From positions 1-64,000 of the forward strand of contig JAFTDF010000016.1 of the NCBI GenBank assembly GCA_017454295.1: a stretch of 64,000 nucleotides of DNA, given 5' to 3'. The DNA is from Bacilli bacterium. Lineage in GTDB: Bacteria; Bacillota_I; Bacilli_A; RFN20; CAG-826. The position numbers were made by a program, and so were the translations under genes. The notes beneath the pieces were generated by a model, which worked only from the letters and a program-made list of their open reading frames with translations, made no database searches and was not told the DNA's origin. Of the stretch, positions 1 through 64,000 are shown in pieces. Positions within the stretch are counted from its first letter, which is position 1. Each line of letters opens with the position of its first letter.

Positions 1-94
1 CGAAGCGGCTGTCCAAAAAGGGAAGGAAGGTTCACGCTAATACCTACCAAAAATAGGAACATGCGAAGCATGTTGCGAAACCTCTCGAAGTATA

Positions 95-143
95 GGAAAA
101 GGGCTGTCAATCAACCCATAGGTTTTTCAACAGCCCCTTTTCC
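95..143 (-). terminator. Hairpin after small-peptide locus copy 1
   Basis: A long inverted repeat begins one base after the peptide's stop codon. Its arms are GGAAAAGGGGCTGT and ACAGCCCTTTTCC with one bulge, and the loop contains a smaller AACC/GGTT stem. It sits where copy 2 of the family has its terminator. The arms end in a T-rich stretch on the minus strand and an equally T-rich one on the plus strand, so it could stop transcription both ways. A separate perfect repeat, AACATGC-GAA-GCATGTT, lies at 58-74. I see no gene in 1-94. Confidence 0.55.
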
Positions 144-209
144 TTACTGACGAAACTCAATCACAGTCAGGATAAACAGTACGAATACCAAGATCAGTTT
201 GGTTAACAT
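144..209 (-). CDS. Small hydrophobic peptide, copy 1 (type I toxin-like)
   Basis: A 21-residue reading frame, almost entirely one hydrophobic helix: core TKLILVFVLFILTV followed by a short polar end (IEFRQ). It was recognised because a second locus at 54478-54549 encodes TELILVLVLLILLV in the same architecture. The start ATG is preceded by AAAGGAAAG. The frame also runs back to an in-frame ATG at 263, giving a 39-residue form. A 9-bp inverted repeat (GAATACCAA/TTGGTATTC) flanks the ribosome site and start, so folding could hide them. Short membrane peptides in structured transcripts are typical of type I toxins such as Ibs, Fst and TisB; no direct homology is claimed. A small regulatory membrane peptide is the alternative. 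Confidence 0.55.
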   Translation of the reverse strand: MLTKLILVFVLFILTVIEFRQ

Positions 210-284
210 ACCCGTCTTTCCTTTGGTATTCACGGCTCCCGGCAAGCTTGGGCCTATCCACATAGAGATACCTCCTTGGATAGG
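210..284 (-). other. Leader hairpin with SD and AUG in its loop, copy 1
   Basis: On the minus strand, CCTATCC (278-284) pairs with GGATAGG (253-259). The 18-nt loop carries the strong Shine-Dalgarno AAGGAGG and an ATG at 263. The frame from that ATG begins MWIGPSLPG and continues in phase into the hydrophobic peptide. The same layout occurs in copy 2 with a different closing base pair (C-G here, G-C there), which supports a conserved RNA fold. The leader ORF resembles in principle the coupled upstream frames of hok/mok or tisAB; that analogy is inference. Confidence 0.5.
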
Positions 285-292
285 ATGCCCCT

Positions 293-342
293 AGAATAGC
301 CGATAAAAAGGTCAAAAGGAAGGGGGCTCCCCTCACTTTTTT
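293..342 (-). promoter_or_regulatory. Promoter block shared with peptide copy 2
   Basis: Read on the minus strand: AAAAAAGT, eight variable bases, CCCCCTTCCTTTT, fifteen variable bases, then TATTCT (293-298). The copy at 54331-54380 has the same blocks at identical spacing, with TATGCT as the last box. I read TTCCTT as the -35 and TATTCT as the -10 with a 17-nt spacer, and the A-tract as a possible UP element. Between this block and the helicase stop (343-398) there is only AT-rich DNA with a TATATTA/TAATATA repeat. Confidence 0.6.
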
Positions 343-398
343 CCTGAATTCTTATCTTATATTAATAATATAGATAAAAGAGCGAACTATTACCCGAT

Positions 399-2813
399 TC
401 AGTTGTCCTTTTTCGATGCCGATTTGGTCGCCCCTTTATGGGATGATTTCGCCTTGGTTTGCACGGGGTTTTTACCGTCATAAAACCGGCGTAACGAATC
501 CGCGATTTCCCGTTCATCCATCACCACTTCCAAATCCGGATAGAGGCGGTTTAAGGTGGGTCGCCAATCGGCTCCGAGGAACCGCGAATCGATAAAGAGG
601 GCCGCCCCCACATCGGATTCGCTGCGGATGACCCGCCCCACCGCTTGCAGGACTTTATTGACGCCGGGATAGAGGTAGGCGTAGGCAAAGCCTTGGTCCA
701 TTTCTTGCTCGTAATAGGCGCGCAAATCTTCGGTCTCGACGCCGACTTGGGGCAAACCGATGCCCACCACGGCCACCCCGATGAGGCGGTCGTCGACTAA
801 ATCGATCCCCTCGGAGAAGGCCCCGCCAAGGACCAATAGCCCAACGGTGGTCTTTTGGGGATTGGGTAGGAAACGGGATAAGAAGAAACTCTTTTCCATA
901 TCGTCCATCTGCCGCTCCTGGGGATAGACGTCGGCATCGCCAAAATCAAGGATCGAGGCCATCTTTTCCATATATTCGTAACTGGGGAAATAGAGGAAAT
1001 AGTTGCCCTTTTTCCCCGCCACGAACGCTTCTAAATAACGGGCCACTTCACCATACCAACGGTCGCGTTGCTTATAACGGGTCGTGGGACGCGGCGCCAC
1101 CAATACCTTGAGGTTTTCCTTTGGAAAGGGCGAAGATAGCAGCAACGTGGAATCGTCTTGGCTTCCCACCAAAGAATCTTGGTAATATTCCATCGGGCTC
1201 ATCGTCGCCGAGAACAAGACCGAAGCGCGGACCTTCTCCAAGGTTTCCCTAAGAAAAGGGGAAGGATCGAGGCAAAATAACGACACCGCGGGATGTTCGT
1301 CTTGGAAGACATGGACTTTGAAGCGCGTTGGATTGGATCCGTAATATTCGTCGTAGATGCGGTTAAAGCGCCCGATTTCCCGGCTCAAAGCGATATAGGC
1401 CTCCCCCGGTTTTTGCTTGGGGGCGCCCTGTTCTTGCTCCTTTTTATCTTGCTTCTGTTTGGCTCTTTTAAAGGATTCGAGGGACTTCAAGAAACCCGAA
1501 GAGATGGTGTCGGGATTCTCCGTCGGCTCGAGGAGGGCCTTCTTGATTTTCCCTAAGGCGGTGCGTAAGGAACGATAGCCATCGCCATGCAAAGCATGGA
1601 TGGCCGCTTCCACCGCTTCATAGGAAAGGACGACCGAATACATATCCCGACCCCGTTTGATGAGGTTATGGGCCTCATCGACGAGGGTGACGAAAGTCGA
1701 GGAATCCACCGTCTCATCGAAGTAGCGTTCCAAATGGACCATCGGGTCGAAGAAATAGTTATAGTCGGCGACGATGATATCGCTGCTTAAGGAAAGATCG
1801 AGTTGGAACTCGAAGGGGCAAATCTCCTCTTGCCTGCAAAAGGCGGAAAGGGAAGGCGGATCGAAACGCGACAAGGTCTCCTTGGCTTTGCGCAAGGCAC
1901 CTTTGAGTTTGCCATAGTAGTTTTTGGCAAAGGGGCATTCGTCGGGATTACAAGAAGCCCCTGGCTTAAGACAGATTTTCTCCTTGGCTTGAAGCAGGGA
2001 ATCGTAACCGACGAAACCCTGATCATAAAGTAGCCCCACCGCATCGAAGGCGGCTCTGGCGCCCGTAGTTTTGGCGGTGAAATAGAAAATGCGATCGACA
2101 CGGTCTTTTTCGAAGGACTTCACCGCGGGGAAGAGGGTGGCCATCGTCTTGCCGATCCCCGTGGGCGCTTCGGCGAAGAGGCGTTGCCGCTTCTTGATGG
2201 CCCCGAAAGTAAGGCGGGAGAGTTCCCGTTGCCCCTGGCGGAATCCACCAAAGGGGAAGGTTAAAGCCGCCGCGGAGGCATCCCGCTTTAGCCGGTGCTC
2301 CCGATCCTGCGCCATGTAATCGATATAGTCACGGGCGAGGTTTTCCACGCGGGCAAAGACCTCTTCTTTGGTGAAGGTGAAATCGCGGACCCATTGGTCG
2401 TCATTGACCTGGGAAAGGTAGGTCAAACGGATGCCAATTTGCTCGCCTCCGTTTTGTTTAAGGTAAAGGTAAGCATAGCTTAAGGCCTGTCCTAGATGCC
2501 ATTCCTCTTGGGTGGATGCGAAGACTTTGACGTCTTGGACGGTGGATTTGATTTCGTCAAGGATCGGGTAAGGGCCGCCGACGATGATGCCATCGGCCCG
2601 GCCTTGCAAGGTGATGGTCCCACTTTCGACTTCGATGGTGCCGGAAAGGGCGACCTCGGAGAGATAATCCCGGCCTTGTTTGGCTTGGAAGGCGGCATGG
2701 AGTTTGGTGCCCATGCCCATGGTTTCTTGGTTATAGATGCGGTTATCGATGTCACCCGCACGCAGCAAAAAATCGACGAATTGGTGAACGGATAAGGTGT
2801 AATAGACGCCCAT
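399..2813 (-). CDS. DinG/XPD-family helicase with N-terminal PD-(D/E)XK nuclease-like domain
   Basis: An 804-residue superfamily 2 DNA helicase of the DinG/Rad3 type. Residues 1-180 look like a PD-(D/E)XK nuclease fold, with GRADG near 71 and the DEIK active-site motif at 86-89. The helicase part has Walker A EAPTGIGKT (about 215-223), a cysteine group that should hold a 4Fe-4S cluster (C281, C288, C293, then C326 or C332) and the box DEAH (379-382). It probably unwinds and trims DNA in repair. Its ATG shares one base with the fmt stop (TAATG), so the two are translationally coupled. Fusions of this kind are known in Bacillota. Substrate unknown. Confidence 0.85.
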   Translation of the reverse strand: MGVYYTLSVHQFVDFLLRAGDIDNRIYNQETMGMGTKLHAAFQAKQGRDYLSEVALSGTIEVESGTITLQGRADGIIVGGPYPILDEIKSTVQDVKVFASTQEEWHLGQALSYAYLYLKQNGGEQIGIRLTYLSQVNDDQWVRDFTFTKEEVFARVENLARDYIDYMAQDREHRLKRDASAAALTFPFGGFRQGQRELSRLTFGAIKKRQRLFAEAPTGIGKTMATLFPAVKSFEKDRVDRIFYFTAKTTGARAAFDAVGLLYDQGFVGYDSLLQAKEKICLKPGASCNPDECPFAKNYYGKLKGALRKAKETLSRFDPPSLSAFCRQEEICPFEFQLDLSLSSDIIVADYNYFFDPMVHLERYFDETVDSSTFVTLVDEAHNLIKRGRDMYSVVLSYEAVEAAIHALHGDGYRSLRTALGKIKKALLEPTENPDTISSGFLKSLESFKRAKQKQDKKEQEQGAPKQKPGEAYIALSREIGRFNRIYDEYYGSNPTRFKVHVFQDEHPAVSLFCLDPSPFLRETLEKVRASVLFSATMSPMEYYQDSLVGSQDDSTLLLSSPFPKENLKVLVAPRPTTRYKQRDRWYGEVARYLEAFVAGKKGNYFLYFPSYEYMEKMASILDFGDADVYPQERQMDDMEKSFFLSRFLPNPQKTTVGLLVLGGAFSEGIDLVDDRLIGVAVVGIGLPQVGVETEDLRAYYEQEMDQGFAYAYLYPGVNKVLQAVGRVIRSESDVGAALFIDSRFLGADWRPTLNRLYPDLEVVMDEREIADSLRRFYDGKNPVQTKAKSSHKGATKSASKKDN

Positions 2814-3754
2814 TAAAGCAGCGTCACCCCTTCATAACGGCGGTAACCACTAGCAAACCCGGCCCCATCCATTTCCTTTTTCCCGGCAGGTTGGACTTTG
2901 CCTAAAAGCAACCGCCCATCGCAAAGTTGAAGGGTCACCCCTTTCTTTTGGAAGCGAAGGGTGCCGAGGGGATCCCCCACCGCTTCATCGAACACAAAGG
3001 CTTCAAGAATCTTGAATTTCTCCCCTTCCAAAAGGAGATAGCCTCCCGGCGTCGGGGAAAGGCCGCGAATCCAATTCAAAAAGGTTTGCTTGGGGAGATT
3101 GAGGTTGAGTTTTTCGTCCTCGGGAAGGATTTTGTTGGCAAAGGTGACTGCCGCTTCGTCTTGGGGGACGCCCGGCAGCAAGCCTTGGGCATAGAGAGGT
3201 AGCGAATCCTTCGCCACTTCGATCGCGGCTTGGGCGATCTTTTGGCAAAGCGACCCATAGTTATCCTCGGGAAGGATTTCCACTTCCGCTTTGGCAAACA
3301 TCTTTCCGGCGTCCATCGCGGCCACCATCTCCATCAAGGTGACCCCGGTTTTGGCTTCGCCTTCGATGATGGAACGTTGGATCGGGGCGGCGCCACGGAG
3401 TTTGGGCAAGAGGGAACCATGGAGGTTCAGGCAGCCCTGGCGCGGGATATCCAGCACCGCTTGGGGCACGATTTGGCCATAGGCCATGGTGAGGATTAAA
3501 TCGGGTTTTAGTTCTTCTAAAAAAGCATAGTCCTTGCGGATTCGTTCGGGCTGATACACGGGAATCCCGTAGGAGGTGGCAACCACTTTGGTGGGCACGG
3601 GGGTTAAGATGCGCTTCCGCCCCACTTCCTTATCGGGGGAGGCGATGAGGGCTTTGATGGGAAAACCGTCTTCCAACAGGGCGGATAAGACGGTGGCCGA
3701 AATCTCGGGCGTCCCCATATAAACAATGGAATAATCGGGTGGGAAGAAATTCAT
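2813..3754 (-). CDS. fmt: Methionyl-tRNA formyltransferase
   Basis: A 313-residue enzyme that formylates Met-tRNAfMet for initiation, using 10-formyl-tetrahydrofolate. The formyltransferase signature is clear: VYMGTPE near the N-terminus and HGSLLPKLRGAAPIQRSI at about 112-129, which holds the catalytic Asn/His region. Length and C-terminal domain fit the family. The nearest Shine-Dalgarno, AGGAGGG, lies about 14 nt before this ATG, farther than usual, so the exact start is less certain than the identity. It is the first gene of a two-gene unit with the downstream helicase and is divergent from the serine acetyltransferase. Confidence 0.93.
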   Translation of the reverse strand: MNFFPPDYSIVYMGTPEISATVLSALLEDGFPIKALIASPDKEVGRKRILTPVPTKVVATSYGIPVYQPERIRKDYAFLEELKPDLILTMAYGQIVPQAVLDIPRQGCLNLHGSLLPKLRGAAPIQRSIIEGEAKTGVTLMEMVAAMDAGKMFAKAEVEILPEDNYGSLCQKIAQAAIEVAKDSLPLYAQGLLPGVPQDEAAVTFANKILPEDEKLNLNLPKQTFLNWIRGLSPTPGGYLLLEGEKFKILEAFVFDEAVGDPLGTLRFQKKGVTLQLCDGRLLLGKVQPAGKKEMDGAGFASGYRRYEGVTLL

Positions 3755-3817
3755 ATCGGTTGATTTGCCCTCCTAATGCTTGTAGGATTTTACCACGCCT
3801 TATGGCGTTTACCTAGT

Positions 3818-4348
3818 ATGGCCAAGAAAGAAAAAGAAAAAACCTTGATCCAATCCATCATGGACCGCGATCCGGCGGCGCGGAACAAAATCTCCGTCTT
3901 CTTTTTCCACCCCGGGGTCAAAGCGATGATTTACCACCGCATCGCCCATTTCCTGTGGTGCAAATGGCATTGGAAATTCCTCGCTTTGTGGGTCGCCGCC
4001 CATGCTCGCCGAGTGACCTTAATCGAAATCCATCCGGCCGCGCAAATCGGCAAGCGCCTATTCATCGACCACGGCTCGGGCGTCGTCATCGGCGAAACCG
4101 CCATCGTGGGCGACGATTGCACCATTTATCACGGGGTCACCTTAGGTGGCACCTCCTTGGAAAAGGGCAAACGCCATCCCACCTTAGGGAGCCACGTCAT
4201 CGTCGGCACCGGGGCGAAGTTATTGGGAAATATCGAAATCGGGGACGGGGCCAAAATCGCGCCCAACGCCGTCATCCGTCATAACGTCCGGCCGGGTGAA
4301 ATCGCCTTCTCCGATTCCAAAAAAGTCCTCCCCCACGAGCAAGAATGA
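3818..4348 (+). CDS. cysE: Serine O-acetyltransferase (short form)
   Basis: A 176-residue hexapeptide-repeat acyltransferase that makes O-acetylserine from serine and acetyl-CoA, the first step of cysteine synthesis. Visible signatures are the His-rich segment [17 protein letters not shown], the GETAIVGDD turn and repeated I/V-G coils such as [16 protein letters not shown]. It lacks most of the long N-terminal helical domain of enterobacterial CysE, as in the short Bacillus-type enzymes. I chose ATG 3818 (MAKKEKEK); an in-frame ATG at 3776 would add 14 residues. Neither has a good Shine-Dalgarno. No cysK lies nearby. Confidence 0.85.
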
Positions 4349-4350
4349 AG

Positions 4351-4376
4351 CGATCCTGACGGGTCGTTTTCTTTTT
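4351..4376 (+). terminator. Terminator after cysE
   Basis: CGATCC (4351-4356) pairs with GGGTCG (4361-4366), one G-U pair, followed by TTTTCTTTTT. It starts just after the stop codon. Confidence 0.75.
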
Positions 4377-4402
4377 GCACCCGCTTGCGGATATATGCAT
4401 AT

Positions 4403-4430
4403 TTGCAACGGGCGGGGAAAAAGGTAAAAT
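4403..4430 (+). promoter_or_regulatory. Promoter of the AMP-ligase gene
   Basis: TTGCAA (4403-4408), 16 nt, TAAAAT (4425-4430). The start ATG is only nine bases after the -10, so the mRNA should have a leader of about 3 nt and no Shine-Dalgarno. A perfect palindrome, ATATGCATAT, lies just upstream of the -35 and could be an operator. Confidence 0.65.
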
Positions 4431-4439
4431 CATAGCGTT

Positions 4440-6458
4440 ATGAGAAAAGACAAACACTCCGCCGTCGCCGCCTTTATGGGGGCCACCGCCAAACTCGCGG
4501 AAACACGGCAAACCTTCGAAGATATCTATAACGCCATCATGGATCGGAATCCTTCCGCCTGGGCTTCGCTTTATTTCGACGAAAACGGAAAACCGCAACA
4601 TACGACCTATGGTCAAACCAAGGATCAGGTGTTCACCACCGCCAGCAAGCTCAGCGCTTTGCTTTCGGGAACGCCCCGCGGCTCCATCGTCGGATTGAAA
4701 CTAAAGAACTCTCCTCGTTGGGGCGTCTTCTTCTGGGCCATTTTGATGTCGGGTCACGCACCCTTGCTAATCGATGCCCGTTTGGCCAAGGAAAACACCA
4801 ATAACCTCCTCCGCCAAGCCGGGGCCGTCGGCATCGTGGCCAACGACGAAGAAGAATTCATCGTCCCCTCCTACCGCGTCAATAACGTCATGAACCAAGA
4901 GGTCAACTATGGTTTTGACCCCGATTGGGCCGATACCTGTCTCTTCTGCTCCTCCGGTACGACCGGCGACGCGAAGATGATGGTCTTCCACGGCCATAAC
5001 ATGGTCGCGCAAATCCTCGCCTCCCTCTCCATCCCGGGACGGACCGACGATTTGATGTATCCCAGCCCCATCCACATCTTGGCCATGCTCCCCCTTCACC
5101 ACATCTTCGGCTTCGTGGCCGTCTTCCTGTGGTTCTCCTATTACGGCAAGACCATCGTCTATCCTTCTTCTTTGGCCACCTCCGATTTGCTTTATGCCTG
5201 CCAAAAAGGCGGGTGCACCCATATCTTCTCCGTCCCCTTGTTCTGGGATGGCGTGGCCCAAAACGTAAGCCGCACAATCGCCAATAGCAAACCCCGCACC
5301 AGCGACATCGCCGAAAAGATGATCGCCTATAACACCAAAAAGATCTCCAAACGCGAAGCCGGCTTCGTCGCCGCGCGCCTTGCCAAAGGCAAACTCCAAA
5401 AGAAAGTCTTGGGTAAAAAGGTCCGTTATTGCATTTCCGGTGGCGGGTTCCTCTCACCCAAAACCCTCACCCTCATCAATGGTTTGGGCTATCCCCTTTA
5501 TAACGGCTTCGGCATGACCGAGGTCGGTGTCACTTCCGTTGAGCAATCCCCGCGCGTTGAAAGCCGGATGAAAGGTTCCATCGGCCGTCCCTTCCATGGC
5601 GTCGAATACAAGATCGACGAAAAGGGCGAACTCATGGTCCGTTCCGCCATCATCCACGAAGAGGAAATCATCGGCGGCGTCCGTCGCCCCACCCCGTTAG
5701 AAGACGGGTTCTTCCGCACCGGTGACATCGGCGCGGTCGATGCCCAAGGCAATTACTACCTCAAAGGCCGTATCAAAGACACCATCATCCTCGCTAACGG
5801 CGAGAACGTCTTCCCCGACGAACTCGAATACTACTTCAAAGACGTCGCCAATCTCCATAACGTCGTTTGCTTGGGCGCCAAGCTCCCGGGCGAATCCGAG
5901 GAAAAGATCGTCTTGGTCTGCGAAGTCGACAACTCCGTCAAAGACGAGCAGATCGAAAAGATCATGGCCGACATCAAATCCATCAACGATACGTTGCCTA
6001 GCGAAAAGAAAATCCAACGCATCCTTATCGATAAGCGGCCCTTGCCAATGTCCTCCTCGATGAAGATCAAACGCTTCTTGGTCAAGGAAGCCATCGAAAA
6101 AGGCTCTTCCGACTTTGTCGGACTCGGCGGTACCGAAGAGGCGAAGAAAACCGTCTCCTTCGAAGGTTACGATCCCGCTCGGGTGGAGGATGTGCTCAAG
6201 CGCGTCACCAAAGTCTGGAGCGAAGTCTTGATGCTTCCGCCGTTTAAGATCGATCCCGATGCCATTTGGAATGCCGATCTCGGTGGCGACTCGATGTCGT
6301 ATATCGAAATGTGCCAACTCCTCGATAGCGAATTCGGAATCACGATTCCGGAAAACCTCTATGGAGTCTTAGGCAGCGCCAACGACTTCACCAAGACCAT
6401 CCTCGATCTCCTTCCGGAAGATGCCCCCGCTTCTTCTAAGAAGAGAGGGAAAAAATAA
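4440..6458 (+). CDS. AMP-dependent acyl/aryl ligase fused to a C-terminal carrier domain
   Basis: A 672-residue two-part protein. The adenylating part shows the phosphate loop CSSGTTGDAK, the GFGMTEVG motif, RTGDIGAVDAQGNYYLKGRIKD with the hinge region, and the late lysine in SSSMKIKRF. Residues from about 585 on form an acyl-carrier domain with GGDSMS, whose serine should receive 4'-phosphopantetheine. So it should activate a carboxylic acid and load it on its own carrier. No thioesterase, condensation or transferase partner is visible nearby, so substrate and product are unknown. It stands alone behind its own promoter and before rpsT. Fatty-acid activation and D-alanyl-like activation are both possible; the family assignment is firm, the role is not. 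Confidence 0.85.
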   Translation: MRKDKHSAVAAFMGATAKLAETRQTFEDIYNAIMDRNPSAWASLYFDENGKPQHTTYGQTKDQVFTTASKLSALLSGTPRGSIVGLKLKNSPRWGVFFWAILMSGHAPLLIDARLAKENTNNLLRQAGAVGIVANDEEEFIVPSYRVNNVMNQEVNYGFDPDWADTCLFCSSGTTGDAKMMVFHGHNMVAQILASLSIPGRTDDLMYPSPIHILAMLPLHHIFGFVAVFLWFSYYGKTIVYPSSLATSDLLYACQKGGCTHIFSVPLFWDGVAQNVSRTIANSKPRTSDIAEKMIAYNTKKISKREAGFVAARLAKGKLQKKVLGKKVRYCISGGGFLSPKTLTLINGLGYPLYNGFGMTEVGVTSVEQSPRVESRMKGSIGRPFHGVEYKIDEKGELMVRSAIIHEEEIIGGVRRPTPLEDGFFRTGDIGAVDAQGNYYLKGRIKDTIILANGENVFPDELEYYFKDVANLHNVVCLGAKLPGESEEKIVLVCEVDNSVKDEQIEKIMADIKSINDTLPSEKKIQRILIDKRPLPMSSSMKIKRFLVKEAIEKGSSDFVGLGGTEEAKKTVSFEGYDPARVEDVLKRVTKVWSEVLMLPPFKIDPDAIWNADLGGDSMSYIEMCQLLDSEFGITIPENLYGVLGSANDFTKTILDLLPEDAPASSKKRGKK

Positions 6459-6460
6459 GG

Positions 6461-6489
6461 TTGCCTATTAGCACCGATAACGCTAAACT
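6461..6489 (+). promoter_or_regulatory. rpsT promoter
   Basis: TTGCCT (6461-6466), 17 nt, TAAACT (6484-6489). It begins three bases after the ligase stop, and the leader carries the Shine-Dalgarno AAAGGAAAG before the rpsT ATG. Confidence 0.65.
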
Positions 6490-6515
6490 ATTCACCGCAA
6501 AAAAGGAAAGAAACC

Positions 6516-6770
6516 ATGCCGAACATCAAATCTCAAATCAAACGCGATAAGACCGCCAAAGCCGCCAACGCCAAGAACGCGGCTGCCAAGAGCGAACTCC
6601 GCACCGCCATCAAGAAAGTGGAAACCCTCGTTGCCGAAGGCAAGAAGGAAGAAGCCAAGGTCGCTTTGACCAATGCCATCTCCCTCCTCGACCGCAATGC
6701 CCAGAAGGGTGTGATCACCACCAACTCCGCCAACCGCAAAAAAGCCCACCTCCAAAAGATCTGCGCTTAA
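6516..6770 (+). CDS. rpsT: 30S ribosomal protein S20
   Basis: An 84-residue lysine- and alanine-rich protein beginning MPNIKSQIKRDKTAK and ending with the typical NSANRKKAHLQKICA helix. It binds 16S rRNA in the body of the small subunit. The strong Shine-Dalgarno fixes the start. It sits convergent to holA, its usual Bacillota neighbour. Confidence 0.97.
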   Translation: MPNIKSQIKRDKTAKAANAKNAAAKSELRTAIKKVETLVAEGKKEEAKVALTNAISLLDRNAQKGVITTNSANRKKAHLQKICA

Positions 6771-6789
6771 TCGGAAACCAAATGAAAAC

Positions 6790-6813
6790 GACTCCCATTT
6801 GGGAGTCTTTTTT
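6790..6813 (+). terminator. rpsT terminator, probably bidirectional
   Basis: GACTCCC-ATTT-GGGAGTC followed by TTTTTTG on the plus strand. On the minus strand the same stem is followed by GTTTTCATTT, so it may also serve holA, which ends at 6829. Confidence 0.85.
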
Positions 6814-6828
6814 GTTGTTTGGCTGTCT

Positions 6829-7803
6829 TTAGCGCATCTGCAAACGCGTTAAGAACAAAGAGAAGGCATAATCCGGGGCGACTTCCCCGCGTAAAATGGA
6901 ACGTTGGCACTGGTATAAGCCTTCTAAGGCCTCCTCTAAAGCGCCGCGACGTAGGTAATACAAATTGTTTTGGGCGATTTCGGCACGCTTGGGGGAACCG
7001 CCTAATTGCCGAGAGATCGCCACGGAATCGAAGCCCATCTCATCGAGGAAACGGACTTGATCGAGATAGAGCAGCTGCGAAGAAAGCATGTTGATGAGGC
7101 GAACTTCGTCCGCGCCGTTCTTTTTGGCTTTACGGTAAGCTTCGATGGCCGCCCCATTATTGCCACGGATCAAGGCATTGCCTATGGCAAAGGCATCGTC
7201 TTCTTCGAGTTTGGTGACCAAATTGGCGACGGCTTCGACGCGGATCGGCTCGCCGGCGGAATAAGCCTCGAGCTTGGCAAGTTCATTCAAAAACACCCCA
7301 AAGTCACCGTTGACCCGACGCACGAGTTCGGCGGCCGCTTTTTGTTCGATTTTGACGCCCCGTCCACCTAAATAACGTTCGGCGTAGGCAATCCATTCCT
7401 TGGTCTCGGGAACCAAGCATTCTTTGATATAGCCATTCTTTTTGATGGCGTCGATGAAATCGGACTTTTTGGCCAGGGCTCCGTTATATACCAATAGGTA
7501 TAGATCCGTTTCAAAGATGGGGTTTAGCAAATAGTCCAAGAGGGCATTGGGATCATCGTCCTTGGCGAATTTGGGTTTGGTTTTGCTTTCGCCTAAGAAG
7601 GCGCAATCATAAGCCAGCACGCATTTTTTCTCCGTGCCAAGGCTAAGGAAGGAGCATTCTTCGGCCAACTCCTTTAAAGGAGTTACCGCCATATTAAACG
7701 ACACGAAATTACTTTCGTCTTGGTGGGGGAAATCCTTTTTGATTTCCTTTTTGGCAAGGCGCTTAACGATTTCGGGGGAAGAACCGAAGAAGAGCTTAAT
7801 CAT
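6829..7803 (-). CDS. holA: DNA polymerase III subunit delta
   Basis: A 324-residue protein matching the HolA delta subunit, the clamp-loader arm that opens the beta clamp. It begins MIKLFFGSSPEIVKRL, has the weak delta-type AAA+ layout without a true Walker A, and a C-terminal all-helical part with RGNNGAAIEAYRKAKKNGAD and LYYLRRGALEEALEGLYQCQ. The order comEA-comEC-holA-rpsT supports the call. There is no Shine-Dalgarno. TATAAT at 7811-7816 lies seven bases before the ATG, so a leaderless internal transcript is likely in addition to readthrough from comEC. Confidence 0.88.
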   Translation of the reverse strand: MIKLFFGSSPEIVKRLAKKEIKKDFPHQDESNFVSFNMAVTPLKELAEECSFLSLGTEKKCVLAYDCAFLGESKTKPKFAKDDDPNALLDYLLNPIFETDLYLLVYNGALAKKSDFIDAIKKNGYIKECLVPETKEWIAYAERYLGGRGVKIEQKAAAELVRRVNGDFGVFLNELAKLEAYSAGEPIRVEAVANLVTKLEEDDAFAIGNALIRGNNGAAIEAYRKAKKNGADEVRLINMLSSQLLYLDQVRFLDEMGFDSVAISRQLGGSPKRAEIAQNNLYYLRRGALEEALEGLYQCQRSILRGEVAPDYAFSLFLTRLQMR

Positions 7804-7810
7804 CGCTAAG

Positions 7811-7816
7811 ATTATA
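7811..7816 (-). promoter_or_regulatory. -10 box of holA, leaderless
   Basis: A perfect TATAAT seven bases upstream of the holA start, in the 18-nt gap after comEC. I see no clear -35. The expected transcript would start at or one base before the ATG. Confidence 0.5.
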
Positions 7817-7821
7817 CGCGT

Positions 7822-9840
7822 TTATGGCAAGCCATAATAGACGATAGTTCCTTCGATGTCGGTTCTTCTAATCGTGATATTACGTTCGTTGAGGCGCGCA
7901 ATGACATCGGCGTTTGGATGTCCGTATTTGTTTCTTGCTCCGCAGGAAACCACCGCTTCCTTGGGGCGAAGGCAATCTAAGAACTCGGCGGAGCTGCTGG
8001 TGGAGGAACCATGATGCCCCACTTTGAGGATGTCGCAACGTAACGAGGGATGCTCTTGAATGATTTTCCGCTCCACTTCTTTTGGGGCGTCCCCGGTTAA
8101 TAGATAAGAACGCCCGCCAACGTAGGTAGATAGTACGAAGGAGCGATCATTTTCGTCCTTACCCCCATAATGGTTGTAATTTTCGAACGTCAGCGGCCCA
8201 ACCCGTAATGGAAACTCGGAGGCGGAAGTCACATATTTTCGAACCGGATAATTGGCTATCAAAGAAGGAACGCCACCGACATGATCGTAGTCCCCATGGC
8301 TCGCAATCAGGGCATCGATATGATAGATGCGTCGCTTCCGCAAATAAGGGATCACCGTCTCCTTGGCGATATCGAATCCAAGGACGCCGCCGGTATCCAT
8401 CATGACCGTCGTCACCCCGCTGCGGAGCAAAATGCAGTCGCCTTGCCCCACATTGATAAAACAGACTTCCGAAGTAGCAAAATGCCAGGAAGGAATGAAA
8501 GTAAAGAGATAAAATCCAAGTGTCGAAATCGCTAGTATTTGTCGGCATTTCTTCATTCTTAAAAAGTAGGTTATTAGTATAATAATAGTAATACATATGA
8601 AGAGCAGGATTCCCGTCTTCGAGAGGCTTGGGATCCCGATTTCAAAATCCATTTTTGCTAGGAATAGCGTAACGGAAGAAAGCGCCCCGCTCATGCCATT
8701 TAGAACATGGGTGAACGGAAAAGTGAGGTAACTAAAATACCCAATCCCCATCAGTAAAATCGACCAAGGGATCAATAGGAGCGAGAAGAGGATTCCCAGC
8801 GGGTGCAACGCCCCGGTAGATAAGGAAACTGGTAGCAATAGGAAACGTAATAATCCATAGGAAACCGCCTTCTTTTTTAGGCCCTGAAAATGAGATGTGA
8901 TCGGACGGGCGAAAAGGAAGAACAGACTCAGTCCAAATCCCAGGATAAAACCGGTTTGATAGGCATAATGGAAATCTAGGCCAAGGATGATGAGACCGGA
9001 TAAGGCAATCAAATCAAGGCGTTGCCACCGCTTCTTCGTGATTTTAGGTAATGCGAGGGCGAGAATCGACCCCAGCCATAGTCGCAAGATCCCTACTTTA
9101 CGAAACGCTAGCGGCAAAAAGAGGCTCAAGGCCACCACACCTGCAATTTCCGTGACACGTGACGAGAATTTATAAGACAGAAGATGTTTGATAAACCCGA
9201 TGATTCGGCCCAAAAAGAAGCCGCTAGTCGATAACGCAAAGAGGATCCCCATTTCCTTGGCTGCGTCTAAAGCCTCTGATTCTCCCACGCTACGGGCGAA
9301 AAGGAGCTTCCCTAGGAGAGATGCGGTTTCTTTCTCAAAGGAAGAGAGAAAATGGTTTTCCCACGATCGAAAACGCAATGGAGAACGAAAAGCAAACTGC
9401 GGATACCCTTCCGGAACGATTTCCTGGGCGATGCCCAAACGCTGCAAGTATAAAGGAAAAGAGAATCGGCTTTCATAAGTGGTCGCCCGGAAAGCTTGAC
9501 TGTCTCCGCTGATCCTTAAGACATCCCCCACTTCGTAAGCCCCTTCTTTATCCGTTAGATAAAAACGGCTGATGAAATTCGTGACGAATACATAACCATT
9601 CCCGGCCTTATAAACCAAGAATGGCCCATTTCCGGAAAACGGAATGACCCAAAACCGCAGGCATCCTAGTCCGATGCCCAGCGCTAAAGCGATCGCATAA
9701 GGCCATAACGCCCCTTTTCGATAAGCAAAGAAGCCTAACCCTAAGCAAAGCGAGGCCAATAAGATCACGAAGGACGGCTCATAGCCGCCGCTAAGGAAGA
9801 GCCCCGCCCATAGCCCGATAAAGGCATAGAACAGCGCCAT
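7822..9840 (-). CDS. comEC: ComEC/Rec2 DNA uptake channel
   Basis: A 672-residue membrane protein for passage of single-stranded DNA during transformation. It has N-terminal membrane helices and an OB-like domain, a central competence domain with many helices (about 190-430), and a C-terminal metallo-beta-lactamase-like domain with VGQGDC, the metal motif HGDYDHVGG and KVGHHGSS. The competence-domain motif usually written LSISGLH reads LSTSGFF here, so its His is absent. The ATG overlaps the comEA stop by one base (TGATG). Whether the cell is competent cannot be judged from these genes alone. Confidence 0.9.
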   Translation of the reverse strand: MALFYAFIGLWAGLFLSGGYEPSFVILLASLCLGLGFFAYRKGALWPYAIALALGIGLGCLRFWVIPFSGNGPFLVYKAGNGYVFVTNFISRFYLTDKEGAYEVGDVLRISGDSQAFRATTYESRFSFPLYLQRLGIAQEIVPEGYPQFAFRSPLRFRSWENHFLSSFEKETASLLGKLLFARSVGESEALDAAKEMGILFALSTSGFFLGRIIGFIKHLLSYKFSSRVTEIAGVVALSLFLPLAFRKVGILRLWLGSILALALPKITKKRWQRLDLIALSGLIILGLDFHYAYQTGFILGFGLSLFFLFARPITSHFQGLKKKAVSYGLLRFLLLPVSLSTGALHPLGILFSLLLIPWSILLMGIGYFSYLTFPFTHVLNGMSGALSSVTLFLAKMDFEIGIPSLSKTGILLFICITIIILITYFLRMKKCRQILAISTLGFYLFTFIPSWHFATSEVCFINVGQGDCILLRSGVTTVMMDTGGVLGFDIAKETVIPYLRKRRIYHIDALIASHGDYDHVGGVPSLIANYPVRKYVTSASEFPLRVGPLTFENYNHYGGKDENDRSFVLSTYVGGRSYLLTGDAPKEVERKIIQEHPSLRCDILKVGHHGSSTSSSAEFLDCLRPKEAVVSCGARNKYGHPNADVIARLNERNITIRRTDIEGTIVYYGLP

Positions 9841-10376
9841 CAGGCATCGCGGAGGCGAATTTTATCGCGCACCGACATATAGGTGGCCTGTCCGATGCCG
9901 GGAACGCTGGTAATGTCTTCTAACGCCTTAAACTCGGCGGAAGCGCGATAGCTCACCAAGGCGGAAGCCACGCTTTTGGAGAAGCCCGCGGTTGCCATTA
10001 ACGAATCCACGTCCGCGCTATTAATGTTGACTTTGTTAATGGGCGTATTCGAGCAGGTATTGTTGAAATCCCGCAATGGAGCGATGTAATACGATCCTTT
10101 GGCGGTTAAGACATAATCCGTGTTGAAGGCCAAGGTATCGGCGTTTTCGCTGGTCCCACCCGCGGCATTGATGAGGTCCATCATCGTCGCTCCTAGGTCT
10201 AAAACAAAGGTGCCGGGCCGATTGACTTGCCCCGAGATGGTCACCGACATCCCCGCCACGGATGAGGCGACCGAACTTGCCGTCACGATCGGATCGGAGA
10301 CGGTCATGGCGTGGACGATGCCAAAGCCGACCAAGGCCAAGGCGGTCAAGCCCACAATAATGAGAATCACTTTCAT
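9840..10376 (-). CDS. comEA: ComEA-like DNA receptor
   Basis: A 178-residue protein with one N-terminal membrane helix (ILIIVGLTALALVGFGIVHA), an SLBB-type domain (SGQVNRPGTFVLDLGATMMD, about 53-72) and a C-terminal double helix-hairpin-helix (INSADVDSLMATAGFS and ITSVPGIGQATYMSVRDKI). It should bind double-stranded DNA outside the membrane and pass it to ComEC, to which it is coupled. The Shine-Dalgarno AAGGAGGAA precedes the ATG, and a TATAAG box stands about 20 nt upstream, behind the greA terminator. Confidence 0.9.
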   Translation of the reverse strand: MKVILIIVGLTALALVGFGIVHAMTVSDPIVTASSVASSVAGMSVTISGQVNRPGTFVLDLGATMMDLINAAGGTSENADTLAFNTDYVLTAKGSYYIAPLRDFNNTCSNTPINKVNINSADVDSLMATAGFSKSVASALVSYRASAEFKALEDITSVPGIGQATYMSVRDKIRLRDA

Positions 10377-10421
10377 AACGATTCCTCCTTACTTCCTTAT
10401 ACGGGGGAAGGGAATCGATTT

Positions 10422-10452
10422 GAGAAAAAAGAAAACCGGAACATAGTTCCGG
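10422..10452 (-). terminator. greA terminator
   Basis: On the minus strand CCGGAAC-TAT-GTTCCGG is followed by TTTTCTTTTTTCTC. It separates greA from comEA. Confidence 0.9.
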
Positions 10453-10471
10453 CATTTCGTTGGTTGGTGAC

Positions 10472-10957
10472 TTATTTACGGCCGTAGGCGCGAATCTCGA
10501 CTTCGTAGGGTTCTTCGCTTTCGACGCGGACGACATCCCCGACTTCGTGGCCAAGTAAGGCTTTGCCGATGGGGGATTCGTTACTGACGGTGGCGATTTC
10601 AGCCATCGGGTCGCCGCCGATGGAACCGACGACTTTGATCTTGATTTCCTCTTCCAGGGATTGGTCGAAGATGGTGACGGTGTCGCCGATGGAGATACCT
10701 TTGCCCCGAGCATTCTCCACTTCTTCGGCGGAGATGGCGTTGTTGAGGATATTCTCGATTTGGAGGATCCGTCCTTCGATTTGGGCTTGGCGGTCACGGG
10801 CGGCATCATAGTCGGCGTTTTCGCTTAAGTCGCCTTGGCTACGGGCGAGTTGGAGCTTTTCGATGACATCGGGACGTTGGACGTCGATGAGATCGCGATA
10901 TTCACGTTCAAGCGCTTCGCGCTCTTCAGCGGTAAGGATGTTTTTCTTTTCTGCCAT
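10472..10957 (-). CDS. greA: Transcription elongation factor GreA
   Basis: A 161-residue protein with the N-terminal coiled coil carrying acidic tip residues (RDLIDVQRPDVIEKLQLA, SQGDLSENADYDAARDRQ) and the C-terminal FKBP-like domain ending SPIGKALLGHEVGDVVRVE. It rescues stalled RNA polymerase by stimulating transcript cleavage. The DLSENADYD motif is diagnostic. A GAGGTAG ribosome site and an upstream TATAAT are present between this gene and the DUF1292 gene. Confidence 0.96.
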   Translation of the reverse strand: MAEKKNILTAEEREALEREYRDLIDVQRPDVIEKLQLARSQGDLSENADYDAARDRQAQIEGRILQIENILNNAISAEEVENARGKGISIGDTVTIFDQSLEEEIKIKVVGSIGGDPMAEIATVSNESPIGKALLGHEVGDVVRVESEEPYEVEIRAYGRK

Positions 10958-11020
10958 GGTTTTCTACCTCGGTAATTTTGCGATAGCAATTATATACATT
11001 GAGTAACCCTTTTGCTAGGT

Positions 11021-11287
11021 TTACTTCCGCGCCTCGGCGATCGTGGGATCTTCTTCATAGGCGGAGAGGACTTGATCGGCTTCGTCGAGCTCCTCCTCAT
11101 CGCATTCTTCCAGATGTTCCCCATCGGCGCAAGAGAGGACGAAGATCTCGTCTGGGGATTCGCTGCGGTAGAGGAAGTAATAGTCTTTCCCCCGCTGCTC
11201 ATTCGTGTAATAGAAGAGAATGTTCAGTTTGGTTTCTTCCCCATTCTCCCCATAGAGGATGATTTCGTTGTCTTTGGTGATTTCCAT
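11021..11287 (-). CDS. DUF1292 family acidic protein
   Basis: An 88-residue acidic protein matching the DUF1292 (YrzB-like) pattern: MEITKDNEIILYGENGEE, a YYTNEQRGKDYYFLY strand and an acidic C-terminus. Function unknown in the family. I start it at ATG 11287 because AAGGAGTACC stands just before it; a longer frame to 11317 would run into alaS. The position behind alaS and before greA is the usual one, although the IreB and RuvX genes normally between are missing here. Confidence 0.8.
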   Translation of the reverse strand: MEITKDNEIILYGENGEETKLNILFYYTNEQRGKDYYFLYRSESPDEIFVLSCADGEHLEECDEEELDEADQVLSAYEEDPTIAEARK

Positions 11288-11297
11288 AGGTACTCCT

Positions 11298-13904
11298 TTA
11301 TGCCTTAAGGGCTTCACGTAAGGCGGATTTGACGGCTTCGATGTCGGCTAAGGCTTTCCCCGAACCGGAGGCAAAGCTGGGTTTACCACCGCCATTGCCT
11401 TGATACAGGGGCCCGACGAGTTTCATCGCGCTGCCAGCGCCAAGACGTTCCCCTTTTCCACCGGCAAAGGCGCTGAGGGCAATGCCTTTTTCGCCTTTGG
11501 CGGCGATAAAGATCAGATAATCGGCGAACTTGGTTTTCATGGAGTCGCCAAGTTTTCCGGCTTCTTCCCGGCCTCCTTCGATTTGGGTGGCGAAGAAATG
11601 GACGCCATCGATCTCTTCGAATTCGCTGGTAAGCGAAGAGGCGAGCGAGGAAGCAAGCTTGGCTTTGAGGCGGTCGATTTCCTTATTTGCGGCATTTAGT
11701 TCCTCGCGGAGCCCATCGACTTTCTTGATGATGAGGGCATCTCCTGGATTGCCTAAGGTTTCTCCGAGCTGGTCGAGGGCTTCCCGTTTGCGGGCAAGAT
11801 ATTGATAAGCGCCTAATGAGGTGCGTCCTTCGATACGGCGGACGCCACTGCTGACGGCGGAATCGCTGGTTAAAACGAAGATGCCGATGTCACTGGAATT
11901 GGCAACATGGGTGCCACCGCAGAATTCTTTGGAGAAATCCCCAAAGGTCACGACGCGGACCAAATCGCCATATTTCTCGGAGAATTCCATTTCGGCGCCG
12001 AGTTTGGCGGCTTCTTCGATTGGCAAAACCAAGGTCTTTTCCTCGATGGCTTCTTCGATTTTGGCATTGACCATTTTTTCGATGGCTTGCAGTTGCTCTT
12101 GGCTAGGACGCGGTTCAGCCTCATAGTCGAAACGAAGATATTCTTCGTTGACAAAGCTGCCCTTTTGATCGACATGGTGGCCTAAGACTTCCCCGATGGC
12201 GGCGTGGAGCAAATGGGTCGCGGAATGGTTACGGGCGGTTAGACGACGCTTTTTGGCATCGACCTGCAAGGTGAATTCATCGCCTTTGCGGATGGTGCCA
12301 TAGGCGAGCTGGACGTGATGGAGATGGGCTCCATTGGGGGTTTTGCCCATGGCGACGACCCGTCCGGAGGCGTTTTGGTTTTCGATGCTGCCTTCGTCGG
12401 AGACTTGGCCGCCGGATTCGCTATAGAAGGGCGTCACATCGAAGACGACGTCCCCTTCCTCATCGATTTCTTCCGTGGCGACGCCATCGACGAAGAGGCC
12501 GATGACCTTACCTTTGGTAGAAAGGGTGCCATAATCGAATTCGGATGTTTCTTGGAAGGCGAGCAAGTCTTTGGACTGCTTATGGAAGGAAGCGACTTCG
12601 CTGCGCGCGGAGCGGGCGCGTTGCTTTTGTTCTTCCATGCAAGCGCGGAATCCCGCTTCATCCACTTTGACACCGGCTTCGGCACAGATTTCATTCGTGA
12701 GGTCGAAGGGGAAGCCAAAGGTATCGTAGAGAAGGAAGGCATCCGCCCCGGAAAGGGTATCCTTGTCTTCGATTTTTTCCCGAAGCAACGCTTCTCCGGA
12801 GACCAAGGTCTTCAAGAATTTGCGTTCTTCGTTTTCGATCGATTTGACGATGTAATCCCGGCGACCTTCGAGATCGGGATAGAAATCCTTATATTCGGCG
12901 ATGACGGTATCGACGAGTCCATACATGAAAGGATGGTCGATGCCGAGTTTCTTCCCATAACGCATGGCGCGACGGATGATACGTCTTAAGACGTAACCGC
13001 GGCCCTCATTGGAGAAGGAAGCTCCATCGCTTAAGGCGAAGGTGAGGCAACGGGCATGGTCGGCGATGACGCGGAAGGCCATCTTGTTCTCCCCTTGATA
13101 GGATTGACCGCAAAGCTGTTCGGTCTCTTTGATAATGGGGGTGAATAAATCGGTTTCGAAGTTGGTTTCGGTGCCCTGTAAGATGCAGGCGATCCGTTCT
13201 AAGCCCGAGCCCGTATCGATGTTTTTCGAGGGCAATTCCTTATAGTCTTCCCGTTTGACCCCGGCGACGGAGTTGAACTGAGAGAAGACGATGTTCCAGA
13301 TTTCGATATAACGGTCGTTTTCGATTTCCTTGCGTAAGAGTTCCACGCCTCTGCCTTCGGGATCGTAGGCTTCGCCCCGGTCGAAGAACATTTCGGTGTC
13401 GGGACCACAGGGCCCTTCCCCGATTTCCCAGAAGTTGCCTTCTAGGGGAATCAAATGATCCTCGGGAACCCCGCATTTGACCCAAAGGTCATGGGTGGCC
13501 TTATCCAAGGGAGAATAGGTGATATAGAGCTTTTCGAAGGGGATGCCAAAGCCGACTTCCTCGCTGGTGAGGATCTCGGCGGCCCAGGGAATGACCTCGT
13601 CACGGAAATAATCCCCGATGGAGAAATTCCCAAGCATTTCAAAGAACGTATGGTGACGGGCGGTATGGCCGACGTTTTCGATATCGTTGGTGCGGATGGA
13701 TTTCTGCACGTTGACGATGCGTCGGGATGGCGGGATTTCGCTCCCATCGAAGTATTTCTTTAATCCGGTGACGCCGGCATTGACCCAAAGCAGGGATTTG
13801 TCGCCCTGGGGGATCAAAGGAACCCCAGGAATATAAACATGTCCTTTGGATTGGAAGAATTTGATCCAAACCTGGCGGATTTCGCGGCCGCTTAATTTGC
13901 GCAT
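11298..13904 (-). CDS. alaS: Alanyl-tRNA synthetase
   Basis: An 868-residue class II synthetase. Visible are the N-terminal catalytic domain (GKKLGIDHPFMYGL, RRIIRRAMRYGKKLG), the editing-domain zinc motifs HSATHLLHA and FCGGTHV, and the C-terminal DHHA1 segment rich in glycine (GNGGGKPSFASGSG). It charges tRNA-Ala and clears Ser and Gly mischarging. The start at 13904 follows AGGAGGCACTCTT; a longer frame to 13973 would cover the T-box terminator and is not real. Expression is controlled by the T-box upstream. Confidence 0.97.
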   Translation of the reverse strand: MRKLSGREIRQVWIKFFQSKGHVYIPGVPLIPQGDKSLLWVNAGVTGLKKYFDGSEIPPSRRIVNVQKSIRTNDIENVGHTARHHTFFEMLGNFSIGDYFRDEVIPWAAEILTSEEVGFGIPFEKLYITYSPLDKATHDLWVKCGVPEDHLIPLEGNFWEIGEGPCGPDTEMFFDRGEAYDPEGRGVELLRKEIENDRYIEIWNIVFSQFNSVAGVKREDYKELPSKNIDTGSGLERIACILQGTETNFETDLFTPIIKETEQLCGQSYQGENKMAFRVIADHARCLTFALSDGASFSNEGRGYVLRRIIRRAMRYGKKLGIDHPFMYGLVDTVIAEYKDFYPDLEGRRDYIVKSIENEERKFLKTLVSGEALLREKIEDKDTLSGADAFLLYDTFGFPFDLTNEICAEAGVKVDEAGFRACMEEQKQRARSARSEVASFHKQSKDLLAFQETSEFDYGTLSTKGKVIGLFVDGVATEEIDEEGDVVFDVTPFYSESGGQVSDEGSIENQNASGRVVAMGKTPNGAHLHHVQLAYGTIRKGDEFTLQVDAKKRRLTARNHSATHLLHAAIGEVLGHHVDQKGSFVNEEYLRFDYEAEPRPSQEQLQAIEKMVNAKIEEAIEEKTLVLPIEEAAKLGAEMEFSEKYGDLVRVVTFGDFSKEFCGGTHVANSSDIGIFVLTSDSAVSSGVRRIEGRTSLGAYQYLARKREALDQLGETLGNPGDALIIKKVDGLREELNAANKEIDRLKAKLASSLASSLTSEFEEIDGVHFFATQIEGGREEAGKLGDSMKTKFADYLIFIAAKGEKGIALSAFAGGKGERLGAGSAMKLVGPLYQGNGGGKPSFASGSGKALADIEAVKSALREALKA

Positions 13905-13922
13905 AAGAGTGCCTCCTAAAAT

Positions 13923-14090
13923 AAAAAAGCGCGGGATGAAGGAACGCCATGGCGCGGTACCATCCTTCTTCACCTCGAGGGTGCGCTTACTTCTTCACTT
14001 AACGCGTGATACGGTGGCATTACCCACATGAGGGGGAGTGGCAAGTTCCCGATGGCAAAATTAAAGCACTTTCTTTTAGAAATATCCACT
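13923..14090 (-). ncRNA. T-box riboswitch of alaS
   Basis: The leader contains the exact T-box sequence TGGTACCGCG (13953-13962, minus strand). The variable base U can pair with the A73 discriminator of tRNA-Ala. Just before it is a CACC-CTCGA-GGTG hairpin like Stem III, and after it the competing terminator arm GCGCGGGATG...ending in TTTTTTAT. Uncharged tRNA-Ala should favour antitermination. The 213-nt gap to mnmA leaves little room, and I could not fold a standard Stem I; a GCC at about 14018 is a candidate Ala specifier. The upstream limit is approximate. Confidence 0.85.
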
Positions 14091-14123
14091 AAAAAAGCGG
14101 TTTTGAAAACAACGATGGAACGT

Positions 14124-15260
14124 TTAAATATCGATGCGCTCGTCGCGCCGATAAATTTCGCCGATGATGCCGCCGCCTCGCATCGTTTCGCCTTGGTAAA
14201 TCACGGCGATTTGGCCAGGGGTCACGGCTTCGACGGGGTGGTCTTCGTAATGGAGGTAGATGCGATCTCCCTCAAAACGCATTCTCGCGGGTTGATCGGG
14301 CTGGCGGTAACGGAACTTAACCCCCACTTCGATTTCCCCTTCCGGACGAGGTCCGACCCAATTGACGCCATCGAGATAGCAAGAAGTCGATTGCAGGAGT
14401 TCGCGCTCCTCAAGTTGGGCCACGTGGAGGATATTTCTCGCCACGTCCTTCTTATAAATGAAGTAGGCACCTTCTTTGACCCCTTTGACGCCACCGATGC
14501 CAAGGCCCTTATGCTGGCCTAAGGTGTAATAGAGGACGCCGATATGCTTGCCGATCACGGGACCGTTTTCCCCTAAGACGACGTCGCCTTCATGGGAAGG
14601 GAGATAGTTTTGTAGGAATTCTTTGAAGTTGCGTTCACCGATAAAACAAACCCCGGTGGAATCTTTCTTGTCCATGACCGATTCCAAATCGAGTTCATGG
14701 GCGATTCGCCTCACCTCTTCTTTTTCGATGTCGCAAAGCGGGAAGAGGCAAGAAGCGATTTGCTCTTCGTTGATTTGGGAAAGGAAATAGGATTGGTCTT
14801 TCTTCTTATCGGCGGCTTTTTGTAGATAATAGAGCCCATCCTCTCCCTGAATGCGCTTGGCATAATGCCCCATGGCGATCATCTCGCATCCCTGAGACTT
14901 CGCGAATTTCAAAAACGAATCGAATTTGATGTATTTGTTGCAAAACACATCGGGATTGGGCGTTCTGCCCTTCTTGTATTCTTCGAGGAAATACGTGAAG
15001 ACGTTATCCCAGTATTCTTTGACGAAATCCGCCCGTAACAAAGGGATGTCTAGTTTTTTGGCGACCGCCACGGCATCCCAATAATCTTTTTCCTGGGGGC
15101 ATTGGTCGTTATTGATCGTGGGATTGCCCAGGTAATCGTTATTGGCGAGGGCATCCCAGTTGCGCATGAAACCCCCTACCACTTCGTAGCCTTGTTGTTT
15201 TAGCAAATAGGCGGCGACGGCCGAATCCACCCCACCGCTTAATCCGACCATGACTTTCAT
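14124..15260 (-). CDS. mnmA: tRNA 2-thiouridylase MnmA
   Basis: A 378-residue enzyme that thiolates U34 of Lys, Glu and Gln tRNAs. It has the PP-loop GLSGGVDSAVAAYLL at the N-terminus, the first catalytic cysteine in NPDVFCN and the second in STGVCFIGER, the pair that carries the persulfide. Length and the C-terminal beta-barrel fit the family. Its start overlaps the dtd stop by four bases (ATGA). It is followed by the alaS T-box. Confidence 0.96.
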   Translation of the reverse strand: MKVMVGLSGGVDSAVAAYLLKQQGYEVVGGFMRNWDALANNDYLGNPTINNDQCPQEKDYWDAVAVAKKLDIPLLRADFVKEYWDNVFTYFLEEYKKGRTPNPDVFCNKYIKFDSFLKFAKSQGCEMIAMGHYAKRIQGEDGLYYLQKAADKKKDQSYFLSQINEEQIASCLFPLCDIEKEEVRRIAHELDLESVMDKKDSTGVCFIGERNFKEFLQNYLPSHEGDVVLGENGPVIGKHIGVLYYTLGQHKGLGIGGVKGVKEGAYFIYKKDVARNILHVAQLEERELLQSTSCYLDGVNWVGPRPEGEIEVGVKFRYRQPDQPARMRFEGDRIYLHYEDHPVEAVTPGQIAVIYQGETMRGGGIIGEIYRRDERIDI

Positions 15261-15709
15261 TTGAAAAGCTCCTGCGAATCCAGTAACACGGTGAAAGGAC
15301 CCTCATTGACTAGCGATACCTGCATATCGGTTTGGAAGACGCCCCCTTGTAAGGCGGGAAATAGGGCCTTTAACGAAGCAAAGAAATAGGCGTAGAGGGC
15401 ATTGGCCTCCTCCGCTTTCATGGCTTTGACGAAACTCGGGCGGTTGCCTTGGGAGCAATCCGCATACAAGGTGAACTGCGAAACGCTTAGCACTTCCCCG
15501 CCAATATCGGCCAAGGCCAGATTGGTTTTCCCGTTTTCATCGGCGAAAATCCTGAGTTTCGCCACCTTTTGGACCATTTTATCGGCGATTTCTGGGGTAT
15601 CCCCGGAAGTAAAACCAACCAGGAGCAAAAACCCTTTGCCGATAGAGGCCACCCGTTCCCCTTCGATATCGACGGAGGCGGAGGTGACCCGCTGAATCAA
15701 TACGCGCAT
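15257..15709 (-). CDS. dtd: D-aminoacyl-tRNA deacylase
   Basis: A 150-residue enzyme that removes D-amino acids from tRNA. The two family signatures are present: SVSQFTLYADCSQGNRPSF and NEGPFTVLLDS; the last is usually NxGPVT. It lies between the nucleoside phosphorylase and mnmA with overlaps at both ends (TAATG and ATGA), so the three genes form one operon. Confidence 0.95.
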   Translation of the reverse strand: MRVLIQRVTSASVDIEGERVASIGKGFLLLVGFTSGDTPEIADKMVQKVAKLRIFADENGKTNLALADIGGEVLSVSQFTLYADCSQGNRPSFVKAMKAEEANALYAYFFASLKALFPALQGGVFQTDMQVSLVNEGPFTVLLDSQELFK

Positions 15710-17010
15710 TAGGAAATCACCTCATGGATAATCGGCGGATAGGCCACTTTTTCCGACGTGATTTCGAAGGCTTGTTGGACTTCGGCGAAGACATCGTCGA
15801 CGTTTTCTTTGTTGGTATGGCAATAAGCGATGACTTCATTTGCTTCCACCGCATCGCCGACTTTCTTGGTGAGCATGATGCCGGCGGACATATCGATGGT
15901 ATCGGTCATCTTTTCCCGCCCGGCGCCAAGTTTCATGGCCGAAATGCCGATGGCTAAAGAATCGATGCGCTTGATGTAGCCAGCCCGCGGAGCGTAAATG
16001 GGCACGATGCGGGAGGCAAGGGGGAACTTCTCGGGATGGTCGATATAGGTGGGATCCCCGCCTTGGGCTTCGACCATGGCCCGCAATTTGGCTAGACCAC
16101 TGCCATCGGCAATGGCGGCTTCGACTTTCTTACGGCCTTCTTCGACCGAATCGACGAGCTTGGCTTGGGTCAATAACAAAGCGGAGGCACCGATGCAGAG
16201 TTCGACGAAATCATGGGGACCTTTCCCCTGCAAGGTGGCAATGGCTTCTTTCACTTCGAGTGCATTGCCTACGGCAAGCCCTAACGGCTGATCCATGTCG
16301 GTGAGGGTCGCTCTGGTATCGCGGCCGAGGTTTTTCCCGATCTTGACCATCTCGCGGGCCAATTCCCGGGCCCGTTCTTGGGTCTTCATAAAAGCCCCGG
16401 ATCCGAATTTGACGTCGAGGAGGATCGCATCGGTTCCCGCGGCGAGTTTCTTCGACATGATGCTGGAGGCGATCAAAGGAATGGATTCGACGGTCGCGGT
16501 AACGTCGCGAAGCGCATAGAGTTTCTTATCCGCGGGGACGATGGAAGTCGTTTGTCCGATGATGGCCAAGCCGATGTCATTGACCTGCTGGATGAATTGT
16601 TCGCTGGTTAAGGAGATATTGAATCCGGGGATGGATTCGAGTTTATCGAGGGTGCCTCCGGTATGGCCAAGGCCGCGGCCCGACATTTTGGCGAGTTTGG
16701 CGCCACAAGCGGCAACCAAAGGTCCTACGGCAAGGGAGGTCTTATCCCCCACCCCACCGGTGGAATGCTTATCGACTTTGACGCCTTGGATGGCGGAAAG
16801 ATCGATCGTTTCTCCCGAATGCATCATGGCATCGGTCATGATCGCGGTTTCTTCCTCGTTCATGCCCTGGAAATAAACGGCCATGGTAAAGGCGGATGCC
16901 TGATAATCGGGGATATCCCCGTTGGTATAGCCTTGGATGAAGAAGCGGATTTCTTCTTCGGTTAAGGGATGGCCATCCCTTTTCTTTTCGATAATGTCTA
17001 CGGCTCTCAT
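15709..17010 (-). CDS. pdp: Pyrimidine-nucleoside (thymidine) phosphorylase
   Basis: A 433-residue enzyme of nucleoside salvage: phosphate plus a pyrimidine nucleoside gives base and sugar-1-phosphate. Signature segments are KVDKHSTGGVGDKTSL, SGRGLGHTGGTLDKLE and KFGSGAFM. I start it at ATG 17010 (MRAVDIIEKKRDG), the standard N-terminus; the open frame extends further but over the promoter of the divergent gene. There is no Shine-Dalgarno, and TAAAAT stands seven bases upstream. Thymidine versus general pyrimidine specificity cannot be decided here. Confidence 0.93.
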   Translation of the reverse strand: MRAVDIIEKKRDGHPLTEEEIRFFIQGYTNGDIPDYQASAFTMAVYFQGMNEEETAIMTDAMMHSGETIDLSAIQGVKVDKHSTGGVGDKTSLAVGPLVAACGAKLAKMSGRGLGHTGGTLDKLESIPGFNISLTSEQFIQQVNDIGLAIIGQTTSIVPADKKLYALRDVTATVESIPLIASSIMSKKLAAGTDAILLDVKFGSGAFMKTQERARELAREMVKIGKNLGRDTRATLTDMDQPLGLAVGNALEVKEAIATLQGKGPHDFVELCIGASALLLTQAKLVDSVEEGRKKVEAAIADGSGLAKLRAMVEAQGGDPTYIDHPEKFPLASRIVPIYAPRAGYIKRIDSLAIGISAMKLGAGREKMTDTIDMSAGIMLTKKVGDAVEANEVIAYCHTNKENVDDVFAEVQQAFEITSEKVAYPPIIHEVIS

Positions 17011-17017
17011 ACGCACT

Positions 17018-17023
17018 ATTTTA
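17018..17023 (-). promoter_or_regulatory. -10 box of the nucleoside phosphorylase gene, leaderless
   Basis: TAAAAT on the minus strand, seven bases before the ATG. The matching -35 would fall on or next to the TTGACA (17040-17045) of the divergent rsmF-like gene, so the two promoters probably compete. Confidence 0.5.
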
Positions 17024-17039
17024 GCGAAAGACTTTGTCT

Positions 17040-17069
17040 TTGACATCTTAAATGCGTCGCCTCTACAAT
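17040..17069 (+). promoter_or_regulatory. Promoter of the rsmF-like gene, leaderless
   Basis: Consensus TTGACA (17040-17045), 18 nt, TACAAT (17064-17069). The ATG at 17076 falls exactly where transcription should begin. Confidence 0.75.
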
Positions 17070-17075
17070 AGCGCC

Positions 17076-18386
17076 ATGGATTTTCGGGAACATTTACTCG
17101 CTTATCTACCCCTCGGAGAAGTCGATGGCATCCTCTCCGCCCAGAAGAAAGAACAAGTCCACGGCTTGCTTTTGAACACGGAAAAAGTCGACCCCGTAGC
17201 ATTTACCCAAGCCTTCCCACATATCGAGCCGATTCCCCATGTTCCCCATGGTTATCGTTACTCTTCCGAGGAATATGCCTTTGGCAAGCATCCCCTGTTC
17301 GATTTAGGTGCCTATTACATCCAAGACCCGGCGGCGATGCTCGTCGCCTCGCAACTAAAACCCCGGGAAGGGGCGAGGATCCTCGATCTATGCGCCGCCC
17401 CTGGTGGCAAAACCATCGGCACGTCCTTGCTTTATCCTAGTTGCACCCTTATTTCGAATGACCTCTCCTATCCGAGGGCCAAGGAACTCTCCGGAAACGT
17501 CGAACGGATGGGACGGGGCAACATCGTGGTGACCTGTGCCGATTTCAAAGATCATTATCGAGATTCCCAAGGCGCCTTCGACGCCATCATCCTGGATGCC
17601 CCATGCTCGGGCTCGGCGATGTTTCGGAAAAACGACCTTGCCGAAGCCGATTGGTCCATCGAAAAGGTGCAGCGTTGCGCCACCATCCAAAAAGAGCTTT
17701 TATCCTTCGCCTATTCGATGCTCGCTCCCGGTGGCATCCTTTTATACTCAACCTGTTCGTTTTCCAAAGAAGAAGACATCGATCCCATCCTTGAGTTACT
17801 AAAAGAACATGATGATCTTTCACTTTGTGAAATGGAAGACGATTCTTCCTTCTACCACCACCCCGATTTGCCCGAGGCGATCTTCCTCTTCCCCCACCGT
17901 TATGAAGGGGAAGGACAGTTCTTGGTGAAAGTTCAAAAGGCAGGCAGGCCTCCTCTATTCGCAATGAGGAATCGTCCTGCCCCGAAACAGAATCCATTCG
18001 TCGGTGCCTATGGATTAGAAGGACGTGACTTCGAAATCAAGGGAACCGCCCTCTATTCGATGCCTCGCTGCACCCCTACCCACCATCTCCCTGTGCTCCG
18101 TTATGGGGTAAAAATCGAGGAAGACGGGAATCCCGATTTCGCCCTTGCTAGATACCTCGGAGTTGAGGATTCCATTCCTCTAGACGGTACCCAGACCAAG
18201 GCCTATTTATCCGGACTCACTTTCGACCTAAATGCGGCAAAAGGATACCATGTAGTTTCCTATCAGGGACTCACGATGGGATGGGTGAAAGTCAGCAACG
18301 GCGTCGCCAAAAACCATTACCCCAAAGGGTTGAGGCGAGATTATGCCAAAGACTTATTTCCGTTCTTGGTAACTACGGATCGTTAA
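17076..18386 (+). CDS. rRNA cytosine-C5 methyltransferase (RsmF/NOL1-NOP2-Sun family)
   Basis: A 436-residue SAM-dependent enzyme that methylates C5 of cytosine in RNA, probably 16S rRNA. It shows the SAM loop LDLCAAPGGKT (about 107-117), the DAPCSGS motif and the catalytic YSTCSFSKEED motif, then a C-terminal PUA-like RNA-binding region as in RsmF. The start is ATG 17076, set by the promoter; the frame could open at 17052 but that ATG lies inside the promoter. Its 3' end overlaps the convergent membrane-protein gene by 33 bases. Confidence 0.9.
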   Translation: MDFREHLLAYLPLGEVDGILSAQKKEQVHGLLLNTEKVDPVAFTQAFPHIEPIPHVPHGYRYSSEEYAFGKHPLFDLGAYYIQDPAAMLVASQLKPREGARILDLCAAPGGKTIGTSLLYPSCTLISNDLSYPRAKELSGNVERMGRGNIVVTCADFKDHYRDSQGAFDAIILDAPCSGSAMFRKNDLAEADWSIEKVQRCATIQKELLSFAYSMLAPGGILLYSTCSFSKEEDIDPILELLKEHDDLSLCEMEDDSSFYHHPDLPEAIFLFPHRYEGEGQFLVKVQKAGRPPLFAMRNRPAPKQNPFVGAYGLEGRDFEIKGTALYSMPRCTPTHHLPVLRYGVKIEEDGNPDFALARYLGVEDSIPLDGTQTKAYLSGLTFDLNAAKGYHVVSYQGLTMGWVKVSNGVAKNHYPKGLRRDYAKDLFPFLVTTDR

Positions 18387-18773
18387 AAAGGCGATCACGG
18401 CTTCGCAGGCGGCGATGACGATCCCCGAGATGATGAACTCGACGTTTTGCCATACCACGCCAAAGGGGATGGAGCCGCCAATGCCAAATCCGGCGAAGAC
18501 AAAGCAGATGATGGAGAAGATGAAGCAATCGTAAGGACGCTTAATGTCGTGCAGGATCCAATACACCCCCGTGCCGGCGCAAAGTAAGCATGGGATGCCA
18601 TAACCGATGCACCAAGGCAAATAATACGGCAGGTTTTCGGCCCCCTCGGGTTTGTTCTTTTGCAATAAAAAGAACATCGCGACGAAGACGATGAACCCCA
18701 AAATGATGAGGCCCGTGCCGGCGGTTTTGCTTAAGGAATACGTCCCCTGAAACGGGTCGGAACTATTCGGCAT
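18354..18773 (-). CDS. Small membrane protein of unknown function
   Basis: A 139-residue protein with four likely membrane helices (GLIILGFIVFVAMFFLL; LPWCIGYGIPCLLCAGTGV; CFIFSIICFVFAGFGIGG; VEFIISGIVIAACEAVIAFL). I do not recognise a family. The start MPNSSDPFQG overlaps the end of the acyltransferase gene by 11 bases, so it is the last gene of that operon. Longer upstream extension would lie wholly inside the acyltransferase gene. Confidence 0.6.
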   Translation of the reverse strand: MPNSSDPFQGTYSLSKTAGTGLIILGFIVFVAMFFLLQKNKPEGAENLPYYLPWCIGYGIPCLLCAGTGVYWILHDIKRPYDCFIFSIICFVFAGFGIGGSIPFGVVWQNVEFIISGIVIAACEAVIAFLTIRSYQERK

Positions 18774-19608
18774 TCTTTTCATTCTCATAATGAATCCATT
18801 CTTGGTGTTGTTGCATCTTCCACCACTTTTTCGCTTTCTTCTTCCCTTGCCCGTTTTCGTAATAGAGGCGGTCTTTTTCGATGAGCCGCTGCAAGGGGGC
18901 ATCCATTTCCTTTTCCATTCTTTCGGCGAATTCGCCGGTGCCGGTGGGCCCCATTTCCGCTAAGGGCACCACGGGTAAGGCCGAGGCTTGGACGTAGTAG
19001 CTACGATGGAAGGCTTTTTCCTCAACGAAACGCTGCTCCCCAAAAAGCAGGACGGGCTGGATATCAAGTCCCGCCATCGAAGCGAGTTTGAACGAACCGG
19101 GATGGAATTCGTTCATCATGCCATAGGGGAACTTGTTACGGGTGCCTTCGGGGAAGACAGCATAGCCGATTTTTTCGGCTTTGATGAGTTTGGCCACGTC
19201 GCGGAACTTCCGCAGCGTGCCCATCGGGTCGTCCCGGTCGATGAAGATGCCGTCAATGGCCTTGATCAGATGCGGCACAAAGGGCATTTTCAAGGTTTCT
19301 TTCTTGGCCACGATGCCGATCGGCTCGGGGGAAAGGGCGATCAAAATCAAGGGATCGAACATGGACAGATGGTTGGCGATGATCAATTTGCCACGGCCCA
19401 AAATCGGTGCCGTGCCCGGATCGAGGTCGAGTTCCATCTTCATTTGGCGCAGCAAAAACAAAATCGTGCCGCGGACCCGCCGATAGCGTTCTTCGATGGG
19501 GTAATCCTCGGGGTGCTTCGAGTATTTGCGCATGTAGGTAAAGTACTCCCATACCACACGCGGGAGGCAAAGGAATACCAAACGAAGCCACTTCAGCGCT
19601 TTCTTCAT
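18763..19608 (-). CDS. 1-acyl-sn-glycerol-3-phosphate acyltransferase (PlsC family)
   Basis: A 281-residue acyltransferase with the NHLSMFD motif (HX4D, catalytic) and FPEGTRN for phosphate binding, plus an N-terminal hydrophobic segment. It should add the second acyl chain to make phosphatidic acid. The C-terminus after about residue 240 is a basic extension (GKKKAKKWWKMQQHQ). It overlaps the pullulanase stop by four bases, so the two are translated together although their roles are unrelated. Confidence 0.9.
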   Translation of the reverse strand: MKKALKWLRLVFLCLPRVVWEYFTYMRKYSKHPEDYPIEERYRRVRGTILFLLRQMKMELDLDPGTAPILGRGKLIIANHLSMFDPLILIALSPEPIGIVAKKETLKMPFVPHLIKAIDGIFIDRDDPMGTLRKFRDVAKLIKAEKIGYAVFPEGTRNKFPYGMMNEFHPGSFKLASMAGLDIQPVLLFGEQRFVEEKAFHRSYYVQASALPVVPLAEMGPTGTGEFAERMEKEMDAPLQRLIEKDRLYYENGQGKKKAKKWWKMQQHQEWIHYENEKNAE

Positions 19609-21713
19609 GCCTTTTTGCCTCGAGTCAAAACGGTGGAATGGGCGGGGATGATCACCGCATGAGGATCAGTATCGAGTCGGTCTTGATGCGAAGAATCAAA
19701 GACCTTCTCTAGCGGCGTCGGCGCCCAATAGGTTTCGTCACGTCCGCTGGCGTTGAAGAAGGCATGGACTTCCTCTTCAGGGGCGATGAGGTTCTTTTCC
19801 ACGAACGAGAGACGGACGGTGTCGTTGATTTCGCCCACATCGATGGCTTGGTTGATGAGGCGAGGATCGTAAATACGCAGATAAGGACTCTTCTTACGGA
19901 TGGCGACCATCTTTTTGAAGTTCTCGGCCATTTCATAACGTTCGTCTAAAAGACGATAGGAGAACTTGTTATAGCCGTCGCCTTTGTTATAGGTGTTGTC
20001 TTCTTCCCATTTCGACATGCCGATTTCCTGCCCGGCGTGGAAGAAGGGAATCCCAAAGGAGAACAAAATCGCGGCATTGACGCCCTGGATGATTTCGAGT
20101 TTGGTTTCCAAAGAATAGTCACGGCGACGCATCGAAAGGAAATCGAAGAAGGTCGCGTTATCGTGGCATTCGACATAGTTGATGGTCTGCGTGGCGGAAG
20201 CGAATTTCGGCGGCAAGATGAAATCGATGCAAGAACCGGCCAAAGCGTTTTTGAAGGCGTTTTTCGCCCCAAAATCCCCGGCGGCGTAATTCTTTAAGGT
20301 CTCGCGGTAGAAATCGTTGAAGAAGCCAAATTCGGGCAAAAGGTTGGCATTACCCATGTGGCCAAGGGGGACGCTTACTTCCCCACCCATGTTCCAGCCT
20401 TCGCCGTAAAGGAGGAATCTCGGGTCATGGGAACGGGCCATGGCGCGGATTTGTTGCAAGGTTTCCACGTCGATGATGCCCATCAGGTCGAAGCGGAACC
20501 CATCGATATGATAGGTTTCGATCCAGTGGCGGCAAGCATCGACGATGAGTTTGCGCACCATCGGACGTTCCGTGGCCAAATCGTTACCGCAGCCCGAGGT
20601 ATTGGCCAATTTGGAATTGGCACGGCGCCGGAAATAGTAATTGGGCACCACTTTTTCGAAGACGGAATTTTGGTATTCGTAGACGTGGTTATAGACGACG
20701 TCCATGACGATGCGGATCCCGGCTTGGTGGAATTTGGCCACCATGTCGCGGCAATCGACGATACGGGATAAGGGATCTTCCAAGTTGGAGGCGTAAGAAC
20801 CTTCGGGCACGAAATATTGGGCTGGGTCATAGCCCCAGTTATAACCGGAGGAGGGTTTGGATTCGTCGACGGTCTTATAGTCGTAAATCGGGAGCAATTG
20901 GAGATGGGTGATTCCCAAGCTCTTGATGTAATCGAATCCGGCAGGATGGCCGGCCTCGGTTTTTCGTCCTTCTTCGACGAGCCCTTTGAAGCGGCCCTTT
21001 TCGCGGATGTCGGTATGGGGATCGATGGTGAGGTCGCGGACATGGCCTTCGTAGATAATGGCGTCGCAGGGGCTATTGAGGACGGGTAACGCCTCGGGAT
21101 GATCGTTGTCCTTGAGCCGGCCAAAGTCGATGACGACGCTGTTTTCGCCATTTAAGGTCGAGCCTTTGGCATAGGGGTCGGTGACTTTGACCGTCACTTC
21201 AGAATTGGTGACGTGATAATGGTATTCGGCAAGATGCAAATCGCCATAGACGCGGCCTTTGAAGACCCCATGGTCGCAACGGATCATTTCCACCACGCTC
21301 CAAGGATCCTCGGGTTTCTTCCGGTAGGAAAGCACGACTTTGGAGGCTAGAGGCGCCCACAAGGCAAAACCAGTGTATTTTTTGGAATAGGTATAACCCA
21401 AATCGTTGCCCTTGTAATGGAATTCCTCGTCGAAGCCAGGGAAGGTGGTCGCCTCGGTGACATCCACGGGGACGGATCCATATTGGGGCATCACCAAGGA
21501 ATAGGAATGACCGAGTTCCAAAGGCTCGTTTAACCGCAAATCGACGATGGAGATGGAAGAGAGGGTTGAGGTTCTCGCCACCGTGGGTTTGCCCATGGAG
21601 ACGCCATCTTTCCATAAGACGGGTTCTAACTTCTCATAAGGAAGGGAGGAAAACACGACGAGCCGTAAGAGATCGGGGGAAATGAGTTTCGCGTTGAGAT
21701 AGGTATCTTTCAT
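19605..21713 (-). CDS. pulA: Type I pullulanase (GH13)
   Basis: A 702-residue enzyme that cleaves alpha-1,6 branches of pullulan, glycogen or limit dextrins. The type I signature YNWGYDP is present. Catalytic residues are in GFRFDLMG (nucleophile Asp), LLYGEGWNM (acid Glu) and VECHDNATFFD (Asp). An N-terminal carbohydrate-binding beta-domain precedes the barrel. No signal peptide is seen, so it probably works in the cytoplasm on imported or stored glucans, together with MalQ and the neopullulanase-like enzyme in this window. Confidence 0.94.
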   Translation of the reverse strand: MKDTYLNAKLISPDLLRLVVFSSLPYEKLEPVLWKDGVSMGKPTVARTSTLSSISIVDLRLNEPLELGHSYSLVMPQYGSVPVDVTEATTFPGFDEEFHYKGNDLGYTYSKKYTGFALWAPLASKVVLSYRKKPEDPWSVVEMIRCDHGVFKGRVYGDLHLAEYHYHVTNSEVTVKVTDPYAKGSTLNGENSVVIDFGRLKDNDHPEALPVLNSPCDAIIYEGHVRDLTIDPHTDIREKGRFKGLVEEGRKTEAGHPAGFDYIKSLGITHLQLLPIYDYKTVDESKPSSGYNWGYDPAQYFVPEGSYASNLEDPLSRIVDCRDMVAKFHQAGIRIVMDVVYNHVYEYQNSVFEKVVPNYYFRRRANSKLANTSGCGNDLATERPMVRKLIVDACRHWIETYHIDGFRFDLMGIIDVETLQQIRAMARSHDPRFLLYGEGWNMGGEVSVPLGHMGNANLLPEFGFFNDFYRETLKNYAAGDFGAKNAFKNALAGSCIDFILPPKFASATQTINYVECHDNATFFDFLSMRRRDYSLETKLEIIQGVNAAILFSFGIPFFHAGQEIGMSKWEEDNTYNKGDGYNKFSYRLLDERYEMAENFKKMVAIRKKSPYLRIYDPRLINQAIDVGEINDTVRLSFVEKNLIAPEEEVHAFFNASGRDETYWAPTPLEKVFDSSHQDRLDTDPHAVIIPAHSTVLTRGKKA

Positions 21714-21725
21714 GGGTCGTCCTTT

Positions 21726-24542
21726 CTATTGCTGATCTTCTTCGGGGAAGGGCGCTTCTTCGGAAGCGGGTTCCTCGGGGGCGGCGGAGGCGGAATGCAC
21801 GACCACTTTGGCGCCTTTGGAGGAATTGGGAGTATCCAGGGAGATAATGCCTTCTTTGAGCAAACGGGAATAGATTTTCCCGGCGCGGGGGAAGCCAACG
21901 CCATAGTCCCGCTGAATCTGGCTGATCGAGGTGAATTCCCTGGCCATGACCGCTTCTTTGATCATTTGGTATTTCTCTTCGTCGCCGGCGGCTTTGATGT
22001 TAGCCAAAGCCGATTCGCTTAAGCCCGGGTCGAATCCCCCACCGCCGCTATTAGAGCTGACGGAACCGGGGATATTGTCTTCCTCGTCTTTGAGGTTGAG
22101 GAAGTCGGGATCATAGGCGGGGGCCATTTGGTTACGGATGAAATCGCCGATCACCCGCATATCGGTACTGGTGACGAAAGCACCTTGGGCACGGACAAAT
22201 TCCTTCTTGGCGACTTGGACACAATCGATCAGCATATCGCCGCGGCCATTGAGGTCTTCCGCGCCAATGGCATCGAGGACGGTCTTCGAGTCGACCGAGG
22301 AAGCCACGGTCAAAGCGACGCGGGTCGGCAAGTTGGCTTTGATGGTCCCGGTGATGACTTTGACGTCGGGACGTTGGGTCGCCACGATCATATGGATGCC
22401 GGCCGCACGGGCTTTTTGCCCGATGCGAAGCACGTAATTGGCGATGTCTTTCTCCGCCCCAACAAGGTCGGCGTATTCGTCGACCACGGCCACGATGAAG
22501 GGCATTTTCCGCTTATGGGCATAAACGCAATAATCTTCGTTGTAGTCGCGAATGCCTTGGACGTTGGCCTCTTCGAACATCTTGTAGCGGCGGTCCATCA
22601 AATCGCAAAGCTTCTTAAAGGCCACTTTGGCTTCGCTGGGCTCTTTGATGATGGGGCAAAGCAGATGCGGCAAATCACGATACTTGTTCATTTCGACGCG
22701 TTTGGGGTCGATGAGCATCAGTTTGAGTTCCTCGGGGCGGTTACGCATCAGCAAAGAGAACAGCACCGAGTGGATGAAAACGGATTTACCCGAACCGGTG
22801 GTCCCGGCGACGAGCATATGGGGGAGCTCGGTCAAATCGGCGTAGCGGACTTTGCCGGTGATGTCTTCGCCAAAGGGGAAGAGCATGTTGTTCTTTTCGT
22901 TTAGCGGAGGAAGCGCGGCGACCAATTCCTTCAAAGGAATGGTACGTGACACCAAATTGGCGACTTCGAGGGCGCAGGTGCTCATGCCCGAAACGCGCTC
23001 GGCGAAACGGGTCGGCACGCCCCCAAGACGGACTTCGATATCTTTGACGAAACGGCCCAAAGTCGAAACCGAAACATCGGAATCGGCTTGGATGGCGAAT
23101 TGGGTGACGGAAGGGCCGATGATGTGGCTGACGACGTGGGCCCCGGCATGGAGGTCTTGATAGGCTTGGTTGATGATGAGGGTCTTTTCCTCGCAATCCC
23201 GTTCCATCTCTTCAAGGTTTTGGGCGTTTTGGATATCTTGAAGCAGATCAAGGCTCGGCAATTGATAAGGCGGTAAGGGTACTTCGGCTTCGGGGTCGGG
23301 AGCAGGAGAGGGAGCAGGTGCGGGTGCAGGTGCTGGGGTGGGCGCGCGCTGGGGAGCAGGCGTCACAATGGGCGCGGGAGCAGGCGAAGCAACCCTCGGC
23401 GCTTCCGGGGTGGGCGTTGCCACGGGTGAAGGAACTTCTACGACGGGCGTTTCCACCACTTCGGGGATTTCGGCTTCCGGGGCGGGAGAAGCTTCTTGCA
23501 AGAAAGAGGGTTTTGGATCAAACACCGGCTCGGGGGTCGGGTCTAGCGCAACCGGGGCTGGGGCTGGGTCGATGCTAGGGGCCGGTTTGCCGAAGGTGAC
23601 GGGCGAATACGTGGTCATCGGGGTGGAAGGCACCGCTTCCATTTCTTCCTTTCGCGGACCGAAATAGGCTTTTTGCAAGCCGGTTCTTTGCAATGGGAGA
23701 TTGGGGTTATATTCGGGCATCGGGATGGGCGTGGCTTGGCTCGGCTCGGGCGAAGGTGCTTGGTAAGGGGTCGCCGGAGCGAGGGTATTGGTATTGCGTA
23801 ACGAACGGCGCGGAAGCAAGGTCTTCGAAGCGGGCAAAAACTCGGAAAGTTCCCGTGTATTTTGGCGTTTGGCCCGGAGCTCTTCTTTGGGGGCGATATT
23901 ATCTTCGGGCAAAGCCACGCCAAAGGGATTGACCTCGGCGGCCAAAGCTTCTTGCCGTTGCTTTTCTTTGTTGGCTTTCCCCACGGCGATTTTGCCTTGG
24001 ATAAAGCGTACCAAACGCACTAAGAGCGGATAGAAGAAGCAGACGAAAGCGCCAAGAAGCAACACCACATATAAGGCGATGCCCCAACCGCGGACCCCGG
24101 CATCGAGCAAACTGCCGGTAAGCAAATAGGCCAAGATGCCTCCGCCAAGGCGCAAATCGGAAAGCAAGGCGCTTCCTAAATGCGTGCGGGCTTCCTCAAG
24201 GGCAAAAAAGAACGGCTCGGTCGTGCGTCCGGTGGCGAAATTCGTGGCCCCTAAATCCGCCAAAAGGATGGCCACGCCTAGATATGTGAGCAGCCAGCCA
24301 AGGTAAATCCGCCAATGGATCGGTTTTTTATTGGCAAAGAGGACGTGATAGACGCCCCAAGCGGCAAAAGGGAGGACCAGCACGTAAATCCCGGCGATGC
24401 CGAAGAGGAAATCGATACCATAGGCAAGGAAGCGAAGATGCGTATTGGCGGAGAAAAGAATCGTCAGCGAAAACAAGGTGGCGGTGAGGCCAACCATGCG
24501 CTGAACGCGCGAGGGTGTGAAAACACTACCGTTTTTCGCCAT
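21726..24542 (-). CDS. ftsK: DNA translocase FtsK/SpoIIIE
   Basis: A 938-residue translocase that pumps DNA through the closing septum. It has four or five N-terminal membrane helices (to about 190), a long linker rich in Pro, Ala and Glu (about 250-420), the motor with the P-loop GTTGSGKSVFIHS and VATQRPDVKVITG, and a C-terminal winged-helix gamma domain (ISQIQRDYGVGFPRAGKIYS) that reads KOPS/SRS polarity sites. It lies between the RNase J-like gene and pullulanase on one transcript. The start is preceded by AAGGAGTAAGGAG. Confidence 0.96.
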   Translation of the reverse strand: MAKNGSVFTPSRVQRMVGLTATLFSLTILFSANTHLRFLAYGIDFLFGIAGIYVLVLPFAAWGVYHVLFANKKPIHWRIYLGWLLTYLGVAILLADLGATNFATGRTTEPFFFALEEARTHLGSALLSDLRLGGGILAYLLTGSLLDAGVRGWGIALYVVLLLGAFVCFFYPLLVRLVRFIQGKIAVGKANKEKQRQEALAAEVNPFGVALPEDNIAPKEELRAKRQNTRELSEFLPASKTLLPRRSLRNTNTLAPATPYQAPSPEPSQATPIPMPEYNPNLPLQRTGLQKAYFGPRKEEMEAVPSTPMTTYSPVTFGKPAPSIDPAPAPVALDPTPEPVFDPKPSFLQEASPAPEAEIPEVVETPVVEVPSPVATPTPEAPRVASPAPAPIVTPAPQRAPTPAPAPAPAPSPAPDPEAEVPLPPYQLPSLDLLQDIQNAQNLEEMERDCEEKTLIINQAYQDLHAGAHVVSHIIGPSVTQFAIQADSDVSVSTLGRFVKDIEVRLGGVPTRFAERVSGMSTCALEVANLVSRTIPLKELVAALPPLNEKNNMLFPFGEDITGKVRYADLTELPHMLVAGTTGSGKSVFIHSVLFSLLMRNRPEELKLMLIDPKRVEMNKYRDLPHLLCPIIKEPSEAKVAFKKLCDLMDRRYKMFEEANVQGIRDYNEDYCVYAHKRKMPFIVAVVDEYADLVGAEKDIANYVLRIGQKARAAGIHMIVATQRPDVKVITGTIKANLPTRVALTVASSVDSKTVLDAIGAEDLNGRGDMLIDCVQVAKKEFVRAQGAFVTSTDMRVIGDFIRNQMAPAYDPDFLNLKDEEDNIPGSVSSNSGGGGFDPGLSESALANIKAAGDEEKYQMIKEAVMAREFTSISQIQRDYGVGFPRAGKIYSRLLKEGIISLDTPNSSKGAKVVVHSASAAPEEPASEEAPFPEEDQQ

Positions 24543-24557
24543 GCTTGCTCCTTACTC

Positions 24558-26231
24558 CTAGCCGATGTCGACGATTAAGGGCAAGACCATCGGCACTTGT
24601 CCGGAGAGCCGGCGCAAGCCCCGAAGGACCCGTTCATAGACATTTTGTTTCATCTCATCGAGATTGACGTCGAATCGAGAGAGGAATTCATTGACCGTCG
24701 CCACGAAGATGCGGGCGGCTTCTTTCTGGGCGGCTTCCCCTTCCTTTTGGATAAGGTAGCCCCGCATCGCCACTTCCGGACCCGCCACGATCTCGCGGCG
24801 GGAAGAGGAGATGGTCATGGCCAGGACCATGACGCCTTCGGCGAGTTTTTCGCGGTCGGCGAGGACATTTTCGGAAATATCGCCCACGCCCGAACCGTCG
24901 ATCATCAAATCCCCATGGGGAATCTTCTCATCAAAGATGCGGCCACCTTTTTCATCGATGAGGATGGACATACCGTTTTCCACGACGAAAACGTTTTGGT
25001 GGGAGAGGTTCAACCCCATGGATAAGGCCAACATGGCATTGGCGAGAAGATCTTTGTAGAAGCCCTTGACGGGAATGTAGTATTGCGGTTTGAGGATGGA
25101 GGCGAGCATCTTGAGGTCTTCTTCGGAAGCGTGCATGCGCAGGAATTGCTTCTTGGGCACGATGGTGACCCCACAGCCGCAGCGGAAGAGTTCATCCACC
25201 GCATCGGTGTATTCGAGTTCGGTATTGTCGGTGCTTAAGGAAGCGACGACGAAATGGTCGGTATCCTTGAGGCGGATCCGCTTGTCTTCATTGGCCCCGG
25301 TGGCGAGCAAAGCGATCTTGCGGAAGAGCTTGGCGCCAAAGGCGACCATGATGAAGACCAGGTCGCTATCTTTGTGGCGAAGGATATCGTCGCTGGGGAC
25401 AAAATTCTCTTTGGGGATGGAGAGGGCGCCCGAGGCGATGATCGGCTCAAGCACCGCTTTCGTGGTGCTGTCATAGAAAACGATTTTCTTGCGATTGGCC
25501 ACCGCCAGACGGATGACTTCGTCCACGTTATAGATATCGGTGGAGAAGATGGATACGAAGATGCGGCCTTTGGCTTTCTTAAACGCCTCGGAAAGATGGG
25601 GCGTTAGCTTATATAAGGGGGCCGTATAGCCCGGACGGGTCGCATAGACGGATTCGGGCAAAAGCGCCAAGGTCGGCTTTTCGGCGATGATGGCCAAGGC
25701 GTTCATATCGTTGAGATAGGCTTTGTCGGCCGCGTTTTCAACGACATAGTCACCGGTGATGACGATATTGCCGTAGCTGGTTTCGATGGCCATGCCGGAG
25801 CTATCGGCGATGTTATGGGCGGTATGGAAGAAATGGATCGTCCGTCCCGCGACTTGAAACACTGAGGAAGGTTCCACCGGATGGAGGTCGTACATGCTGG
25901 GGTCGCGTTTGACATGGCGAGTGAAAATCGAAAGCATCGACAACGTCACTTTGGAGCCATAAATCGGGGCCGGTGCTTTGGGATAAACATAGGCCAAACC
26001 ACCGATTTCGTCATCGTGGCCATGGAGGAGGAAGTAGCCTTTGATCTTCTCTTTGTTCTCTTCCAGGTAATCGAATCGGGGGATGACATAGTCAACGCCG
26101 GGTTTGGTCTTATCAGGTTCCATCACACCACAGCCGACCACGAAAAGATCGCCGTTGATGTCGATGACGAGGCAGTTTTTGCCTTCCTCATCGAGGCCAC
26201 CTAAAGACACAATCCGGATTTTGTCGTTCAT
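24558..26231 (-). CDS. RNase J-family protein with degenerate active site (J2-like)
   Basis: A 557-residue metallo-beta-lactamase/beta-CASP protein of the RNase J family, with the usual C-terminal domain (LSRFDVNLDEMKQNVYERV). The metal motif, normally HxHxDH, reads HGHDDEIGG, so its last His is Glu. The normal PVHGEY reads PVKGFY, and the SGHA segment reads MHAS. These changes recall Bacillus RNase J2, which is nearly inactive and partners J1. So it is probably a structural or weakly active partner of another RNase J elsewhere. Shine-Dalgarno AGGAGGG precedes the ATG. Confidence 0.88.
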   Translation of the reverse strand: MNDKIRIVSLGGLDEEGKNCLVIDINGDLFVVGCGVMEPDKTKPGVDYVIPRFDYLEENKEKIKGYFLLHGHDDEIGGLAYVYPKAPAPIYGSKVTLSMLSIFTRHVKRDPSMYDLHPVEPSSVFQVAGRTIHFFHTAHNIADSSGMAIETSYGNIVITGDYVVENAADKAYLNDMNALAIIAEKPTLALLPESVYATRPGYTAPLYKLTPHLSEAFKKAKGRIFVSIFSTDIYNVDEVIRLAVANRKKIVFYDSTTKAVLEPIIASGALSIPKENFVPSDDILRHKDSDLVFIMVAFGAKLFRKIALLATGANEDKRIRLKDTDHFVVASLSTDNTELEYTDAVDELFRCGCGVTIVPKKQFLRMHASEEDLKMLASILKPQYYIPVKGFYKDLLANAMLALSMGLNLSHQNVFVVENGMSILIDEKGGRIFDEKIPHGDLMIDGSGVGDISENVLADREKLAEGVMVLAMTISSSRREIVAGPEVAMRGYLIQKEGEAAQKEAARIFVATVNEFLSRFDVNLDEMKQNVYERVLRGLRRLSGQVPMVLPLIVDIG

Positions 26232-26267
26232 AACGCCCTCCTATGGAATTCGGGTTTCTCGTAGAGA

Positions 26268-26296
26268 ATTATAAAGAAAAGCCCGCCGATTAGGAA
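26268..26296 (-). promoter_or_regulatory. Promoter of the RNase J-ftsK-pulA operon
   Basis: Minus strand: TTCCTA (26291-26296), 17 nt, TATAAT (26268-26273), with a leader of roughly 30 nt that carries the Shine-Dalgarno. Confidence 0.6.
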
Positions 26297-26322
26297 GAGA
26301 ATTCCTAAACAATTTTCGCGCG

Positions 26323-28023
26323 TTAGATAGTTTCCTTGACGATGGCGAATCCGGAAGTGGCCAATTTGCCGTTTTCCAAGCCGTTAGAAAGAAGGGCGGG
26401 GAAGGGGAAAGCCACCTCGTTGCCGGAATGATTGAGATAGAGCGTGTAGATTTCGTTGCCGAGGGCACGGGTTAGTTTAAGAAGTGGGCCTTCGCTAGAG
26501 ATGAAAAGTTTGCCCTCCCGTAACGCTTTGGTATCCCGTTTAAGACAGCCCATTTTCTGAAATAGAGCGAAGCCGTGACCATGAAATTCCTCGCTTTCCC
26601 AGTCCATGGCCCGCCGGCAATCGGGGTCTCCCCCACCGGGAGTGAAGATCTCATCGCCATAATAAAGGCAAGGCATGCCGGGGAAGAAATAAAGCAACGC
26701 ATAAGCAAGGAGCACGTCATTCTTGTTGCCCTTGACCAGGTTCATAAAACGTTGAATGTCATGCCCGGAAAGCAGATTGAGCATGCATTCGTTATGACCT
26801 TCTTTATAACGGACCAACACACCTTGTAAGGACAACGCGATTTGGGCGGCGTCTTTCTGATTCAAGACATAGGCGGAGACCACCCCTAAAAGAGGGTAAT
26901 TCATCAAACCATCGATTTGATGAGGGCCAAGATAGGACTCGCTATTGAGCCAAATCTCCCCGATGAGCAAGATATCGGGATCCATCCGCTGCAAAGCCAT
27001 TTTTAGTCGCATCCAGCATTCGTGGGACACCCCTTCGCAAACGTCTAGACGGAAGCCATCGACATGGAATTCATTCATCCAATAAGAAGCGACTGAAATC
27101 AAATAGTCCTGCACCTTGGGATTGCTGGTGTCGAGTTTAGGCATCCAGGGAACGTGGGAGAAGGTTTCGTAATTCTTCGTCATCGGGTTGGGCTTGTTCC
27201 CATGAATCATATAGAAATCGTAATAAGGGGAATTGCGCCCCTGCTTCTTGACGTCTTCAAAGAAGGGATGGCGGAATGAGGTGTGATTAAAAACCATGTC
27301 GAGAATGATTTTGATATCGCGGCGATGGGCTTCCTCCACCAGTTTGCGGAAAGCGTCTTTGCCCCCGAATCCCGGATCGACATCGAAATAATCGAGGACA
27401 TCATATTTATGGTTACTCGGCGCGGGATGGATGGGATTGAGGTAAATCGCCCCCACTCCTAAGGAAGACAAATAATCCAAATGATCGATCACGCCATACA
27501 AATCGCCGCCCAAAAAGGCATTGCCTCCGAGTTGATGACTCTTCCAATCCCGATTCACGTATGGCTTATTTTTGGGATCGCCATGGCTTGCAAAGCGTTC
27601 GGGGAAAATTTGGTAAATCAAGCGGCCACGCCAGGCGGGTTTAGGCAAGACGAAATCGGTCCGATTCTCCCCGATCATCTGAAAAGCGCTAAGGAAGGCC
27701 AAGTCGAATTCGTAATCATGGGTGAGCCCCGATTCGGAAAAATAAAGGGTTTCTCCGTTTTGGCGGATGCGGAACACATAATGGAAGCGCGGCGGCTTTC
27801 CCGAAATGATGGTTTGATAATAAAGGAACGTCCCGTCGTCATAGACGACTTCCATCGGTTTGGCTTCATGTTGGCGTCCAAAGGTCATCTGGTTCCCATA
27901 GACCACCTCCACCTTTTCTACGGGCTGGATTTTTGCAACGGCCAAGCGCAAAAGCACCTCGTGGTCCGAAACGCTATAACAATAGCGGGAATCACTTTGG
28001 TGGCGGAAATAAAGAACGTCCAT
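26323..28023 (-). CDS. Neopullulanase/cyclomaltodextrinase-like glycosidase (GH13)
   Basis: A 566-residue alpha-amylase-family enzyme with an N-terminal beta-domain (1-120) typical of the maltogenic amylase/neopullulanase group. Catalytic sites are GFRLDVCEG (nucleophile), LIGEIW (acid/base) and LSGHDIQRF. Conserved ILDMVFNHT is also present. It should cleave cyclodextrins, pullulan or maltodextrins inside the cell; no signal peptide is seen. It follows yfcE with a one-base gap. Confidence 0.9.
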   Translation of the reverse strand: MDVLYFRHQSDSRYCYSVSDHEVLLRLAVAKIQPVEKVEVVYGNQMTFGRQHEAKPMEVVYDDGTFLYYQTIISGKPPRFHYVFRIRQNGETLYFSESGLTHDYEFDLAFLSAFQMIGENRTDFVLPKPAWRGRLIYQIFPERFASHGDPKNKPYVNRDWKSHQLGGNAFLGGDLYGVIDHLDYLSSLGVGAIYLNPIHPAPSNHKYDVLDYFDVDPGFGGKDAFRKLVEEAHRRDIKIILDMVFNHTSFRHPFFEDVKKQGRNSPYYDFYMIHGNKPNPMTKNYETFSHVPWMPKLDTSNPKVQDYLISVASYWMNEFHVDGFRLDVCEGVSHECWMRLKMALQRMDPDILLIGEIWLNSESYLGPHQIDGLMNYPLLGVVSAYVLNQKDAAQIALSLQGVLVRYKEGHNECMLNLLSGHDIQRFMNLVKGNKNDVLLAYALLYFFPGMPCLYYGDEIFTPGGGDPDCRRAMDWESEEFHGHGFALFQKMGCLKRDTKALREGKLFISSEGPLLKLTRALGNEIYTLYLNHSGNEVAFPFPALLSNGLENGKLATSGFAIVKETI

Positions 28024-28024
28024 G

Positions 28025-28567
28025 TCAATATAAATCTAAGAAAGCCAGCGTCGTGTCGTCGTCGAGGGATTTGATTTCGAGGTGGTTATTCACCATGATG
28101 CCATAACTGGCGGGTTTCCCTTGCTTGGGGAAGGAGATGGATCCGGGATTGAAATAGGTGACCCCGTCTTCGGTTTTTAGCATCGGCACATGGGTATGGC
28201 CAAACATCAAAATGTCGCCGCGTTGGACATCGATGAGATCGCCCGTAAGCAAATCGCCATGGATCAAATCGCAGCGATAACCGTTTAAATAAACGGTTTG
28301 GGAGTCTTCCATATGAAAACGCAGCAAGCTTTGGTCGATACGGGAATCGCAATTCCCCCTCACCCCAACGGTGCGAGGTGCCCACTTGTTGATGATGGCG
28401 CTGACCGCCATGGGATCGTAATCAAAAGGCACCCCATTACGGGGGCCGTTATAGAGATAATCGCCAAGCAAAACAATCCGCTCGGGCGCGAAAGACGAAA
28501 TGATGGCGTCTAGCCGTTTTGCGGCTTGGAGCCGGCCATGGATGTCGCTGGCGATGAGGACTTTCAT
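28025..28567 (-). CDS. yfcE: YfcE-family metallophosphodiesterase
   Basis: A 180-residue calcineurin-like phosphoesterase. All metal motifs are present in order: SDIHG, GDYLYNG, GNCD, HGD and GHTHVPM, then NPGSISFP. Family members hydrolyse phosphodiesters; the natural substrate is unknown. CATAAT lies eight bases before the ATG with TAGACA 16 nt further upstream, and there is no Shine-Dalgarno, so the transcript is probably leaderless. Confidence 0.88.
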   Translation of the reverse strand: MKVLIASDIHGRLQAAKRLDAIISSFAPERIVLLGDYLYNGPRNGVPFDYDPMAVSAIINKWAPRTVGVRGNCDSRIDQSLLRFHMEDSQTVYLNGYRCDLIHGDLLTGDLIDVQRGDILMFGHTHVPMLKTEDGVTYFNPGSISFPKQGKPASYGIMVNNHLEIKSLDDDTTLAFLDLY

Positions 28568-28575
28568 ATGCGTGT

Positions 28576-28603
28576 ATTATGCGCGCAATCTTAAAATTGT
28601 CTA
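28576..28603 (-). promoter_or_regulatory. yfcE promoter, leaderless
   Basis: Minus strand: TAGACA (28598-28603), 16 nt, CATAAT (28576-28581), eight bases before the yfcE start. The -35 overlaps the stop of the DUF1667 gene. Confidence 0.5.
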
Positions 28604-28948
28604 TTCGTTGATTTCGCGGGTGGCGATGAGATCCACACCGGTATCCCCAATATTGGAGACGAGGAGCTGTCCCATTTTCACCGGGGGTTGAACTTCGGTT
28701 TGGTTGACGATTTCCATGATGCGGAATTGGTCGCCTTTGCGAATGGTGCCACTGGTCTTGCAGGGACAGACGCGAAGCAGCTTCCCACGGCATTTGACGG
28801 TCGTGGTCAAAGTGCGACGGGGATCGCGGATTTCTTGGGCTCCGTAAATGGCGCCTCTGGGGCAGCTATTGCCGGTGACGTTGAAGTTTTCGTCGACGTG
28901 GAGTTCACAGCCTCTGGGGCAGACGATGCAAGTTAAAATGTGTTCCAT
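28601..28948 (-). CDS. DUF1667 cysteine-rich redox protein
   Basis: A 115-residue protein with an N-terminal cysteine cluster (CIVCPRGCELHV, then CPRGA) and a later VCPCKTSG. This is the DUF1667 pattern, a small protein found with FAD oxidoreductases of the GlpA/GlpB type and suspected to bind an iron-sulfur cluster or serve as electron carrier. It is the last gene of a three-gene operon with the two flavoproteins upstream. Confidence 0.85.
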   Translation of the reverse strand: MEHILTCIVCPRGCELHVDENFNVTGNSCPRGAIYGAQEIRDPRRTLTTTVKCRGKLLRVCPCKTSGTIRKGDQFRIMEIVNQTEVQPPVKMGQLLVSNIGDTGVDLIATREINE

Positions 28949-28949
28949 G

Positions 28950-30206
28950 TCATTCTCCTTTCGCGACGAGGGAAACCTCTAATTTCCCTTGGTTAGAATC
29001 TAGTAGGTTTTTAGGAAGTTTCATAATTTCCATTTCGCTAGGAATCATCGCAAGTTTTAGCATCTTTTTGATTTCCTTGCCGTTGAAGGAGATGCTGATA
29101 TATACATTCTTGCTCGGCTTGCGGCAGCGGAACTTCAAGGGGATGGAATCACCCGCTTGTTCCAAATCGATCCAAGAGGGGACGACATAGCCGATTCCAT
29201 TGCCCGGAACGCATTCGATACGGGCTTCGGATTTGCCTTCTTTTCCCTGGAGATAAGCCGCCGCGGCAGCCCCGGCTTGACGGCCTTCCTCCACGACGTA
29301 ATCGACGAGGTCATGGACATGGAGAACATTGCCGCAGCTGAAAACACCGGGAATGGAGGTTTCCATGTTTTGATTGACTTTTGAGCCACGGGTCGAAGAG
29401 GGAATCGCACCCGCTTGGTCGAGGATGGAATTGTTGGGGATTAAGCCGATGGAAAGAAGCAAGGTATCGACGTCGAAACGCTGCTCGGTTCCCGGGATGG
29501 GGCGCATCTTCTCATCGACTTGCGAGATCTCGATGGCTTCAAGATGTTCTTTCCCGATGATTTTGGTGACGGTATGGGAAAGATAGAGGGGGATATCAAA
29601 ATCCTTCAAGCATTGTTGGATGTTACGGTTGAGCCCATTGCTATAAGGCATGAGTTCGGCCACCCCGAGGACTTTCGCCCCTTCGAGGGTCATACGGCGA
29701 GCCATGATGAGACCGATGTCGCCAGAGCCAAGGATAAACACCTTTTTGCCGACCATGTAGCCGAATTCGTTTAGATAGAGTTGAGCTTGGCCTGCGGTGA
29801 TGACGCCGGCAGGACGGGTGCCGGGAATCCCGATGGCACCGCTATTGCGTTCATAGCAACCCGCCGCCATGATGACGGCTTTGGCTTGGATTTCCGTTTT
29901 CCCTTTGGCGGAAAGATAGGTCACGACTTTGTCTTTGGAAAGGGAAAGGACGTTGGCTTCGAGCTCATAGGCGATGCCACGTTCTTTGACTTGGTCGACG
30001 AAACGGGTGAGGAATTCGGGACCGGTGAGTTCTTCTTTGAATTCATGGAGCCCGAATCCGTTATGGATGCATTGGTTGAGGATGCCACCGAGGAACTCGG
30101 TACGTTCGAGGATCAGGATATCCTTGATCCCGGCATCATAGGCGGCGACGGCCGCGGCCATACCGGCGGAACCACCGCCGATGATCACCAAATCTTTATG
30201 TTCCAT
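28950..30206 (-). CDS. NAD(P)/FAD-dependent oxidoreductase
   Basis: A 418-residue flavoprotein with an N-terminal FAD motif (VIIGGGSAGMAAAVAA), an internal NAD(P) motif (FILGSGDIGLIMARRM) and a third FAD-contact segment (SIPGVFSCGNVLHVHDLVD). The CxxxxGG/CIHNGFG region near residue 46 is typical of the subgroup paired with DUF1667 and a GlpA-like protein. It probably accepts electrons from the GlpA-like partner and passes them to NAD. Its ATG overlaps the upstream stop by one base. Confidence 0.87.
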   Translation of the reverse strand: MEHKDLVIIGGGSAGMAAAVAAYDAGIKDILILERTEFLGGILNQCIHNGFGLHEFKEELTGPEFLTRFVDQVKERGIAYELEANVLSLSKDKVVTYLSAKGKTEIQAKAVIMAAGCYERNSGAIGIPGTRPAGVITAGQAQLYLNEFGYMVGKKVFILGSGDIGLIMARRMTLEGAKVLGVAELMPYSNGLNRNIQQCLKDFDIPLYLSHTVTKIIGKEHLEAIEISQVDEKMRPIPGTEQRFDVDTLLLSIGLIPNNSILDQAGAIPSSTRGSKVNQNMETSIPGVFSCGNVLHVHDLVDYVVEEGRQAGAAAAAYLQGKEGKSEARIECVPGNGIGYVVPSWIDLEQAGDSIPLKFRCRKPSKNVYISISFNGKEIKKMLKLAMIPSEMEIMKLPKNLLDSNQGKLEVSLVAKGE

Positions 30207-31633
30207 TATTTGGCCTCCTTTGCGATGATTTCCGATCCTTGGTTATCGTAGAGGATATCGGCGGGCGAGCAGCCGAAATGCTTGGCTAATAGCATCACGA
30301 CCTTGGGTTGGCAGAAGCCACCTTGGCATTTGCCAAAGCCGGCGCGGGTCCGTTTCTTGACCGCTTTCACGGTTTGAGGCGGTAAAGAACGGGAGAGGCA
30401 ATCCTTGATTTCGCCTAAGGTCACTTTTTCGCAGTTGCAAACGACGATGCCATAATCCGGGTCTTTCCGGATGAGGGCATTGAGTTCTTGCTCGTCCATC
30501 GTGGCTGGATGGAGGTAAGGACGGATTTTCGGGTTATAGCTTTCCTTGGGTTCCAAAGGAAGGACTTTGGAGACCAATTCGTCGATGACGTATTCCCCAA
30601 TGGCAGGAGAAGAGACGAGCCCCGGGGATTCGATGCCGCCGCAGTTGATGAAATTGGGGTATTTCTTCGACGGTTCGATGATGAAATCATGGGTGGAGGG
30701 GGTAGCCCGCAAACCGGAGAAGGTGCGGATTTGTTCCCGGAAGGGGATATTCGGCACCATCATAAGCGCTTGCTCTTTGACATTGGCAAGGGTCGGCGCA
30801 TCGGTGGAGAAATCCTCTTTGTCGTCATCCCATTCGCTGGAAGGGCCGACGAGGTAATTGCCCGAGGTGGTCGAGGTCACCAAGATGCCTTTGCCCTTTT
30901 CCGAAGGAAGGGGGAAGAGGACGTGGTTCACCAAGCCTTTGGCGTAATGATCGAGGACGAAATATTCGCCTTTGCGCGGTTTGATCGACCAATCGATGGG
31001 TTCCACCATGGCGGCAATTTCATCGCTATGGAGGCCAGCGCAGTTGATGACGACTTTGGCCTCATGGTCGCGACGCGTCGTATGGACGACGAAGATTCCG
31101 TCTTTTTCCTCGATGCCGATGACTTTTTCGCCGAGATGGACTTTGACCCCGTTATCTACGGCGTTTTCCATGGCGTGGGCCACTAAGGTAAAGGGATTGA
31201 CGGTGCCGGCGGTCGGGCAAAGCAAGGCGCCTTTGACCTTGGGGGAGATATTGGGTTCCATCGCCTTCACTTGTTCGGCGGAAAGCAGTTCGGCGGGGAC
31301 GCCGTTTTCCTTAGCCCGTTCAAGCAAAGGCAGGAGCATTTGGTATTGGGCATCGTTTAAGGCGACGGTCAAAGAACCGATAGGCTCGAAATGGACATCC
31401 AAATCCTTGCAGACTTGGGGGAACATGCGGTTGCCCTTGACGTTGAAGATGGCCTTCTTCGTACCGGGGACGGGATCGTATCCGGAATGGACGATCGCCG
31501 AATTTGCCATGGAGGTGACGTCCCCGACATCCTGGCAAGCTTCGATGACGGAGACCTTCAGATTGTAAGACGAGGCCTTGCGGGCGACAAAAGCGCCCAC
31601 GGCACCGCCTCCGATGATTAAAATGTCTTTCAT
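30206..31633 (-). CDS. GlpA-like FAD-dependent glycerol-3-phosphate dehydrogenase
   Basis: A 475-residue DAO-family flavoprotein: N-terminal IIGGGAVGAFVARKAS, a long FAD/substrate domain (NSAIVHSGYDPVPGTKKA), and a C-terminal BFD-like [2Fe-2S] domain with CNCEKV and CQGGFCQP. Homologues oxidise glycerol-3-phosphate or a related 2-hydroxy acid. With the next two genes it forms a known redox module. TTTAAT stands eight bases before the ATG without a Shine-Dalgarno; TTCCAT is 17 nt further up. It is divergent from the methyltransferase gene. Confidence 0.85.
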   Translation of the reverse strand: MKDILIIGGGAVGAFVARKASSYNLKVSVIEACQDVGDVTSMANSAIVHSGYDPVPGTKKAIFNVKGNRMFPQVCKDLDVHFEPIGSLTVALNDAQYQMLLPLLERAKENGVPAELLSAEQVKAMEPNISPKVKGALLCPTAGTVNPFTLVAHAMENAVDNGVKVHLGEKVIGIEEKDGIFVVHTTRRDHEAKVVINCAGLHSDEIAAMVEPIDWSIKPRKGEYFVLDHYAKGLVNHVLFPLPSEKGKGILVTSTTSGNYLVGPSSEWDDDKEDFSTDAPTLANVKEQALMMVPNIPFREQIRTFSGLRATPSTHDFIIEPSKKYPNFINCGGIESPGLVSSPAIGEYVIDELVSKVLPLEPKESYNPKIRPYLHPATMDEQELNALIRKDPDYGIVVCNCEKVTLGEIKDCLSRSLPPQTVKAVKKRTRAGFGKCQGGFCQPKVVMLLAKHFGCSPADILYDNQGSEIIAKEAK

Positions 31634-31690
31634 ATGAAACTATTAAACCCCTTTCCGTAGGAAAATGGAAGATGTATTCCGGTTTTTTGA

Positions 31691-31696
31691 TATAAT
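31691..31696 (+). promoter_or_regulatory. Extended -10 of the methyltransferase gene, leaderless
   Basis: TGATATAAT, an extended -10 (TGN plus TATAAT), with the ATG at 31703 exactly where transcription should start. No -35 of quality is seen, as is usual with extended -10 promoters. Confidence 0.65.
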
Positions 31697-31702
31697 CAAA
31701 GC

Positions 31703-32770
31703 ATGAAATTGGCCGCGGATTTGCCCTTATTGGAAACGTTGCTGCTCGAAGAGGAGGAAAACCAACTCCGCGACGAGATTGCCAACACCTATTTTTTGCA
31801 TCAAGATCCCGCGGTTTATCGTGCTATCGCCCAAGGAATCGCAAAGGGCGAAACCGTGGAAAACGCCTATCGGAAATCGTTCTTGTCTCGCGCAAGCAAG
31901 CAAGAGAAAGAAGCCTTCGCCCAGGTCGCCTATGGCATGGGGCTCGACGAATTCAAGGAACTCAACCATTCGATTGAGGAAAATCCCTATTTCCGCTTAT
32001 TGCAAGGCCTTAAGGGTAAACACTTAGGCGACTTATCCTTCTTCTTACGTTCCTACGCCCCTTACGAGGTGTTCCTCACCGATGACGAAAGCGAAGAAAA
32101 CGGGCGCCTACAATTAAGCCTAGGTTATTATCGGGACGGTTTGTCCTTCCCCGCCCTAAGCAAAAACGAGCAAGTCTGGATGAGCCTCATCCCCCATGAA
32201 ATTAAGACCATGGAACAAGCCATCATAGATGCCAAAGGAAAAGTGCTGACGCTAGGACTGGGGCTAGGCTATTACGCCTTCATGGCCGCGGAAAAAGAGG
32301 AAGTCACTTCGGTGACCGTCGTCGAAAATGATCCCGACGTCCTAGCGATGTTCCGTTCCTTGCTTCTTCCTTTATTCCCCCATAAAGAAAAGATCACCCT
32401 CGTGCAGGCCGATGCCTTCGACTTTGTCGAAACGAAGGGAAAAGACTACGACTTCACCTTCGTCGACATCTATCATGACGAAACCGATGGATTGCCCCTT
32501 TATCTGAAACTATTGAAAATCGAACAAGGCCCCACCGTCTATTGGATTGAACGGGCCATCCTCTTATATTTCCGGCGTTATGTCCTCGCCTTCTTAGAAG
32601 AGCAATATGATGGCTATCCCGAAGAAGCCTATGCCGATCGTAGCGATTTCGCTTCCGCCTTATTCGGGGCGCTTTACGACGCCACAAAAGAAGAAAGCAT
32701 CCTCAACGAGGATGCCCTTCGTTCGTTTTTGGATTTGAATGCCCTAAAGGCCTTAGCGAAACGCTTATAA
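31703..32770 (+). CDS. SAM-dependent methyltransferase-like protein
   Basis: A 355-residue protein with a Rossmann methyltransferase core in its second half: VLTLGLGLGYYAFMAAE (SAM loop), TVVENDPDVL (acidic residue after strand 2) and DYDFTFVDIYHDE. The first 150 residues are helical and unrecognised. It resembles the spermidine-synthase-like methyltransferases, but the substrate is unknown. No Shine-Dalgarno; the transcript is probably leaderless. It stands alone. Confidence 0.7.
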   Translation: MKLAADLPLLETLLLEEEENQLRDEIANTYFLHQDPAVYRAIAQGIAKGETVENAYRKSFLSRASKQEKEAFAQVAYGMGLDEFKELNHSIEENPYFRLLQGLKGKHLGDLSFFLRSYAPYEVFLTDDESEENGRLQLSLGYYRDGLSFPALSKNEQVWMSLIPHEIKTMEQAIIDAKGKVLTLGLGLGYYAFMAAEKEEVTSVTVVENDPDVLAMFRSLLLPLFPHKEKITLVQADAFDFVETKGKDYDFTFVDIYHDETDGLPLYLKLLKIEQGPTVYWIERAILLYFRRYVLAFLEEQYDGYPEEAYADRSDFASALFGALYDATKEESILNEDALRSFLDLNALKALAKRL

Positions 32771-32841
32771 GAGCCGTCCAGTGGAATAAAGGTGATATAA
32801 GACGTCGAATTGCTTTTGTGTGAACGCCTATTTCAGGCGGC

Positions 32842-32871
32842 AAGAAAAAAGCACCCGTTTTCCAGGGTGCT
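32842..32871 (-). terminator. Terminator after the lipoprotein gene
   Basis: Minus strand: AGCACCC-TGGAAAAC-GGGTGCT followed by TTTTTCTT. Confidence 0.9.
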
Positions 32872-32882
32872 CTTCCTAAATC

Positions 32883-33317
32883 TTACTTCGACCAGGTGTA
32901 GGCGTTGGATTCCCAGGTGGAACCGGTGGTCACCTTGCTCCAGAGGGTGAGGCCGTCGCCGTTGATCTTGTATTCGTAGGCGCCGTCGGCATCCTTGTAG
33001 CTGAATTCGAGGACATCGCCATCGGCTTTGAATTCGACGCCTTCGATCAGGGCAGCGCTCTTGACGGCGGCGATGTTGACGGGAACCAAGGTGCCGATGA
33101 GGAGGGTGAGGCCAGCCCCGGTGAGGTCTTCTTCGGTGTTCTTACCATCGGAAGTCTTGGTCACAAGGTGGCATTTCGCATAGCCGGCGGAAGTGGCTTT
33201 GCTGATGGAATAGCCATCGGCCATTTTGCTGGCCGCGGCGGCGGTGATGGGCTGGGCGCAGCTGGCAAGGGTGGCGGCGCAGGCAAGGCCCAAGACGAAG
33301 GTTTTGATCGATTTCAT
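32883..33317 (-). CDS. Putative lipoprotein
   Basis: A 144-residue protein with a lipoprotein signal peptide (MKSIKTFVLGLACAATLASC, Cys20 as lipid anchor). The mature part is small and beta-rich (YAKCHLVTKTSDG, LEFSYKDADGAYEYKINGDG). I do not recognise a family. It is a single-gene unit with a good Shine-Dalgarno (AAAGGAGATA), an upstream TATAAT and its own terminator. Confidence 0.75.
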   Translation of the reverse strand: MKSIKTFVLGLACAATLASCAQPITAAAASKMADGYSISKATSAGYAKCHLVTKTSDGKNTEEDLTGAGLTLLIGTLVPVNIAAVKSAALIEGVEFKADGDVLEFSYKDADGAYEYKINGDGLTLWSKVTTGSTWESNAYTWSK

Positions 33318-33387
33318 GATGAATATCTCCTTTGTTTTGTAACGGCAGTATTCTACTACCTTGGAAGTGATTATAAACCCTTATTTT

Positions 33388-33424
33388 TGAATAAAAATAA
33401 AAAGCAGCCCATTTGAGCTGCTTT
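33388..33424 (-). terminator. pnp terminator
   Basis: Minus strand: AAAAGCAGC-TCAAATGG-GCTGCTTTTTATTTTTATT. The T-tract runs into the AT-rich promoter region of the lipoprotein gene. Confidence 0.88.
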
Positions 33425-33437
33425 TGGAAACGCTTTC

Positions 33438-35669
33438 TTAGCGGCGTCCGCCCCGGTTTCCACCATGGCCATGGCCATCGTGGTGACCGCCATGAGGACG
33501 ATCGCCACCCCGGCCGTGGGGCTTGGCTTCCCGTTCGGGACGTTCGACATAGCCTTCCGGCTTGTCTTCGAATTCGCGGTGGGAGACTTTGACTTTGCCC
33601 ATTTCGAGGCCGATGACCACCACTTTGAGGGTGTCGCCGACTTTGACGATGTCATTGGCGTCTTGGACGTAATCCCATTTCAAGCGGGACACGTGGCAGA
33701 GCCCATCGACATCCCCGAAGAGATTGACGAACGCGCCATAATCCTCGACGCGGGTGACTTTGCCTTCGAAGATTTCGCCGACTTTGGCTTCGCGGGTGAT
33801 CTCGTCGATCATCGCTTTGGCCTTGGCAATCATCTCCTGGTTGGAATGGTAGATGGTGATGGTGCCGTCTTCCGCCACATCGATGGCCGCGCCATCGCAT
33901 TCGCGGATCATGCCCTGGATGGTTTCGCCGCCTTTGCCGATGACGTCGCGGATCTTGGACACATCGATCTTGAAGGTGACCATCTTGGGGGCGTATTTGG
34001 AGACTTCCTTGCGCGGTTCGGGGATGCAGGCGGCGATGGCGGCGCGGATTTCGGCGCGGGCACGATTGGCCTGTTCGAGGGCTTCGTGGAGGACTTCACG
34101 GGTGACGCCGTGGATCTTGATATCCATCTGGAGGGCGGTTAAGCCTTTGGCGGTGCCGGCGCATTTGAAGTCCATGTCACCGAAGTGGTCTTCAAGACCC
34201 TGGATATCAGTGAGGATGGTATAGGGGTGCTTGCCATCTAAGGGGCCGGAGCTGATCAAGCCCATGGCGATGCCGGAAACGATGCCTTTGATGGGGACAC
34301 CGGCGGCCATCAAGGACATGCAGTTGGCGCAGATGGAGGCTTGGGAAGAGGACCCGTTGGATTCGACGACGTCGGCGACGCAGCGGATGGTATAGGGGAA
34401 TTCCTCTTCGGAGGGAAGGACATAACTTAAGGCGCGTTCGCCGAGCTTGCCGTGGCCGATTTCGCGGCGGCCAGGGGCGCCCATACGGCCGATTTCACCG
34501 ACGGAATAAGGCGGGAAATTGTAATGGTGCATGAAGCGGCGTTCGGTTTCGCCGGTGAGGTTATCGATGAGCTGCTTGTCGGAGAGGGGCCCTAAGGTCG
34601 TGGTACCGATGACTTGGGTCTGGCCACGGGTGAACATGGCAGAGCCATGGGCACGGGGGAGAAGGTCGACTTGGCAATCAAGCGGACGGATCTCGTCGAC
34701 TTTGCGGCCATCCGGACGGATCTTTTCGTCGGTGATGAGGCGGCGGACTTCCTTGGCGACCATGGATTCGAGGATGTCGTTGACCATAAGCATGGACATC
34801 TTGTAATCATGTTCGTCTTCGTATTCGCGCTTCTCATAGTCGTCGGTGATTTCCTTTTTCAAGGCATCGACGGCATCCTGACGTTCGAGCTTATCGAAGA
34901 TGGAGATGGCTTTGACGAGGCGTTCCCCAATGCGGCTTTCGATATCGGCGACGATCTTGGGATCGGGGCTATAAAGGCTGATTTCACGTTTGGGTTTGCC
35001 GATTTTGGCGATGATTTCCTTTTGGAAGGCGCAGAGTTCCTTGATGGCCTCATGACCGAACATGATGGCATCGAGCATCTCTTCTTCGGGGACTTCGGCG
35101 GCGCCGGCTTCGACCATCATGATGGCATCGGCAGTACCGGCGACGGCGAGGTCGATATCGGATTGTTCCTTTTCCGCTTCGGTGGGGTTGATGATGAATT
35201 TGCCGTTGACGCGTCCGACATAGACGCCGGCGACGGGGCCATCGAAGGGGATGTCGGAGATGCAAAGAGCCAAGGAGGCACCCAGCATACCCGTCATCTC
35301 AGGGGTGTTGTCGCGGTCACAGGACATGACGGTGGCCACGATTTGGACTTCGTTGCGGAACCCATCGGCGAATAAGGGGCGGATGGGGCGGTCGATCAAG
35401 CGGGCAGCTAAGGTGGCGTGCTCGCTGGCGCGGCCTTCGCGGCGGAGGAAGGATCCCGGGATTTTCCCAACCGCATATTGTTTTTCTTCGTAGTTGACGG
35501 TGAGCGGGAAGAAGTCGCCCTCTTTGGGTTCGTCGGCGCAGCAGGCGGTCGCTAAGACCACGGTGTCGCCGAAACGAATCAAGGCCGAGCCGTCGGCCTG
35601 TTTCGCGATCTCGCCGGTCTCAACCGAGAGGGGGCGTCCCGCGAATGTCGTTTCGAATACTTGTTTCAT
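33438..35669 (-). CDS. pnp: Polyribonucleotide nucleotidyltransferase (PNPase)
   Basis: A 743-residue 3'-5' phosphorolytic exoribonuclease of the RNA degradosome. It has two RNase PH domains (GSFLRREGRASE, ISSGPLDGKHPYTILTDIQG), a KH domain (RDVIGKGGETIQGM) and an S1 domain (GKVTRVEDYGAFVNLFGD). An unusual tail of about 25 residues is almost all Gly, His and Arg (RPHGGHHDGHGHGGNRGG). The start is ATG 35669 (MKQVFETTF) after GAGGAAAAG; the open frame upstream is spurious. It is separated from rpsO by an accessory segment. Confidence 0.97.
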   Translation of the reverse strand: MKQVFETTFAGRPLSVETGEIAKQADGSALIRFGDTVVLATACCADEPKEGDFFPLTVNYEEKQYAVGKIPGSFLRREGRASEHATLAARLIDRPIRPLFADGFRNEVQIVATVMSCDRDNTPEMTGMLGASLALCISDIPFDGPVAGVYVGRVNGKFIINPTEAEKEQSDIDLAVAGTADAIMMVEAGAAEVPEEEMLDAIMFGHEAIKELCAFQKEIIAKIGKPKREISLYSPDPKIVADIESRIGERLVKAISIFDKLERQDAVDALKKEITDDYEKREYEDEHDYKMSMLMVNDILESMVAKEVRRLITDEKIRPDGRKVDEIRPLDCQVDLLPRAHGSAMFTRGQTQVIGTTTLGPLSDKQLIDNLTGETERRFMHHYNFPPYSVGEIGRMGAPGRREIGHGKLGERALSYVLPSEEEFPYTIRCVADVVESNGSSSQASICANCMSLMAAGVPIKGIVSGIAMGLISSGPLDGKHPYTILTDIQGLEDHFGDMDFKCAGTAKGLTALQMDIKIHGVTREVLHEALEQANRARAEIRAAIAACIPEPRKEVSKYAPKMVTFKIDVSKIRDVIGKGGETIQGMIRECDGAAIDVAEDGTITIYHSNQEMIAKAKAMIDEITREAKVGEIFEGKVTRVEDYGAFVNLFGDVDGLCHVSRLKWDYVQDANDIVKVGDTLKVVVIGLEMGKVKVSHREFEDKPEGYVERPEREAKPHGRGGDRPHGGHHDGHGHGGNRGGRR

Positions 35670-35710
35670 TCTTTTCCTCTTTCTTCTAAACAATAACGGC
35701 GTTATCTTAC

Positions 35711-35725
35711 CACCCTTAAAGGGTG
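35711..35725 (-). promoter_or_regulatory. Palindrome in the pnp promoter region
   Basis: CACCCTTTAAGGGTG, a perfect inverted repeat about 42 nt before the pnp start and just upstream of a TAAGAT box. It may be an operator or a hairpin in the pnp leader. The promoter assignment is weak. Confidence 0.35.
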
Positions 35726-35749
35726 CTTGGTAGCAAAATCGCTTTCGGG

Positions 35750-35777
35750 AAAGAAAAAGCCCCACTTTTTGTGGGGC
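35750..35777 (-). terminator. Terminator of the accessory island
   Basis: Minus strand: GCCCCAC-AAAAA-GTGGGGC then TTTTTCTTTC, just after the HD-domain gene. Confidence 0.92.
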
Positions 35778-35788
35778 CGATACCACCG

Positions 35789-36227
35789 CTATTGATCGCA
35801 CGCCTCCAGCATTTTCAGGCATTCTTGCATGATGTCATATTTGGGCGGCTTCACCCCATCCACCCGGGTCAGGTCGCCATTATGCCGCAAATCGGCAATC
35901 TTTACCTTTCGGGCAATCTCGTTGTGGGCAAGGGCCTTGCAATAAAGGGGATAAGGCACCGCTTTATCGTGGGTGATTAAGCGCAAAGCCTCCTGCTCTT
36001 GCTGGGTTAAGGGCACGGTTTTCGCCAGATATTCCATACTGTATTCGGGGCAATCCTCCAAGACGTCATGGAGCAACGCCACGATGCAAGTGGATTCATC
36101 TTCCATTTGCTCCGCCACATGGGTGGGATGGATGGAATACATAGGGATAACCGCCGGTGTCAAATTGGCAGAGATGGGCACGCAACATGATGGTCATGGC
36201 CCGTTTGATACGTTCGTTATAAATCAT
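35789..36227 (-). pseudogene. HD-domain phosphohydrolase (SpoT/RelA-type), frameshifted
   Basis: Two frames together give one protein of about 144 residues. Frame 1 starts at ATG 36227 behind AAGGAGAGAAACC and reads MIYNERIKRAM...FDTGGYPYVFHPS. Frame 2 continues HPTHVAEQMEDESTCIVALLHDVLED and IADLRHNGDL. The HD motif (HDVLED) and the GGYPYVFHP-HVAEQM segment are those of small (p)ppGpp hydrolase-like HD proteins. The break is a 4-bp tandem duplication (GATGGATG on the plus strand, about 36127-36134). Removing one unit restores FHPTHVAEQM. A genuine mutation, slippage-based switching or a sequencing error are all possible. Confidence 0.8.
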
Positions 36228-36238
36228 GGTTTCTCTCC

Positions 36239-36703
36239 TTAATAATGGATGCGTTCGTATTGGATTCCCGCTTCCTCACACTTATCGAGGAAGGGGTGAT
36301 TATCCGGATTGCCATCAAAGAAGGCGACGAGACCCTTGAAAAGGTCTTCCCCAAAGACAGCTTTTAGTTTTTCGGTTTCCGTCTTGGAGAAGGAATAGGC
36401 ATATTCGTATTCCTCATCTCCAAACATTTGTTTCGCTAGTTCGGTGAAGTCGCGGCCTTCCAAATACAAGCTGCCGTCAGCGCGTAAATAGGCCGTCAAG
36501 CAAAACCAATCCCCGTTCTTTTTCTCGACATGATAGATTTCGCATTCCCGGGGTTCTTTCTTGGCCGCTTCTTTTTGGTGGTTGGTTAACCTCACAACGA
36601 AGCCCCGCCGATCCACCGTCTTTGGGGGTTGTAGGCCCGCGTCGATAAAAGCTCGGTCAATCAGTTCTTTCCAAGTCTCTCCCGTTGATTTTTCCTTCTT
36701 CAT
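36239..36703 (-). CDS. Hypothetical protein
   Basis: A 154-residue charged protein beginning MKKEKSTGETWKELIDRAF with a good Shine-Dalgarno (AAAGGAGAACC). I recognise no family. It contains alternating strands (ECEIYHVEKKNGDWFCLTAY) and an acidic helical part (FGDEEYEYAYSFSKTETEK). It lies between the HTH gene and the HD gene, in the segment that splits pnp from rpsO. Confidence 0.6.
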   Translation of the reverse strand: MKKEKSTGETWKELIDRAFIDAGLQPPKTVDRRGFVVRLTNHQKEAAKKEPRECEIYHVEKKNGDWFCLTAYLRADGSLYLEGRDFTELAKQMFGDEEYEYAYSFSKTETEKLKAVFGEDLFKGLVAFFDGNPDNHPFLDKCEEAGIQYERIHY

Positions 36704-36725
36704 AACGGTTCTCCTTTCGCCTCCA

Positions 36726-36754
36726 TCATAAAGAAAAGACCCGGAATTCGGGTC
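36726..36754 (-). terminator. Terminator after the HTH gene
   Basis: Minus strand: GACCC-GAATTCC-GGGTC followed by TTTTCTTT. Confidence 0.8.
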
Positions 36755-36772
36755 GAATCGGGTTCGACATTC

Positions 36773-37156
36773 TCACTTTGAGAATAACGGATCGAGTTGC
36801 TGGGAGACGAGTAACTCGTCGACTTTTAATGGATCATAGATTCCTTCCTCGATGCAATAACGAATGACGAGATCAAAAGGATCGCGGTTGAGGATATAAC
36901 CAGCGGATTTGACGAGGTGCTTGCATTCTTTGTATTGGAGGCGCAAAGCGATGGCCAAAGCACAGACGTTTCGCTTGGTGGGCCGTTGCTTAGGATTCGA
37001 CACCAATTTCGACCAGGTTTTCCGGTCAATCCCCGCCGCTTTATAGACTTCGGGATCAGTGAGCCCCCGGTTTTGAATCAGCTTGAAAAGATAGGTGTGG
37101 AACTCCTCATAATTGGTCTTCTCCGCGAGATATTGTTCCAAGGTCTTTTCGGGCAT
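36773..37156 (-). CDS. Small helix-turn-helix protein
   Basis: A 127-residue protein (MPEKTLEQYL) with a lambda-repressor-like HTH in the middle: GLTDPEVYKAAGIDRKTWSKL followed in family members by a conserved segment like RPTKRNVCALAIALRL, then a helical C-terminus (RDPFDLVIRYCIEEGIYD). Similar proteins are annotated as XRE-type regulators next to accessory or stress genes. The start is set by TATAAT six bases upstream; there is no Shine-Dalgarno, so the message is leaderless. Probably regulates its own island. Confidence 0.7.
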   Translation of the reverse strand: MPEKTLEQYLAEKTNYEEFHTYLFKLIQNRGLTDPEVYKAAGIDRKTWSKLVSNPKQRPTKRNVCALAIALRLQYKECKHLVKSAGYILNRDPFDLVIRYCIEEGIYDPLKVDELLVSQQLDPLFSK

Positions 37157-37162
37157 GCTCTT

Positions 37163-37168
37163 ATTATA
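37163..37168 (-). promoter_or_regulatory. -10 box of the HTH gene, leaderless
   Basis: TATAAT on the minus strand, six bases before the ATG. An upstream stem (GGTAG-CTAATGA-CTACC) lies at about 37190-37208. Confidence 0.55.
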
Positions 37169-37203
37169 TAAGAAAAGAATCCCCGCTAGGCGGTAGTCAT
37201 TAG

Positions 37204-37347
37204 CTACCACGGGTGGATTCCTAGCTTATTGAAGCAAAAGATCTCCCTTTTTTCAAGATAGATATCCGCAATCATTCCATCACGCTCAAGTAATTTGAAT
37301 GCCGCGTAACTTAACCACTCAGTTGTTTGATATCGAACGGTTATGTG
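37204..37347 (-). pseudogene. Remnant of an unrecognised gene
   Basis: After the rpsO terminator an open frame of 47 codons reads like the C-terminal end of a real protein (TTEWLSYAAFKLLERDGMIA, then EIFCFNKLGIHPW) and ends with TAG. It has no start codon with a ribosome site, and upstream it runs into the rpsO terminator in a different phase. Base composition is more AT-rich than its neighbours. I read it as the truncated 3' end of a lost accessory gene. Confidence 0.4.
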
Positions 37348-37362
37348 GCAAGAAGAACTACT

Positions 37363-37392
37363 TTGAAAAGAAAAGCCACCCCAACGGGTGGC
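37363..37392 (-). terminator. rpsO terminator
   Basis: Minus strand: GCCACCC-GTTG-GGGTGGC followed by TTTTCTTTTC. Confidence 0.9.
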
Positions 37393-37408
37393 GTATCCAA
37401 CATCGTAA

Positions 37409-37678
37409 TTACTTACGGATGCCGAGGGCTTTGATGAGCTTGCTGTAACGATCGGCATCGGTACGGGCGAGGTAGTCGAGAAGGCTACGACGCTTGCCGA
37501 CGAGGATGAGCAAGGAACGACGGGCACCGGCGTCTTGAGCGTTGTTCTTCAAGTGGGCGGTGAGGTCTTTGATACGTTCGGTGAGAAGGGCGATTTGGAC
37601 TTCGGCGGAACCGGTGTCCTTGGCGTCTTTGCCGAACTTCTTGATCAAAGCGGCGGTCTTTTCTTTGGTTAAGGCCAT
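37409..37678 (-). CDS. rpsO: 30S ribosomal protein S15
   Basis: An 89-residue protein, MALTKEKTAALIKKFG...GSAEVQIALLTERIKDLTAHL...RRSLLILVGKRRSLLDYLAR, the standard S15 sequence. It binds the central domain of 16S rRNA. Shine-Dalgarno AAAGGAGAAC precedes the ATG. In most bacteria pnp follows directly; here an accessory segment intervenes. Confidence 0.98.
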   Translation of the reverse strand: MALTKEKTAALIKKFGKDAKDTGSAEVQIALLTERIKDLTAHLKNNAQDAGARRSLLILVGKRRSLLDYLARTDADRYSKLIKALGIRK

Positions 37679-37763
37679 TACTAGTTCTCCTTTCTTTGGA
37701 CTTGGCCACGTCTAGGGTGAGATGGAAGGAGATCCGTCATCACTCCGGCGGGCTGCAGGCAAT

Positions 37764-37792
37764 ATGATAGGGAAATCGGGCTTGTTTTACAA
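37764..37792 (-). promoter_or_regulatory. rpsO promoter
   Basis: Minus strand: TTGTAA (37787-37792), 17 nt, TATCAT (37764-37769). The leader of about 80 nt could hold an S15 autoregulatory structure, but I could not establish one. Confidence 0.65.
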
Positions 37793-37870
37793 GGGAAATC
37801 GTTTTGCGGGAACGGGGATGCGAAAACCAGGATGAAAGCAGCCATCGCAATGACGCGGATTCGCTTTTTC

Positions 37871-37899
37871 TTGCGCCCTCACACGCACAGGAATAAAAT
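37871..37899 (+). promoter_or_regulatory. typA promoter
   Basis: TTGCGC (37871-37876), 17 nt, TAAAAT (37894-37899), then a leader with TTTTGGAGGA before the start. The rest of the 250-nt gap to rpsO shows nothing else. Confidence 0.65.
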
Positions 37900-37928
37900 A
37901 TCGCCCGTCAGTTTTGGAGGAATCCCCT

Positions 37929-39758
37929 ATGAACATGAGAAACATCGCCATCATCGCCCACGTCGACCATGGGAAAACCACCTTGGTCAACGCCCTCCTC
38001 GCTTCTTCGGGATCCTTCCGCGAAAACGAAGAGATTAAAGACCGCGCCCTCGATAGCAACCCTCAAGAACGCGAACGCGGCATCACCATCTTGGCCAAAA
38101 CCACTTCTTTATTATATAAAGATACCAAGATCAACATCGTCGACACCCCGGGGCACGCCGACTTCGGCGGGGAAGTCGAACGCATCATGCACATGGTCGA
38201 TGGCTGCTTGCTTTTGGTCGATGCCTTCGAAGGGACCATGCCCCAAACCCGCTTCGTCTTGAAAAACGCCTTAGCCAACCACATTAAGCCCATTGTCGTC
38301 ATCAACAAAGTCGACCGGCCCAATGCCGATCCCCAAAAAGCCGTCGATGAGGTCCTTGACCTCTTCATCGAACTCGGCGCCCCCGACGACATGCTGGAAT
38401 TCCCCGTCGTCTACGCCTCTGCGCTAAACGGCACCTCTTCCTTATCCCCCGAGCTCTCTTCCCAAGTCCCGGGCATGGAAGCCATCTTCGATACCATCCT
38501 CAAGGAAATCCCCGAGCCCAAATGCGAGCCCGACAAGCCCTTCTCCTTCCAACCCGCACTACTTGACTATAACGAATTCGTCGGCCGCATCGGCATCGGC
38601 ACCATCCGTTCCGGCAAGGTCCATGTCGGCGATATCGTTTCCAATGTCCATCTCGACGGTACCATGAAAGACTTCAAGATCATGAAACTCTACACCTTCC
38701 AAGGACTGCGCCGGGTCGAGGTCGAGGAAGTCGGCAGCGGCGACATCTGCGCCATCGCCGGAAATGGCGAATTCAACGTCGGGGAAACCTTCTGCGCCAA
38801 AGGCGAATCCATCATTTTGCCCCCGCTTCGCGTCGATGAACCCACCTTGCAGATGGAATTCGGTACCAATTCTTCTCCGTTACGCGGACAAGACGGCAAA
38901 TTCGTGACCGCCCGCGTCATCGAAGAACGCCTTTATGCCGAAACCCAGCGCGACGTCTCCTTACGTTATGCCCGCATCCCCAATAGCGAGACCTGGATCG
39001 TCTCCGGCCGCGGCGAACTTCACCTCGGCGTCTTAATCGAGACCATGCGCCGCGAAGGCTATGAACTCGAAGTCGCCAAACCCCACGTCATCATCAAGGA
39101 AATCGGCGGCGTCAAATGCGAACCCTACGAAGACCTCCAAATCGACGTCCCCAGCGAATTCGTCGGCGACATCATGGAAACCTTAGGTGCCCGTGGCGCC
39201 CAGATGATCGACATGGTCGATACCAACGGCATCAGCCGCATCACTTATGTGATCCCTTCCCGTGGCTTGCTCGGTTTCGTGAATAACTTCCTCACCTTAA
39301 CCAAAGGTTATGGCATTATCAACCACACTTTTAAGGAATACCGGCCCGTCTATGGCCATGCGGTTGGGGAACGTAACCTCGGGGTCCTCGTCTCCTCCGA
39401 TAAGGGCGACGCCACCCCCTACTCCATCGAAAAGATCGAAGACCATGGCACCATGTTCATCGCCCCCGGCACCACGTGCTACGAAGGGATGATCGTCGGC
39501 GAACACCGCTACCCCAGCGACCTGGTCGTCAACGTCACCGCGGCCAAACCCCAAACCAACGTCCGCTCCTCCAATAAGGATCAGACCGTCGTCCTCAAAT
39601 CGCCGCGGAAGATGTCCTTAGAAGCCTGCCTGGACTACATCAATTCCGACGAACTTGTCGAAATCACCCCCAGCGCCTATCGGATGCGCAAGAAAATCCT
39701 GCCCACCGCCGAACGCAAAAAATGGGAAGCCAAGCAGCGCAACCTCACCGAAGACTAA
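37929..39758 (+). CDS. typA: Ribosome-associated GTPase TypA/BipA
   Basis: A 609-residue translational GTPase: G1 [10 protein letters not shown]2 RERGITI, G3 [15 protein letters not shown]4 NKVDRP, and the family-specific C-terminus ending [15 protein letters not shown]. It helps 50S assembly and growth under stress. The start ATG 37929 (MNMRNIAII) follows GGAGGA at seven bases; another ATG is two codons later. Confidence 0.96.
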
Positions 39759-39763
39759 AACAG

Positions 39764-39787
39764 AACGCCCAGCCGGGCGTTTTCTTT
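39764..39787 (+). terminator. typA terminator
   Basis: ACGCCC-AGCC-GGGCGT followed by TTTCTTT. The T-tract overlaps the stop region of the convergent ribF. Confidence 0.85.
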
Positions 39788-40691
39788 AATTCAAATCCTC
39801 AATCGCTTCGACCGCGGCTTTGTCTTTTTGCAGTTGGGCCGCTAGGGCGCTAAGGCCATCGAATTTCATTTCGGGGCGTAGCATTTGGATAAAATCCAAA
39901 TAGAGGGTAAACCCATAATCGTCATGGGCATCGTAATTGACGTAATGGAGCAAGTGGGCTTCCACCGTTTTGGGGAGTCCTTGTCCCACCGTGGGGTTAT
40001 TGCCGACGTTGACCATGGCTTTGTAATAACGGCCTTTGAAATAGGCAAGGCAGAAATAGACGCCGCTTTTGGGATATAGATAGGGGAAATCGCAATGGAG
40101 ATTGAGGGTGGGAAAGCCGATATTGCGGCCGAGTCGATTCCCTTGCACCGTCTTCCCAACGATGCCATAAGGACGACCTAGCAAACGCTTGGCCGCTTCC
40201 ATCTCGCCGCGGGAGATATGCTGCTTGATATAAGAGGTGGAGATTTTGCGGTCCCCATCCATGACGAAGGGTACCACTTTGACCTCGAAGTATTTCTTTA
40301 ACAATTCGATATCGCCTTTCCCGCCCTTTCCGTAATGGTAGTCCTCCCCGCAGACGACTTTGACCGTTCCTAAAGGTACGAGGATCTTCTCGATGAATTC
40401 GACGGGGCTAAGCTGATAGACGGAGGCATCCCCTTGGTAGACATAGGCATAATCCAAAGGTTCCCGACCCATCCATTTGAGCCGATCGGCCACGCTGGAA
40501 AGGAAATAATCCCCTTTTCCGGGGAAGGGTTGGGAGAAAAGGAGGACGCCGCAATAGTCGTCGCTGGCGAATAAGGCATCCACTAGTAACGCCCGGTGGC
40601 CACGATGAAAACCATCGAAATCCCCTAGGGCCAAGGTGAGCCCTTTTTTGGGCTTAGGCATCTTGCGTAAATCAAAGCCGATGATATCCAT
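39786..40691 (-). CDS. ribF: Bifunctional riboflavin kinase/FAD synthetase
   Basis: A 301-residue enzyme making FMN and FAD from riboflavin. The N-terminal nucleotidyltransferase has LALGDFDGFHRGHRALL and CGEDYHYGKGGKGD; the C-terminal kinase has GNRLGRNIGFPTLNL and MVNVGNNPTVG. The ATG shares one base with the truB stop (TGATG), the usual truB-ribF pair. Confidence 0.95.
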   Translation of the reverse strand: MDIIGFDLRKMPKPKKGLTLALGDFDGFHRGHRALLVDALFASDDYCGVLLFSQPFPGKGDYFLSSVADRLKWMGREPLDYAYVYQGDASVYQLSPVEFIEKILVPLGTVKVVCGEDYHYGKGGKGDIELLKKYFEVKVVPFVMDGDRKISTSYIKQHISRGEMEAAKRLLGRPYGIVGKTVQGNRLGRNIGFPTLNLHCDFPYLYPKSGVYFCLAYFKGRYYKAMVNVGNNPTVGQGLPKTVEAHLLHYVNYDAHDDYGFTLYLDFIQMLRPEMKFDGLSALAAQLQKDKAAVEAIEDLN

Positions 40692-41536
40692 CAAAATAAG
40701 CCTCTTAGACTATGATAAACCCCTTCTCCGTCTTTTTCATAGACGGCAATCGCTTGGTTTCGATAGATCAGTAGCACTTCCTGCGCCGCCGATGGGAGGG
40801 ATAATTTCACCCCGTTGAGGGCCTTTTGATAGGTGGTTTCATCGAGTTCAAACCGCTCCATATGGCTGAGGATTTGAAGGGGGTTTTGCAAGGAATTTTC
40901 GTCAATTTCGTCCAGTTTTTGCGCGTTTTCGACGCGGAAGGGACCAATCGCGGTGCGACGCAAGGCAACTAGATGCCCGATGGTGCCTAGGCGCCTAGCG
41001 AGTTCCTCCCCCAAGGTGCGGATATAGGCGCCTTTGGAGACTTTGACGCGAAAAGAAATCGTAGAGGCATCATAGCCGAGGAGTTGGCTTTCATAGACTT
41101 CGATTTCCCGACCATGGCGTTCAATTTCTTTGCCTTGGTGGGCGAGTTTATATAAAGCCACCCCATCCACTTTGATCGCGGAGGTCATAGGCGGGATTTG
41201 GATTTGTTTGCCTAGCAAAGATGAAAGGGCCGTTTCGATTTGGGATTGGCTAAGTGCGGGAACGGGCTGCTCTTCTTGAATGGCCCCCGTCAAATCCCCC
41301 GTATCGGTGGCAACCCCTAACTTCAAGGTGGCTTCGTATTCTTTCTCTTCGTCGCGAGCAAAACGAAGGGCTTTATTCCCCGCGTTGACCCCGATGATCA
41401 ATAGCCCGGTGGCAAAAGGATCGAGGGTGCCCAAATGCCCCACTTTTTGGGTATGGAAGTAACGGCCGATCGTATTGTCGACCTTGCGGGAAGTCAGCCC
41501 CGCCTCCTTATCGAGAAAGAGGATTCCGGATTGCAT
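40691..41536 (-). CDS. truB: tRNA pseudouridine-55 synthase
   Basis: A 281-residue enzyme that makes pseudouridine 55 in the T loop of tRNAs. Motifs: GILFLDKEAGLTS, the catalytic Asp in HLGTLDPFATGLL, and KGAYIRTLGEELARRLG. No Shine-Dalgarno; TAAACT lies six bases before the ATG, so the truB-ribF mRNA is probably leaderless. Confidence 0.95.
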   Translation of the reverse strand: MQSGILFLDKEAGLTSRKVDNTIGRYFHTQKVGHLGTLDPFATGLLIIGVNAGNKALRFARDEEKEYEATLKLGVATDTGDLTGAIQEEQPVPALSQSQIETALSSLLGKQIQIPPMTSAIKVDGVALYKLAHQGKEIERHGREIEVYESQLLGYDASTISFRVKVSKGAYIRTLGEELARRLGTIGHLVALRRTAIGPFRVENAQKLDEIDENSLQNPLQILSHMERFELDETTYQKALNGVKLSLPSAAQEVLLIYRNQAIAVYEKDGEGVYHSLRGLF

Positions 41537-41542
41537 GGGATT

Positions 41543-41574
41543 AGTTTAACAGGTTGGTCCGCTTTTGCTATGAT
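41543..41574. promoter_or_regulatory. Overlapping divergent promoters of truB and the ttcA-like gene
   Basis: Plus strand: TTAACA (41546-41551), 17 nt, extended -10 TGCTATGAT with TATGAT at 41569-41574, then GTG start seven bases later. Minus strand: TAAACT (41543-41548), six bases before the truB ATG. The truB -10 overlaps the ttcA -35, so polymerase can use only one at a time. Both messages should be leaderless. Confidence 0.6.
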
Positions 41575-41581
41575 TAGCCTC

Positions 41582-42718
41582 GTGAAATATATCCGTAAAG
41601 TCTTGGCCTGCTTACGCAAAGCCGACGAAACCTTCTCTTTGATCGACGAACGCGACCGCATCCTGGTCGGGGTTTCCGGTGGCAAGGATTCGATGGCCTT
41701 GCTCAAGGCTTTATCCATCTACCGCAAATTCTCGCAAAAGCATTTTTCCATCGTCCCCGTCTCCTTGGATCTAGGTTTCCCCGGCTTTGAAACCAAGCAG
41801 ATGGAAGACTTCGCCGCCTCCTTGGGATTGACCCTGCGTGTCGACGATGCCAAAGAAGTCTACCCGATCCTTTTGGCCCACACCAAAGAAGACCACCACA
41901 TCCCCTGTTCGATTTGCTCACGGATGAAAAAAGCCGCCATCAACGCCGCGGCGAAAAAATATCGGTGCAACAAAGTCGCCTTCGCCCATCACCAAGACGA
42001 TGCTTTGGAAACCTTGCTCATGAACATGATCCATGGTGGAAAAGTGGCGACTTTTGAGCCAGAAATGCATCTTTCCCGGGCGGGCATCACCTTTATCCGT
42101 CCCTTTATCTTCGTCTCCGAAGAGGATATCAAAGGTATGGTGAGCGAAGAAAGCATCCCCGTGCTAGGGAAAACTTGCCCCGCCGATGGCTTCACCGAAC
42201 GCGAATACTGCAAACAAAAACTGCAAACCCTGTATCAAGAACGAAGCGAGGCCAAAACCAATTTTGCCTCCATGCTTTATAACTACGAGCCCTTCTTGCT
42301 CTATTTCGACCGGATTTATTATGCGATCCCAGGTGCTCCAAAATTTGCGTTAAAACCCAACGTCCATCCTTCCCATGTCGTGGCTTATAACGCCTTGGTG
42401 AAGAAACATCCCGAACTTTCCTATATGGAAAAAGAAGCCACCACCTTCTTCTTTTGCAAAAACAAGAAGATCGTCGGTCGTATCGATTTCACTTTCGAAA
42501 ACGCCCATACGTGCGTGATTTCCTGCATCGAATCCTATCTCAGCGAAGAAGAGACCTTAGTCTTTGCCAGGGCGATGATGAAGCGTCTCCTTGATCAGAT
42601 CAATCCCCTCTATTACGTCTATACGGGAAAGCGAAAACGCTTGGCGAAAGCCTTGGGCTTTGCCTTAGGTCGCGCTCCTGGACACATGCAGCAGCTCGCC
42701 TACTACGGCAAGAAGTAA
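41582..42718 (+). CDS. TtcA-like tRNA thiolation protein with C-terminal extension
   Basis: A 378-residue PP-loop protein: GVSGGKDSMALLKAL, a CSICSRMKK cysteine pair, AHHQDDALETLLMNM and a later Cys in LGKTCPADG, as in the TtcA/TilS group that thiolates or modifies tRNA with an iron-sulfur cluster. The last 130 residues (from about LKPNVHPSHVVAYNALV) are an extra domain I do not recognise. The GTG start at 41582 follows from the promoter; an ATG at 41571 lies inside the -10 box. Confidence 0.8.
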   Translation: MKYIRKVLACLRKADETFSLIDERDRILVGVSGGKDSMALLKALSIYRKFSQKHFSIVPVSLDLGFPGFETKQMEDFAASLGLTLRVDDAKEVYPILLAHTKEDHHIPCSICSRMKKAAINAAAKKYRCNKVAFAHHQDDALETLLMNMIHGGKVATFEPEMHLSRAGITFIRPFIFVSEEDIKGMVSEESIPVLGKTCPADGFTEREYCKQKLQTLYQERSEAKTNFASMLYNYEPFLLYFDRIYYAIPGAPKFALKPNVHPSHVVAYNALVKKHPELSYMEKEATTFFFCKNKKIVGRIDFTFENAHTCVISCIESYLSEEETLVFARAMMKRLLDQINPLYYVYTGKRKRLAKALGFALGRAPGHMQQLAYYGKK

Positions 42719-44191
42719 CTATTTTCGATAAGCGGTTTGATAAAAGCCACGCCACGGGGCGAGGTTTTCGATGGTTTTTCCAATCGCAAGCACCAAGGCG
42801 TCTTGGTATTTCGGAGCCAGCACATGGAGGCCAACGGGCAACCCGTTTTCGCCGATTCCAGCGGGCACCGAAGCGGCTGGATAGCCCACGAAATTTGCCA
42901 AAAAGGTCGGGGCGAAGCCAAGATTCGAATCGATGGATATCCCATTGATTTCGCTTGGCCCTTGGGTCGTCCCTTTTTCCAAAGCGTTCTCCGGCGGGAA
43001 GCAACACGCCGTCGGCGATAAAATGGCGTCATAAGAAGTGAAGACATCCTCAAACGCATCGAGGATCTCCGTCCGTGTCAAATTGAATTGATAGAGATCT
43101 TCCGTGGTGAGATGGCCCGCTTTTTCGACATATTCGGCGAATAAGGGATGGACTTCATCGCCATGTTCTTTTAAGAAGTCGATGCCTCGTTCCTGCTTTA
43201 AGGTTTCGAATTCGATATAAGAATCGAAACTTAAGCTTAAGCACCACTGCTCCATGATTTCCTTGGCGCTTCGGGGAAAGGACATCTTCACCTCTTCCAC
43301 GATCGCCCCCGCTTCTATTAGTTTCTTGAGGCAAGTTCTGACTTTCGCTTCAATTTCAGGATCCACCGGCAAAATCCCCAGTCCTGAGACATAGGCAAAA
43401 CGTTTCCCGCGAAGCGATTGTTTCATTTCCAACGTGAAATCTTCGTGGGCAAAAGGAATCGAGGTGGGGTCGCGGCGGTCATAACGGACTAAGGCGTTGA
43501 GCAAAAACGCACTATCTTCCACCGTCTTGGTTAATACCCCCGTGCAGCAATAAGGATGGGTGGCGGAAAAACTATCAGGGCGGATCACCGAAGGGATCAA
43601 ACCGGCAGAGGCCTTAAAACCAAAGAGGTTATTCCACGCGGCGGGGATGCGAATCGATCCACCGGCATCGCCGCCTTCGGCGATGAGCACCATCCCAGAA
43701 GCCACCGCGGCGGCGCTGCCTCCGCTGGAACCTCCCGAATTCTTCGATAAATCGAAGGGATTATGCGTCGGGCCGTACATTTTATTATCGGTGAGTCCGC
43801 TAAAGCCAAAAGAAGGCGCATTGGTTTTGCCCACGCAAATCGCATCCATGCTCTCCAAAGCTTTGCAAACCTCGGAATCCAATGGGTCGATGCTTTGATA
43901 ATGGAGGACGCCTCCATGACTCGCGGGCCAGCCTTTTTTCGAAGGTAAGAAATCCTTCAAGGCGAAAGGCACCCCTGATAAAGGACCAACACGTTCCCCG
44001 GAAGCAATGCGCTCTTTCAAGGCTTTCGCTGCCGCGGTTGCTTCCGCGAATTTGGTATAGGTAAAAGCGTGAATCAGCGGATTCAAACGCTCGATACGAT
44101 CGATGAAATAGGCCAACACCGTTTCAGGATCGGCTTGACCCGATTGAACCAAGTGCCCTAATTCTAAGGCCGATAAGGTTTCATACTCCAT
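42719..44191 (-). CDS. Amidase-signature family enzyme
   Basis: A 490-residue amidase with the Ser-cisSer-Lys site: Lys in GVPFALKDFLPS, then KNSGGSSGGSAAAVASG and GGDAGGSIRIPAAW. It resembles GatA, but no gatB or gatC is nearby, and it follows the transporter gene, so I keep the general family name. The ATG overlaps the upstream stop by one base (TAATG). Frames starting further upstream are artefacts. Confidence 0.85.
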   Translation of the reverse strand: MEYETLSALELGHLVQSGQADPETVLAYFIDRIERLNPLIHAFTYTKFAEATAAAKALKERIASGERVGPLSGVPFALKDFLPSKKGWPASHGGVLHYQSIDPLDSEVCKALESMDAICVGKTNAPSFGFSGLTDNKMYGPTHNPFDLSKNSGGSSGGSAAAVASGMVLIAEGGDAGGSIRIPAAWNNLFGFKASAGLIPSVIRPDSFSATHPYCCTGVLTKTVEDSAFLLNALVRYDRRDPTSIPFAHEDFTLEMKQSLRGKRFAYVSGLGILPVDPEIEAKVRTCLKKLIEAGAIVEEVKMSFPRSAKEIMEQWCLSLSFDSYIEFETLKQERGIDFLKEHGDEVHPLFAEYVEKAGHLTTEDLYQFNLTRTEILDAFEDVFTSYDAILSPTACCFPPENALEKGTTQGPSEINGISIDSNLGFAPTFLANFVGYPAASVPAGIGENGLPVGLHVLAPKYQDALVLAIGKTIENLAPWRGFYQTAYRK

Positions 44192-44946
44192 TAAGCGGCC
44201 TCCGTCTTCTCTTCGGGATAATAGGCGTCGACGTATTCTTGCCCCACCCCTTTTTCCTTCCACTTCCTCGCAATGCGGTAGCCGATGGGAGAGAAGAGCA
44301 TTTCCAAAGCCAGTTCCACCACGGCGCAGGTAAGGGAGCAAATCGCGCACTGGGTAAGGGTCCAAGTCACAGGCAAGGCACCGGGAATCAAAGGGAAGAC
44401 GATGAAAGCGAGGGAAATAAAGACGAAATTATCGATGTATTGGCCGATAAAGGTCGAAATATAGGTCCGCGTGAAATAGGCGGCTTTGGAATCGGGACGA
44501 TTCTGAAAGGCACGGCCAATCAAATGGTTCATGAAATTATTGACCAGGGCCGAGGTCACAAAGGCAATCGAAGAAGCCAGCAACACCGACCATTGGCCAT
44601 GGAGAATCATATCAAGCTCGGGGATGGTCCCGATTTGGGAGATGATGAAGAAGATGCCCACGGCGACCAAATTGGCGCTTAAGGCGATCCAGGAAAGGCG
44701 GTTGGCGGCTTTGGGGCCGAAACGCTTGTTGACGACATCCATGATCATAAACGCCGCCCACGAAACGAATACCCCGGCGGTCAAGGCCAAATAAGGGGTA
44801 TTGACGATGGTGAAGCTCGAAAGCAGATTCATGGCAATGACCACGAAAGAAAAAAGTACGATGACAAGTTTGGGGACCGATCGTACCAAGGTGGAAAAAA
44901 GTTGGATTTCCCGCTTCGCCAAGGATGGCTGGGAAGAATGTTGCAT
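44191..44946 (-). CDS. Queuosine precursor transporter, VUT/YhhQ family
   Basis: A 251-residue membrane protein with about six helices. Family features: VSWAAFMIMDVVNKRFGPKA and the STFIGQYIDNFVF helix. Family members import queuosine precursors such as preQ0 or preQ1. The probable preQ1 riboswitch directly upstream supports this. Shine-Dalgarno AAGGAG lies at the end of the riboswitch, so ligand binding should hide it. The amidase gene downstream is in the same unit. Confidence 0.87.
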   Translation of the reverse strand: MQHSSQPSLAKREIQLFSTLVRSVPKLVIVLFSFVVIAMNLLSSFTIVNTPYLALTAGVFVSWAAFMIMDVVNKRFGPKAANRLSWIALSANLVAVGIFFIISQIGTIPELDMILHGQWSVLLASSIAFVTSALVNNFMNHLIGRAFQNRPDSKAAYFTRTYISTFIGQYIDNFVFISLAFIVFPLIPGALPVTWTLTQCAICSLTCAVVELALEMLFSPIGYRIARKWKEKGVGQEYVDAYYPEEKTEAA

Positions 44947-44953
44947 GGGGTTT

Positions 44954-45003
44954 CTCCTTGGTTTTGTTTTTTATAGCGAAGGATTTAGAGGCCGAACTCC
45001 GCT
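44954..45003 (-). ncRNA. Probable preQ1-I riboswitch
   Basis: Minus strand: stem AGCGGAG/CTTCGCT (7 bp, one G-U) with a loop starting TTCGGCC and ending in C residues, then the A-rich tail ATAAAAAACAAAACCAAGG, which contains the Shine-Dalgarno of the transporter gene. Length, A-rich tail and the chance for loop Cs to pair with the GG of the ribosome site match preQ1 class I, notably the Thermoanaerobacter type. The gene controlled is a queuosine-precursor transporter. Recognised by eye. Confidence 0.75.
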
Positions 45004-45036
45004 GGGACATATTCTCTTCCTTTCCGTAAGAAGAGG

Positions 45037-45067
45037 CAAGAAAAAAGCAGGTATGTTTCAACCTGCT
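45037..45067 (-). terminator. Terminator of the rimP-to-rbfA operon
   Basis: Minus strand: AGCAGGT-TGAAACAT-ACCTGCT followed by TTTTTCTTG. It isolates the preQ1-controlled unit from rbfA. Confidence 0.92.
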
Positions 45068-45072
45068 TGGTG

Positions 45073-45447
45073 TTATTTGGATTCCGTGTCTTGGGAAGGC
45101 AAGGCGGCCAGCTCTTCTTCTTCCTTGGCCAAGGCCTCGTCGATGCGGGCGGCCTTTTCCATGGTCTCATCATAGATGAAGAAGATCTTGGGCACCTTAT
45201 AGATATCCATCTTCTTCGCAAGCGAAGAACGGACGAAGCCGCTGGATTTATTGAGCTCGGCGACTTTTTGACGGCCGTATTTGGTATCGAGGAAGGAGAC
45301 GTAGACCTTCGCCCCGCTTAAATCGTCATAGACCTCGACGTCATTGACGACGACGAAGCCGATCTTCGGGTTCTTGATCTCGAAGGCGACGATATCGCGG
45401 ATATTGCGCTCAATGAGGGCTTTGACGCGATTATGACGATCGGCCAT
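45073..45447 (-). CDS. rbfA: Ribosome-binding factor A
   Basis: A 124-residue KH-like protein, [20 protein letters not shown]...VDVEVYDDLSGAKVYVSFLD in outline, that helps mature the 5' end of 16S rRNA. It is coupled to infB by a TAATG overlap. Confidence 0.94.
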   Translation of the reverse strand: MADRHNRVKALIERNIRDIVAFEIKNPKIGFVVVNDVEVYDDLSGAKVYVSFLDTKYGRQKVAELNKSSGFVRSSLAKKMDIYKVPKIFFIYDETMEKAARIDEALAKEEEELAALPSQDTESK

Positions 45448-47300
45448 TATTGCTTCTCCACCATTTCGTAGCCTTCGACGATATCGCCTTCTTTGATGTC
45501 GTTATAGCCATCGATCGTCAAGCCGCATTCATAGCCTTCCTTGACTTCTTTGGCATCGTCTTTGAAGCGCTTGAGGGAGCCAAGCTTCCCTTCGTAGATG
45601 ACTACGCCGTTACGGAGCAAACGGATCAAGCAACCCGCCTTCATGACGCCGGAGGTCACATAGGAACCGCCGATCGTGCCGACTTTGGAAATCTTATAGA
45701 TATGGCGGATTTCGGCTTGGCCGAGGACCTGTTCGACTTTCTCGGCGGTGATCATGCCCTTCATGGCGGCTTCCATTTCGTCTAAGAGCTCGTAGATGAT
45801 CTTATGGAGACGGATTTCGACATGTTCTTCTTCCGCTTTCTGACGGACGCGGGCATCGGGACGGACGTTGAAGCCATAGATGAAGGCACCCGAGGCGGAA
45901 GCGAGCATGACGTCGTTATCCGAGATGGCCCCCGCGGAGGCGGAAAGGACATGGACTTTGACCTTGTCGTCGCTCATCTTCTCCAAGTTGGCCTTCAATG
46001 CTTGGGCGGTGCCGTCGCTATCGGCCTTGACGATGATGTTGATGTCTTTGATTTTGCCGGCGTTTACGAGATTATTCAAATCGTTAAGCGAAAGGGCGGA
46101 GGTGCCGGAACGGGTCTTGGCTTGCTTAGCAAGGGCGCGCTTTTCGGCGATTTCCTTGGCTTGGTGCTCCTCGGGGAAGGCCATGAAACGGTCACCCGCG
46201 CTAGGAACGGCGCTTAAGCCGATGACGGAGACCGGGGTCGAAGGCGCCGCGGTCTTCAGCACGGCCCGATATTCGTTGGTCATGCGGCGGATTTTGCCGT
46301 AGGTTTCGCCCACGACGACATAGTCCCCCACATTGAGGGTGCCGTTTTGGACGAGCAAGGTGGCTTTGGGGCCTTCGCCTTTATCGAGGTTGGCTTCCAA
46401 AACCGTGCCGATGGCATAACGATCGGGATTGGCTTTGAGTTCGAGCATTTCGGCTTTGAGCAAGATGAGTTCGAGCAAATCGTCGATCCCTTGGTTGTTT
46501 TTGGCGGAAATCTCGACGGACATGGTGTCGCCGCCATATTCTTCGACGACGACTTCGTGGGCGAGAAGTCCTTCAAGGACTTTACGGGGGTTGGCGCCCG
46601 GTTTGTCCATCTTGTTGACGGCCACGATGATGGGGACGCCGGCGGCTTTGGCGTGATCGATGGCTTCGATGGTTTGCGGCATGACGCCGTCATCGGCGGC
46701 CACGACTAAGACGACGATGTCGGTGACGGAAGCGCCGCGGGCACGCATCGCGGTGAAGGCGGCATGCCCCGGGGTGTCGATGAAGGTGATTTTCTTGCCT
46801 TGGACTTCCTTTTGGTAGGCACCGATGTTCTGGGAGATGCCCCCGGCTTCGGTGTCGACGATATGGGAGTTCCGGATCGCGTCGATGAGGGTGGTTTTGC
46901 CATGGTCGACGTGGCCCATGACGGTGACGACCGCGGGCCGTTCCTTCAAAAAGGAAGGATCGTCGTTGATTTCGAGTTCTTCGAAATTGGTTTCGTCCAC
47001 CACTTTCTCTTTCTTGAAGTCGTAATCGTATTCCAAGCAGATGGTGCCGATGGTTTCGTCATCGAGGAGTTGGTTGATGGTGACGGCTTTCCCTTGGAGG
47101 AAGAGGAATTTGATGATGGCGGGGGTCGGGACGTTGATGGCGGCGGAAAGTTCGGCCACGGTCAACGGACGGGAATAGACGAAGACGCCGCCATTGACTT
47201 TGGCGAAGTCCTCCTTTCCCTTTTGGCGGGGTTGGAAATTGGAGACACGCTGCTGCGGCTTATTGTTGTTCTTCTTTTGCCCGTAGTTATTTTTCTTCAT
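45447..47300 (-). CDS. infB: Translation initiation factor IF-2 (short form)
   Basis: A 617-residue GTPase that brings fMet-tRNA to the ribosome. G1 [24 protein letters not shown], and the C-terminal domains ([23 protein letters not shown]) are clear. The N-terminal extension of several hundred residues found in many bacteria is absent; only a short basic Asn/Gln-rich start and the IF2-N fold precede the GTPase. Its ATG overlaps ylxQ by four bases. Confidence 0.97.
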
Positions 47301-47590
47301 ATTTCTTCTCCTTTCGCTTTGGCGAAGAAGGCTTTCGCCTCCTTTTTGCCCTTAATGGCCACAAACGAGAGTTCGTCGTAGCCAAGGGCTTGGCCAAGTT
47401 CGGCTTTGGTATAGGCCTTGCGCGTTATCGTATTGGCGGTTTTGGCTTTGGCTTCCATCCGTTCGGGATGGGCGGCATCGGTCGCGATCAACAGGAGATC
47501 GACTTTGCCGAGGCGATGCTCCAAGGAAGGACCAAAGAGAATCCTGCCCCCTCGGTTTAATAAACCAAGGAAGGTGAGTTCTGCTTTCAT
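47297..47590 (-). CDS. ylxQ: L7Ae/YlxQ-family RNA-binding protein
   Basis: A 97-residue L7Ae-like protein (LTFLGLLNRGGRILFGPS, VDLLLIATDA, LGYDELSFVAIKGKKEA). It likely binds kink-turn RNA in ribosome work. Position between ylxR and infB, with overlaps on both sides, is typical. Confidence 0.88.
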   Translation of the reverse strand: MKAELTFLGLLNRGGRILFGPSLEHRLGKVDLLLIATDAAHPERMEAKAKTANTITRKAYTKAELGQALGYDELSFVAIKGKKEAKAFFAKAKGEEI

Positions 47591-47820
47591 AAGGCCTCCT
47601 GAAGCAAGGCGATCTCATCTTCCTCAAGGGGACGATGGAGATAACGCTGGAAGGCTTTGTTTTTGATGGCGAGATCAAGATGCTTCGGATGGAGATAAAA
47701 CCCGCGTCCTCCTTTGGGGGAGAGGACCAAGCGCCCATTTTCCACCCCGAGGCGGATGAGCTCCGCCTTGGGATAAGGGGTGCGCGTGGCGATATCGAAA
47801 CGGGGGTTTTCTACCTGCAT
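47587..47820 (-). CDS. ylxR: YlxR-family protein, diverged N-terminus
   Basis: A 77-residue protein matching YlxR through PYPKAELIRLGVENGRLVLS, KGGRGFYL and a helical end. The usual N-terminal RKCVVT-like motif is replaced by PRFDIATRT, with no Cys. YlxR proteins are nucleic-acid binding and have been linked to regulation of RNase P; which applies here is unknown. Located directly after nusA. Confidence 0.8.
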   Translation of the reverse strand: MQVENPRFDIATRTPYPKAELIRLGVENGRLVLSPKGGRGFYLHPKHLDLAIKNKAFQRYLHRPLEEDEIALLQEAL

Positions 47821-47822
47821 GC

Positions 47823-49616
47823 TTATTTCTCGTCGTCGTAGTAATCGTCGTATTCGGCGTATTCTTCTTCGATTTCTTCGTCGGTGGGGCCGTAATCGAC
47901 GTCTTCTTCCTCAAGCGCCATTTGCGAAAGTTCTTCTTCGGTATAAACCGGCATTTGGGGAACGGCGGGCTTGACAGGCTCGTGGGCGACTTCCTCTTCG
48001 GAAATCTTCCGCGGGCGTTTGGCCTTGGTCGGGGTTTTGGCCTTGCGTTCTTTCGAGGATTCGAGTTCCTTTTCCAAATCGGAAAGGGTGGTTGTGGTCT
48101 TGACCTCGGAGAAAGAAGGTTCTTCCTGGGGCTCGGCCGTTTCGGCTTGGGCGGCAGCGGCGGCCTCTCGGGCTTTGCGCTGCTCCTCGGCGGCGGCGAT
48201 GGCGGCTAAGGCGGCGGCGGCCGGGTTGATGGCTTCGCTGGGGAAGGCGCTGGGATCGACGCTGGCTTTGGGTTTGACCGAAGGCGTGCCAAGGATGGAT
48301 TGGGCCTTCTCGATTTGGGCCTTGCGTTCTTCTTCGGCAAGGCGGGCAAGACGCGCTTCTTCTTCGGCTTGCTTGCGGGCTTCTTCCTCGGCAAGGCGAC
48401 GGGCCTCTTCTTCGCGGCGGGCAAGTTCTTCCTGCTGGCGGCGGATGAGGACTTCGCGTTCGCGGGCGCGTCGGTCTTCTTCGGCGCGGGCTCTCCATTC
48501 TTCGATGGAAACGAAGCTCATGCCCTTGCTTTCGGCGACGGAACGTTCGATGAATTCGATGTTATAGCCGGTAAGACGCTGGGCCAAGACGAGGTTGGTT
48601 TTGAAACGACCGATGGCCAAGGAGGAGGTGCCGTCTTCGATGAGGACTTCGGCCCGCTTTTCCTCGGGGTAGAGGTTCAGCCCAAGGGCCACGGCAGGAC
48701 GGACGGCTTCGATTAAGAAGACGCCGGGATTCTCGTTGTAGCGGATGATATCGATCTTTTCTTTGTTCTTGCCGTTGCCAAGTTGACCGACGATGCGCTG
48801 GATACGGGCGCCGCCTTGGCCGATGCAGGCACCGGTGGGATCGACGTCTTCGTTGGCGGAGGTGACGGCGACTTTGGAACGGAACCCGGCGTGGCGGGCG
48901 ATGGCTTTGATGACGACGGTGCCGTCATAGATTTCGTGGATTTCCTCTTCGAAGAGCCGTTTGAGGAAGCCTTCGGAGGAACGGGTGGCCTCGATCTGGG
49001 GGCCACGGGCGGGTTTGCCATCGATCGGCTCGGCGGTCTTGACTTCTTGGATGTAGACCTTGATGGGATCGCCAACGCGGAAGTATTCGTCGCCGATGAG
49101 TTCTTTCTTGGTGAGCTCGATGGTGGCGCGGTCGATGCGGATGGTGACGGAACGCTCGTCGGCTTTTTCGACGATGCCGGAGAGCATTTCGCCGATGTGG
49201 TTCTTATAGGTTTCGTAGAGGGATTGGCGTTCGGCCTCGGCCAAGCGCTGACGGAAGTTATTCTTCACGGCCATCGCGGTGGCTTTGGTGAGTTCTTCGG
49301 CAGTCGCGGGGATGACAAAGTCATCGCCAACCTTATATTTGGCTTTCTTTAAACCTTTATTGGCCTCTTCGGGGGAAATCTGAAGGTAGTCGTCTTCGAT
49401 ATCGTCTTCCTCGACGACTTTCTTGATTTGGGCCAATTCGATTTTGCCCTTCTCCTCGTCGATGTGGCAGGTGACGATGGCGTCATCTCCCCCACCAAGG
49501 GAACGGGTGTAGGCGCGCTGGATGGCTTCTTCTAGCGCTCCGATGATGGCCTCCCGGGAGAGGCCTTTGACGTCGGCGATTTCGGTTACGGCGTCAACGA
49601 ATGCTTTTACGTCCAT
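47823..49616 (-). CDS. nusA: Transcription termination/antitermination factor NusA, long form
   Basis: A 597-residue protein. Residues 1-345 are canonical NusA: N-terminal polymerase-binding domain, S1 (GEMLSGIVEKADERSVTIRI) and two KH domains (DPTGACIGQGGARIQRI; GMSF at the end). Bacillus NusA stops near 370. Here about 230 more residues follow: a charged coiled coil (QQEELARREEEARRLAEEEA), an Ala-rich linker, a basic patch (KAKTPTKAKRPRK) and a very acidic tail (EEYAEYDDYYDDEK). The tail's role is unknown. It is translated just after rimP. Confidence 0.95.
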   Translation of the reverse strand: MDVKAFVDAVTEIADVKGLSREAIIGALEEAIQRAYTRSLGGGDDAIVTCHIDEEKGKIELAQIKKVVEEDDIEDDYLQISPEEANKGLKKAKYKVGDDFVIPATAEELTKATAMAVKNNFRQRLAEAERQSLYETYKNHIGEMLSGIVEKADERSVTIRIDRATIELTKKELIGDEYFRVGDPIKVYIQEVKTAEPIDGKPARGPQIEATRSSEGFLKRLFEEEIHEIYDGTVVIKAIARHAGFRSKVAVTSANEDVDPTGACIGQGGARIQRIVGQLGNGKNKEKIDIIRYNENPGVFLIEAVRPAVALGLNLYPEEKRAEVLIEDGTSSLAIGRFKTNLVLAQRLTGYNIEFIERSVAESKGMSFVSIEEWRARAEEDRRAREREVLIRRQQEELARREEEARRLAEEEARKQAEEEARLARLAEEERKAQIEKAQSILGTPSVKPKASVDPSAFPSEAINPAAAALAAIAAAEEQRKAREAAAAAQAETAEPQEEPSFSEVKTTTTLSDLEKELESSKERKAKTPTKAKRPRKISEEEVAHEPVKPAVPQMPVYTEEELSQMALEEEDVDYGPTDEEIEEEYAEYDDYYDDEK

Positions 49617-49636
49617 ATGGTTTTCCTTCCTTTTTT

Positions 49637-50098
49637 CTAGAATCTGATGGCGAGGCGCGCTTTATCCACGTCGCCCCGAGGCAATTCGATTTGTTTGGTT
49701 TTCGCTTTGTCGCGGATGGAGAGGGTGATACGTTCCTCGTTGATCTCGGCCAAGGTCCCTTCGAGGATGTTCTCCCCTTTATAGGGATGACTGAGATGGA
49801 GGTTCACATACGACCCTTTGTAGAGGTCGAGCTTTTCCAAGGCAATCGGCTTTTCCGCCCCAAGGGAGGAAATGTCGAGCAGATACCCTTCTTCGATGGG
49901 ATCGAGCTGATCGAGGTAAGCCGAGACTTGGTCGCTTAAGGCGACGATGTCGTCTAAGGAAATGGGGGATGGGCGATCCACCACCACATTCAGGTTCCAA
50001 CCGTCTTTGTTTTTCCCGATTTTGACTTCCACCAGGTCATACCCGGCTTCGCCGATGGGCTTGGACAGTTGGTCGAATAGTTCTTGTTCTCCGATCAT
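49637..50098 (-). CDS. rimP: Ribosome maturation factor RimP
   Basis: A 153-residue protein starting MIGEQELFDQLSKPIGEAGYDL with the RimP pattern VVVDRPSPISLDDIVALSDQVS and YLLDISSLGAEKPI. It aids 30S assembly. The start follows GAAAGGAGGTC; longer open frames upstream cover the promoter and leader. First gene of the operon. Confidence 0.92.
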   Translation of the reverse strand: MIGEQELFDQLSKPIGEAGYDLVEVKIGKNKDGWNLNVVVDRPSPISLDDIVALSDQVSAYLDQLDPIEEGYLLDISSLGAEKPIALEKLDLYKGSYVNLHLSHPYKGENILEGTLAEINEERITLSIRDKAKTKQIELPRGDVDKARLAIRF

Positions 50099-50188
50099 TC
50101 CAGACCTCCTTTCATAAGAAAGAGTGGCCAAGCGACCACTCCTAAAGTCTGAATCGTTACGGAACCGCGACGGGATTTCCGCAGGCAA

Positions 50189-50217
50189 AGTATAGCAAGG
50201 ACCTTTTCTATTGAAAA
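50189..50217 (-). promoter_or_regulatory. Promoter of the rimP-nusA-infB-rbfA operon
   Basis: Minus strand: TTTTCA (50212-50217), 17 nt, extended -10 TGCTATACT with TATACT at 50189-50194. The roughly 85-nt leader has a hairpin AGTGG-TCGCTTGG-CCACT at about 50125-50142 just before the ribosome site, possibly regulatory. Confidence 0.7.
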
Positions 50218-50319
50218 GAGGAAACATCGTCTTCCATGGGCCTTTCAATCCCAAGGTGGTCAGGTTGCGATTGGGAATGGAGATAAAAATAACCAAGTTG
50301 CCTATCTTTTATTGGATAA

Positions 50320-50338
50320 ATCCCTTATATTATGGGAT
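50320..50338 (+). promoter_or_regulatory. Operator-like repeat before the DUF4160 gene
   Basis: ATCCC-N9-GGGAT overlapping TATATT/TATTAT -10 candidates and placed just before the Shine-Dalgarno GAAAGGAGG. The second gene of this pair has an HTH domain, so this is a natural site for autoregulation. The rest of 50220-50310 holds an imperfect repeat (TCCCAA/TTGGGA) and nothing else. Confidence 0.45.
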
Positions 50339-50352
50339 AGAAAGGAGGACAA

Positions 50353-50607
50353 ATGCCAGCTATCGCAAGTTTCTACGGAATCTTGATCTTGATGCACCTG
50401 ACCCGAAAAGAACACAATCCGCCACACATTCATGCCTATTACGGCGATTACGATGCCTCATTCAGCATCGAAACCGGCGATATCTTGTTTGGAAAATTCC
50501 CACAAAAAGGAACCGCCCTCGTCAAGGAATTCATCCTCAAGTACCGTGCCGACTTACTCGAGATGTGGAACACCGAAATTTACAAGAAACTCCCACCACT
50601 ACAATGA
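50353..50607 (+). CDS. DUF4160 protein (predicted TA component)
   Basis: An 84-residue protein with the DUF4160 pattern: SFYGILILMHL, NPPHIHAYYGDYDASFSIETG and a helical end KYRADLLEMWNTE. DUF4160 genes are usually paired with DUF2442 genes and are suspected to be toxin-antitoxin systems. Here the next gene is exactly that, with a 4-base ATGA overlap. Activity is untested. Confidence 0.82.
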   Translation: MPAIASFYGILILMHLTRKEHNPPHIHAYYGDYDASFSIETGDILFGKFPQKGTALVKEFILKYRADLLEMWNTEIYKKLPPLQ

Positions 50608-51071
50608 CCACCAAACAAGCCATCAAACTGAAAATCAATTCCGGTACGACCATCGATTTATATTATCTCGATGGCGTTGTCATTCGCTTTGACGTCCTTT
50701 CCCTCGTTCCCCGTTACCCCCAATTCCAAGCATTGCAAGATCGCACCCTTTTGGAAAAAGGACATCTGCTAGGATGGAGTAGCGTAATTTGGAACCAAGA
50801 CCTGGATTTAGACGTCGAGCTCGTTTACGAGGAAGGAACGCCCGTATCCGAAGAATATGACGATATCGAAGCGACCGTGATTGGTTTTCTACTCAAACAA
50901 CGACGGTTGGAACTTGGCTATTCCCAAGCGGAAACCGCCAAACTCATCGGCATTGCCCAATCCGATTTGTCCAAAATCGAGAAGGGCCTTGCCAACGTGA
51001 CCATCAAGATGCTTCACCGCATCGCAACCGGCCTTCGTTGCAAAATCAACACGACATTATCCACGCTATGA
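50604..51071 (+). CDS. DUF2442 protein fused to an XRE-type HTH
   Basis: A 155-residue protein. The first 75 residues fit DUF2442 (YYLDGVVIRFDVLSLV...LLGWSSVIWNQDLDLDVELV). The last 65 form a lambda-type HTH (RRLELGYSQAETAKLIGIAQ, SDLSKIEKGLANVTIKML). The start ATG 50604 overlaps the DUF4160 stop. The HTH suggests it is the antitoxin-like, DNA-binding member that represses the pair at the upstream repeat. Confidence 0.82.
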   Translation: MTTKQAIKLKINSGTTIDLYYLDGVVIRFDVLSLVPRYPQFQALQDRTLLEKGHLLGWSSVIWNQDLDLDVELVYEEGTPVSEEYDDIEATVIGFLLKQRRLELGYSQAETAKLIGIAQSDLSKIEKGLANVTIKMLHRIATGLRCKINTTLSTL

Positions 51072-51082
51072 AATCGGAAAAG

Positions 51083-51115
51083 AAATCGCCCTGCGGCAAG
51101 CAAGGCGATTTTTCG
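51083..51115. terminator. Bidirectional terminator between DUF2442-HTH and degV
   Basis: AAATCGCC-CTGCGGCAAGCAA-GGCGATTT followed by TTCGTTT on the plus strand and by CTTTTCC on the minus strand. It serves two convergent genes. Confidence 0.85.
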
Positions 51116-51126
51116 TTTCCCGTTTT

Positions 51127-51981
51127 TTATTCCACCGGATGGGGGCCATCATTGAAATAAAGAACACCCAAGCAATGGGGACCGCAATGGCAGGAGATGG
51201 TGCCGCCCGCGGTGGTCGTATAGACGGTTTTGAAGCCGGCTTTTTCGAGTTTGGCTTTAGCCAAGGCGACGACATCGTCGGGTGCGGTCGAATAGGTGAC
51301 GAAGGCGATTTCGTTGTCGAAATCGTGATAATCTTTGAGGGTGTCATCGATATATTGTTCCACCACTTTGATCATCGGGCCACGATACTTGGCGCCCGGA
51401 CCCATGGCCCCATCTTTGACGTAGATTTCGGGTTTGAGTTTCAAGATATTGGCGGCCAGCATCTTCAAAGCCGAGCAACGGCCACCCTTATAGAGGAAAT
51501 TGACCGATTCAAGGGAGAAAGAAGCCTGGGTGAAGGGAACGCGTTTCTCCACCGCTTCGATGATTTCTTCATAGGATTTGCCGGCTTTGACTAAGCGCGA
51601 GGCATAAATGGCTTGCAAAGCGATGCCGGTAGATAAGGAAAGGGAGTCCACGATATGGACGTTTTCCATCTTTTTCGCCACGGATTTGGCGTTGGCGCAA
51701 GCCGAGGAGATCTTCGAGGAAAGGGAGAAATGGATGACGTAGTCATATTCCTTGCGTAAGGCTTGGAAATATTCCTCGTATTGGAATTCGTTGATGGCGG
51801 AGGTTCTGGCAAGTTGACCGGTCTTTTCGGTATAGGCAAATAAATCGGCGGGTTGGATTTCCCCATCCGGGCCTTGGGTTTCCCCCATCACTAGAGTGAA
51901 GGGGATGGTATGGATTTCATATTGGGCTAATAGGTTCTTCGGCAAATCGATGGTCGATTCGGCGGAAATGGCGATTTTCAT
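51127..51981 (-). CDS. DegV family fatty-acid-binding protein
   Basis: A 284-residue DegV/FakB-like protein: N-terminal IAISAESTIDLPKNL, RTSAINEFQYEEYF, the VDSLSLSTGIALQA segment, and a C-terminal GGTISCHCGPHCLGVLY. Family members bind fatty acids and hand them to FakA kinase. It has a Shine-Dalgarno (AAAGGAGTAG) and a consensus TATAAT, unlike the divergent glycosyltransferase gene. FakA is not in the window. Confidence 0.9.
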   Translation of the reverse strand: MKIAISAESTIDLPKNLLAQYEIHTIPFTLVMGETQGPDGEIQPADLFAYTEKTGQLARTSAINEFQYEEYFQALRKEYDYVIHFSLSSKISSACANAKSVAKKMENVHIVDSLSLSTGIALQAIYASRLVKAGKSYEEIIEAVEKRVPFTQASFSLESVNFLYKGGRCSALKMLAANILKLKPEIYVKDGAMGPGAKYRGPMIKVVEQYIDDTLKDYHDFDNEIAFVTYSTAPDDVVALAKAKLEKAGFKTVYTTTAGGTISCHCGPHCLGVLYFNDGPHPVE

Positions 51982-52009
51982 GATGTGCTACTCCTTTTGG
52001 GACGGGCCT

Positions 52010-52048
52010 ATTATATCCTTCCTTTCCCAAAAGGGAAAATCTTATGCT
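52010..52048. promoter_or_regulatory. Overlapping divergent promoters of degV and the GT2 gene
   Basis: Minus strand: TTTCCC (52033-52038), 17 nt, TATAAT (52010-52015). Plus strand: TTCCTT (52019-52024), 18 nt, TATGCT (52043-52048), six bases before ATG 52055. The plus -35 lies in the minus spacer. The degV message has a leader; the other is leaderless. Confidence 0.55.
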
Positions 52049-52054
52049 AGGATT

Positions 52055-53014
52055 ATGGCTATGGAATACGATGTCTCCATCACGATGCCGATCTATAAAA
52101 ACGCCGCTTCGTTACGGCGCTGCCTCGACTCGATTTTAGCCCAAGACTACCAAGGGACCTACGAAGTCATTTTGGCCGTCGACGATTCGGGGGATGGATC
52201 GTTACAAATCGCCGAAGAATACTGCGCCAAATACCCTGACAAATTCATCCTCCACCACCCCCCTTATCGGATGGGGGTCTCTGGAGCGCGCAAAGAAGCG
52301 CAGGCCTTAGCCAGAGGCAAATACATCTACGCCGCGGATGGGGATGACGAACTCAAGGAGAATTGCCTCTCCACTTTGGTGGGCACGCTAGAAAAATACG
52401 ACGCCGACTTGGTCAATTGCTCGTTTTATCTGGCCAAAAAAAGCCGCAAAGGCGCTTTGCTTTACCCCTTCCGCCGCCCCCGGAAAATCTATAATACCGC
52501 CCAAGCCGTCTCCGCCTTTTTGATGGATGCGACCTTCCGGGGCTTCCTTTGGACCAAACTCTATAAGGCGGAACTATTAAAGAAATCCCCGCAGATCTCC
52601 ATGCCCGGACAAGGCGTGATCTTCGAAGACGTCGCCTTCGTGGCGAGTTTGCTCTCCCATTGCAAGAAAGTCGTCAATATCCCCACCCCTTTGTATTATT
52701 ACTACAAAGATAACCCCGATTCCGAAGTCACTAAGATTCGGAAAGACCGGGCCCTCCGCCACCTCGCCGTCTTCGCCGTCATCCGGCTCTTCTTCCAAAT
52801 CCAGCAGCAACCCGATTCCATCAAGGCCTTCCGCAAAAAAGCCTACCGTATGAAATGGTCCCTCGACTTCGATCTAGGCAAGGACAAAAAAGGCGGTCTG
52901 ACCAAAGCGGAGGCCAAAGCGATCTTAGCCGCATTTAAAAAGGTCGTCGGCAAGGACGACCTGGATGTCAAAGGCGAAATCTACGAACCCTATGTCGAAG
53001 GCGCGATCATCTAG
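52055..53014 (+). CDS. Family 2 glycosyltransferase
   Basis: A 319-residue GT-A fold enzyme: VSITMPIYKNAASLRRCLDS, AVDDSGDGS and the metal motif YAADGDDEL. It adds a sugar from a nucleotide sugar to an unknown acceptor, probably envelope glycan or glycolipid. No membrane helix is evident. Its end overlaps the convergent LafB-like gene by eight bases. Confidence 0.85.
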   Translation: MAMEYDVSITMPIYKNAASLRRCLDSILAQDYQGTYEVILAVDDSGDGSLQIAEEYCAKYPDKFILHHPPYRMGVSGARKEAQALARGKYIYAADGDDELKENCLSTLVGTLEKYDADLVNCSFYLAKKSRKGALLYPFRRPRKIYNTAQAVSAFLMDATFRGFLWTKLYKAELLKKSPQISMPGQGVIFEDVAFVASLLSHCKKVVNIPTPLYYYYKDNPDSEVTKIRKDRALRHLAVFAVIRLFFQIQQQPDSIKAFRKKAYRMKWSLDFDLGKDKKGGLTKAEAKAILAAFKKVVGKDDLDVKGEIYEPYVEGAII

Positions 53015-54026
53015 ATCCGCCTTTTTCTTTCAGCAATTGCTCGTAAGCCGCTTTTAAGCGTTGCCCCACTTTGGGCAGATCGCGGTCCAAGGCGACTTGG
53101 TACCCCGCTTCCAAGAGGGCGGGATCTTCGCCTTTTTCAAGCAGCGAAGAAAGAGTGGCGGCGAATTCGTCGTTATCTTTGCACATGTGGCAGTTTTTGC
53201 CGTCTTCGAGCCAAGGTTTATAAACCCCGATATCGCGGATGACGAGCGGACAATGGGTGGCCAAAGCCTCCAGAACGACGATGCCTTCGGTCTCTTCATA
53301 AGAAGGGAAAAAGAGGGCGCTGGCTTCGTGGTAGGCTCCTTTAATCAGGTCGCCACTGCAATAGCCGGCCATGATGACATTCTCAGGTTTGCGTTTGATG
53401 GCTTTGAGGATCTTGGTGGAGGTCAAAATCCGCTGCAACGCCCCAAACCAGATGAATTTGGTGTTCGGGAAGCGCCGCGCCACTTCGATGAAATCGATGA
53501 GGCCTTTTCGCTCAAAGGGGAAGCCCACGCCCATGAAGAATTTCTCGTCTTTGGCTAAGCCAAACTTCTTCCGGAACGCGGCAACGGCCTCTTCTTTACG
53601 CTCATAGGCGGGGATATCGATGCCATTGGAGATGGCGATGACGTTTTGGCAATAACCATACCCTTTGATTAAATCGCGGGCGTAAGGCGTAGGCGCGATG
53701 ATCATATCGGCCCGGGAATACATGTATTTGAGTTGACGGTCGAAGGTCGGTTCCATCACTTTCCACAGGCGGAACGAATTTCGGAAATCCTCAAAGGTGG
53801 AATGGCCATGGACGATCACGGGGATCCCCCGCTTCTTACAACGTTGCAATACGCGATGGCTCTTGCCGAAATAGGTATTGATATGGGCGATATCGTAATC
53901 GGCCTTTTTGTCGATGATCGGCTCGATGCCGGCGTCTTTGCAGGCTTGGAGCTGATGGGACATGGCCCGCCCGATACCGCTATGTTTGATGGTATCCGCG
54001 TTTTGGAAGTAAATGAGGGTTTTCAT
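53007..54026 (-). CDS. Glycolipid glycosyltransferase, LafB/BgsA/CpoA-like (GT4)
   Basis: A 339-residue GT-B enzyme very like the second-step diglycosyl-diacylglycerol synthases of Bacilli: KHSGIGRAMSHQLQACKDAG, YDIAHINTYFGKSHRVL, VIVHGHSTFEDFRNSF, and the C-terminal SYEETEGIVVLEALATHCP. It should add a sugar to monoglycosyl-diacylglycerol, giving a membrane glycolipid and lipoteichoic-acid anchor. The first-step enzyme LafA is not here. ATG 54026 follows TATCAT by ten bases and lacks a Shine-Dalgarno. Confidence 0.85.
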   Translation of the reverse strand: MKTLIYFQNADTIKHSGIGRAMSHQLQACKDAGIEPIIDKKADYDIAHINTYFGKSHRVLQRCKKRGIPVIVHGHSTFEDFRNSFRLWKVMEPTFDRQLKYMYSRADMIIAPTPYARDLIKGYGYCQNVIAISNGIDIPAYERKEEAVAAFRKKFGLAKDEKFFMGVGFPFERKGLIDFIEVARRFPNTKFIWFGALQRILTSTKILKAIKRKPENVIMAGYCSGDLIKGAYHEASALFFPSYEETEGIVVLEALATHCPLVIRDIGVYKPWLEDGKNCHMCKDNDEFAATLSSLLEKGEDPALLEAGYQVALDRDLPKVGQRLKAAYEQLLKEKGGSR

Positions 54027-54060
54027 GGCTGAAAAAATGATACCACAAACCCAGCCCACG

Positions 54061-54086
54061 AAAACAAAAACCCCGGTTTCCCGGGG
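54061..54086 (-). terminator. tRNA-Thr terminator
   Basis: Minus strand: CCCCGG-GAAA-CCGGGG followed by TTTTTGTTTT. Confidence 0.92.
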
Positions 54087-54098
54087 GTCTATTCGAAT

Positions 54099-54172
54099 TG
54101 GTGCCCTCACCCTTAGTCGAAAAGAGGTCTGATCCTTACCATGGATCCGTTCTACCGCTGAACTATGAGGGC
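54099..54172 (-). tRNA. tRNA-Thr (anticodon GGU)
   Basis: A 74-nt cloverleaf with all arms: acceptor GCCCTCA/TGAGGGC, D stem GTTC/GAAC with loop AGCGGTA, anticodon stem GATCC/GGATC with loop ATGGTAA (anticodon GGT), T stem CTCTT/AAGGG with loop TTCGACT, discriminator A and encoded CCA. GGU reads ACC and ACU codons. Confidence 0.93.
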
Positions 54173-54217
54173 AGCGGGCTTCCCAAATCCCTACAGTCGG
54201 GGTTTGGCAGCGAGTGG

Positions 54218-54246
54218 ATTATAGGACAACAAAGTTGCGACTGCAA
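54218..54246 (-). promoter_or_regulatory. tRNA-Thr promoter
   Basis: Minus strand: TTGCAG (54241-54246), 17 nt, TATAAT (54218-54223), about 46 bases before the mature 5' end. I see no other feature in 54247-54330 except an AACTTTTT/AAAAAGTT repeat. Confidence 0.8.
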
Positions 54247-54330
54247 TGTTTTCTTTCTTTCTAAGCCCCGCTTCTTCCTTTTCTATGGCTATGAAGCAGG
54301 AGAAAACCATGGGATAAAAAGAAACTTTTT

Positions 54331-54380
54331 AAAAAAGTTGACCCACCCCCCTTCCTTTTCAAAAATGGGTAAGTTATGCT
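54331..54380 (+). promoter_or_regulatory. Promoter block of peptide copy 2
   Basis: AAAAAAGT (54331-54338), eight bases, CCCCCTTCCTTTT (54347-54359), fifteen bases, TATGCT (54375-54380). Same blocks and same spacing as at 293-342 on the other strand. TTCCTT to TATGCT is 17 nt. Confidence 0.6.
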
Positions 54381-54385
54381 GAACC

Positions 54386-54442
54386 CGGATCGGGAAACCG
54401 ATCCACCAGCTATCGCCAAGGAGGACGCTTCATGGTCGATAG
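54386..54442 (+). other. 5' hairpins of the copy 2 transcript, SD and AUG in loop
   Basis: First stem GGATCGG-GAAA-CCGATCC near the predicted 5' end. Second stem CTATCG (54410-54415) with CGATAG (54437-54442); its 21-nt loop holds AAGGAGG and the ATG at 54432. Compared with copy 1 the closing pair is G-C instead of C-G, a compensatory change. TTTGCCGGG (54449-54457), just downstream, is complementary over nine bases to CCCGGCAAA in the 3' hairpin. Confidence 0.5.
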
Positions 54443-54539
54443 AATGGGTTTGCCGGGTCGGAAAGAGGAACTGCGTGATGACCGAGTTGATCTTGGTTCT
54501 CGTGCTTCTTATCCTGCTAGTGCGACAACTTGGACTTAG
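54432..54539 (+). CDS. Leader ORF of peptide copy 2
   Basis: A 35-residue frame beginning MVDRMGLPGRKEEL with the strong Shine-Dalgarno AAGGAGG. LPG at residues 7-9 matches the copy 1 leader (MWIGPSLPG). It runs through the hydrophobic-peptide gene in another phase and stops ten bases before it does. Its likely role is translational coupling or occupancy control, by analogy with mok over hok. Whether the peptide itself matters is unknown. Confidence 0.4.
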   Translation: MVDRMGLPGRKEELRDDRVDLGSRASYPASATTWT

Positions 54540-54549
54540 GGATAAATGA
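54478..54549 (+). CDS. Small hydrophobic peptide, copy 2 (type I toxin-like)
   Basis: A 23-residue peptide: one hydrophobic helix (MTELILVLVLLILLV) and a charged end (RQLGLRDK). It aligns with copy 1 (MLTKLILVFVLFILTV) at most positions of the core. Its ATG is preceded by AAGAGGAA. Its codons lie in a unit with promoter, structured leader and terminator hairpin, and an antisense promoter faces it. All of this is seen only by eye; expression and toxicity are not known. Confidence 0.58.
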   Translation: MTELILVLVLLILLVRQLGLRDK

Positions 54550-54579
54550 AGAAAACCCCTTCCCGGCAAAGGGAGGGGG
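54550..54579. terminator. Shared terminator hairpin of peptide copy 2 and its antisense
   Basis: CCCCTTCCC (54556-54564), loop GGCAAA, GGGAGGGGG (54571-54579). Read on the minus strand it is followed by TTTTCTTCATTT, a good terminator for the antisense RNA. On the plus strand the stem is strong but the following bases are not T-rich. Confidence 0.65.
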
Positions 54580-54597
54580 CCTTCAAAACCTAAGTTC

Positions 54598-54625
54598 ATT
54601 ATAGCACTATAAATGGGCCCGGCAA
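54598..54625 (-). promoter_or_regulatory. Antisense promoter facing peptide copy 2
   Basis: Minus strand: TTGCCG (54620-54625), 16 nt, TATAAT (54598-54603). Transcription should begin near 54591 and stop after the shared hairpin, giving an RNA of roughly 45-50 nt that overlaps the 3' end of the peptide message. No gene follows, since tRNA-Thr has its own promoter, so an antisense regulator is the natural reading. It could instead be a fortuitous site downstream of the lipoprotein gene. Confidence 0.5.
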
Positions 54626-54652
54626 GCCCTCTGGGATCTTCGGTTTTATTCG

Positions 54653-55285
54653 TTACGCATCGATGAAATAAAGACAATAACCCTGCCCGATGTCCGGATT
54701 TTCATACTTCAGCAATAGATAGAGGGTGTTCTCTCCTTGAAACAAACTCGGCTCGAGATGGAAGCGTTCCTCCTTGATTTGCGTGCCATGGCCTCCATTG
54801 ACCTCAGGGAAATAGAAAGCGATGAAGGGTCGGGGGACCCACCATTTCTTCGGCTCGGGTAAGACGGATTTGGGCTGGAGCTGCTTGGCATTTTCAAGAG
54901 CCACCGATTCGGGCAAGGCGAAATAAGAGAAGGAAATGCTCTCATCGGCTTCGGGAAGGGAAATCGCAAAATCACCCGCTCCATAGGAAAGGTGGCGATA
55001 AGTCGCGGGATCGCGGAGCTCGCCATTAGGGTAAAGCGAAGCAGAGACGACGCTATGTATCACATAGGCATCGCAATAAGGCGCCGCTTCCCCGGTTTCG
55101 ACATCCACGATTTCGTAGGTGATTGAGGGTAAGAATTCGATGAAACAATCCTTGCTGCCGTTCAGAGAAAAATCCAAAGGCTCGGCATAAACGGGCCGAT
55201 GGTTGCAGGTGATTTGCTTATGGTTACATCCGCATAGCAAAGCCAAGGAGACCAGAACGAGTCCGTTAACGCGATAATTCGCCAT
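54653..55285 (-). CDS. Putative lipoprotein
   Basis: A protein of about 210 residues starting MANYRVNGLVLVSLALLCGC, a lipoprotein signal with the lipobox LCGC. The mature part is beta-rich (ITYEIVDVETGEAAPYCDAY, FYFPEVNGGHGTQIKEERF). I recognise no family. Its start lies within the last 20 bases of rimO, in another phase; an ATG nine bases earlier is also possible. It ends the malQ-rimO operon. Confidence 0.65.
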   Translation of the reverse strand: MANYRVNGLVLVSLALLCGCNHKQITCNHRPVYAEPLDFSLNGSKDCFIEFLPSITYEIVDVETGEAAPYCDAYVIHSVVSASLYPNGELRDPATYRHLSYGAGDFAISLPEADESISFSYFALPESVALENAKQLQPKSVLPEPKKWWVPRPFIAFYFPEVNGGHGTQIKEERFHLEPSLFQGENTLYLLLKYENPDIGQGYCLYFIDA

Positions 55286-56558
55286 AGAGGTCATACACCA
55301 TCGCGAAGGTGATTTTGACCTTCACAACGTCTCCTTCCTTTAAGGGTTCCTCGCTTTTGAAGAGAATCCGCCCATCGATATCGTCGGGGGCATTCCAATA
55401 GGAACGAAGCAGGTATTCGTTAGGCTTTTTGCCTTTGCCGATGACGAGCCCTTCCATGATTTCCCCAACGTGGGTTTTGTTGTTTTCATAGGAAATGGAG
55501 CGTTGGACTTTCAATAGTTCCTCGGCCCGTTTCTTCTTGGTGGATTCGCGGCATTGATGGGGCAACTTATCGCCAAGCGTCCCTTCTTCGCGGGAATAAG
55601 GGAAGACGCCCATATGGTCGAAGCGGATCTTTTTTAAGAAAGCGATCGTCTTGGCTTGGTCGACCTCATTCTCCCCGGGGAAGCCGGCGATCAGCGTGGT
55701 GCGTAAAATCGCATCGGGGCATTTTTGCTTGATCTTGAGGAAGAGCTCCTCGGTTTCTTTTTGGTCGCTATGGCGGCGCATGGCCTTGAGTTGCTTATTC
55801 GAGGCGCATTGGACGGGAATATCAAAATAATGGGCGATCTGCGTGCTTTTCGCGATTAAATCGATCAGTTCATCGGGAATTTCGCTGGGATAAAGATAGA
55901 GCAAGCGGATCGAATAGAACCCAATCTCTTCCAAACCGCGAAGCAAATCGCAGATATCGGGTTTCTTCCCGGGGAAGTCCTTGCCATAGACCGTGGTGTC
56001 TTGGGAGATCAATGAGATTTCCTTGATGCCCTTTTCCTTCAGGATTCTGGCCTCGGCGAGGATTTCCTCATAAGGACGGCTGCGGAAGCGGCCCCGAATC
56101 AAAGGGATCGCGCAGAAGGCGCAAAAATTATCGCAACCTTCCGAGATGCGTAGATAAGCGCTGTAATCGCCGGTGGATACGACGCGGGCCAAAGGGTTCA
56201 TGGGGGCGATTCCTTGTTCCCCCGTCAGTTCTTCTAACCGAGAGGCAAGTTCCTTATAGTCGCGGATCGGCACGATCAAATCGGCTTCGGGCATGGTGCC
56301 TTTGAGCTCTTCGTAATAACGCTCGGCCAAACACCCCACCACAATCAACTTGCCGGGGTATTTGCTCATCTCGAAGATGGTGTCGATGGATTCGCGCTTG
56401 GCATCGCCGATGAAGCCGCAGGTATTGACAATGATAAAATCGGCCTGTTCGGGCGAGGCGGTGATCACGAAGCGATCCCGGGGGAACATCGCCAACATCA
56501 TCTCGGAATCAACGAGGTTTTTGGCGCATCCTAGCGAAACAAGGCCGATTTTTTTCAT
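55266..56558 (-). CDS. rimO: Ribosomal protein S12 methylthiotransferase
   Basis: A 430-residue radical-SAM enzyme that methylthiolates an Asp of S12. The N-terminal cluster cysteines are in SLGCAKNLVDSE, NTCGFI and VGCLAERY. The radical-SAM motif is CDNFCAFC. A TRAM domain closes the protein. Start ATG 56558 (MKKIGLVSLGCAKN) is two bases after the malQ stop; longer frames overlap malQ. Confidence 0.95.
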   Translation of the reverse strand: MKKIGLVSLGCAKNLVDSEMMLAMFPRDRFVITASPEQADFIIVNTCGFIGDAKRESIDTIFEMSKYPGKLIVVGCLAERYYEELKGTMPEADLIVPIRDYKELASRLEELTGEQGIAPMNPLARVVSTGDYSAYLRISEGCDNFCAFCAIPLIRGRFRSRPYEEILAEARILKEKGIKEISLISQDTTVYGKDFPGKKPDICDLLRGLEEIGFYSIRLLYLYPSEIPDELIDLIAKSTQIAHYFDIPVQCASNKQLKAMRRHSDQKETEELFLKIKQKCPDAILRTTLIAGFPGENEVDQAKTIAFLKKIRFDHMGVFPYSREEGTLGDKLPHQCRESTKKKRAEELLKVQRSISYENNKTHVGEIMEGLVIGKGKKPNEYLLRSYWNAPDDIDGRILFKSEEPLKEGDVVKVKITFAMVYDLYGELSR

Positions 56559-56560
56559 GA

Positions 56561-58039
56561 TTAGAAACGTCCGGTGGCGACGATGAGGTCTTTTAAGAAC
56601 GGCAGGCGTTTCTTGAAGGCTTCGAAGTCTTCGAGTTTCCACGTCCAGTTGCGATCATCGACGATACCCGGGACATTGGTGCGGGCGATGGTATCGAGTT
56701 CGAGGATATCCTGCATGGAGAGGATGGCCATGTTGGCGGGTTTGCGCATGCAATAGGTGATCATGCGGTCCACCGGAGAGCCGGTGACGATACCCATATT
56801 GGCCAAAGCGTGGAGCCAATCCCCCTGCTGCTGGGCGGGGAGAAGGTAGAAATATGAGAGCATGGTGTCATTATCGTGGGTATCCAGATAAGCCACGGAA
56901 TTGACGCGGTTCCAATCGCCTTTATGGGCGAGTTCGCAATCGGTGAAGGTGAACTGGATGACGTTCATGCCGGGGAAATTGTAATGGTCGCGCAAAGTCA
57001 AGACTTCGTCACGGAGATCGCCTAAGTCCTCGGCAATAATGGAGAGGTCGGGATATTTGGCGAAAAGGGAATCAAACAGCGCATAGCCGGGGGCTTCGAT
57101 CCAGGCCCCATCCACCGCGGTCGGGCATTCGGCGGGAATCTGCCAATAGGTGTCGAAGGCGCGGAAATGGTCGAGACGGATGATGTCGTAGAGGGCGGCA
57201 TTGAGGTGGATACGGTTTTCGATGAAGAAGAAATCTTCTTTCTCGAGCTTCTTCCAGTTATAGATGGGGTTGCCCCAACGTTGGCCGGTCGCGGAGAAAT
57301 AATCCGGGGGTACGCCGGCGACGCAAGAGGGAAGCTTGGTCTCCTCGTCGAGGAGGAAGGAATCTTGATTCGCCCAAACGTCGACGGAGTCATAGCCGAC
57401 ATAGAAAGGCACGTCGCCGATGATGCGGATGCCTTTGGAAAGGGCATAGGCATGGAGTTTTTCCCATTGGGCGTAGAGAACCATTTGGATAAAGACCTCG
57501 AAGTTGGCTTCCTTTTGGTCCTTTTTGTTCAAGGCGGGACGCTTGCCGATCCAGCCTTTGACTTCGGCGGGCCATTCGTTCCAAGAAGAGGGATAACGAC
57601 GCTTATTCATCATAAACACCGACCAATCCTTCACCCAGTCATGGGCTTGGGCGAACGCAGCGAGGCGGGCTTGAGCATCTTCTTCCTCAAGGAAGGTTTC
57701 GTAGGCTTCGCGGAGATACTTCAATTTGAAGGCCTTGACTTGGTCATAACGGACCTTGGAGGCGATGAAGTCCTCGGGGACGATTTTGCCTAAGAGTCCT
57801 TCGGCGGCAAGGGCATCGAGATCGACGAATTGCTCATCGATGGCAAAAGACGAATACGGTTGATAAGGCGAATTGCCATAGCCGAGGGGGTTTAACGGCA
57901 AAATCTGCCACAGCGAAAAGCCGGCGGATTTGATTAAATCAATAAATTCATAGGCGCTCGGTCCGAAATCGCCGATGCCGTATTTCCCGGGGAGGGAGGT
58001 CACGGAGAGAAGCAGACCTGCTTGACGTTTGTTTTCCAT
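56561..58039 (-). CDS. malQ: 4-alpha-glucanotransferase
   Basis: A 492-residue GH77 amylomaltase that moves maltodextrin segments and releases glucose. Signatures: GLLLSVTSLPGKYGIGDFG, WQILPLNPLGYGNSPYQ, RLDHFRAFDTYWQIP and AEDLGD. It follows GAGGTATCCC and has an upstream promoter with a palindrome. It leads an operon with rimO, which is unrelated in function. Confidence 0.95.
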   Translation of the reverse strand: MENKRQAGLLLSVTSLPGKYGIGDFGPSAYEFIDLIKSAGFSLWQILPLNPLGYGNSPYQPYSSFAIDEQFVDLDALAAEGLLGKIVPEDFIASKVRYDQVKAFKLKYLREAYETFLEEEDAQARLAAFAQAHDWVKDWSVFMMNKRRYPSSWNEWPAEVKGWIGKRPALNKKDQKEANFEVFIQMVLYAQWEKLHAYALSKGIRIIGDVPFYVGYDSVDVWANQDSFLLDEETKLPSCVAGVPPDYFSATGQRWGNPIYNWKKLEKEDFFFIENRIHLNAALYDIIRLDHFRAFDTYWQIPAECPTAVDGAWIEAPGYALFDSLFAKYPDLSIIAEDLGDLRDEVLTLRDHYNFPGMNVIQFTFTDCELAHKGDWNRVNSVAYLDTHDNDTMLSYFYLLPAQQQGDWLHALANMGIVTGSPVDRMITYCMRKPANMAILSMQDILELDTIARTNVPGIVDDRNWTWKLEDFEAFKKRLPFLKDLIVATGRF

Positions 58040-58061
58040 AAGGGATACCTCTATTTGTTTT

Positions 58062-58089
58062 ATTGTAACACATTAATCTAATGTGTCAT
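58062..58089 (-). promoter_or_regulatory. malQ promoter with operator-like palindrome
   Basis: ACACATTA-GAT-TAATGTGT (58068-58086), a perfect 8-bp inverted repeat that fills the spacer between ATGACA (58084-58089) and TACAAT (58062-58067) on the minus strand. A repressor here would block malQ. It also overlaps the stop of the upstream gene. It is not followed by a T-tract, so a terminator is less likely. Confidence 0.6.
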
Positions 58090-59029
58090 TTCCAGATGAT
58101 GCAAAGTGGCGCGCTTTTTTCTTCATCGCCCGCTTTTGCTTCCACGCCTCGAAGTCGAGCTTCATATGGCGATGCTCAAAGGGGTAGGCCATAATCGGGC
58201 CGGCGATGAGTGTGCCCAAAGCGATCCAAGGCAAAATCCAAATCACGGGGGTGTAATACATGGTGCCATCAACATAGAAGATCATCAAATAGGGAATGAA
58301 GATCTTTGAAGCGATGGGATCGAGCCATTCCATGACCCCGGGTTGGGGGCCAAAGGCCATCGACTGATTGGCGGGGCCATAATGCTGATTGGCGCGATAA
58401 AGCACCCCATCGGCGCCGAGCCAATCATGGGGAAAACTCTTTAACTTCAATAACGGGCCATAGAAGATCGCGTGGAGGGCGACCAATCCAAGCACCGCCC
58501 CAAAGGCCACCGGCAGCCATTTTAAGCGCCGATAATCCAGGGTATGGCGTTTGGAGGTGACCATCAAAACCGCGGTAATCACCAGCACGCTATGACAGAA
58601 ATAGAAACGCAGCGCCTCAACTAGATACACCGGATTGGCCCAACCCCCTTCGAGATGGTTCAACCGCATCACGCCCGTGGGGAAGAAATGGACCGCGAAC
58701 CCGGAGATGAAGCCGATGTAATACATGTAATCCTTCATCGTCGGGGTGCCCCAGTTATAGATAAAAGGAGCCAGCAAGACCAAAGCGGCGCAAAGATTGG
58801 GAATGGTCGAATCCACCCACCCTTCCGGCCAAAGATTTGGATATCCCGGCAGGAATTGCTTGAGGAAATGGAGGGCAAAATTCGTCCACAGCAAGATCTC
58901 GATCGTGGCATGGGCGAAACGGGGTCCTTTCTTCTTGCAAAGGAAGTAAAGCCCCACCGTCACCGCCCCTAAAAGCGCGATGAAAAAGAAGTAATAGAAA
59001 TCGTACATGTGTTCATAACGCCAATCCAT
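58073..59029 (-). CDS. TIGR02206/YwaF-like membrane protein
   Basis: A 318-residue protein with about seven membrane helices (FFIALLGAVTVGLYFLC near the start; MYYIGFISGFAVHFFPTG in the middle) and conserved His in ALHFLKQF and NHLEGGW. The arrangement matches the TIGR02206 family of integral membrane proteins; function unknown. It is the last gene of the cardiolipin-to-galK operon. Confidence 0.7.
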   Translation of the reverse strand: MDWRYEHMYDFYYFFFIALLGAVTVGLYFLCKKKGPRFAHATIEILLWTNFALHFLKQFLPGYPNLWPEGWVDSTIPNLCAALVLLAPFIYNWGTPTMKDYMYYIGFISGFAVHFFPTGVMRLNHLEGGWANPVYLVEALRFYFCHSVLVITAVLMVTSKRHTLDYRRLKWLPVAFGAVLGLVALHAIFYGPLLKLKSFPHDWLGADGVLYRANQHYGPANQSMAFGPQPGVMEWLDPIASKIFIPYLMIFYVDGTMYYTPVIWILPWIALGTLIAGPIMAYPFEHRHMKLDFEAWKQKRAMKKKARHFASSGNDTLD

Positions 59030-59047
59030 GGACGATTCCCCCTTCGA

Positions 59048-60220
59048 TTAAGCCTCGATTTCCGAGGGTCCCTTCGGCCAGAAGGAGATTTCGTAGACGT
59101 TCTTCTCGCCATAATAAGAAGCCATCGCCTCTTTGAATTTGGCAAGATCGGCGGGATAGACATAAGCAAGGACGGACCCGGCAAAGCCGCCACCCATCAT
59201 GCGCACCACGCCCTGCTTGGCGAAAGGCGTCGCCAAATCGATGGCTTGCTGGGGCGAACGGGTATATTGGCCCGGCACCATGGTGTTATGGAGGAACGTG
59301 GTCATGGAAAGCTGGGATTCGCGGAGGGCTTGTAGGAAAGTCAGCGAATCGTTTTCTTTTAAGGCCTTTACCACGGTGTGGCAGCGTTTGTTCTCATCGA
59401 AGAAATGCTGGGCGGTGAGTTTGGCGGATTCGCTTACGGCAAGGTTGCCGGTGGAAACGGCACGCATCCACTCCTCCTCGCTGGCCTGCCCAAGGTAGGT
59501 GACACCGAGGATGTTTTCGGCCACGAGGCGCATATCCTGGGGGATCCGCGCATAAAGGGCATCGAGGCCTTCATGGGAAGAACCGGTGTTGATGAGGACG
59601 TTCTTTAAGGGGAGGTGGTACTGTAGCGGGGTGACGTCGATGCCATCTTCGGCCCCGAAATCCAACAGGTTGACCCCGCCGCAGGCAATCGCGGTTTGAT
59701 CTAGTAGACCACAGGGTTTGCCAAAATAGACATTTTCGGCATATTGGCCGATCTCGGCGATGATCTTGGGATCGATATCCCCATCGTTATAAAGCACGTC
59801 GATGATTTTGGCGATGAGGCATTCAAAGCAAGCCGAGGAAGAAAGGCCGCTGCCGGATTGGATGTCGCTCATCAAAGCCGCTTGGAAACCGCCGATGCGA
59901 TAGCCGCGTTCCTTTAAACCGAAGAGGACGCCTTTGGTTAAGGCCAAGGTCGTGCCTTTTTCGGAGGCTTTGTATTTGAGTTCGTCGACGTAGAAGGTAA
60001 ACGGCTTATAGCCCACCGAGGCGATTTGGATGCAACCGTCGTCGTTTTTCTTCACCGAGGCGGTGATGCCGCGGTCAATGCAGGCGCCGACGGCCAGCCC
60101 ATGGTTATGGTCGGTGTGGTTGCCCACCACTTCGATTCTTCCGGGGGAGAAGAAGTCCCGGGTTTTGCCTTTGCCGAAGGCGGCTTGGAAGGCTTTTTTG
60201 GTTTGTTTTGGCTCGATCAT
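59048..60220 (-). CDS. galK: Galactokinase-family GHMP kinase
   Basis: A 390-residue GHMP kinase with the three motifs: GRIEVVGNHTDHNHG (about 28-42), QSGSGLSSSACFECL and GGGFAGSVLA. In classical GalK the first motif is GEHTDYN, and the Glu contacts the sugar; here it is Asn. This form is common in gut Bacillota annotated as galactokinase. Galactose is likely but another sugar is possible. galT and galE are not in the window. A GalM gene follows upstream. Confidence 0.87.
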   Translation of the reverse strand: MIEPKQTKKAFQAAFGKGKTRDFFSPGRIEVVGNHTDHNHGLAVGACIDRGITASVKKNDDGCIQIASVGYKPFTFYVDELKYKASEKGTTLALTKGVLFGLKERGYRIGGFQAALMSDIQSGSGLSSSACFECLIAKIIDVLYNDGDIDPKIIAEIGQYAENVYFGKPCGLLDQTAIACGGVNLLDFGAEDGIDVTPLQYHLPLKNVLINTGSSHEGLDALYARIPQDMRLVAENILGVTYLGQASEEEWMRAVSTGNLAVSESAKLTAQHFFDENKRCHTVVKALKENDSLTFLQALRESQLSMTTFLHNTMVPGQYTRSPQQAIDLATPFAKQGVVRMMGGGFAGSVLAYVYPADLAKFKEAMASYYGEKNVYEISFWPKGPSEIEA

Positions 60221-60247
60221 GAAGTCACTCCTTGTTGATGATTGAAG

Positions 60248-61228
60248 TTAGCGGGTTTCGAATAAATAAGAGGTAAGGCTCGTATAGGGCGAATCGGGAA
60301 GATAGACCGGATGGGAGACCAGGCGCGGATCGTCGCAGGTCTCGAAGGTCACCCCACCATAGCGGTGTTCGTGTTCGCCATTCATCCCTAATAGCCGCAA
60401 GGGCCCCGGATAATTATCGGTATAGATTTGGGCCCCTTCGCGGTCGGTTTGCACCGTCAGGCGAATCGTGGGACCTTCCAAGGTGACCTTTCCTTCCTTG
60501 AGGAAGAAATAATGGTCATATCCATGGTGGATGGAATCTTGGAGCTTTTGATCGTCGATATCGCGGCCGATGGATTTGCCCGCGTTGAAGTCGAATAACG
60601 GCGTGATGGGAATCGCCTTCTTTTTGGGGATCATGTCCTTATCGTAGGCTAGGCGCGTGTCACAGGGCATCTGCAAGCGGAGATCTAAGACACTAGGCTC
60701 GCCGAGGTTCCAATAAATGTGGTTGGTGGGATTGAACAAGGCAGGGCGGACCGGCACCATCTCATAAGCGATCTCGAAGCGGTTTTCCTTCTCGTAGACG
60801 CGGTAGACGACCTTGACGTCGGCGGAGGTCCCTTCGGAAGGTTTGACCTCCACGAAGCGGGTGAAGATGATTTCGGTGAATTCGCGTCCGATTTCCACCT
60901 TCGTGTCAAACATCAATTTCCCATAATTCAACGTCGAGGAATGCAAGGTATTGCCCCGTTCGTTGGGGACCATTCGGAACACTTCTTTGCCGATTTTATA
61001 ACGGCCCTTCTTGTAGCGAAGGGCGAGCGGCCCTACCGTCTGTCCCCAATACTTGGTGGTGTCGTTGAGGAAGGCTTCTTTGGAGAAGGGGGTGGCGACC
61101 ATGATGCGTTCTTGGAAATAAACGGCATAAACCGAAGCCCCTTGGTCACAAAGGACCAAACGAAGCCCCCTGCCGTTATCGGCGGTGATGAAATTCACCC
61201 CTTTATAAGAATTTGGACGGATAATCAT
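60248..61228 (-). CDS. galM: Aldose 1-epimerase
   Basis: A 326-residue mutarotase: GQTVGPLALRYKKGRYKIG, NERGNTLHSS, NPTNHIYWNLGEPS and DHYFFLKEG hold the His and Glu region of the active site. It interconverts alpha and beta sugars before the kinase acts. It overlaps the upstream alcohol-dehydrogenase gene by four bases. Confidence 0.9.
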   Translation of the reverse strand: MIIRPNSYKGVNFITADNGRGLRLVLCDQGASVYAVYFQERIMVATPFSKEAFLNDTTKYWGQTVGPLALRYKKGRYKIGKEVFRMVPNERGNTLHSSTLNYGKLMFDTKVEIGREFTEIIFTRFVEVKPSEGTSADVKVVYRVYEKENRFEIAYEMVPVRPALFNPTNHIYWNLGEPSVLDLRLQMPCDTRLAYDKDMIPKKKAIPITPLFDFNAGKSIGRDIDDQKLQDSIHHGYDHYFFLKEGKVTLEGPTIRLTVQTDREGAQIYTDNYPGPLRLLGMNGEHEHRYGGVTFETCDDPRLVSHPVYLPDSPYTSLTSYLFETR

Positions 61229-62451
61229 CGGACCCCCCAGGTCACATCGGACCGTTTTAACAACGTTTTGAGTTCTTGTCGGCTCATGATCCGCGGCACG
61301 GGATAGAGGGGATTTCCCTCTTTTTCGGCCCGGGTGGAAAGCAAATCCAAATCCCCTTCTTGGATGAGGTGATCGAATTGGCGAGGCAAGCCCATCGCGG
61401 CATTCATTTTTTCGATATGGGCGATAAAGGAGGCGGCTTTTTCTTGGTCGTTATAATCGCTTGGCGTTAAGGCGATGGCATCGGCGAGGTGGGCCAATTT
61501 ACGCCAGGCTTTCTTGCCATAGGCCTTTAAGACGATGGGCAAAAGCACCGCATTGGCATAGCCATGGGGGACGTTATAGAGTCCGCCTAAGCCATGGGCG
61601 AGGGCGTGGACATAGCCCACGTAGGCACGGGTGAAGGCGCGCCCCGCATAGTAAGAGGCGAATAGCATTTCCCTTGCCTTATTCTCATCGCTAGGACGAG
61701 CATAGAAATCTAGAAGCGAGGCGTGGATCATCGTCACGGCCTTCAGGGCATCGCGACGCGTGGAAAAGACGTTGCTATGGCCGATATAGGCTTCCACGGC
61801 ATGGGTGAGGGCATCCATGCCGGTGGCCGCCACCACCTTGGGCGGCAATTGGCTCAGCAGATGCGGATACATCAGCACCATATCGGGTATGAGTTTGGGA
61901 TCGTCGATTTGGAATTTGTCTTTGGTTTTCGCGTCGACCACCACCGCGGCAAGCGTCGCTTCCGAGCCCGTGCCTGCGGTAGAGGGAATCGCCACGAAAT
62001 AGGGGATGCGGCGATGGACTTTGAGCACCCCTTTGAATTTGGCTAGGGGTTTCTTGGGATAGACGATGGCGATGCCGGCGGCCTTGGCCAAATCGATGGT
62101 TGAGCCCCCGCCGATGGCGATAAGGCAGTCGCAGCATTTCTTTTCGTATTCATAGGCGAGCTCTAAAGCACCGTCTAAGGTCGGATTGGGCGTGACCTGA
62201 TTATAGGAAGCCACCTTCATCTTGGCTTTGACCAAGGCTTCGAGGATGGGGGCGGAGAGTCCGGTTTGTTCCACCACGGGATCGATGACGACCATCGGGC
62301 GGCGGAAATGGCGCAAGGAAAGGCGTTCCACCATTTTGGCGATGCCTTTGTCCCCCTCGTAGACCGGTTTGGCTTGGAACGGCAAAAAGAACGAGGCCAG
62401 ATAGAAGACCTTTTGGTAGATGCGGCAATAGGCTTTCTTGAAGGGGTTCAT
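61225..62451 (-). CDS. Iron-containing alcohol dehydrogenase
   Basis: A 408-residue group III dehydrogenase: IAIGGGSTIDLAKAAGI (NAD site), GTGSEAT, and the metal ligands in HALAHGLGGLYNVPHGYANA. Substrate unknown; 1,2-propanediol, butanol or lactaldehyde enzymes share this fold. Co-transcribed with galM and galK. Shine-Dalgarno AAGGAGCAG precedes the ATG. Confidence 0.9.
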   Translation of the reverse strand: MNPFKKAYCRIYQKVFYLASFFLPFQAKPVYEGDKGIAKMVERLSLRHFRRPMVVIDPVVEQTGLSAPILEALVKAKMKVASYNQVTPNPTLDGALELAYEYEKKCCDCLIAIGGGSTIDLAKAAGIAIVYPKKPLAKFKGVLKVHRRIPYFVAIPSTAGTGSEATLAAVVVDAKTKDKFQIDDPKLIPDMVLMYPHLLSQLPPKVVAATGMDALTHAVEAYIGHSNVFSTRRDALKAVTMIHASLLDFYARPSDENKAREMLFASYYAGRAFTRAYVGYVHALAHGLGGLYNVPHGYANAVLLPIVLKAYGKKAWRKLAHLADAIALTPSDYNDQEKAASFIAHIEKMNAAMGLPRQFDHLIQEGDLDLLSTRAEKEGNPLYPVPRIMSRQELKTLLKRSDVTWGVR

Positions 62452-62460
62452 CGCTGCTCC

Positions 62461-64000
62461 TTATAGGAAAGGTCCTAAAATGCGCAAGAATTGCCAGTAA
62501 TAGTAATTCTTGTTGCGCCACCGATTCCATTCATCGAGTTGCACTTGGTGGGACAAAGAAATGGTGTCGAGGTAATCCGTCTTCATGTCGGCGATCGCGG
62601 AGTTGCCCGCCATGAATGTCCCGCATTCCAAATGGAGGAAAAGGGAACGGTAGTCGAGGTTGATCGTGCCGCAGGTGGCCATGATATCGTCGCAGATGAA
62701 CATCTTCTCATGGACGAAGCCCGGCGTGTATTCGTAGACCTTCACCCCGGCTTTCAGCAATTTTCCATAGAAGGAACGGCTTAAATGGAAGATGGCGTTC
62801 TTATCGGGGATATGGGGCATGATGAGGCGGACATCGACGCCGCGGAGGGCGGCTTTGCACATCGCGTTTTCCATCTCTTTATCGATGATGAGATAGGGGG
62901 TGGTCATATAGACGTAATGATTGGCCCGTTGCAACAAGGAAAGGTAGACGGTCTCCCCCACGGCTTCCTTATCGAAGGGAAGGTCCCCATAGGGCTGGAT
63001 AAAGCCATCGCTTTCGGGATAGCCCCCGATTTCATCGATGAAGGTGGAGGAATCGTAATAGGATTTATCGATTTGGGCATCGCGGTCGTAGTAGATCGTC
63101 CAGTTGGCGAGGAACATCATCGTGAAATTGGTGACGGCTTTGCCCTTAAGCATGATGGCATTGTCCTTCCAATGGCCAAAACGCACTTCTTCGTTGATGT
63201 ATTCATCGGCCAAGTTGAACCCGCCGGAAAAGCAGGTATGGCCGTCGATGACGAGGATTTTGCGGTGATCACGGTTATTGAGTCGGATATCCAAGAAGGG
63301 ACGAAGCGGATTGAAGCACAGGGTTTTGATGCCTTTGGACTTCAAGGTCTCATCGTAATGATGCTCCGCGGTGGCCAAAGAACCCACATCATCATAGATG
63401 AAGCGGACATCCACCCCTTCGGCGGCTTTTTGCTCGAGGATTTCCAGCATGGAATCCCACATCTTGCCGGGGGAAACGATGAAGAATTCGAGGAAGATAT
63501 AATGCTTGGCCTTCTTCATTTCCTCCAAAATGGTGGGGAAGGCATCGTCGACGAGCGGATAGAATTTCAAAGACGTTTGGCTATGGGCGCCCCCACCGCT
63601 GGCTTTTTGGATATAGGCGGAAATCCCGATCGCCGATTCGCTATATTGGGCCAGTTTCGCCTGGTCGACGTCGGAAGCGGGTACTCTAAGTAAGGGACGG
63701 GAATAACGTTGGAGCATCCGCCGATTCTTCCGGCTGGTTTGCTTATTGGCGAGGAAGATATACAGCAAAAGACCGGCCGCGGGCAAAACAAAGACGACGA
63801 AGATCCAGGTGATCTTGTAGACATCCGGGGTGTCGTTATTGATGATGGTCACGGCGACGATGATATCTAAGAAAAAGATCACCCCGACCATGGCAAAGGC
63901 GACATAGGGCCCGCTGGTGGCAAAGAAATCGGTCAAGACGATGATGCCGACGATGATGGCAATCAGCTGAATCCCAAGGATTAAGCCGATGATGAGTTTG
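62461..64000 (-). CDS. cls: Cardiolipin synthase (partial at the window edge)
   Basis: A phospholipase-D-type enzyme with both HKD motifs, HRKILVIDGHTCFSGGFN and HEKMFICDDIMATCGTINLD, and N-terminal membrane helices. It joins two phosphatidylglycerols into cardiolipin. A possible start at 63936 is only a TTG, and the same frame continues without a stop to the edge as another membrane helix (IIGLILGIQLIAIIVGIIV). I therefore read the gene as open at 64000, its true start outside. It leads the adh-galM-galK genes. Confidence 0.88.
   Translation of the reverse strand, partial: KLIIGLILGIQLIAIIVGIIVLTDFFATSGPYVAFAMVGVIFFLDIIVAVTIINNDTPDVYKITWIFVVFVLPAAGLLLYIFLANKQTSRKNRRMLQRYSRPLLRVPASDVDQAKLAQYSESAIGISAYIQKASGGGAHSQTSLKFYPLVDDAFPTILEEMKKAKHYIFLEFFIVSPGKMWDSMLEILEQKAAEGVDVRFIYDDVGSLATAEHHYDETLKSKGIKTLCFNPLRPFLDIRLNNRDHRKILVIDGHTCFSGGFNLADEYINEEVRFGHWKDNAIMLKGKAVTNFTMMFLANWTIYYDRDAQIDKSYYDSSTFIDEIGGYPESDGFIQPYGDLPFDKEAVGETVYLSLLQRANHYVYMTTPYLIIDKEMENAMCKAALRGVDVRLIMPHIPDKNAIFHLSRSFYGKLLKAGVKVYEYTPGFVHEKMFICDDIMATCGTINLDYRSLFLHLECGTFMAGNSAIADMKTDYLDTISLSHQVQLDEWNRWRNKNYYYWQFLRILGPFL

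Follow-up and report, generated by a model that had tools for sequence, protein, structure and literature searches.

A family of one-helix peptide loci in rumen Bacilli predicted to form a chromosomal type I toxin-antitoxin-like module

We identified a family of small loci encoding a one-helix peptide, starting from a 64,000-nucleotide stretch of DNA (the window) that corresponds to contig C46 of a 1.63-Mb draft genome (G000; 89.8% complete), whose relatives are uncultured Bacilli/Erysipelotrichaceae assemblies of mostly rumen origin. The family comprises 17 copies in 8 genomes, which represent 4 genera within a single family of uncultured Bacilli found mostly in the rumen, and is probably a chromosomal type I toxin-antitoxin-like module. 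Type I toxins are tiny and diverge fast, so they are hard to find; the present family is unmatched in the libraries searched and was recovered from raw sequence, and it is supported by codon constraint, a predicted antisense gene and co-varying RNA pairing.

Two loci on opposite strands of the window, designated copy 1 and copy 2 (Table 1), share the sequence CCCCCTTCCTTTT, which has two exact matches in the window, at 54347-54359(+) and 326-314(-), and 3 matches when one mismatch is allowed, compared to 0.28 expected. As described in the earlier note, an A6GT tract before CCCCCTTCCTTTT and TAT[GT]CT after it stand at equal spacing in both loci, AAGGAGG and AUG sit in a hairpin in both (z of -5.1 and -3.0, where 28 ordinary SD-ATG sites average a z of 0), a second SD is present in both, and both encode a one-helix peptide, MTELILVLVLLILLVRQLGLRDK in copy 1 and MLTKLILVFVLFILTVIEFRQ in copy 2. 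Copies 1 and 2 are homologous and belong to a real family. A chance similarity between two intergenic regions has a negligible probability; the likeness of this single pair is short, but the local alignment score of 26.5 was reached by none of 2000 dinucleotide shuffles (maximum 19.5), the two-copy model found other copies, and iterated searches reached 17. The A6GT/CCCCCTTCC promoter motif was found in this genome only, in copies 1 and 2. A third exact CCCCCTTCCTTTT of the genome, at G000:C16:20320-20332, lies in an unrelated terminator stem and is not a family member, and neither is the single match of the promoter motif in a viral contig. The ORF at 54261-54677(-) is a mechanical reading frame.

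Table 1. Coordinates of the features of copy 1, copy 2 and the adjoining insertion sequence in the window
Feature	Position	Strand	Basis or remark
Copy 1, upstream region of sense transcript (inferred promoter)	54331..54380	+	motif common to copy 2 only
Copy 1, A6GT; CCCCCTTCCTTTT; -10-like TATGCT	54331-54338; 54347-54359; 54375-54380	+	sequence
Copy 1, 5' hairpin GGATCGG-gaaa-CCGATCC	54387..54404	+	fold; in copy 1 only
Copy 1, SD1 hairpin, outer stem CTATCG/CGATAG	54410..54442	+	fold, z=-5.1
Copy 1, AAGGAGG (paired with CUUC); AUG1	54418-54424; 54432-54434	+	fold
Copy 1, leader ORF, 35 codons	54432..54539	+	frame +1 relative to peptide
Copy 1, leader fold-back element GGGTTTGCCGGGTC	54446..54459	+	14 consecutive pairs with 54616-54629
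Copy 1, second ribosome site AAAGAGGAA	54462..54470	+	sequence; purine-rich SD2 in other copies
Copy 1, one-helix peptide MTELILVLVLLILLVRQLGLRDK	54478..54549	+	codon-position pattern; family profile
Copy 1, predicted antisense RNA, ~44 nt	54548..54591	-	ends in terminator stem 54574-54556 and T-run
Copy 1, predicted antisense promoter TTGCCG-N16-TATAAT, TG before -10	54598..54625	-	promoter scan; layout alike in most other copies
Copy 1, 3' fold-back element GGCCCGGCAAGCCC	54616..54629	+	complementarity to leader
Copy 2, whole locus	144..342	-	sequence, fold, alignment to copy 1
Copy 2, A6GT; CCCCCTTCCTTTT; TATTCT	342-335; 326-314; 298-293	-	sequence
Copy 2, SD1 hairpin; AAGGAGG; AUG	284-253; 277-271; 263-261	-	fold
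Copy 2, peptide ORF MLTKLILVFVLFILTVIEFRQ	209-144	-	in-frame long form 263-144 (39 aa)
Insertion sequence end GGGGCTGTTGAAAAAC	1..141		few bases past copy 2 stop codon

Searches covered 279 genomes of the order, with E-values given per genome. A sequence model built from the two window copies found a third copy, in G027:C21 (E 3.6e-4 per genome), a three-sequence model found a fourth, in G027:C27, and a four-sequence model found copies in G003 and G026, the acceptance of which required a short hydrophobic ORF in place, with a start and an SD. The peptide profile added two more in the genus (G026:C25 and G003:C9:118411) and seven in three other genera (one in G205, two in G206, three in G234 and one in G126). 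The weakest by E-value, G126_C3 (0.077) and G234_C80b (0.15), were accepted on anatomy plus profile. Since all genomes are drafts, the copy numbers per genome (2 in G000, 2 in G027, 3 in G026, 3 in G003, 1 in G205, 2 in G206, 3 in G234 and 1 in G126), like the absences elsewhere, are lower bounds. A pattern of exactly two copies per genome was discarded when later searches gave 1 to 3, and more distant members may exist, because stricter filters were used in the order-wide model search. Other searches returned little: BLASTN of each copy against 61 relatives gave the insertion sequence end of copy 2 and A/T-rich noise only, an SD-ATG pattern search returned ordinary genes alongside the family, an order-wide pattern of leader plus second ATG gave unrelated matches only, outside the family, and weak matches of the R1, R2 and R3 models were mostly ordinary genes. 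No nucleotide relative was found among phage and plasmid records, where only chance matches in Rhodococcus integrase genes appeared, and none of the Rfam covariance models, including those of known antitoxin RNAs, matched at the gathering score, the permissive matches being due to chance. The R3 and A7 models, together with the antisense pattern described below, can be used to annotate further genomes and metatranscriptomes.

The peptides are 17-27 residues long and follow the approximate consensus (M)-T/S/L/E-D/E/K/Q-L-I-x-x-L-L-x-L-x-x-L-I-L-x-E/K, usually with a charged tail. Substitutions at codon positions 1, 2 and 3 numbered 50, 8 and 52 when summed over 8 pairs, which overlap, so that these sums are a description and not a test, but the direction was alike in every pair; in the peptide frame of the copy 1-copy 2 pair the numbers were 5, 1 and 5. 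Codon position 2 is nearly fixed, as expected for an L/I/V/F/M helix. Comparison of the copies shows a family peptide that is conserved at the codon level and appears to be under selection. No family match was found in Pfam, PHROGs or NCBIfam among the scanned peptides of at least 20 residues, six in the case of a Pfam scan. The copies occupy unrelated, non-syntenic intergenic sites of the chromosome without a constant neighbour, and a syntenic locus was rejected, as none of 80 loci surrounding the neighbouring gene matched the family profile. Regulation of membrane complexes is a common role of one-helix peptides, and the codon pattern speaks for selection rather than poisoning, as would fit a non-toxic regulatory one-helix membrane protein for which the structured leader and the antisense RNA would serve to control translation. 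We regard this as unlikely, since the scattered, non-syntenic copies in 8 of 279 genomes, the antisense module, the tandem copies and the loss of control to an insertion sequence resemble type I toxins, and no constant neighbour could serve as the partner.

In every copy examined, the peptide is preceded by a short ORF with its own SD and start, and by a purine-rich second SD. The hairpin around the first SD (SD1 hairpin) had a z of -2.3 or lower in 6 of 10 copies and was not significant in the G026 copies and G003_C9x. Its stem sequences differ between copies and are unrelated (CTATCG/CGATAG, CCTATCC/GGATAGG, GAGGACAT/ATGTTCTC, AGAGACA/TGTCTCT, and two hairpins of G003). The earlier note had also counted a leader frame with LPG among the conserved elements, which the family does not bear out: the leader AUG and the peptide are in different frames in copy 1 but share a frame in copy 2, and the relation takes the values 0, 1 and 2 across the family. 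It is +1 in copy 1, both G027 copies, G003_C9 and G003_C11, and 0 in copy 2 and the three G026 copies, and it differs between the near-identical G206 copies through a one-base indel in the leader. Because the frame relation varies and the G206 indel changes it, the leader product is not conserved, and an LPG leader peptide as a conserved product was ruled out; translation of the leader may be conserved nevertheless. The G003 and G026 copies have in common a near-palindrome around TATACACTGTATA / TATACAGTGTC, located 130-150 bp upstream of the peptide in L126, L186, L193, L129 and L294; it may be a regulator site and was not seen in the window copies.

The hairpin at the end of the peptide ORF is preceded by an A-run and lacks a T-run after it on the sense strand, and it is therefore a putative intrinsic terminator of transcription from the opposite strand. 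Among the intact loci that were inspected, the T-run was on the antisense side only, ruling out a bidirectional terminator, as the sense side has none. The argument for self-contained RNAs, namely that both window loci end in a strong hairpin of their own, was thus wrong in detail: in copy 1 the T-run is on the minus strand only, so that the hairpin is no terminator for the peptide transcript, and the strong 3' hairpin of copy 2 (window ~90-141) belongs to an insertion sequence end. Just past the hairpin, most copies carry on the minus strand a sigma70-like promoter of the form TTGNNN-N16-18-TATAAT/TATACT, about 45 nt past the stop, and the T-run of the terminator abuts or overlaps the stop codon. 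The copy 1 promoter was found independently by a promoter scan, and the corresponding sequences are TTGCGC-17-TATAAT in G027_C27, TTGCGA-17-TATAAT in G003_C9, TTGTTG-18-TATAAT in G003_C11, TTGCGG-17-TATACT in G003_C9x, TTGTGT-16-TATAAT in G205 and G206, and TTGTCA or TTGCAA-17-TATACT in G234; the three G026 copies, G126_C3 and G027_C21 have a weak or unclear promoter. The best promoter score was at least 9 of 12 on the minus strand of 10 of the 16 intact loci and on the plus strand of 1 of the 16, and the minus-strand mean was 8.6 compared to 7.3 in shuffles. Since the p values of single loci are mostly 0 to 0.15, the case for the antisense promoter lies in its repetition at the same place. 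The predicted antisense RNA would be 36-45 nt long in six g1 loci and about 45-55 nt in G205, G206 and G234.

A specific pattern for this antisense module matched 4 times in 31 genomes, always within family loci, and reversed controls gave no match. Two of the 4 matches stand in tandem at G003:C9:143440-143678, the second without a peptide ORF, and in G003_C9x the second module copy is partial. An RNA antitoxin complementary to the toxin mRNA is thereby predicted. Direct repeats between the 5' tail of the antisense RNA and the initiation region, as in par, were no better in own pairs than in cross pairs, and because no second contact with the initiation region was found, the sequence leaves it unexplained how a 40-nt antisense RNA at the 3' end would stop translation. 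The earlier proposal of a paralogous type I toxin-antitoxin-like family is supported overall by homologues found in related genomes (17 copies in 8 genomes), by substitutions that respect the peptide frame while stem sequences change in step, and by this predicted antisense RNA gene at the 3' end of most loci. In L338 and L339 (G234), the final NKKK/NKKE codons of the peptide, AACAAAAAGAAG, also provide the opposite-strand T-run of the antisense terminator. In L122 (G027:C21), the place 3' of the peptide where the short antisense gene is usual is taken by two minus-strand terminator hairpins in succession, along with a longer, structured GC-rich stretch that has no Rfam match.

The leader shows complementarity to a sense-strand segment located 40-100 nt beyond the stop, through sequences that are specific to each locus and co-vary. 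In copy 1, GGGTTTGCCGGGTC and GGCCCGGCAAGCCC form 14 consecutive pairs (0 of 300 shuffles); in G026 the pair is GGCTTGCCCCACCCTTG with CAAGGGTGGGCAAGCC, and in G126 GGGTTATCC..CCTTGCA with TGCAAGG..GGATAACCC. These pairings were evaluated by helix scoring, which replaced RNA duplex energies with unlimited loops, as the latter were uninformative. Among 11 representatives, own pairs had a mean of 31.0 compared to 23.3 for cross pairs (permutation p=2e-5; Fisher 3.6e-6), and an earlier set of 9 loci gave p=0.0002. When the structure of the long sense RNA was predicted, the fold-back helix closed in copy 1, G027_C21 and the G026 copies. A 5'-3' fold-back of the message, a feature of hok/sok, is present as complementarity. 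It was not detected in the G003_C11 and G234 copies, and it is absent from copy 2 because the 3' part of that copy was replaced by an insertion sequence. The 3' fold-back arm contains or adjoins the -35 of the predicted antisense promoter.

The same complementarity would arise if the 3' segment belonged not to the toxin mRNA but to a small plus-strand RNA of its own, acting on the leader in trans by base pairing, in the manner of OrzO, IstR and AgrB, small RNAs that pair in trans. The inverted-repeat geometry fits a same-strand trans antisense RNA, and the module is duplicated downstream of G003_C9; yet between the stop and the segment the plus strand has no promoter above shuffles (mean 7.5 vs 7.3), where the minus strand has one, and no plus-strand terminator was located within the module. 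This second origin of the segment seems to us improbable, solely for lack of a plus-strand promoter, as the fold-back evidence is shared by both readings. A mobile palindromic (MITE-like) repeat, with terminal inverted repeats and an incidental peptide, could also account for the dispersed copies, the inverted complementarity and the insertion sequence end beside copy 2 and G003_C11. It is very unlikely, given that the peptide shows codon-level selection, that the arms differ between loci and match within them, that they lie within the leader and 3' UTR rather than at fixed ends, and that no target duplication was seen.

For the type I module, we infer from the sequence a toxic peptide, two transcripts and the following order of regulatory events. 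A sense RNA of ~300 nt, whose 3' end is assumed because no plus-strand terminator was located, would read through the one-way terminator hairpin, take in the 3' segment and fold back on its own leader, leaving the message silent. Translation of the leader ORF, and of the peptide with it, would need the opening of both this lock and the SD1 hairpin, e.g. once the 3' end has been trimmed. The ~40-nt antisense RNA, with full complementarity to the 3' UTR of the sense RNA, would remove or silence the message as long as it is made, and upon its decay or the loss of its promoter the membrane peptide would be made and the cell arrested in growth or depolarised. Tentatively, the family might even represent a new regulatory class of type I toxin-antitoxin, in which a ~40-nt 3' segment serves as both the leader lock and the upstream part (-35 region) of the antisense promoter, with the antisense terminator T-run in or next to the last toxin codons. 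If so, two control layers would lie on one sequence and be obliged to co-evolve.

We compared the family with known systems. Ibs of E. coli is a very short, almost purely hydrophobic peptide, as are those of the rumen family, and Sib RNA spans the whole ibs gene; six rumen-family peptides of at least 20 residues have no Pfam match. RatA (txpA) and SR4 (bsrG) of Bacillus subtilis are convergent RNAs that overlap the 3' end of the toxin message, the arrangement also predicted here, whereas the antitoxins of txpA/RatA, bsrG/SR4 and yonT/SR6 are about 100 nt or longer and the toxins longer and unrelated. Hok is ~50 aa with conserved residues, and no Hok match in Pfam was found among the family peptides; the antisense RNA Sok is directed against the 5' mok leader, in contrast to an antisense gene predicted here at the 3' end, and the two systems have no sequence relation. 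SR6 of yonT/SR6 is convergent and overlaps the 3' end of the toxin message (excerpt of PMC5848175). A short mok-like leader ORF, an initiation region ahead of the toxin and a 5'-3' fold-back of the message are shared with hok/sok (excerpt of PMC6733600). According to the same excerpt, aapA/IsoA of Helicobacter pylori encodes a small hydrophobic peptide on a ~225-nt message with SD-sequestering hairpins, a 5'-3' long-distance interaction and activation by 3' trimming (PMC6733600); the peptide, the hairpins and the interaction resemble the rumen family, but the aapA SD pairs with the 3' end, while here the leader pairs downstream of AUG1, the excerpt notes no leader ORF for aapA, and the sequences are unrelated. 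The par/Fst module (Fst/Ldr superfamily of Firmicutes, e.g. par of pAD1) has convergent promoters, a toxin RNA of a few hundred nt, an antitoxin RNA of ~40 nt, a hairpin between them, an SD-sequestering 5' stem-loop and a one-helix toxin, usually with a charged C-terminal tail (excerpt of PMC7472228). The predicted layout, the one-helix peptide and the SD hairpin are common to both, as is, by prediction, a ~40-nt convergent antitoxin RNA beside a hairpin. The rumen family differs in that its peptides have no PXXXG(C) motif, no P in their helices and no match to a Pfam model, its T-run is on one strand only where the par terminator is bidirectional, no repeats between antisense tail and initiation site were detected, it has an extra leader ORF, and its 5'-3' complementarity co-varies, a property not described for par in the excerpt of PMC7472228. 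By prediction, the family combines a par/Fst-like minimal convergent antisense RNA with a hok/aapA-like 5'-3' lock; it lacks sequence and architectural features that define each of them.

Since the opening 140 bp of contig C46 also open contigs C14 and C7, which diverge just past GGGGCTGTTGAAAAAC, window 1-141 is taken to be an insertion sequence end. The layout indicates that the insertion sequence has displaced the antisense gene and the 3' fold-back element of copy 2. Most hok homologues of E. coli carry insertion elements close to the toxin ORF (excerpt of PMC6733600), which resembles the loss of the 3' module of copy 2 to an insertion sequence right after the ORF. This decapitated copy, the tandem antitoxin-like module and the whole copies in tandem constitute natural experiments. 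The insertion sequence end GGGGCTGTTGAAAAAC is multi-copy, has relatives in congeners and also lies just upstream of the G003_C11 copy. A tandem pair of complete elements, 331 bp apart, is present in L339 (G234:C80). The region between tRNA-Thr(GGT) and a RimO/MiaB-like gene is a variable slot and is the site of copy 1. This slot (54173-55265) is ~1.1 kb long here, compared to ~70-110 bp in the relatives L204, L209 and L211, and contains the peptide locus and a 213-aa putative lipoprotein without a Pfam match. A second tRNA-adjacent case is L129, where tRNA-Arg(TCT) (1728-1804) lies shortly downstream of the G026_C50 copy.

Follow-up and report, generated by a model that had tools for sequence, protein, structure and literature searches.

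Does the message of a tiny gene in an uncultured bacterium hold itself silent by pairing its 5' end with its 3' end? Such a design, proposed in a preliminary description for one of two copies of this gene, is described for hok and aapA in the portions of the literature cited here (PMC8167048, PMC6733600). We analysed a window made up of bases 1-64000 of an 80.6-kb contig (genome of 1.63 Mb in 47 contigs). Copy 2 had been placed at 54386-54570 on the plus strand; copy 1, for which no position had been given, proved to lie close to the contig start, at about 95-326 of the minus strand. The two are related small genes, each predicted to combine a tiny membrane peptide with a hairpin that covers a ribosome site. 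Our preferred reading, to which we give an even chance of being right, is a type I toxin-like gene that is restricted to one species and present in two copies, the copy 2 mRNA being locked at its ends in the manner of hok and AapA and having a candidate antisense RNA that converges on it.

The paralogy of the two copies was evident from their leaders, which share the arrangement AAGGAGG-N7-ATG-N15-TTGCCGGG; in both, TTGCCGGG starts exactly 15 nt past the leader ATG. This element occurs seven times in the 64-kb window, and four of the seven occurrences lie within the two loci, at 54450 (+), 54562 (-), 54618 (-) and 238 (-), the last being the copy 1 leader element (238-245, -). Each copy then has a second A/G-rich Shine-Dalgarno-like stretch, GAGG at 54465-54468 (+) in copy 2, followed by a membrane peptide, MTELILVLVLLILLVRQLGLRDK in copy 2 (54478-54549, +) and MLTKLILVFVLFILTVIEFRQ in copy 1, where it begins at an internal start at 209 within a 39-aa frame (144-263, -). 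The peptides, of 21 and 23 aa, are single-pass and strongly hydrophobic, as is looked for in the small peptide of a type I system. Across 14 aligned codons the copies differ at 5, 1 and 5 first, second and third positions, and this conservation of the second position is expected if the hydrophobic frame has been kept. The leader frames do not agree: the 35-aa frame of copy 2 (54432-54539, +) overlaps the peptide gene out of frame and the 39-aa frame of copy 1 runs in frame into the peptide, a discrepancy that counts against our preferred reading.

Upstream of each copy lies a promoter-like block. The pattern CCCCCTTCCTTTT-N15-TATNCT has only two matches in the whole genome, one per copy and with equal spacing, at 54347-54380 (+; TATGCT) in copy 2 and at 293-326 (-) in copy 1, and would be expected to act as the promoter of each. 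A search for the block elsewhere in the genus returned one foreign match (L038), where no similar gene was seen. The 13-base CCCCCTTCCTTTT block, at its fixed distance from TATNCT, is unlike the usual -35 element and may point to an alternative sigma factor or to a site for an activator.

The preliminary description reported a leader hairpin whose closing pair changes from CTATCC/GGATAG in copy 1 to CTATCG/CGATAG in copy 2, and this was borne out: the letters are exact and the hairpin folds in both copies, although the compensatory evidence amounts to a single event, one pair in two sequences, with the remaining five lower-stem pairs invariant. The copy 2 hairpin (54410-54442, +) is the sole CTATCG..CGATAG match in the window (chance expectation 0.11) and encloses AAGGAGG (54418-54424) and the ATG at 54432. 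The copy 1 hairpin (254-283, -) is likewise the sole CTATCC..GGATAG match (chance expectation 0.05) and encloses AAGGAGG (277-271) and the ATG at 263. In the predicted folds the GGAG core of the Shine-Dalgarno pairs with CUUC in copy 2 and CUCU in copy 1, with local hairpin energies of -14.6 and -11.1 kcal/mol, respectively. Flanking arms that pair perfectly over 6 bp, within 16 nt, were found at 2 of the 20 GGAGG-N5-9-ATG sites in the window, which are these two copies. The hairpin is thus real, and it hides a ribosome-binding site. The stability of the copy 2 leader exceeds that of shuffled sequences (z -3.95); the copy 1 leader is not unusually stable (z -0.51, with 63 of 200 shuffles folding equally well). 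A simple thermometer was rejected, as the pairing of GGAG largely persists at 50 C in the two copies. The hairpin stayed closed in every RNA form that we folded, which speaks against the lock model in that its opening is left unexplained.

As far as search methods reach, the family is a two-copy orphan. The peptide profile, run on 31 genomes from the genus, 279 from the order and 395 sampled within the class, found no relatives outside this genome. All listed foreign profile matches from genus and order (20 of 20) and from the class (11 of 11) were inspected, the latter in wider context for 5 of the 11; most lie inside or across longer frames, and a few are short frames (e.g. L051, L122/L131), of which L122/L131 look like YjcZ-type peptides. 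The AAGGAGG leader was absent upstream of 25 of 25 foreign matches (75 or 300 nt of upstream DNA). A looser AAGGAGG-ATG-TTGCCGGG pattern matched once (L057) among the 278 other genomes of the order, 14 times in a contig collection of 84,980 species and 42 times in viral contigs; two of the 56 matches in the last two sets (L069, L100) lie near a small hydrophobic frame and neither frame resembles the peptide. Profile scans of the species and viral contigs gave 47 and 34 pattern matches with none confirmed, at a threshold that the 23-aa query hardly reaches. With tblastn nothing was found in phages (39-aa frame) or plasmids (23-aa peptide). The hairpin pattern had 4 foreign matches across the genus, judged by matched letters only, and a DNA search of 61 genomes gave, among the matches listed, only short ones outside this locus. 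No known RNA or protein family could be assigned: Rfam returned no family at gathering score in the window and no relevant weak match, Pfam none for the 23-aa peptide and only a SNARE match below cut-off for the copy 1 frame, and NCBIfam and PHROGs none for either peptide. A literature search, screened at listing level, retrieved no description of this locus.

These results bear on a plainer explanation, in which the gene specifies a regulated small membrane protein and no toxin, the paralogues having a special promoter and hairpins for ordinary translational control, and the 3' pairing of copy 2 merely stabilising the RNA. The unusual promoter-like block common to both copies, the Shine-Dalgarno hidden in both leaders and the lack of any toxin family match all agree with it, and the 3' region of copy 2 is what tells on the other side, as detailed below. 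We consider this explanation somewhat unlikely.

The end pairing that our preferred reading invokes was originally seen as a nine-base match within copy 2, which was read as suggesting a long-range hold. The match is exact: TTTGCCGGG (54449-54457) is the reverse complement of CCCGGCAAA (54562-54570). Of 2000 versions of the 185-nt RNA shuffled by dinucleotides, 81 nevertheless contained a perfect complement of at least 9 nt, and 48 still did when a separation of at least 60 nt was demanded; in random 185-mers of the window the counts were 147 of 3000 anywhere and 68 of 3000 at least 60 nt apart. The match is exact yet weak alone, since it arises in 2-5% of shuffles or genomic stretches. Its 3' strand had further been assigned to the terminal hairpin of the RNA. 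An end at 54570 cuts the hairpin in which CCCGGCAAA lies (54556-54579), and by terminator score this hairpin qualifies on the minus strand, where it has an TTTTCTTC tail, and not on the plus strand. With its T tract on the minus strand, it need not end the copy 2 RNA.

Folding a fuller copy 2 RNA, the check that had been proposed for the nine-base helix, turned out against it. In the folds the probability of the helix was near 1 only for RNAs ending at 54570-54574; once the hairpin was complete, with the RNA ending at 54580, it fell to 1e-3, and at 54630 to 7e-20. The helix 54449-54457/54562-54570 was thus rejected as the hold in complete RNAs, and the explanation that it is itself the hold, for which the exact complement and the fold of the RNAs ending at 54570 or 54574 speak, is very improbable when set against these values and the frequency of such matches by chance.

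A stronger partner for the same leader segment was found past the end of the stretch first described. Positions 54446-54459, which contain TTTGCCGGG and the TTGCCGGG conserved in copy 1, are predicted to pair with 54616-54629 in a helix of 14 bp with 2 G-U pairs (GGGUUUGCCGGGUC/GGCCCGGCAAGCCC). Nested inside it are 54518-54523/54604-54609, 54531-54540/54589-54598 and 54547-54551/54581-54585, whose 3' strands all fall within 54581-54609, and the hairpin 54556-54579; the predicted fold closes over the copy 2 peptide gene. The four long-range helices comprise 35 pairs, of which 3 are non-Watson-Crick, all of them G-U on the plus strand. A 7-bp hairpin is also predicted at the 5' terminus (54387-54404, +), absent from copy 1.

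The fold of 54386-54630 had an energy of -120.3 kcal/mol (z -8.75), against z -3.74 for the complementary strand. When 100 evenly spaced 245-nt windows were folded as plus strand, with 20 shuffles each, the lowest z belonged to the one starting at 54401 and the second lowest to that starting at 1, over copy 1. Adding 54581-54630 gained -39.4 kcal/mol. Shuffled 50-mers gained -16.0 (sd 2.6, best -25.2, n=300) and random 50-mers from the window -18.9 (sd 4.2, best -30.3, n=296), and none of either (0/300, 0/296) matched the real gain. The nested fold of copy 2 is far outside chance, yet it is a prediction for one sequence, as the searches found no relative outside this genome in which the arms of the long-range helix might covary. 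The idea of a 5'-3' hold in copy 2 thus found support in silico through the 14-bp helix and not through the nine-base pairing for which it was put forward. That the RNA extends to 54629 is an assumption, as no plus-strand terminator was found in 54000-54800.

The effect of the fold on the peptide Shine-Dalgarno was followed through the unpaired probabilities of 54465-54468. These were.45/.05/.02/.15 in the long RNA and.73/.76/.66/.31 with the RNA ending at 54580. The partner of this stretch is 54506-54510 and not the long-range 3' arm. Against a simple switch, it was also paired when the RNA ended at 54600, took intermediate values for ends at 54549 and 54612, and the peptide start codon was largely paired in all forms folded. 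The Shine-Dalgarno is partly freed at 54580, but the values at 54600, 54549 and 54612 do not fit; release of the copy 2 message on processing is therefore plausible in these models, not neat.

The minus strand of the same region carries a candidate antisense promoter, TTGCCG-16-TATAAT, at 54598-54625, with the extended -10 TGCTATAAT. The TGNTATAAT motif occurs once per strand in the 64 kb, and its minus-strand occurrence is convergent to copy 2 and followed by the T-tailed hairpin (54574-54556). A candidate antisense RNA of 54550-54591 (-), starting at about 54591 and ending with this hairpin, would cover the 3' end of the peptide message. A convergent layout is usual among Gram-positive type I systems in the account cited (PMC8167048). 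The same DNA is here both the 3' arm of the lock and the candidate antisense promoter.

The T-tailed hairpin may serve, alternatively or in addition, as the transcript end of a convergent gene at 54653-55294 (-). This gene encodes a 213-aa lipoprotein-like protein, for which Pfam, NCBIfam and PHROGs gave no match and 30 congeners no relative. The 3' inverted repeats might accordingly be no more than the terminator of that gene, or the decayed remains of an inverted duplication that took in part of copy 2, with the pairing to the leader having no role. The T tract of the hairpin (54556-54574) on the minus strand agrees with the former, and by eye the arms, when read on the minus strand, show a likeness to parts of copy 2 and keep their order; we nonetheless regard this as quite unlikely, because the fold is far stronger as plus-strand RNA (z -8.75 vs -3.74), the non-Watson-Crick pairs (3 of 35) are all G-U on that strand, and the 14-bp arm lies beyond what a terminator hairpin needs.

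Copy 1 shares block, hairpin, TTGCCGGG and peptide with copy 2, and a strong 3' hairpin (95-143, -) is predicted for it. Its contig ends 143 nt past the stop, and the partner CCCGGCAA was not found in the 237 nt left before the contig end, in line with the earlier remark that copy 1 has no obvious equivalent of the pairing. No promoter-like antisense site was found in 1-800 by the scan used. The lock is thus predicted for copy 2 alone and not as a family feature. That neither lock nor antisense promoter was found for copy 1 suits an ordinary small protein; in copy 2, by contrast, both the nested fold and the extended -10 that converges on it are far from random and would be unneeded for one.

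Our preferred reading of a locked toxin-like message can be compared with known systems. As in hok/mok/sok of plasmid R1, there is a small membrane peptide, the leader frame of copy 2 overlaps it out of frame, and the 5' and 3' ends of copy 2 are predicted to pair, so that 3' trimming would unlock them. Unlike in hok/mok/sok, a local hairpin conceals the strong Shine-Dalgarno, the candidate antisense is placed at the 3' end and not over the leader frame, and the leader frame of copy 1 is in frame. No sequence relation was found, whether as a Hok peptide or as an Rfam RNA. Pairing of the hok type is strongly predicted for copy 2 and absent from copy 1, and the analogy with hok may serve as a hypothesis of mechanism for copy 2; as family membership it fails.

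The likeness to aapA/IsoA of H. pylori lies in a long mRNA locked 5'-3' and a shorter active form; for aapA3, the passages cited describe two forms, a full-length RNA in which a long-distance interaction between 5' and 3' ends imposes the lock and an active RNA that is 35 nt shorter (PMC6733600). In that account the 3' element of aapA is an anti-Shine-Dalgarno, whereas the 3' arm of copy 2 pairs upstream of the peptide Shine-Dalgarno, whose own partner is a different segment. For IsoA3 a duplex of 80 bp is given (PMC6733600), against about 40 nt for the candidate here. Fst/RNAII, txpA/ratA and bsrG/SR4 share with the layout proposed for this locus convergent toxin and antitoxin RNAs that overlap at their 3' ends, as far as described in the sources cited (PMC8167048, PMC4147584), which for Fst also report a terminator shared by both RNAs (PMC8167048, PMC4147584). 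The hairpin at 54556-54579, unlike such a bidirectional terminator, carries a T tract on just one strand, the minus. The peptides also differ from that group, with no similarity in Pfam, NCBIfam or PHROGs, and no Fst-family match in Pfam or NCBIfam. Unlike in the Fst/RNAII group, the repeated element is here inverted, and pairing between the candidate antisense and the leader would therefore not be expected.

On our preferred reading, each copy would be transcribed from its own promoter-like block and carry a hairpin hiding the strong Shine-Dalgarno and leader start ahead of a 21-23 aa membrane peptide, presumably toxic. The copy 2 mRNA would fold back, 54446-54459 with 54616-54629, closing the nested fold with the peptide Shine-Dalgarno paired within. 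Trimming of the 3' end back to the hairpin 54556-54579 would remove the lock and partly expose this Shine-Dalgarno, and the antitoxin would be a convergent RNA that starts from the perfect extended -10 and covers the 3' part of the message. A further proposal, that a hok/AapA-like lock evolved independently in a convergent type I locus and that one 3' segment is both RNA lock and DNA promoter of the antitoxin, we judge unlikely as a whole; were the dual use true, lock and antitoxin would be made of the same bases. Should both the fold and the antisense RNA prove real, the locking of toxin messages end to end (hok in E. coli, aapA in H. pylori) would have arisen again in an unrelated peptide family, and the copies with and without the 3' arm would be a natural test of the contribution of the lock.

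Elsewhere in the window, at 50353-51071 (+), a gene for a DUF4160 protein is followed by one whose product has a helix-turn-helix domain and matches DUF2442 below cut-off, a small two-gene pair that we presume may be toxin-antitoxin-like.
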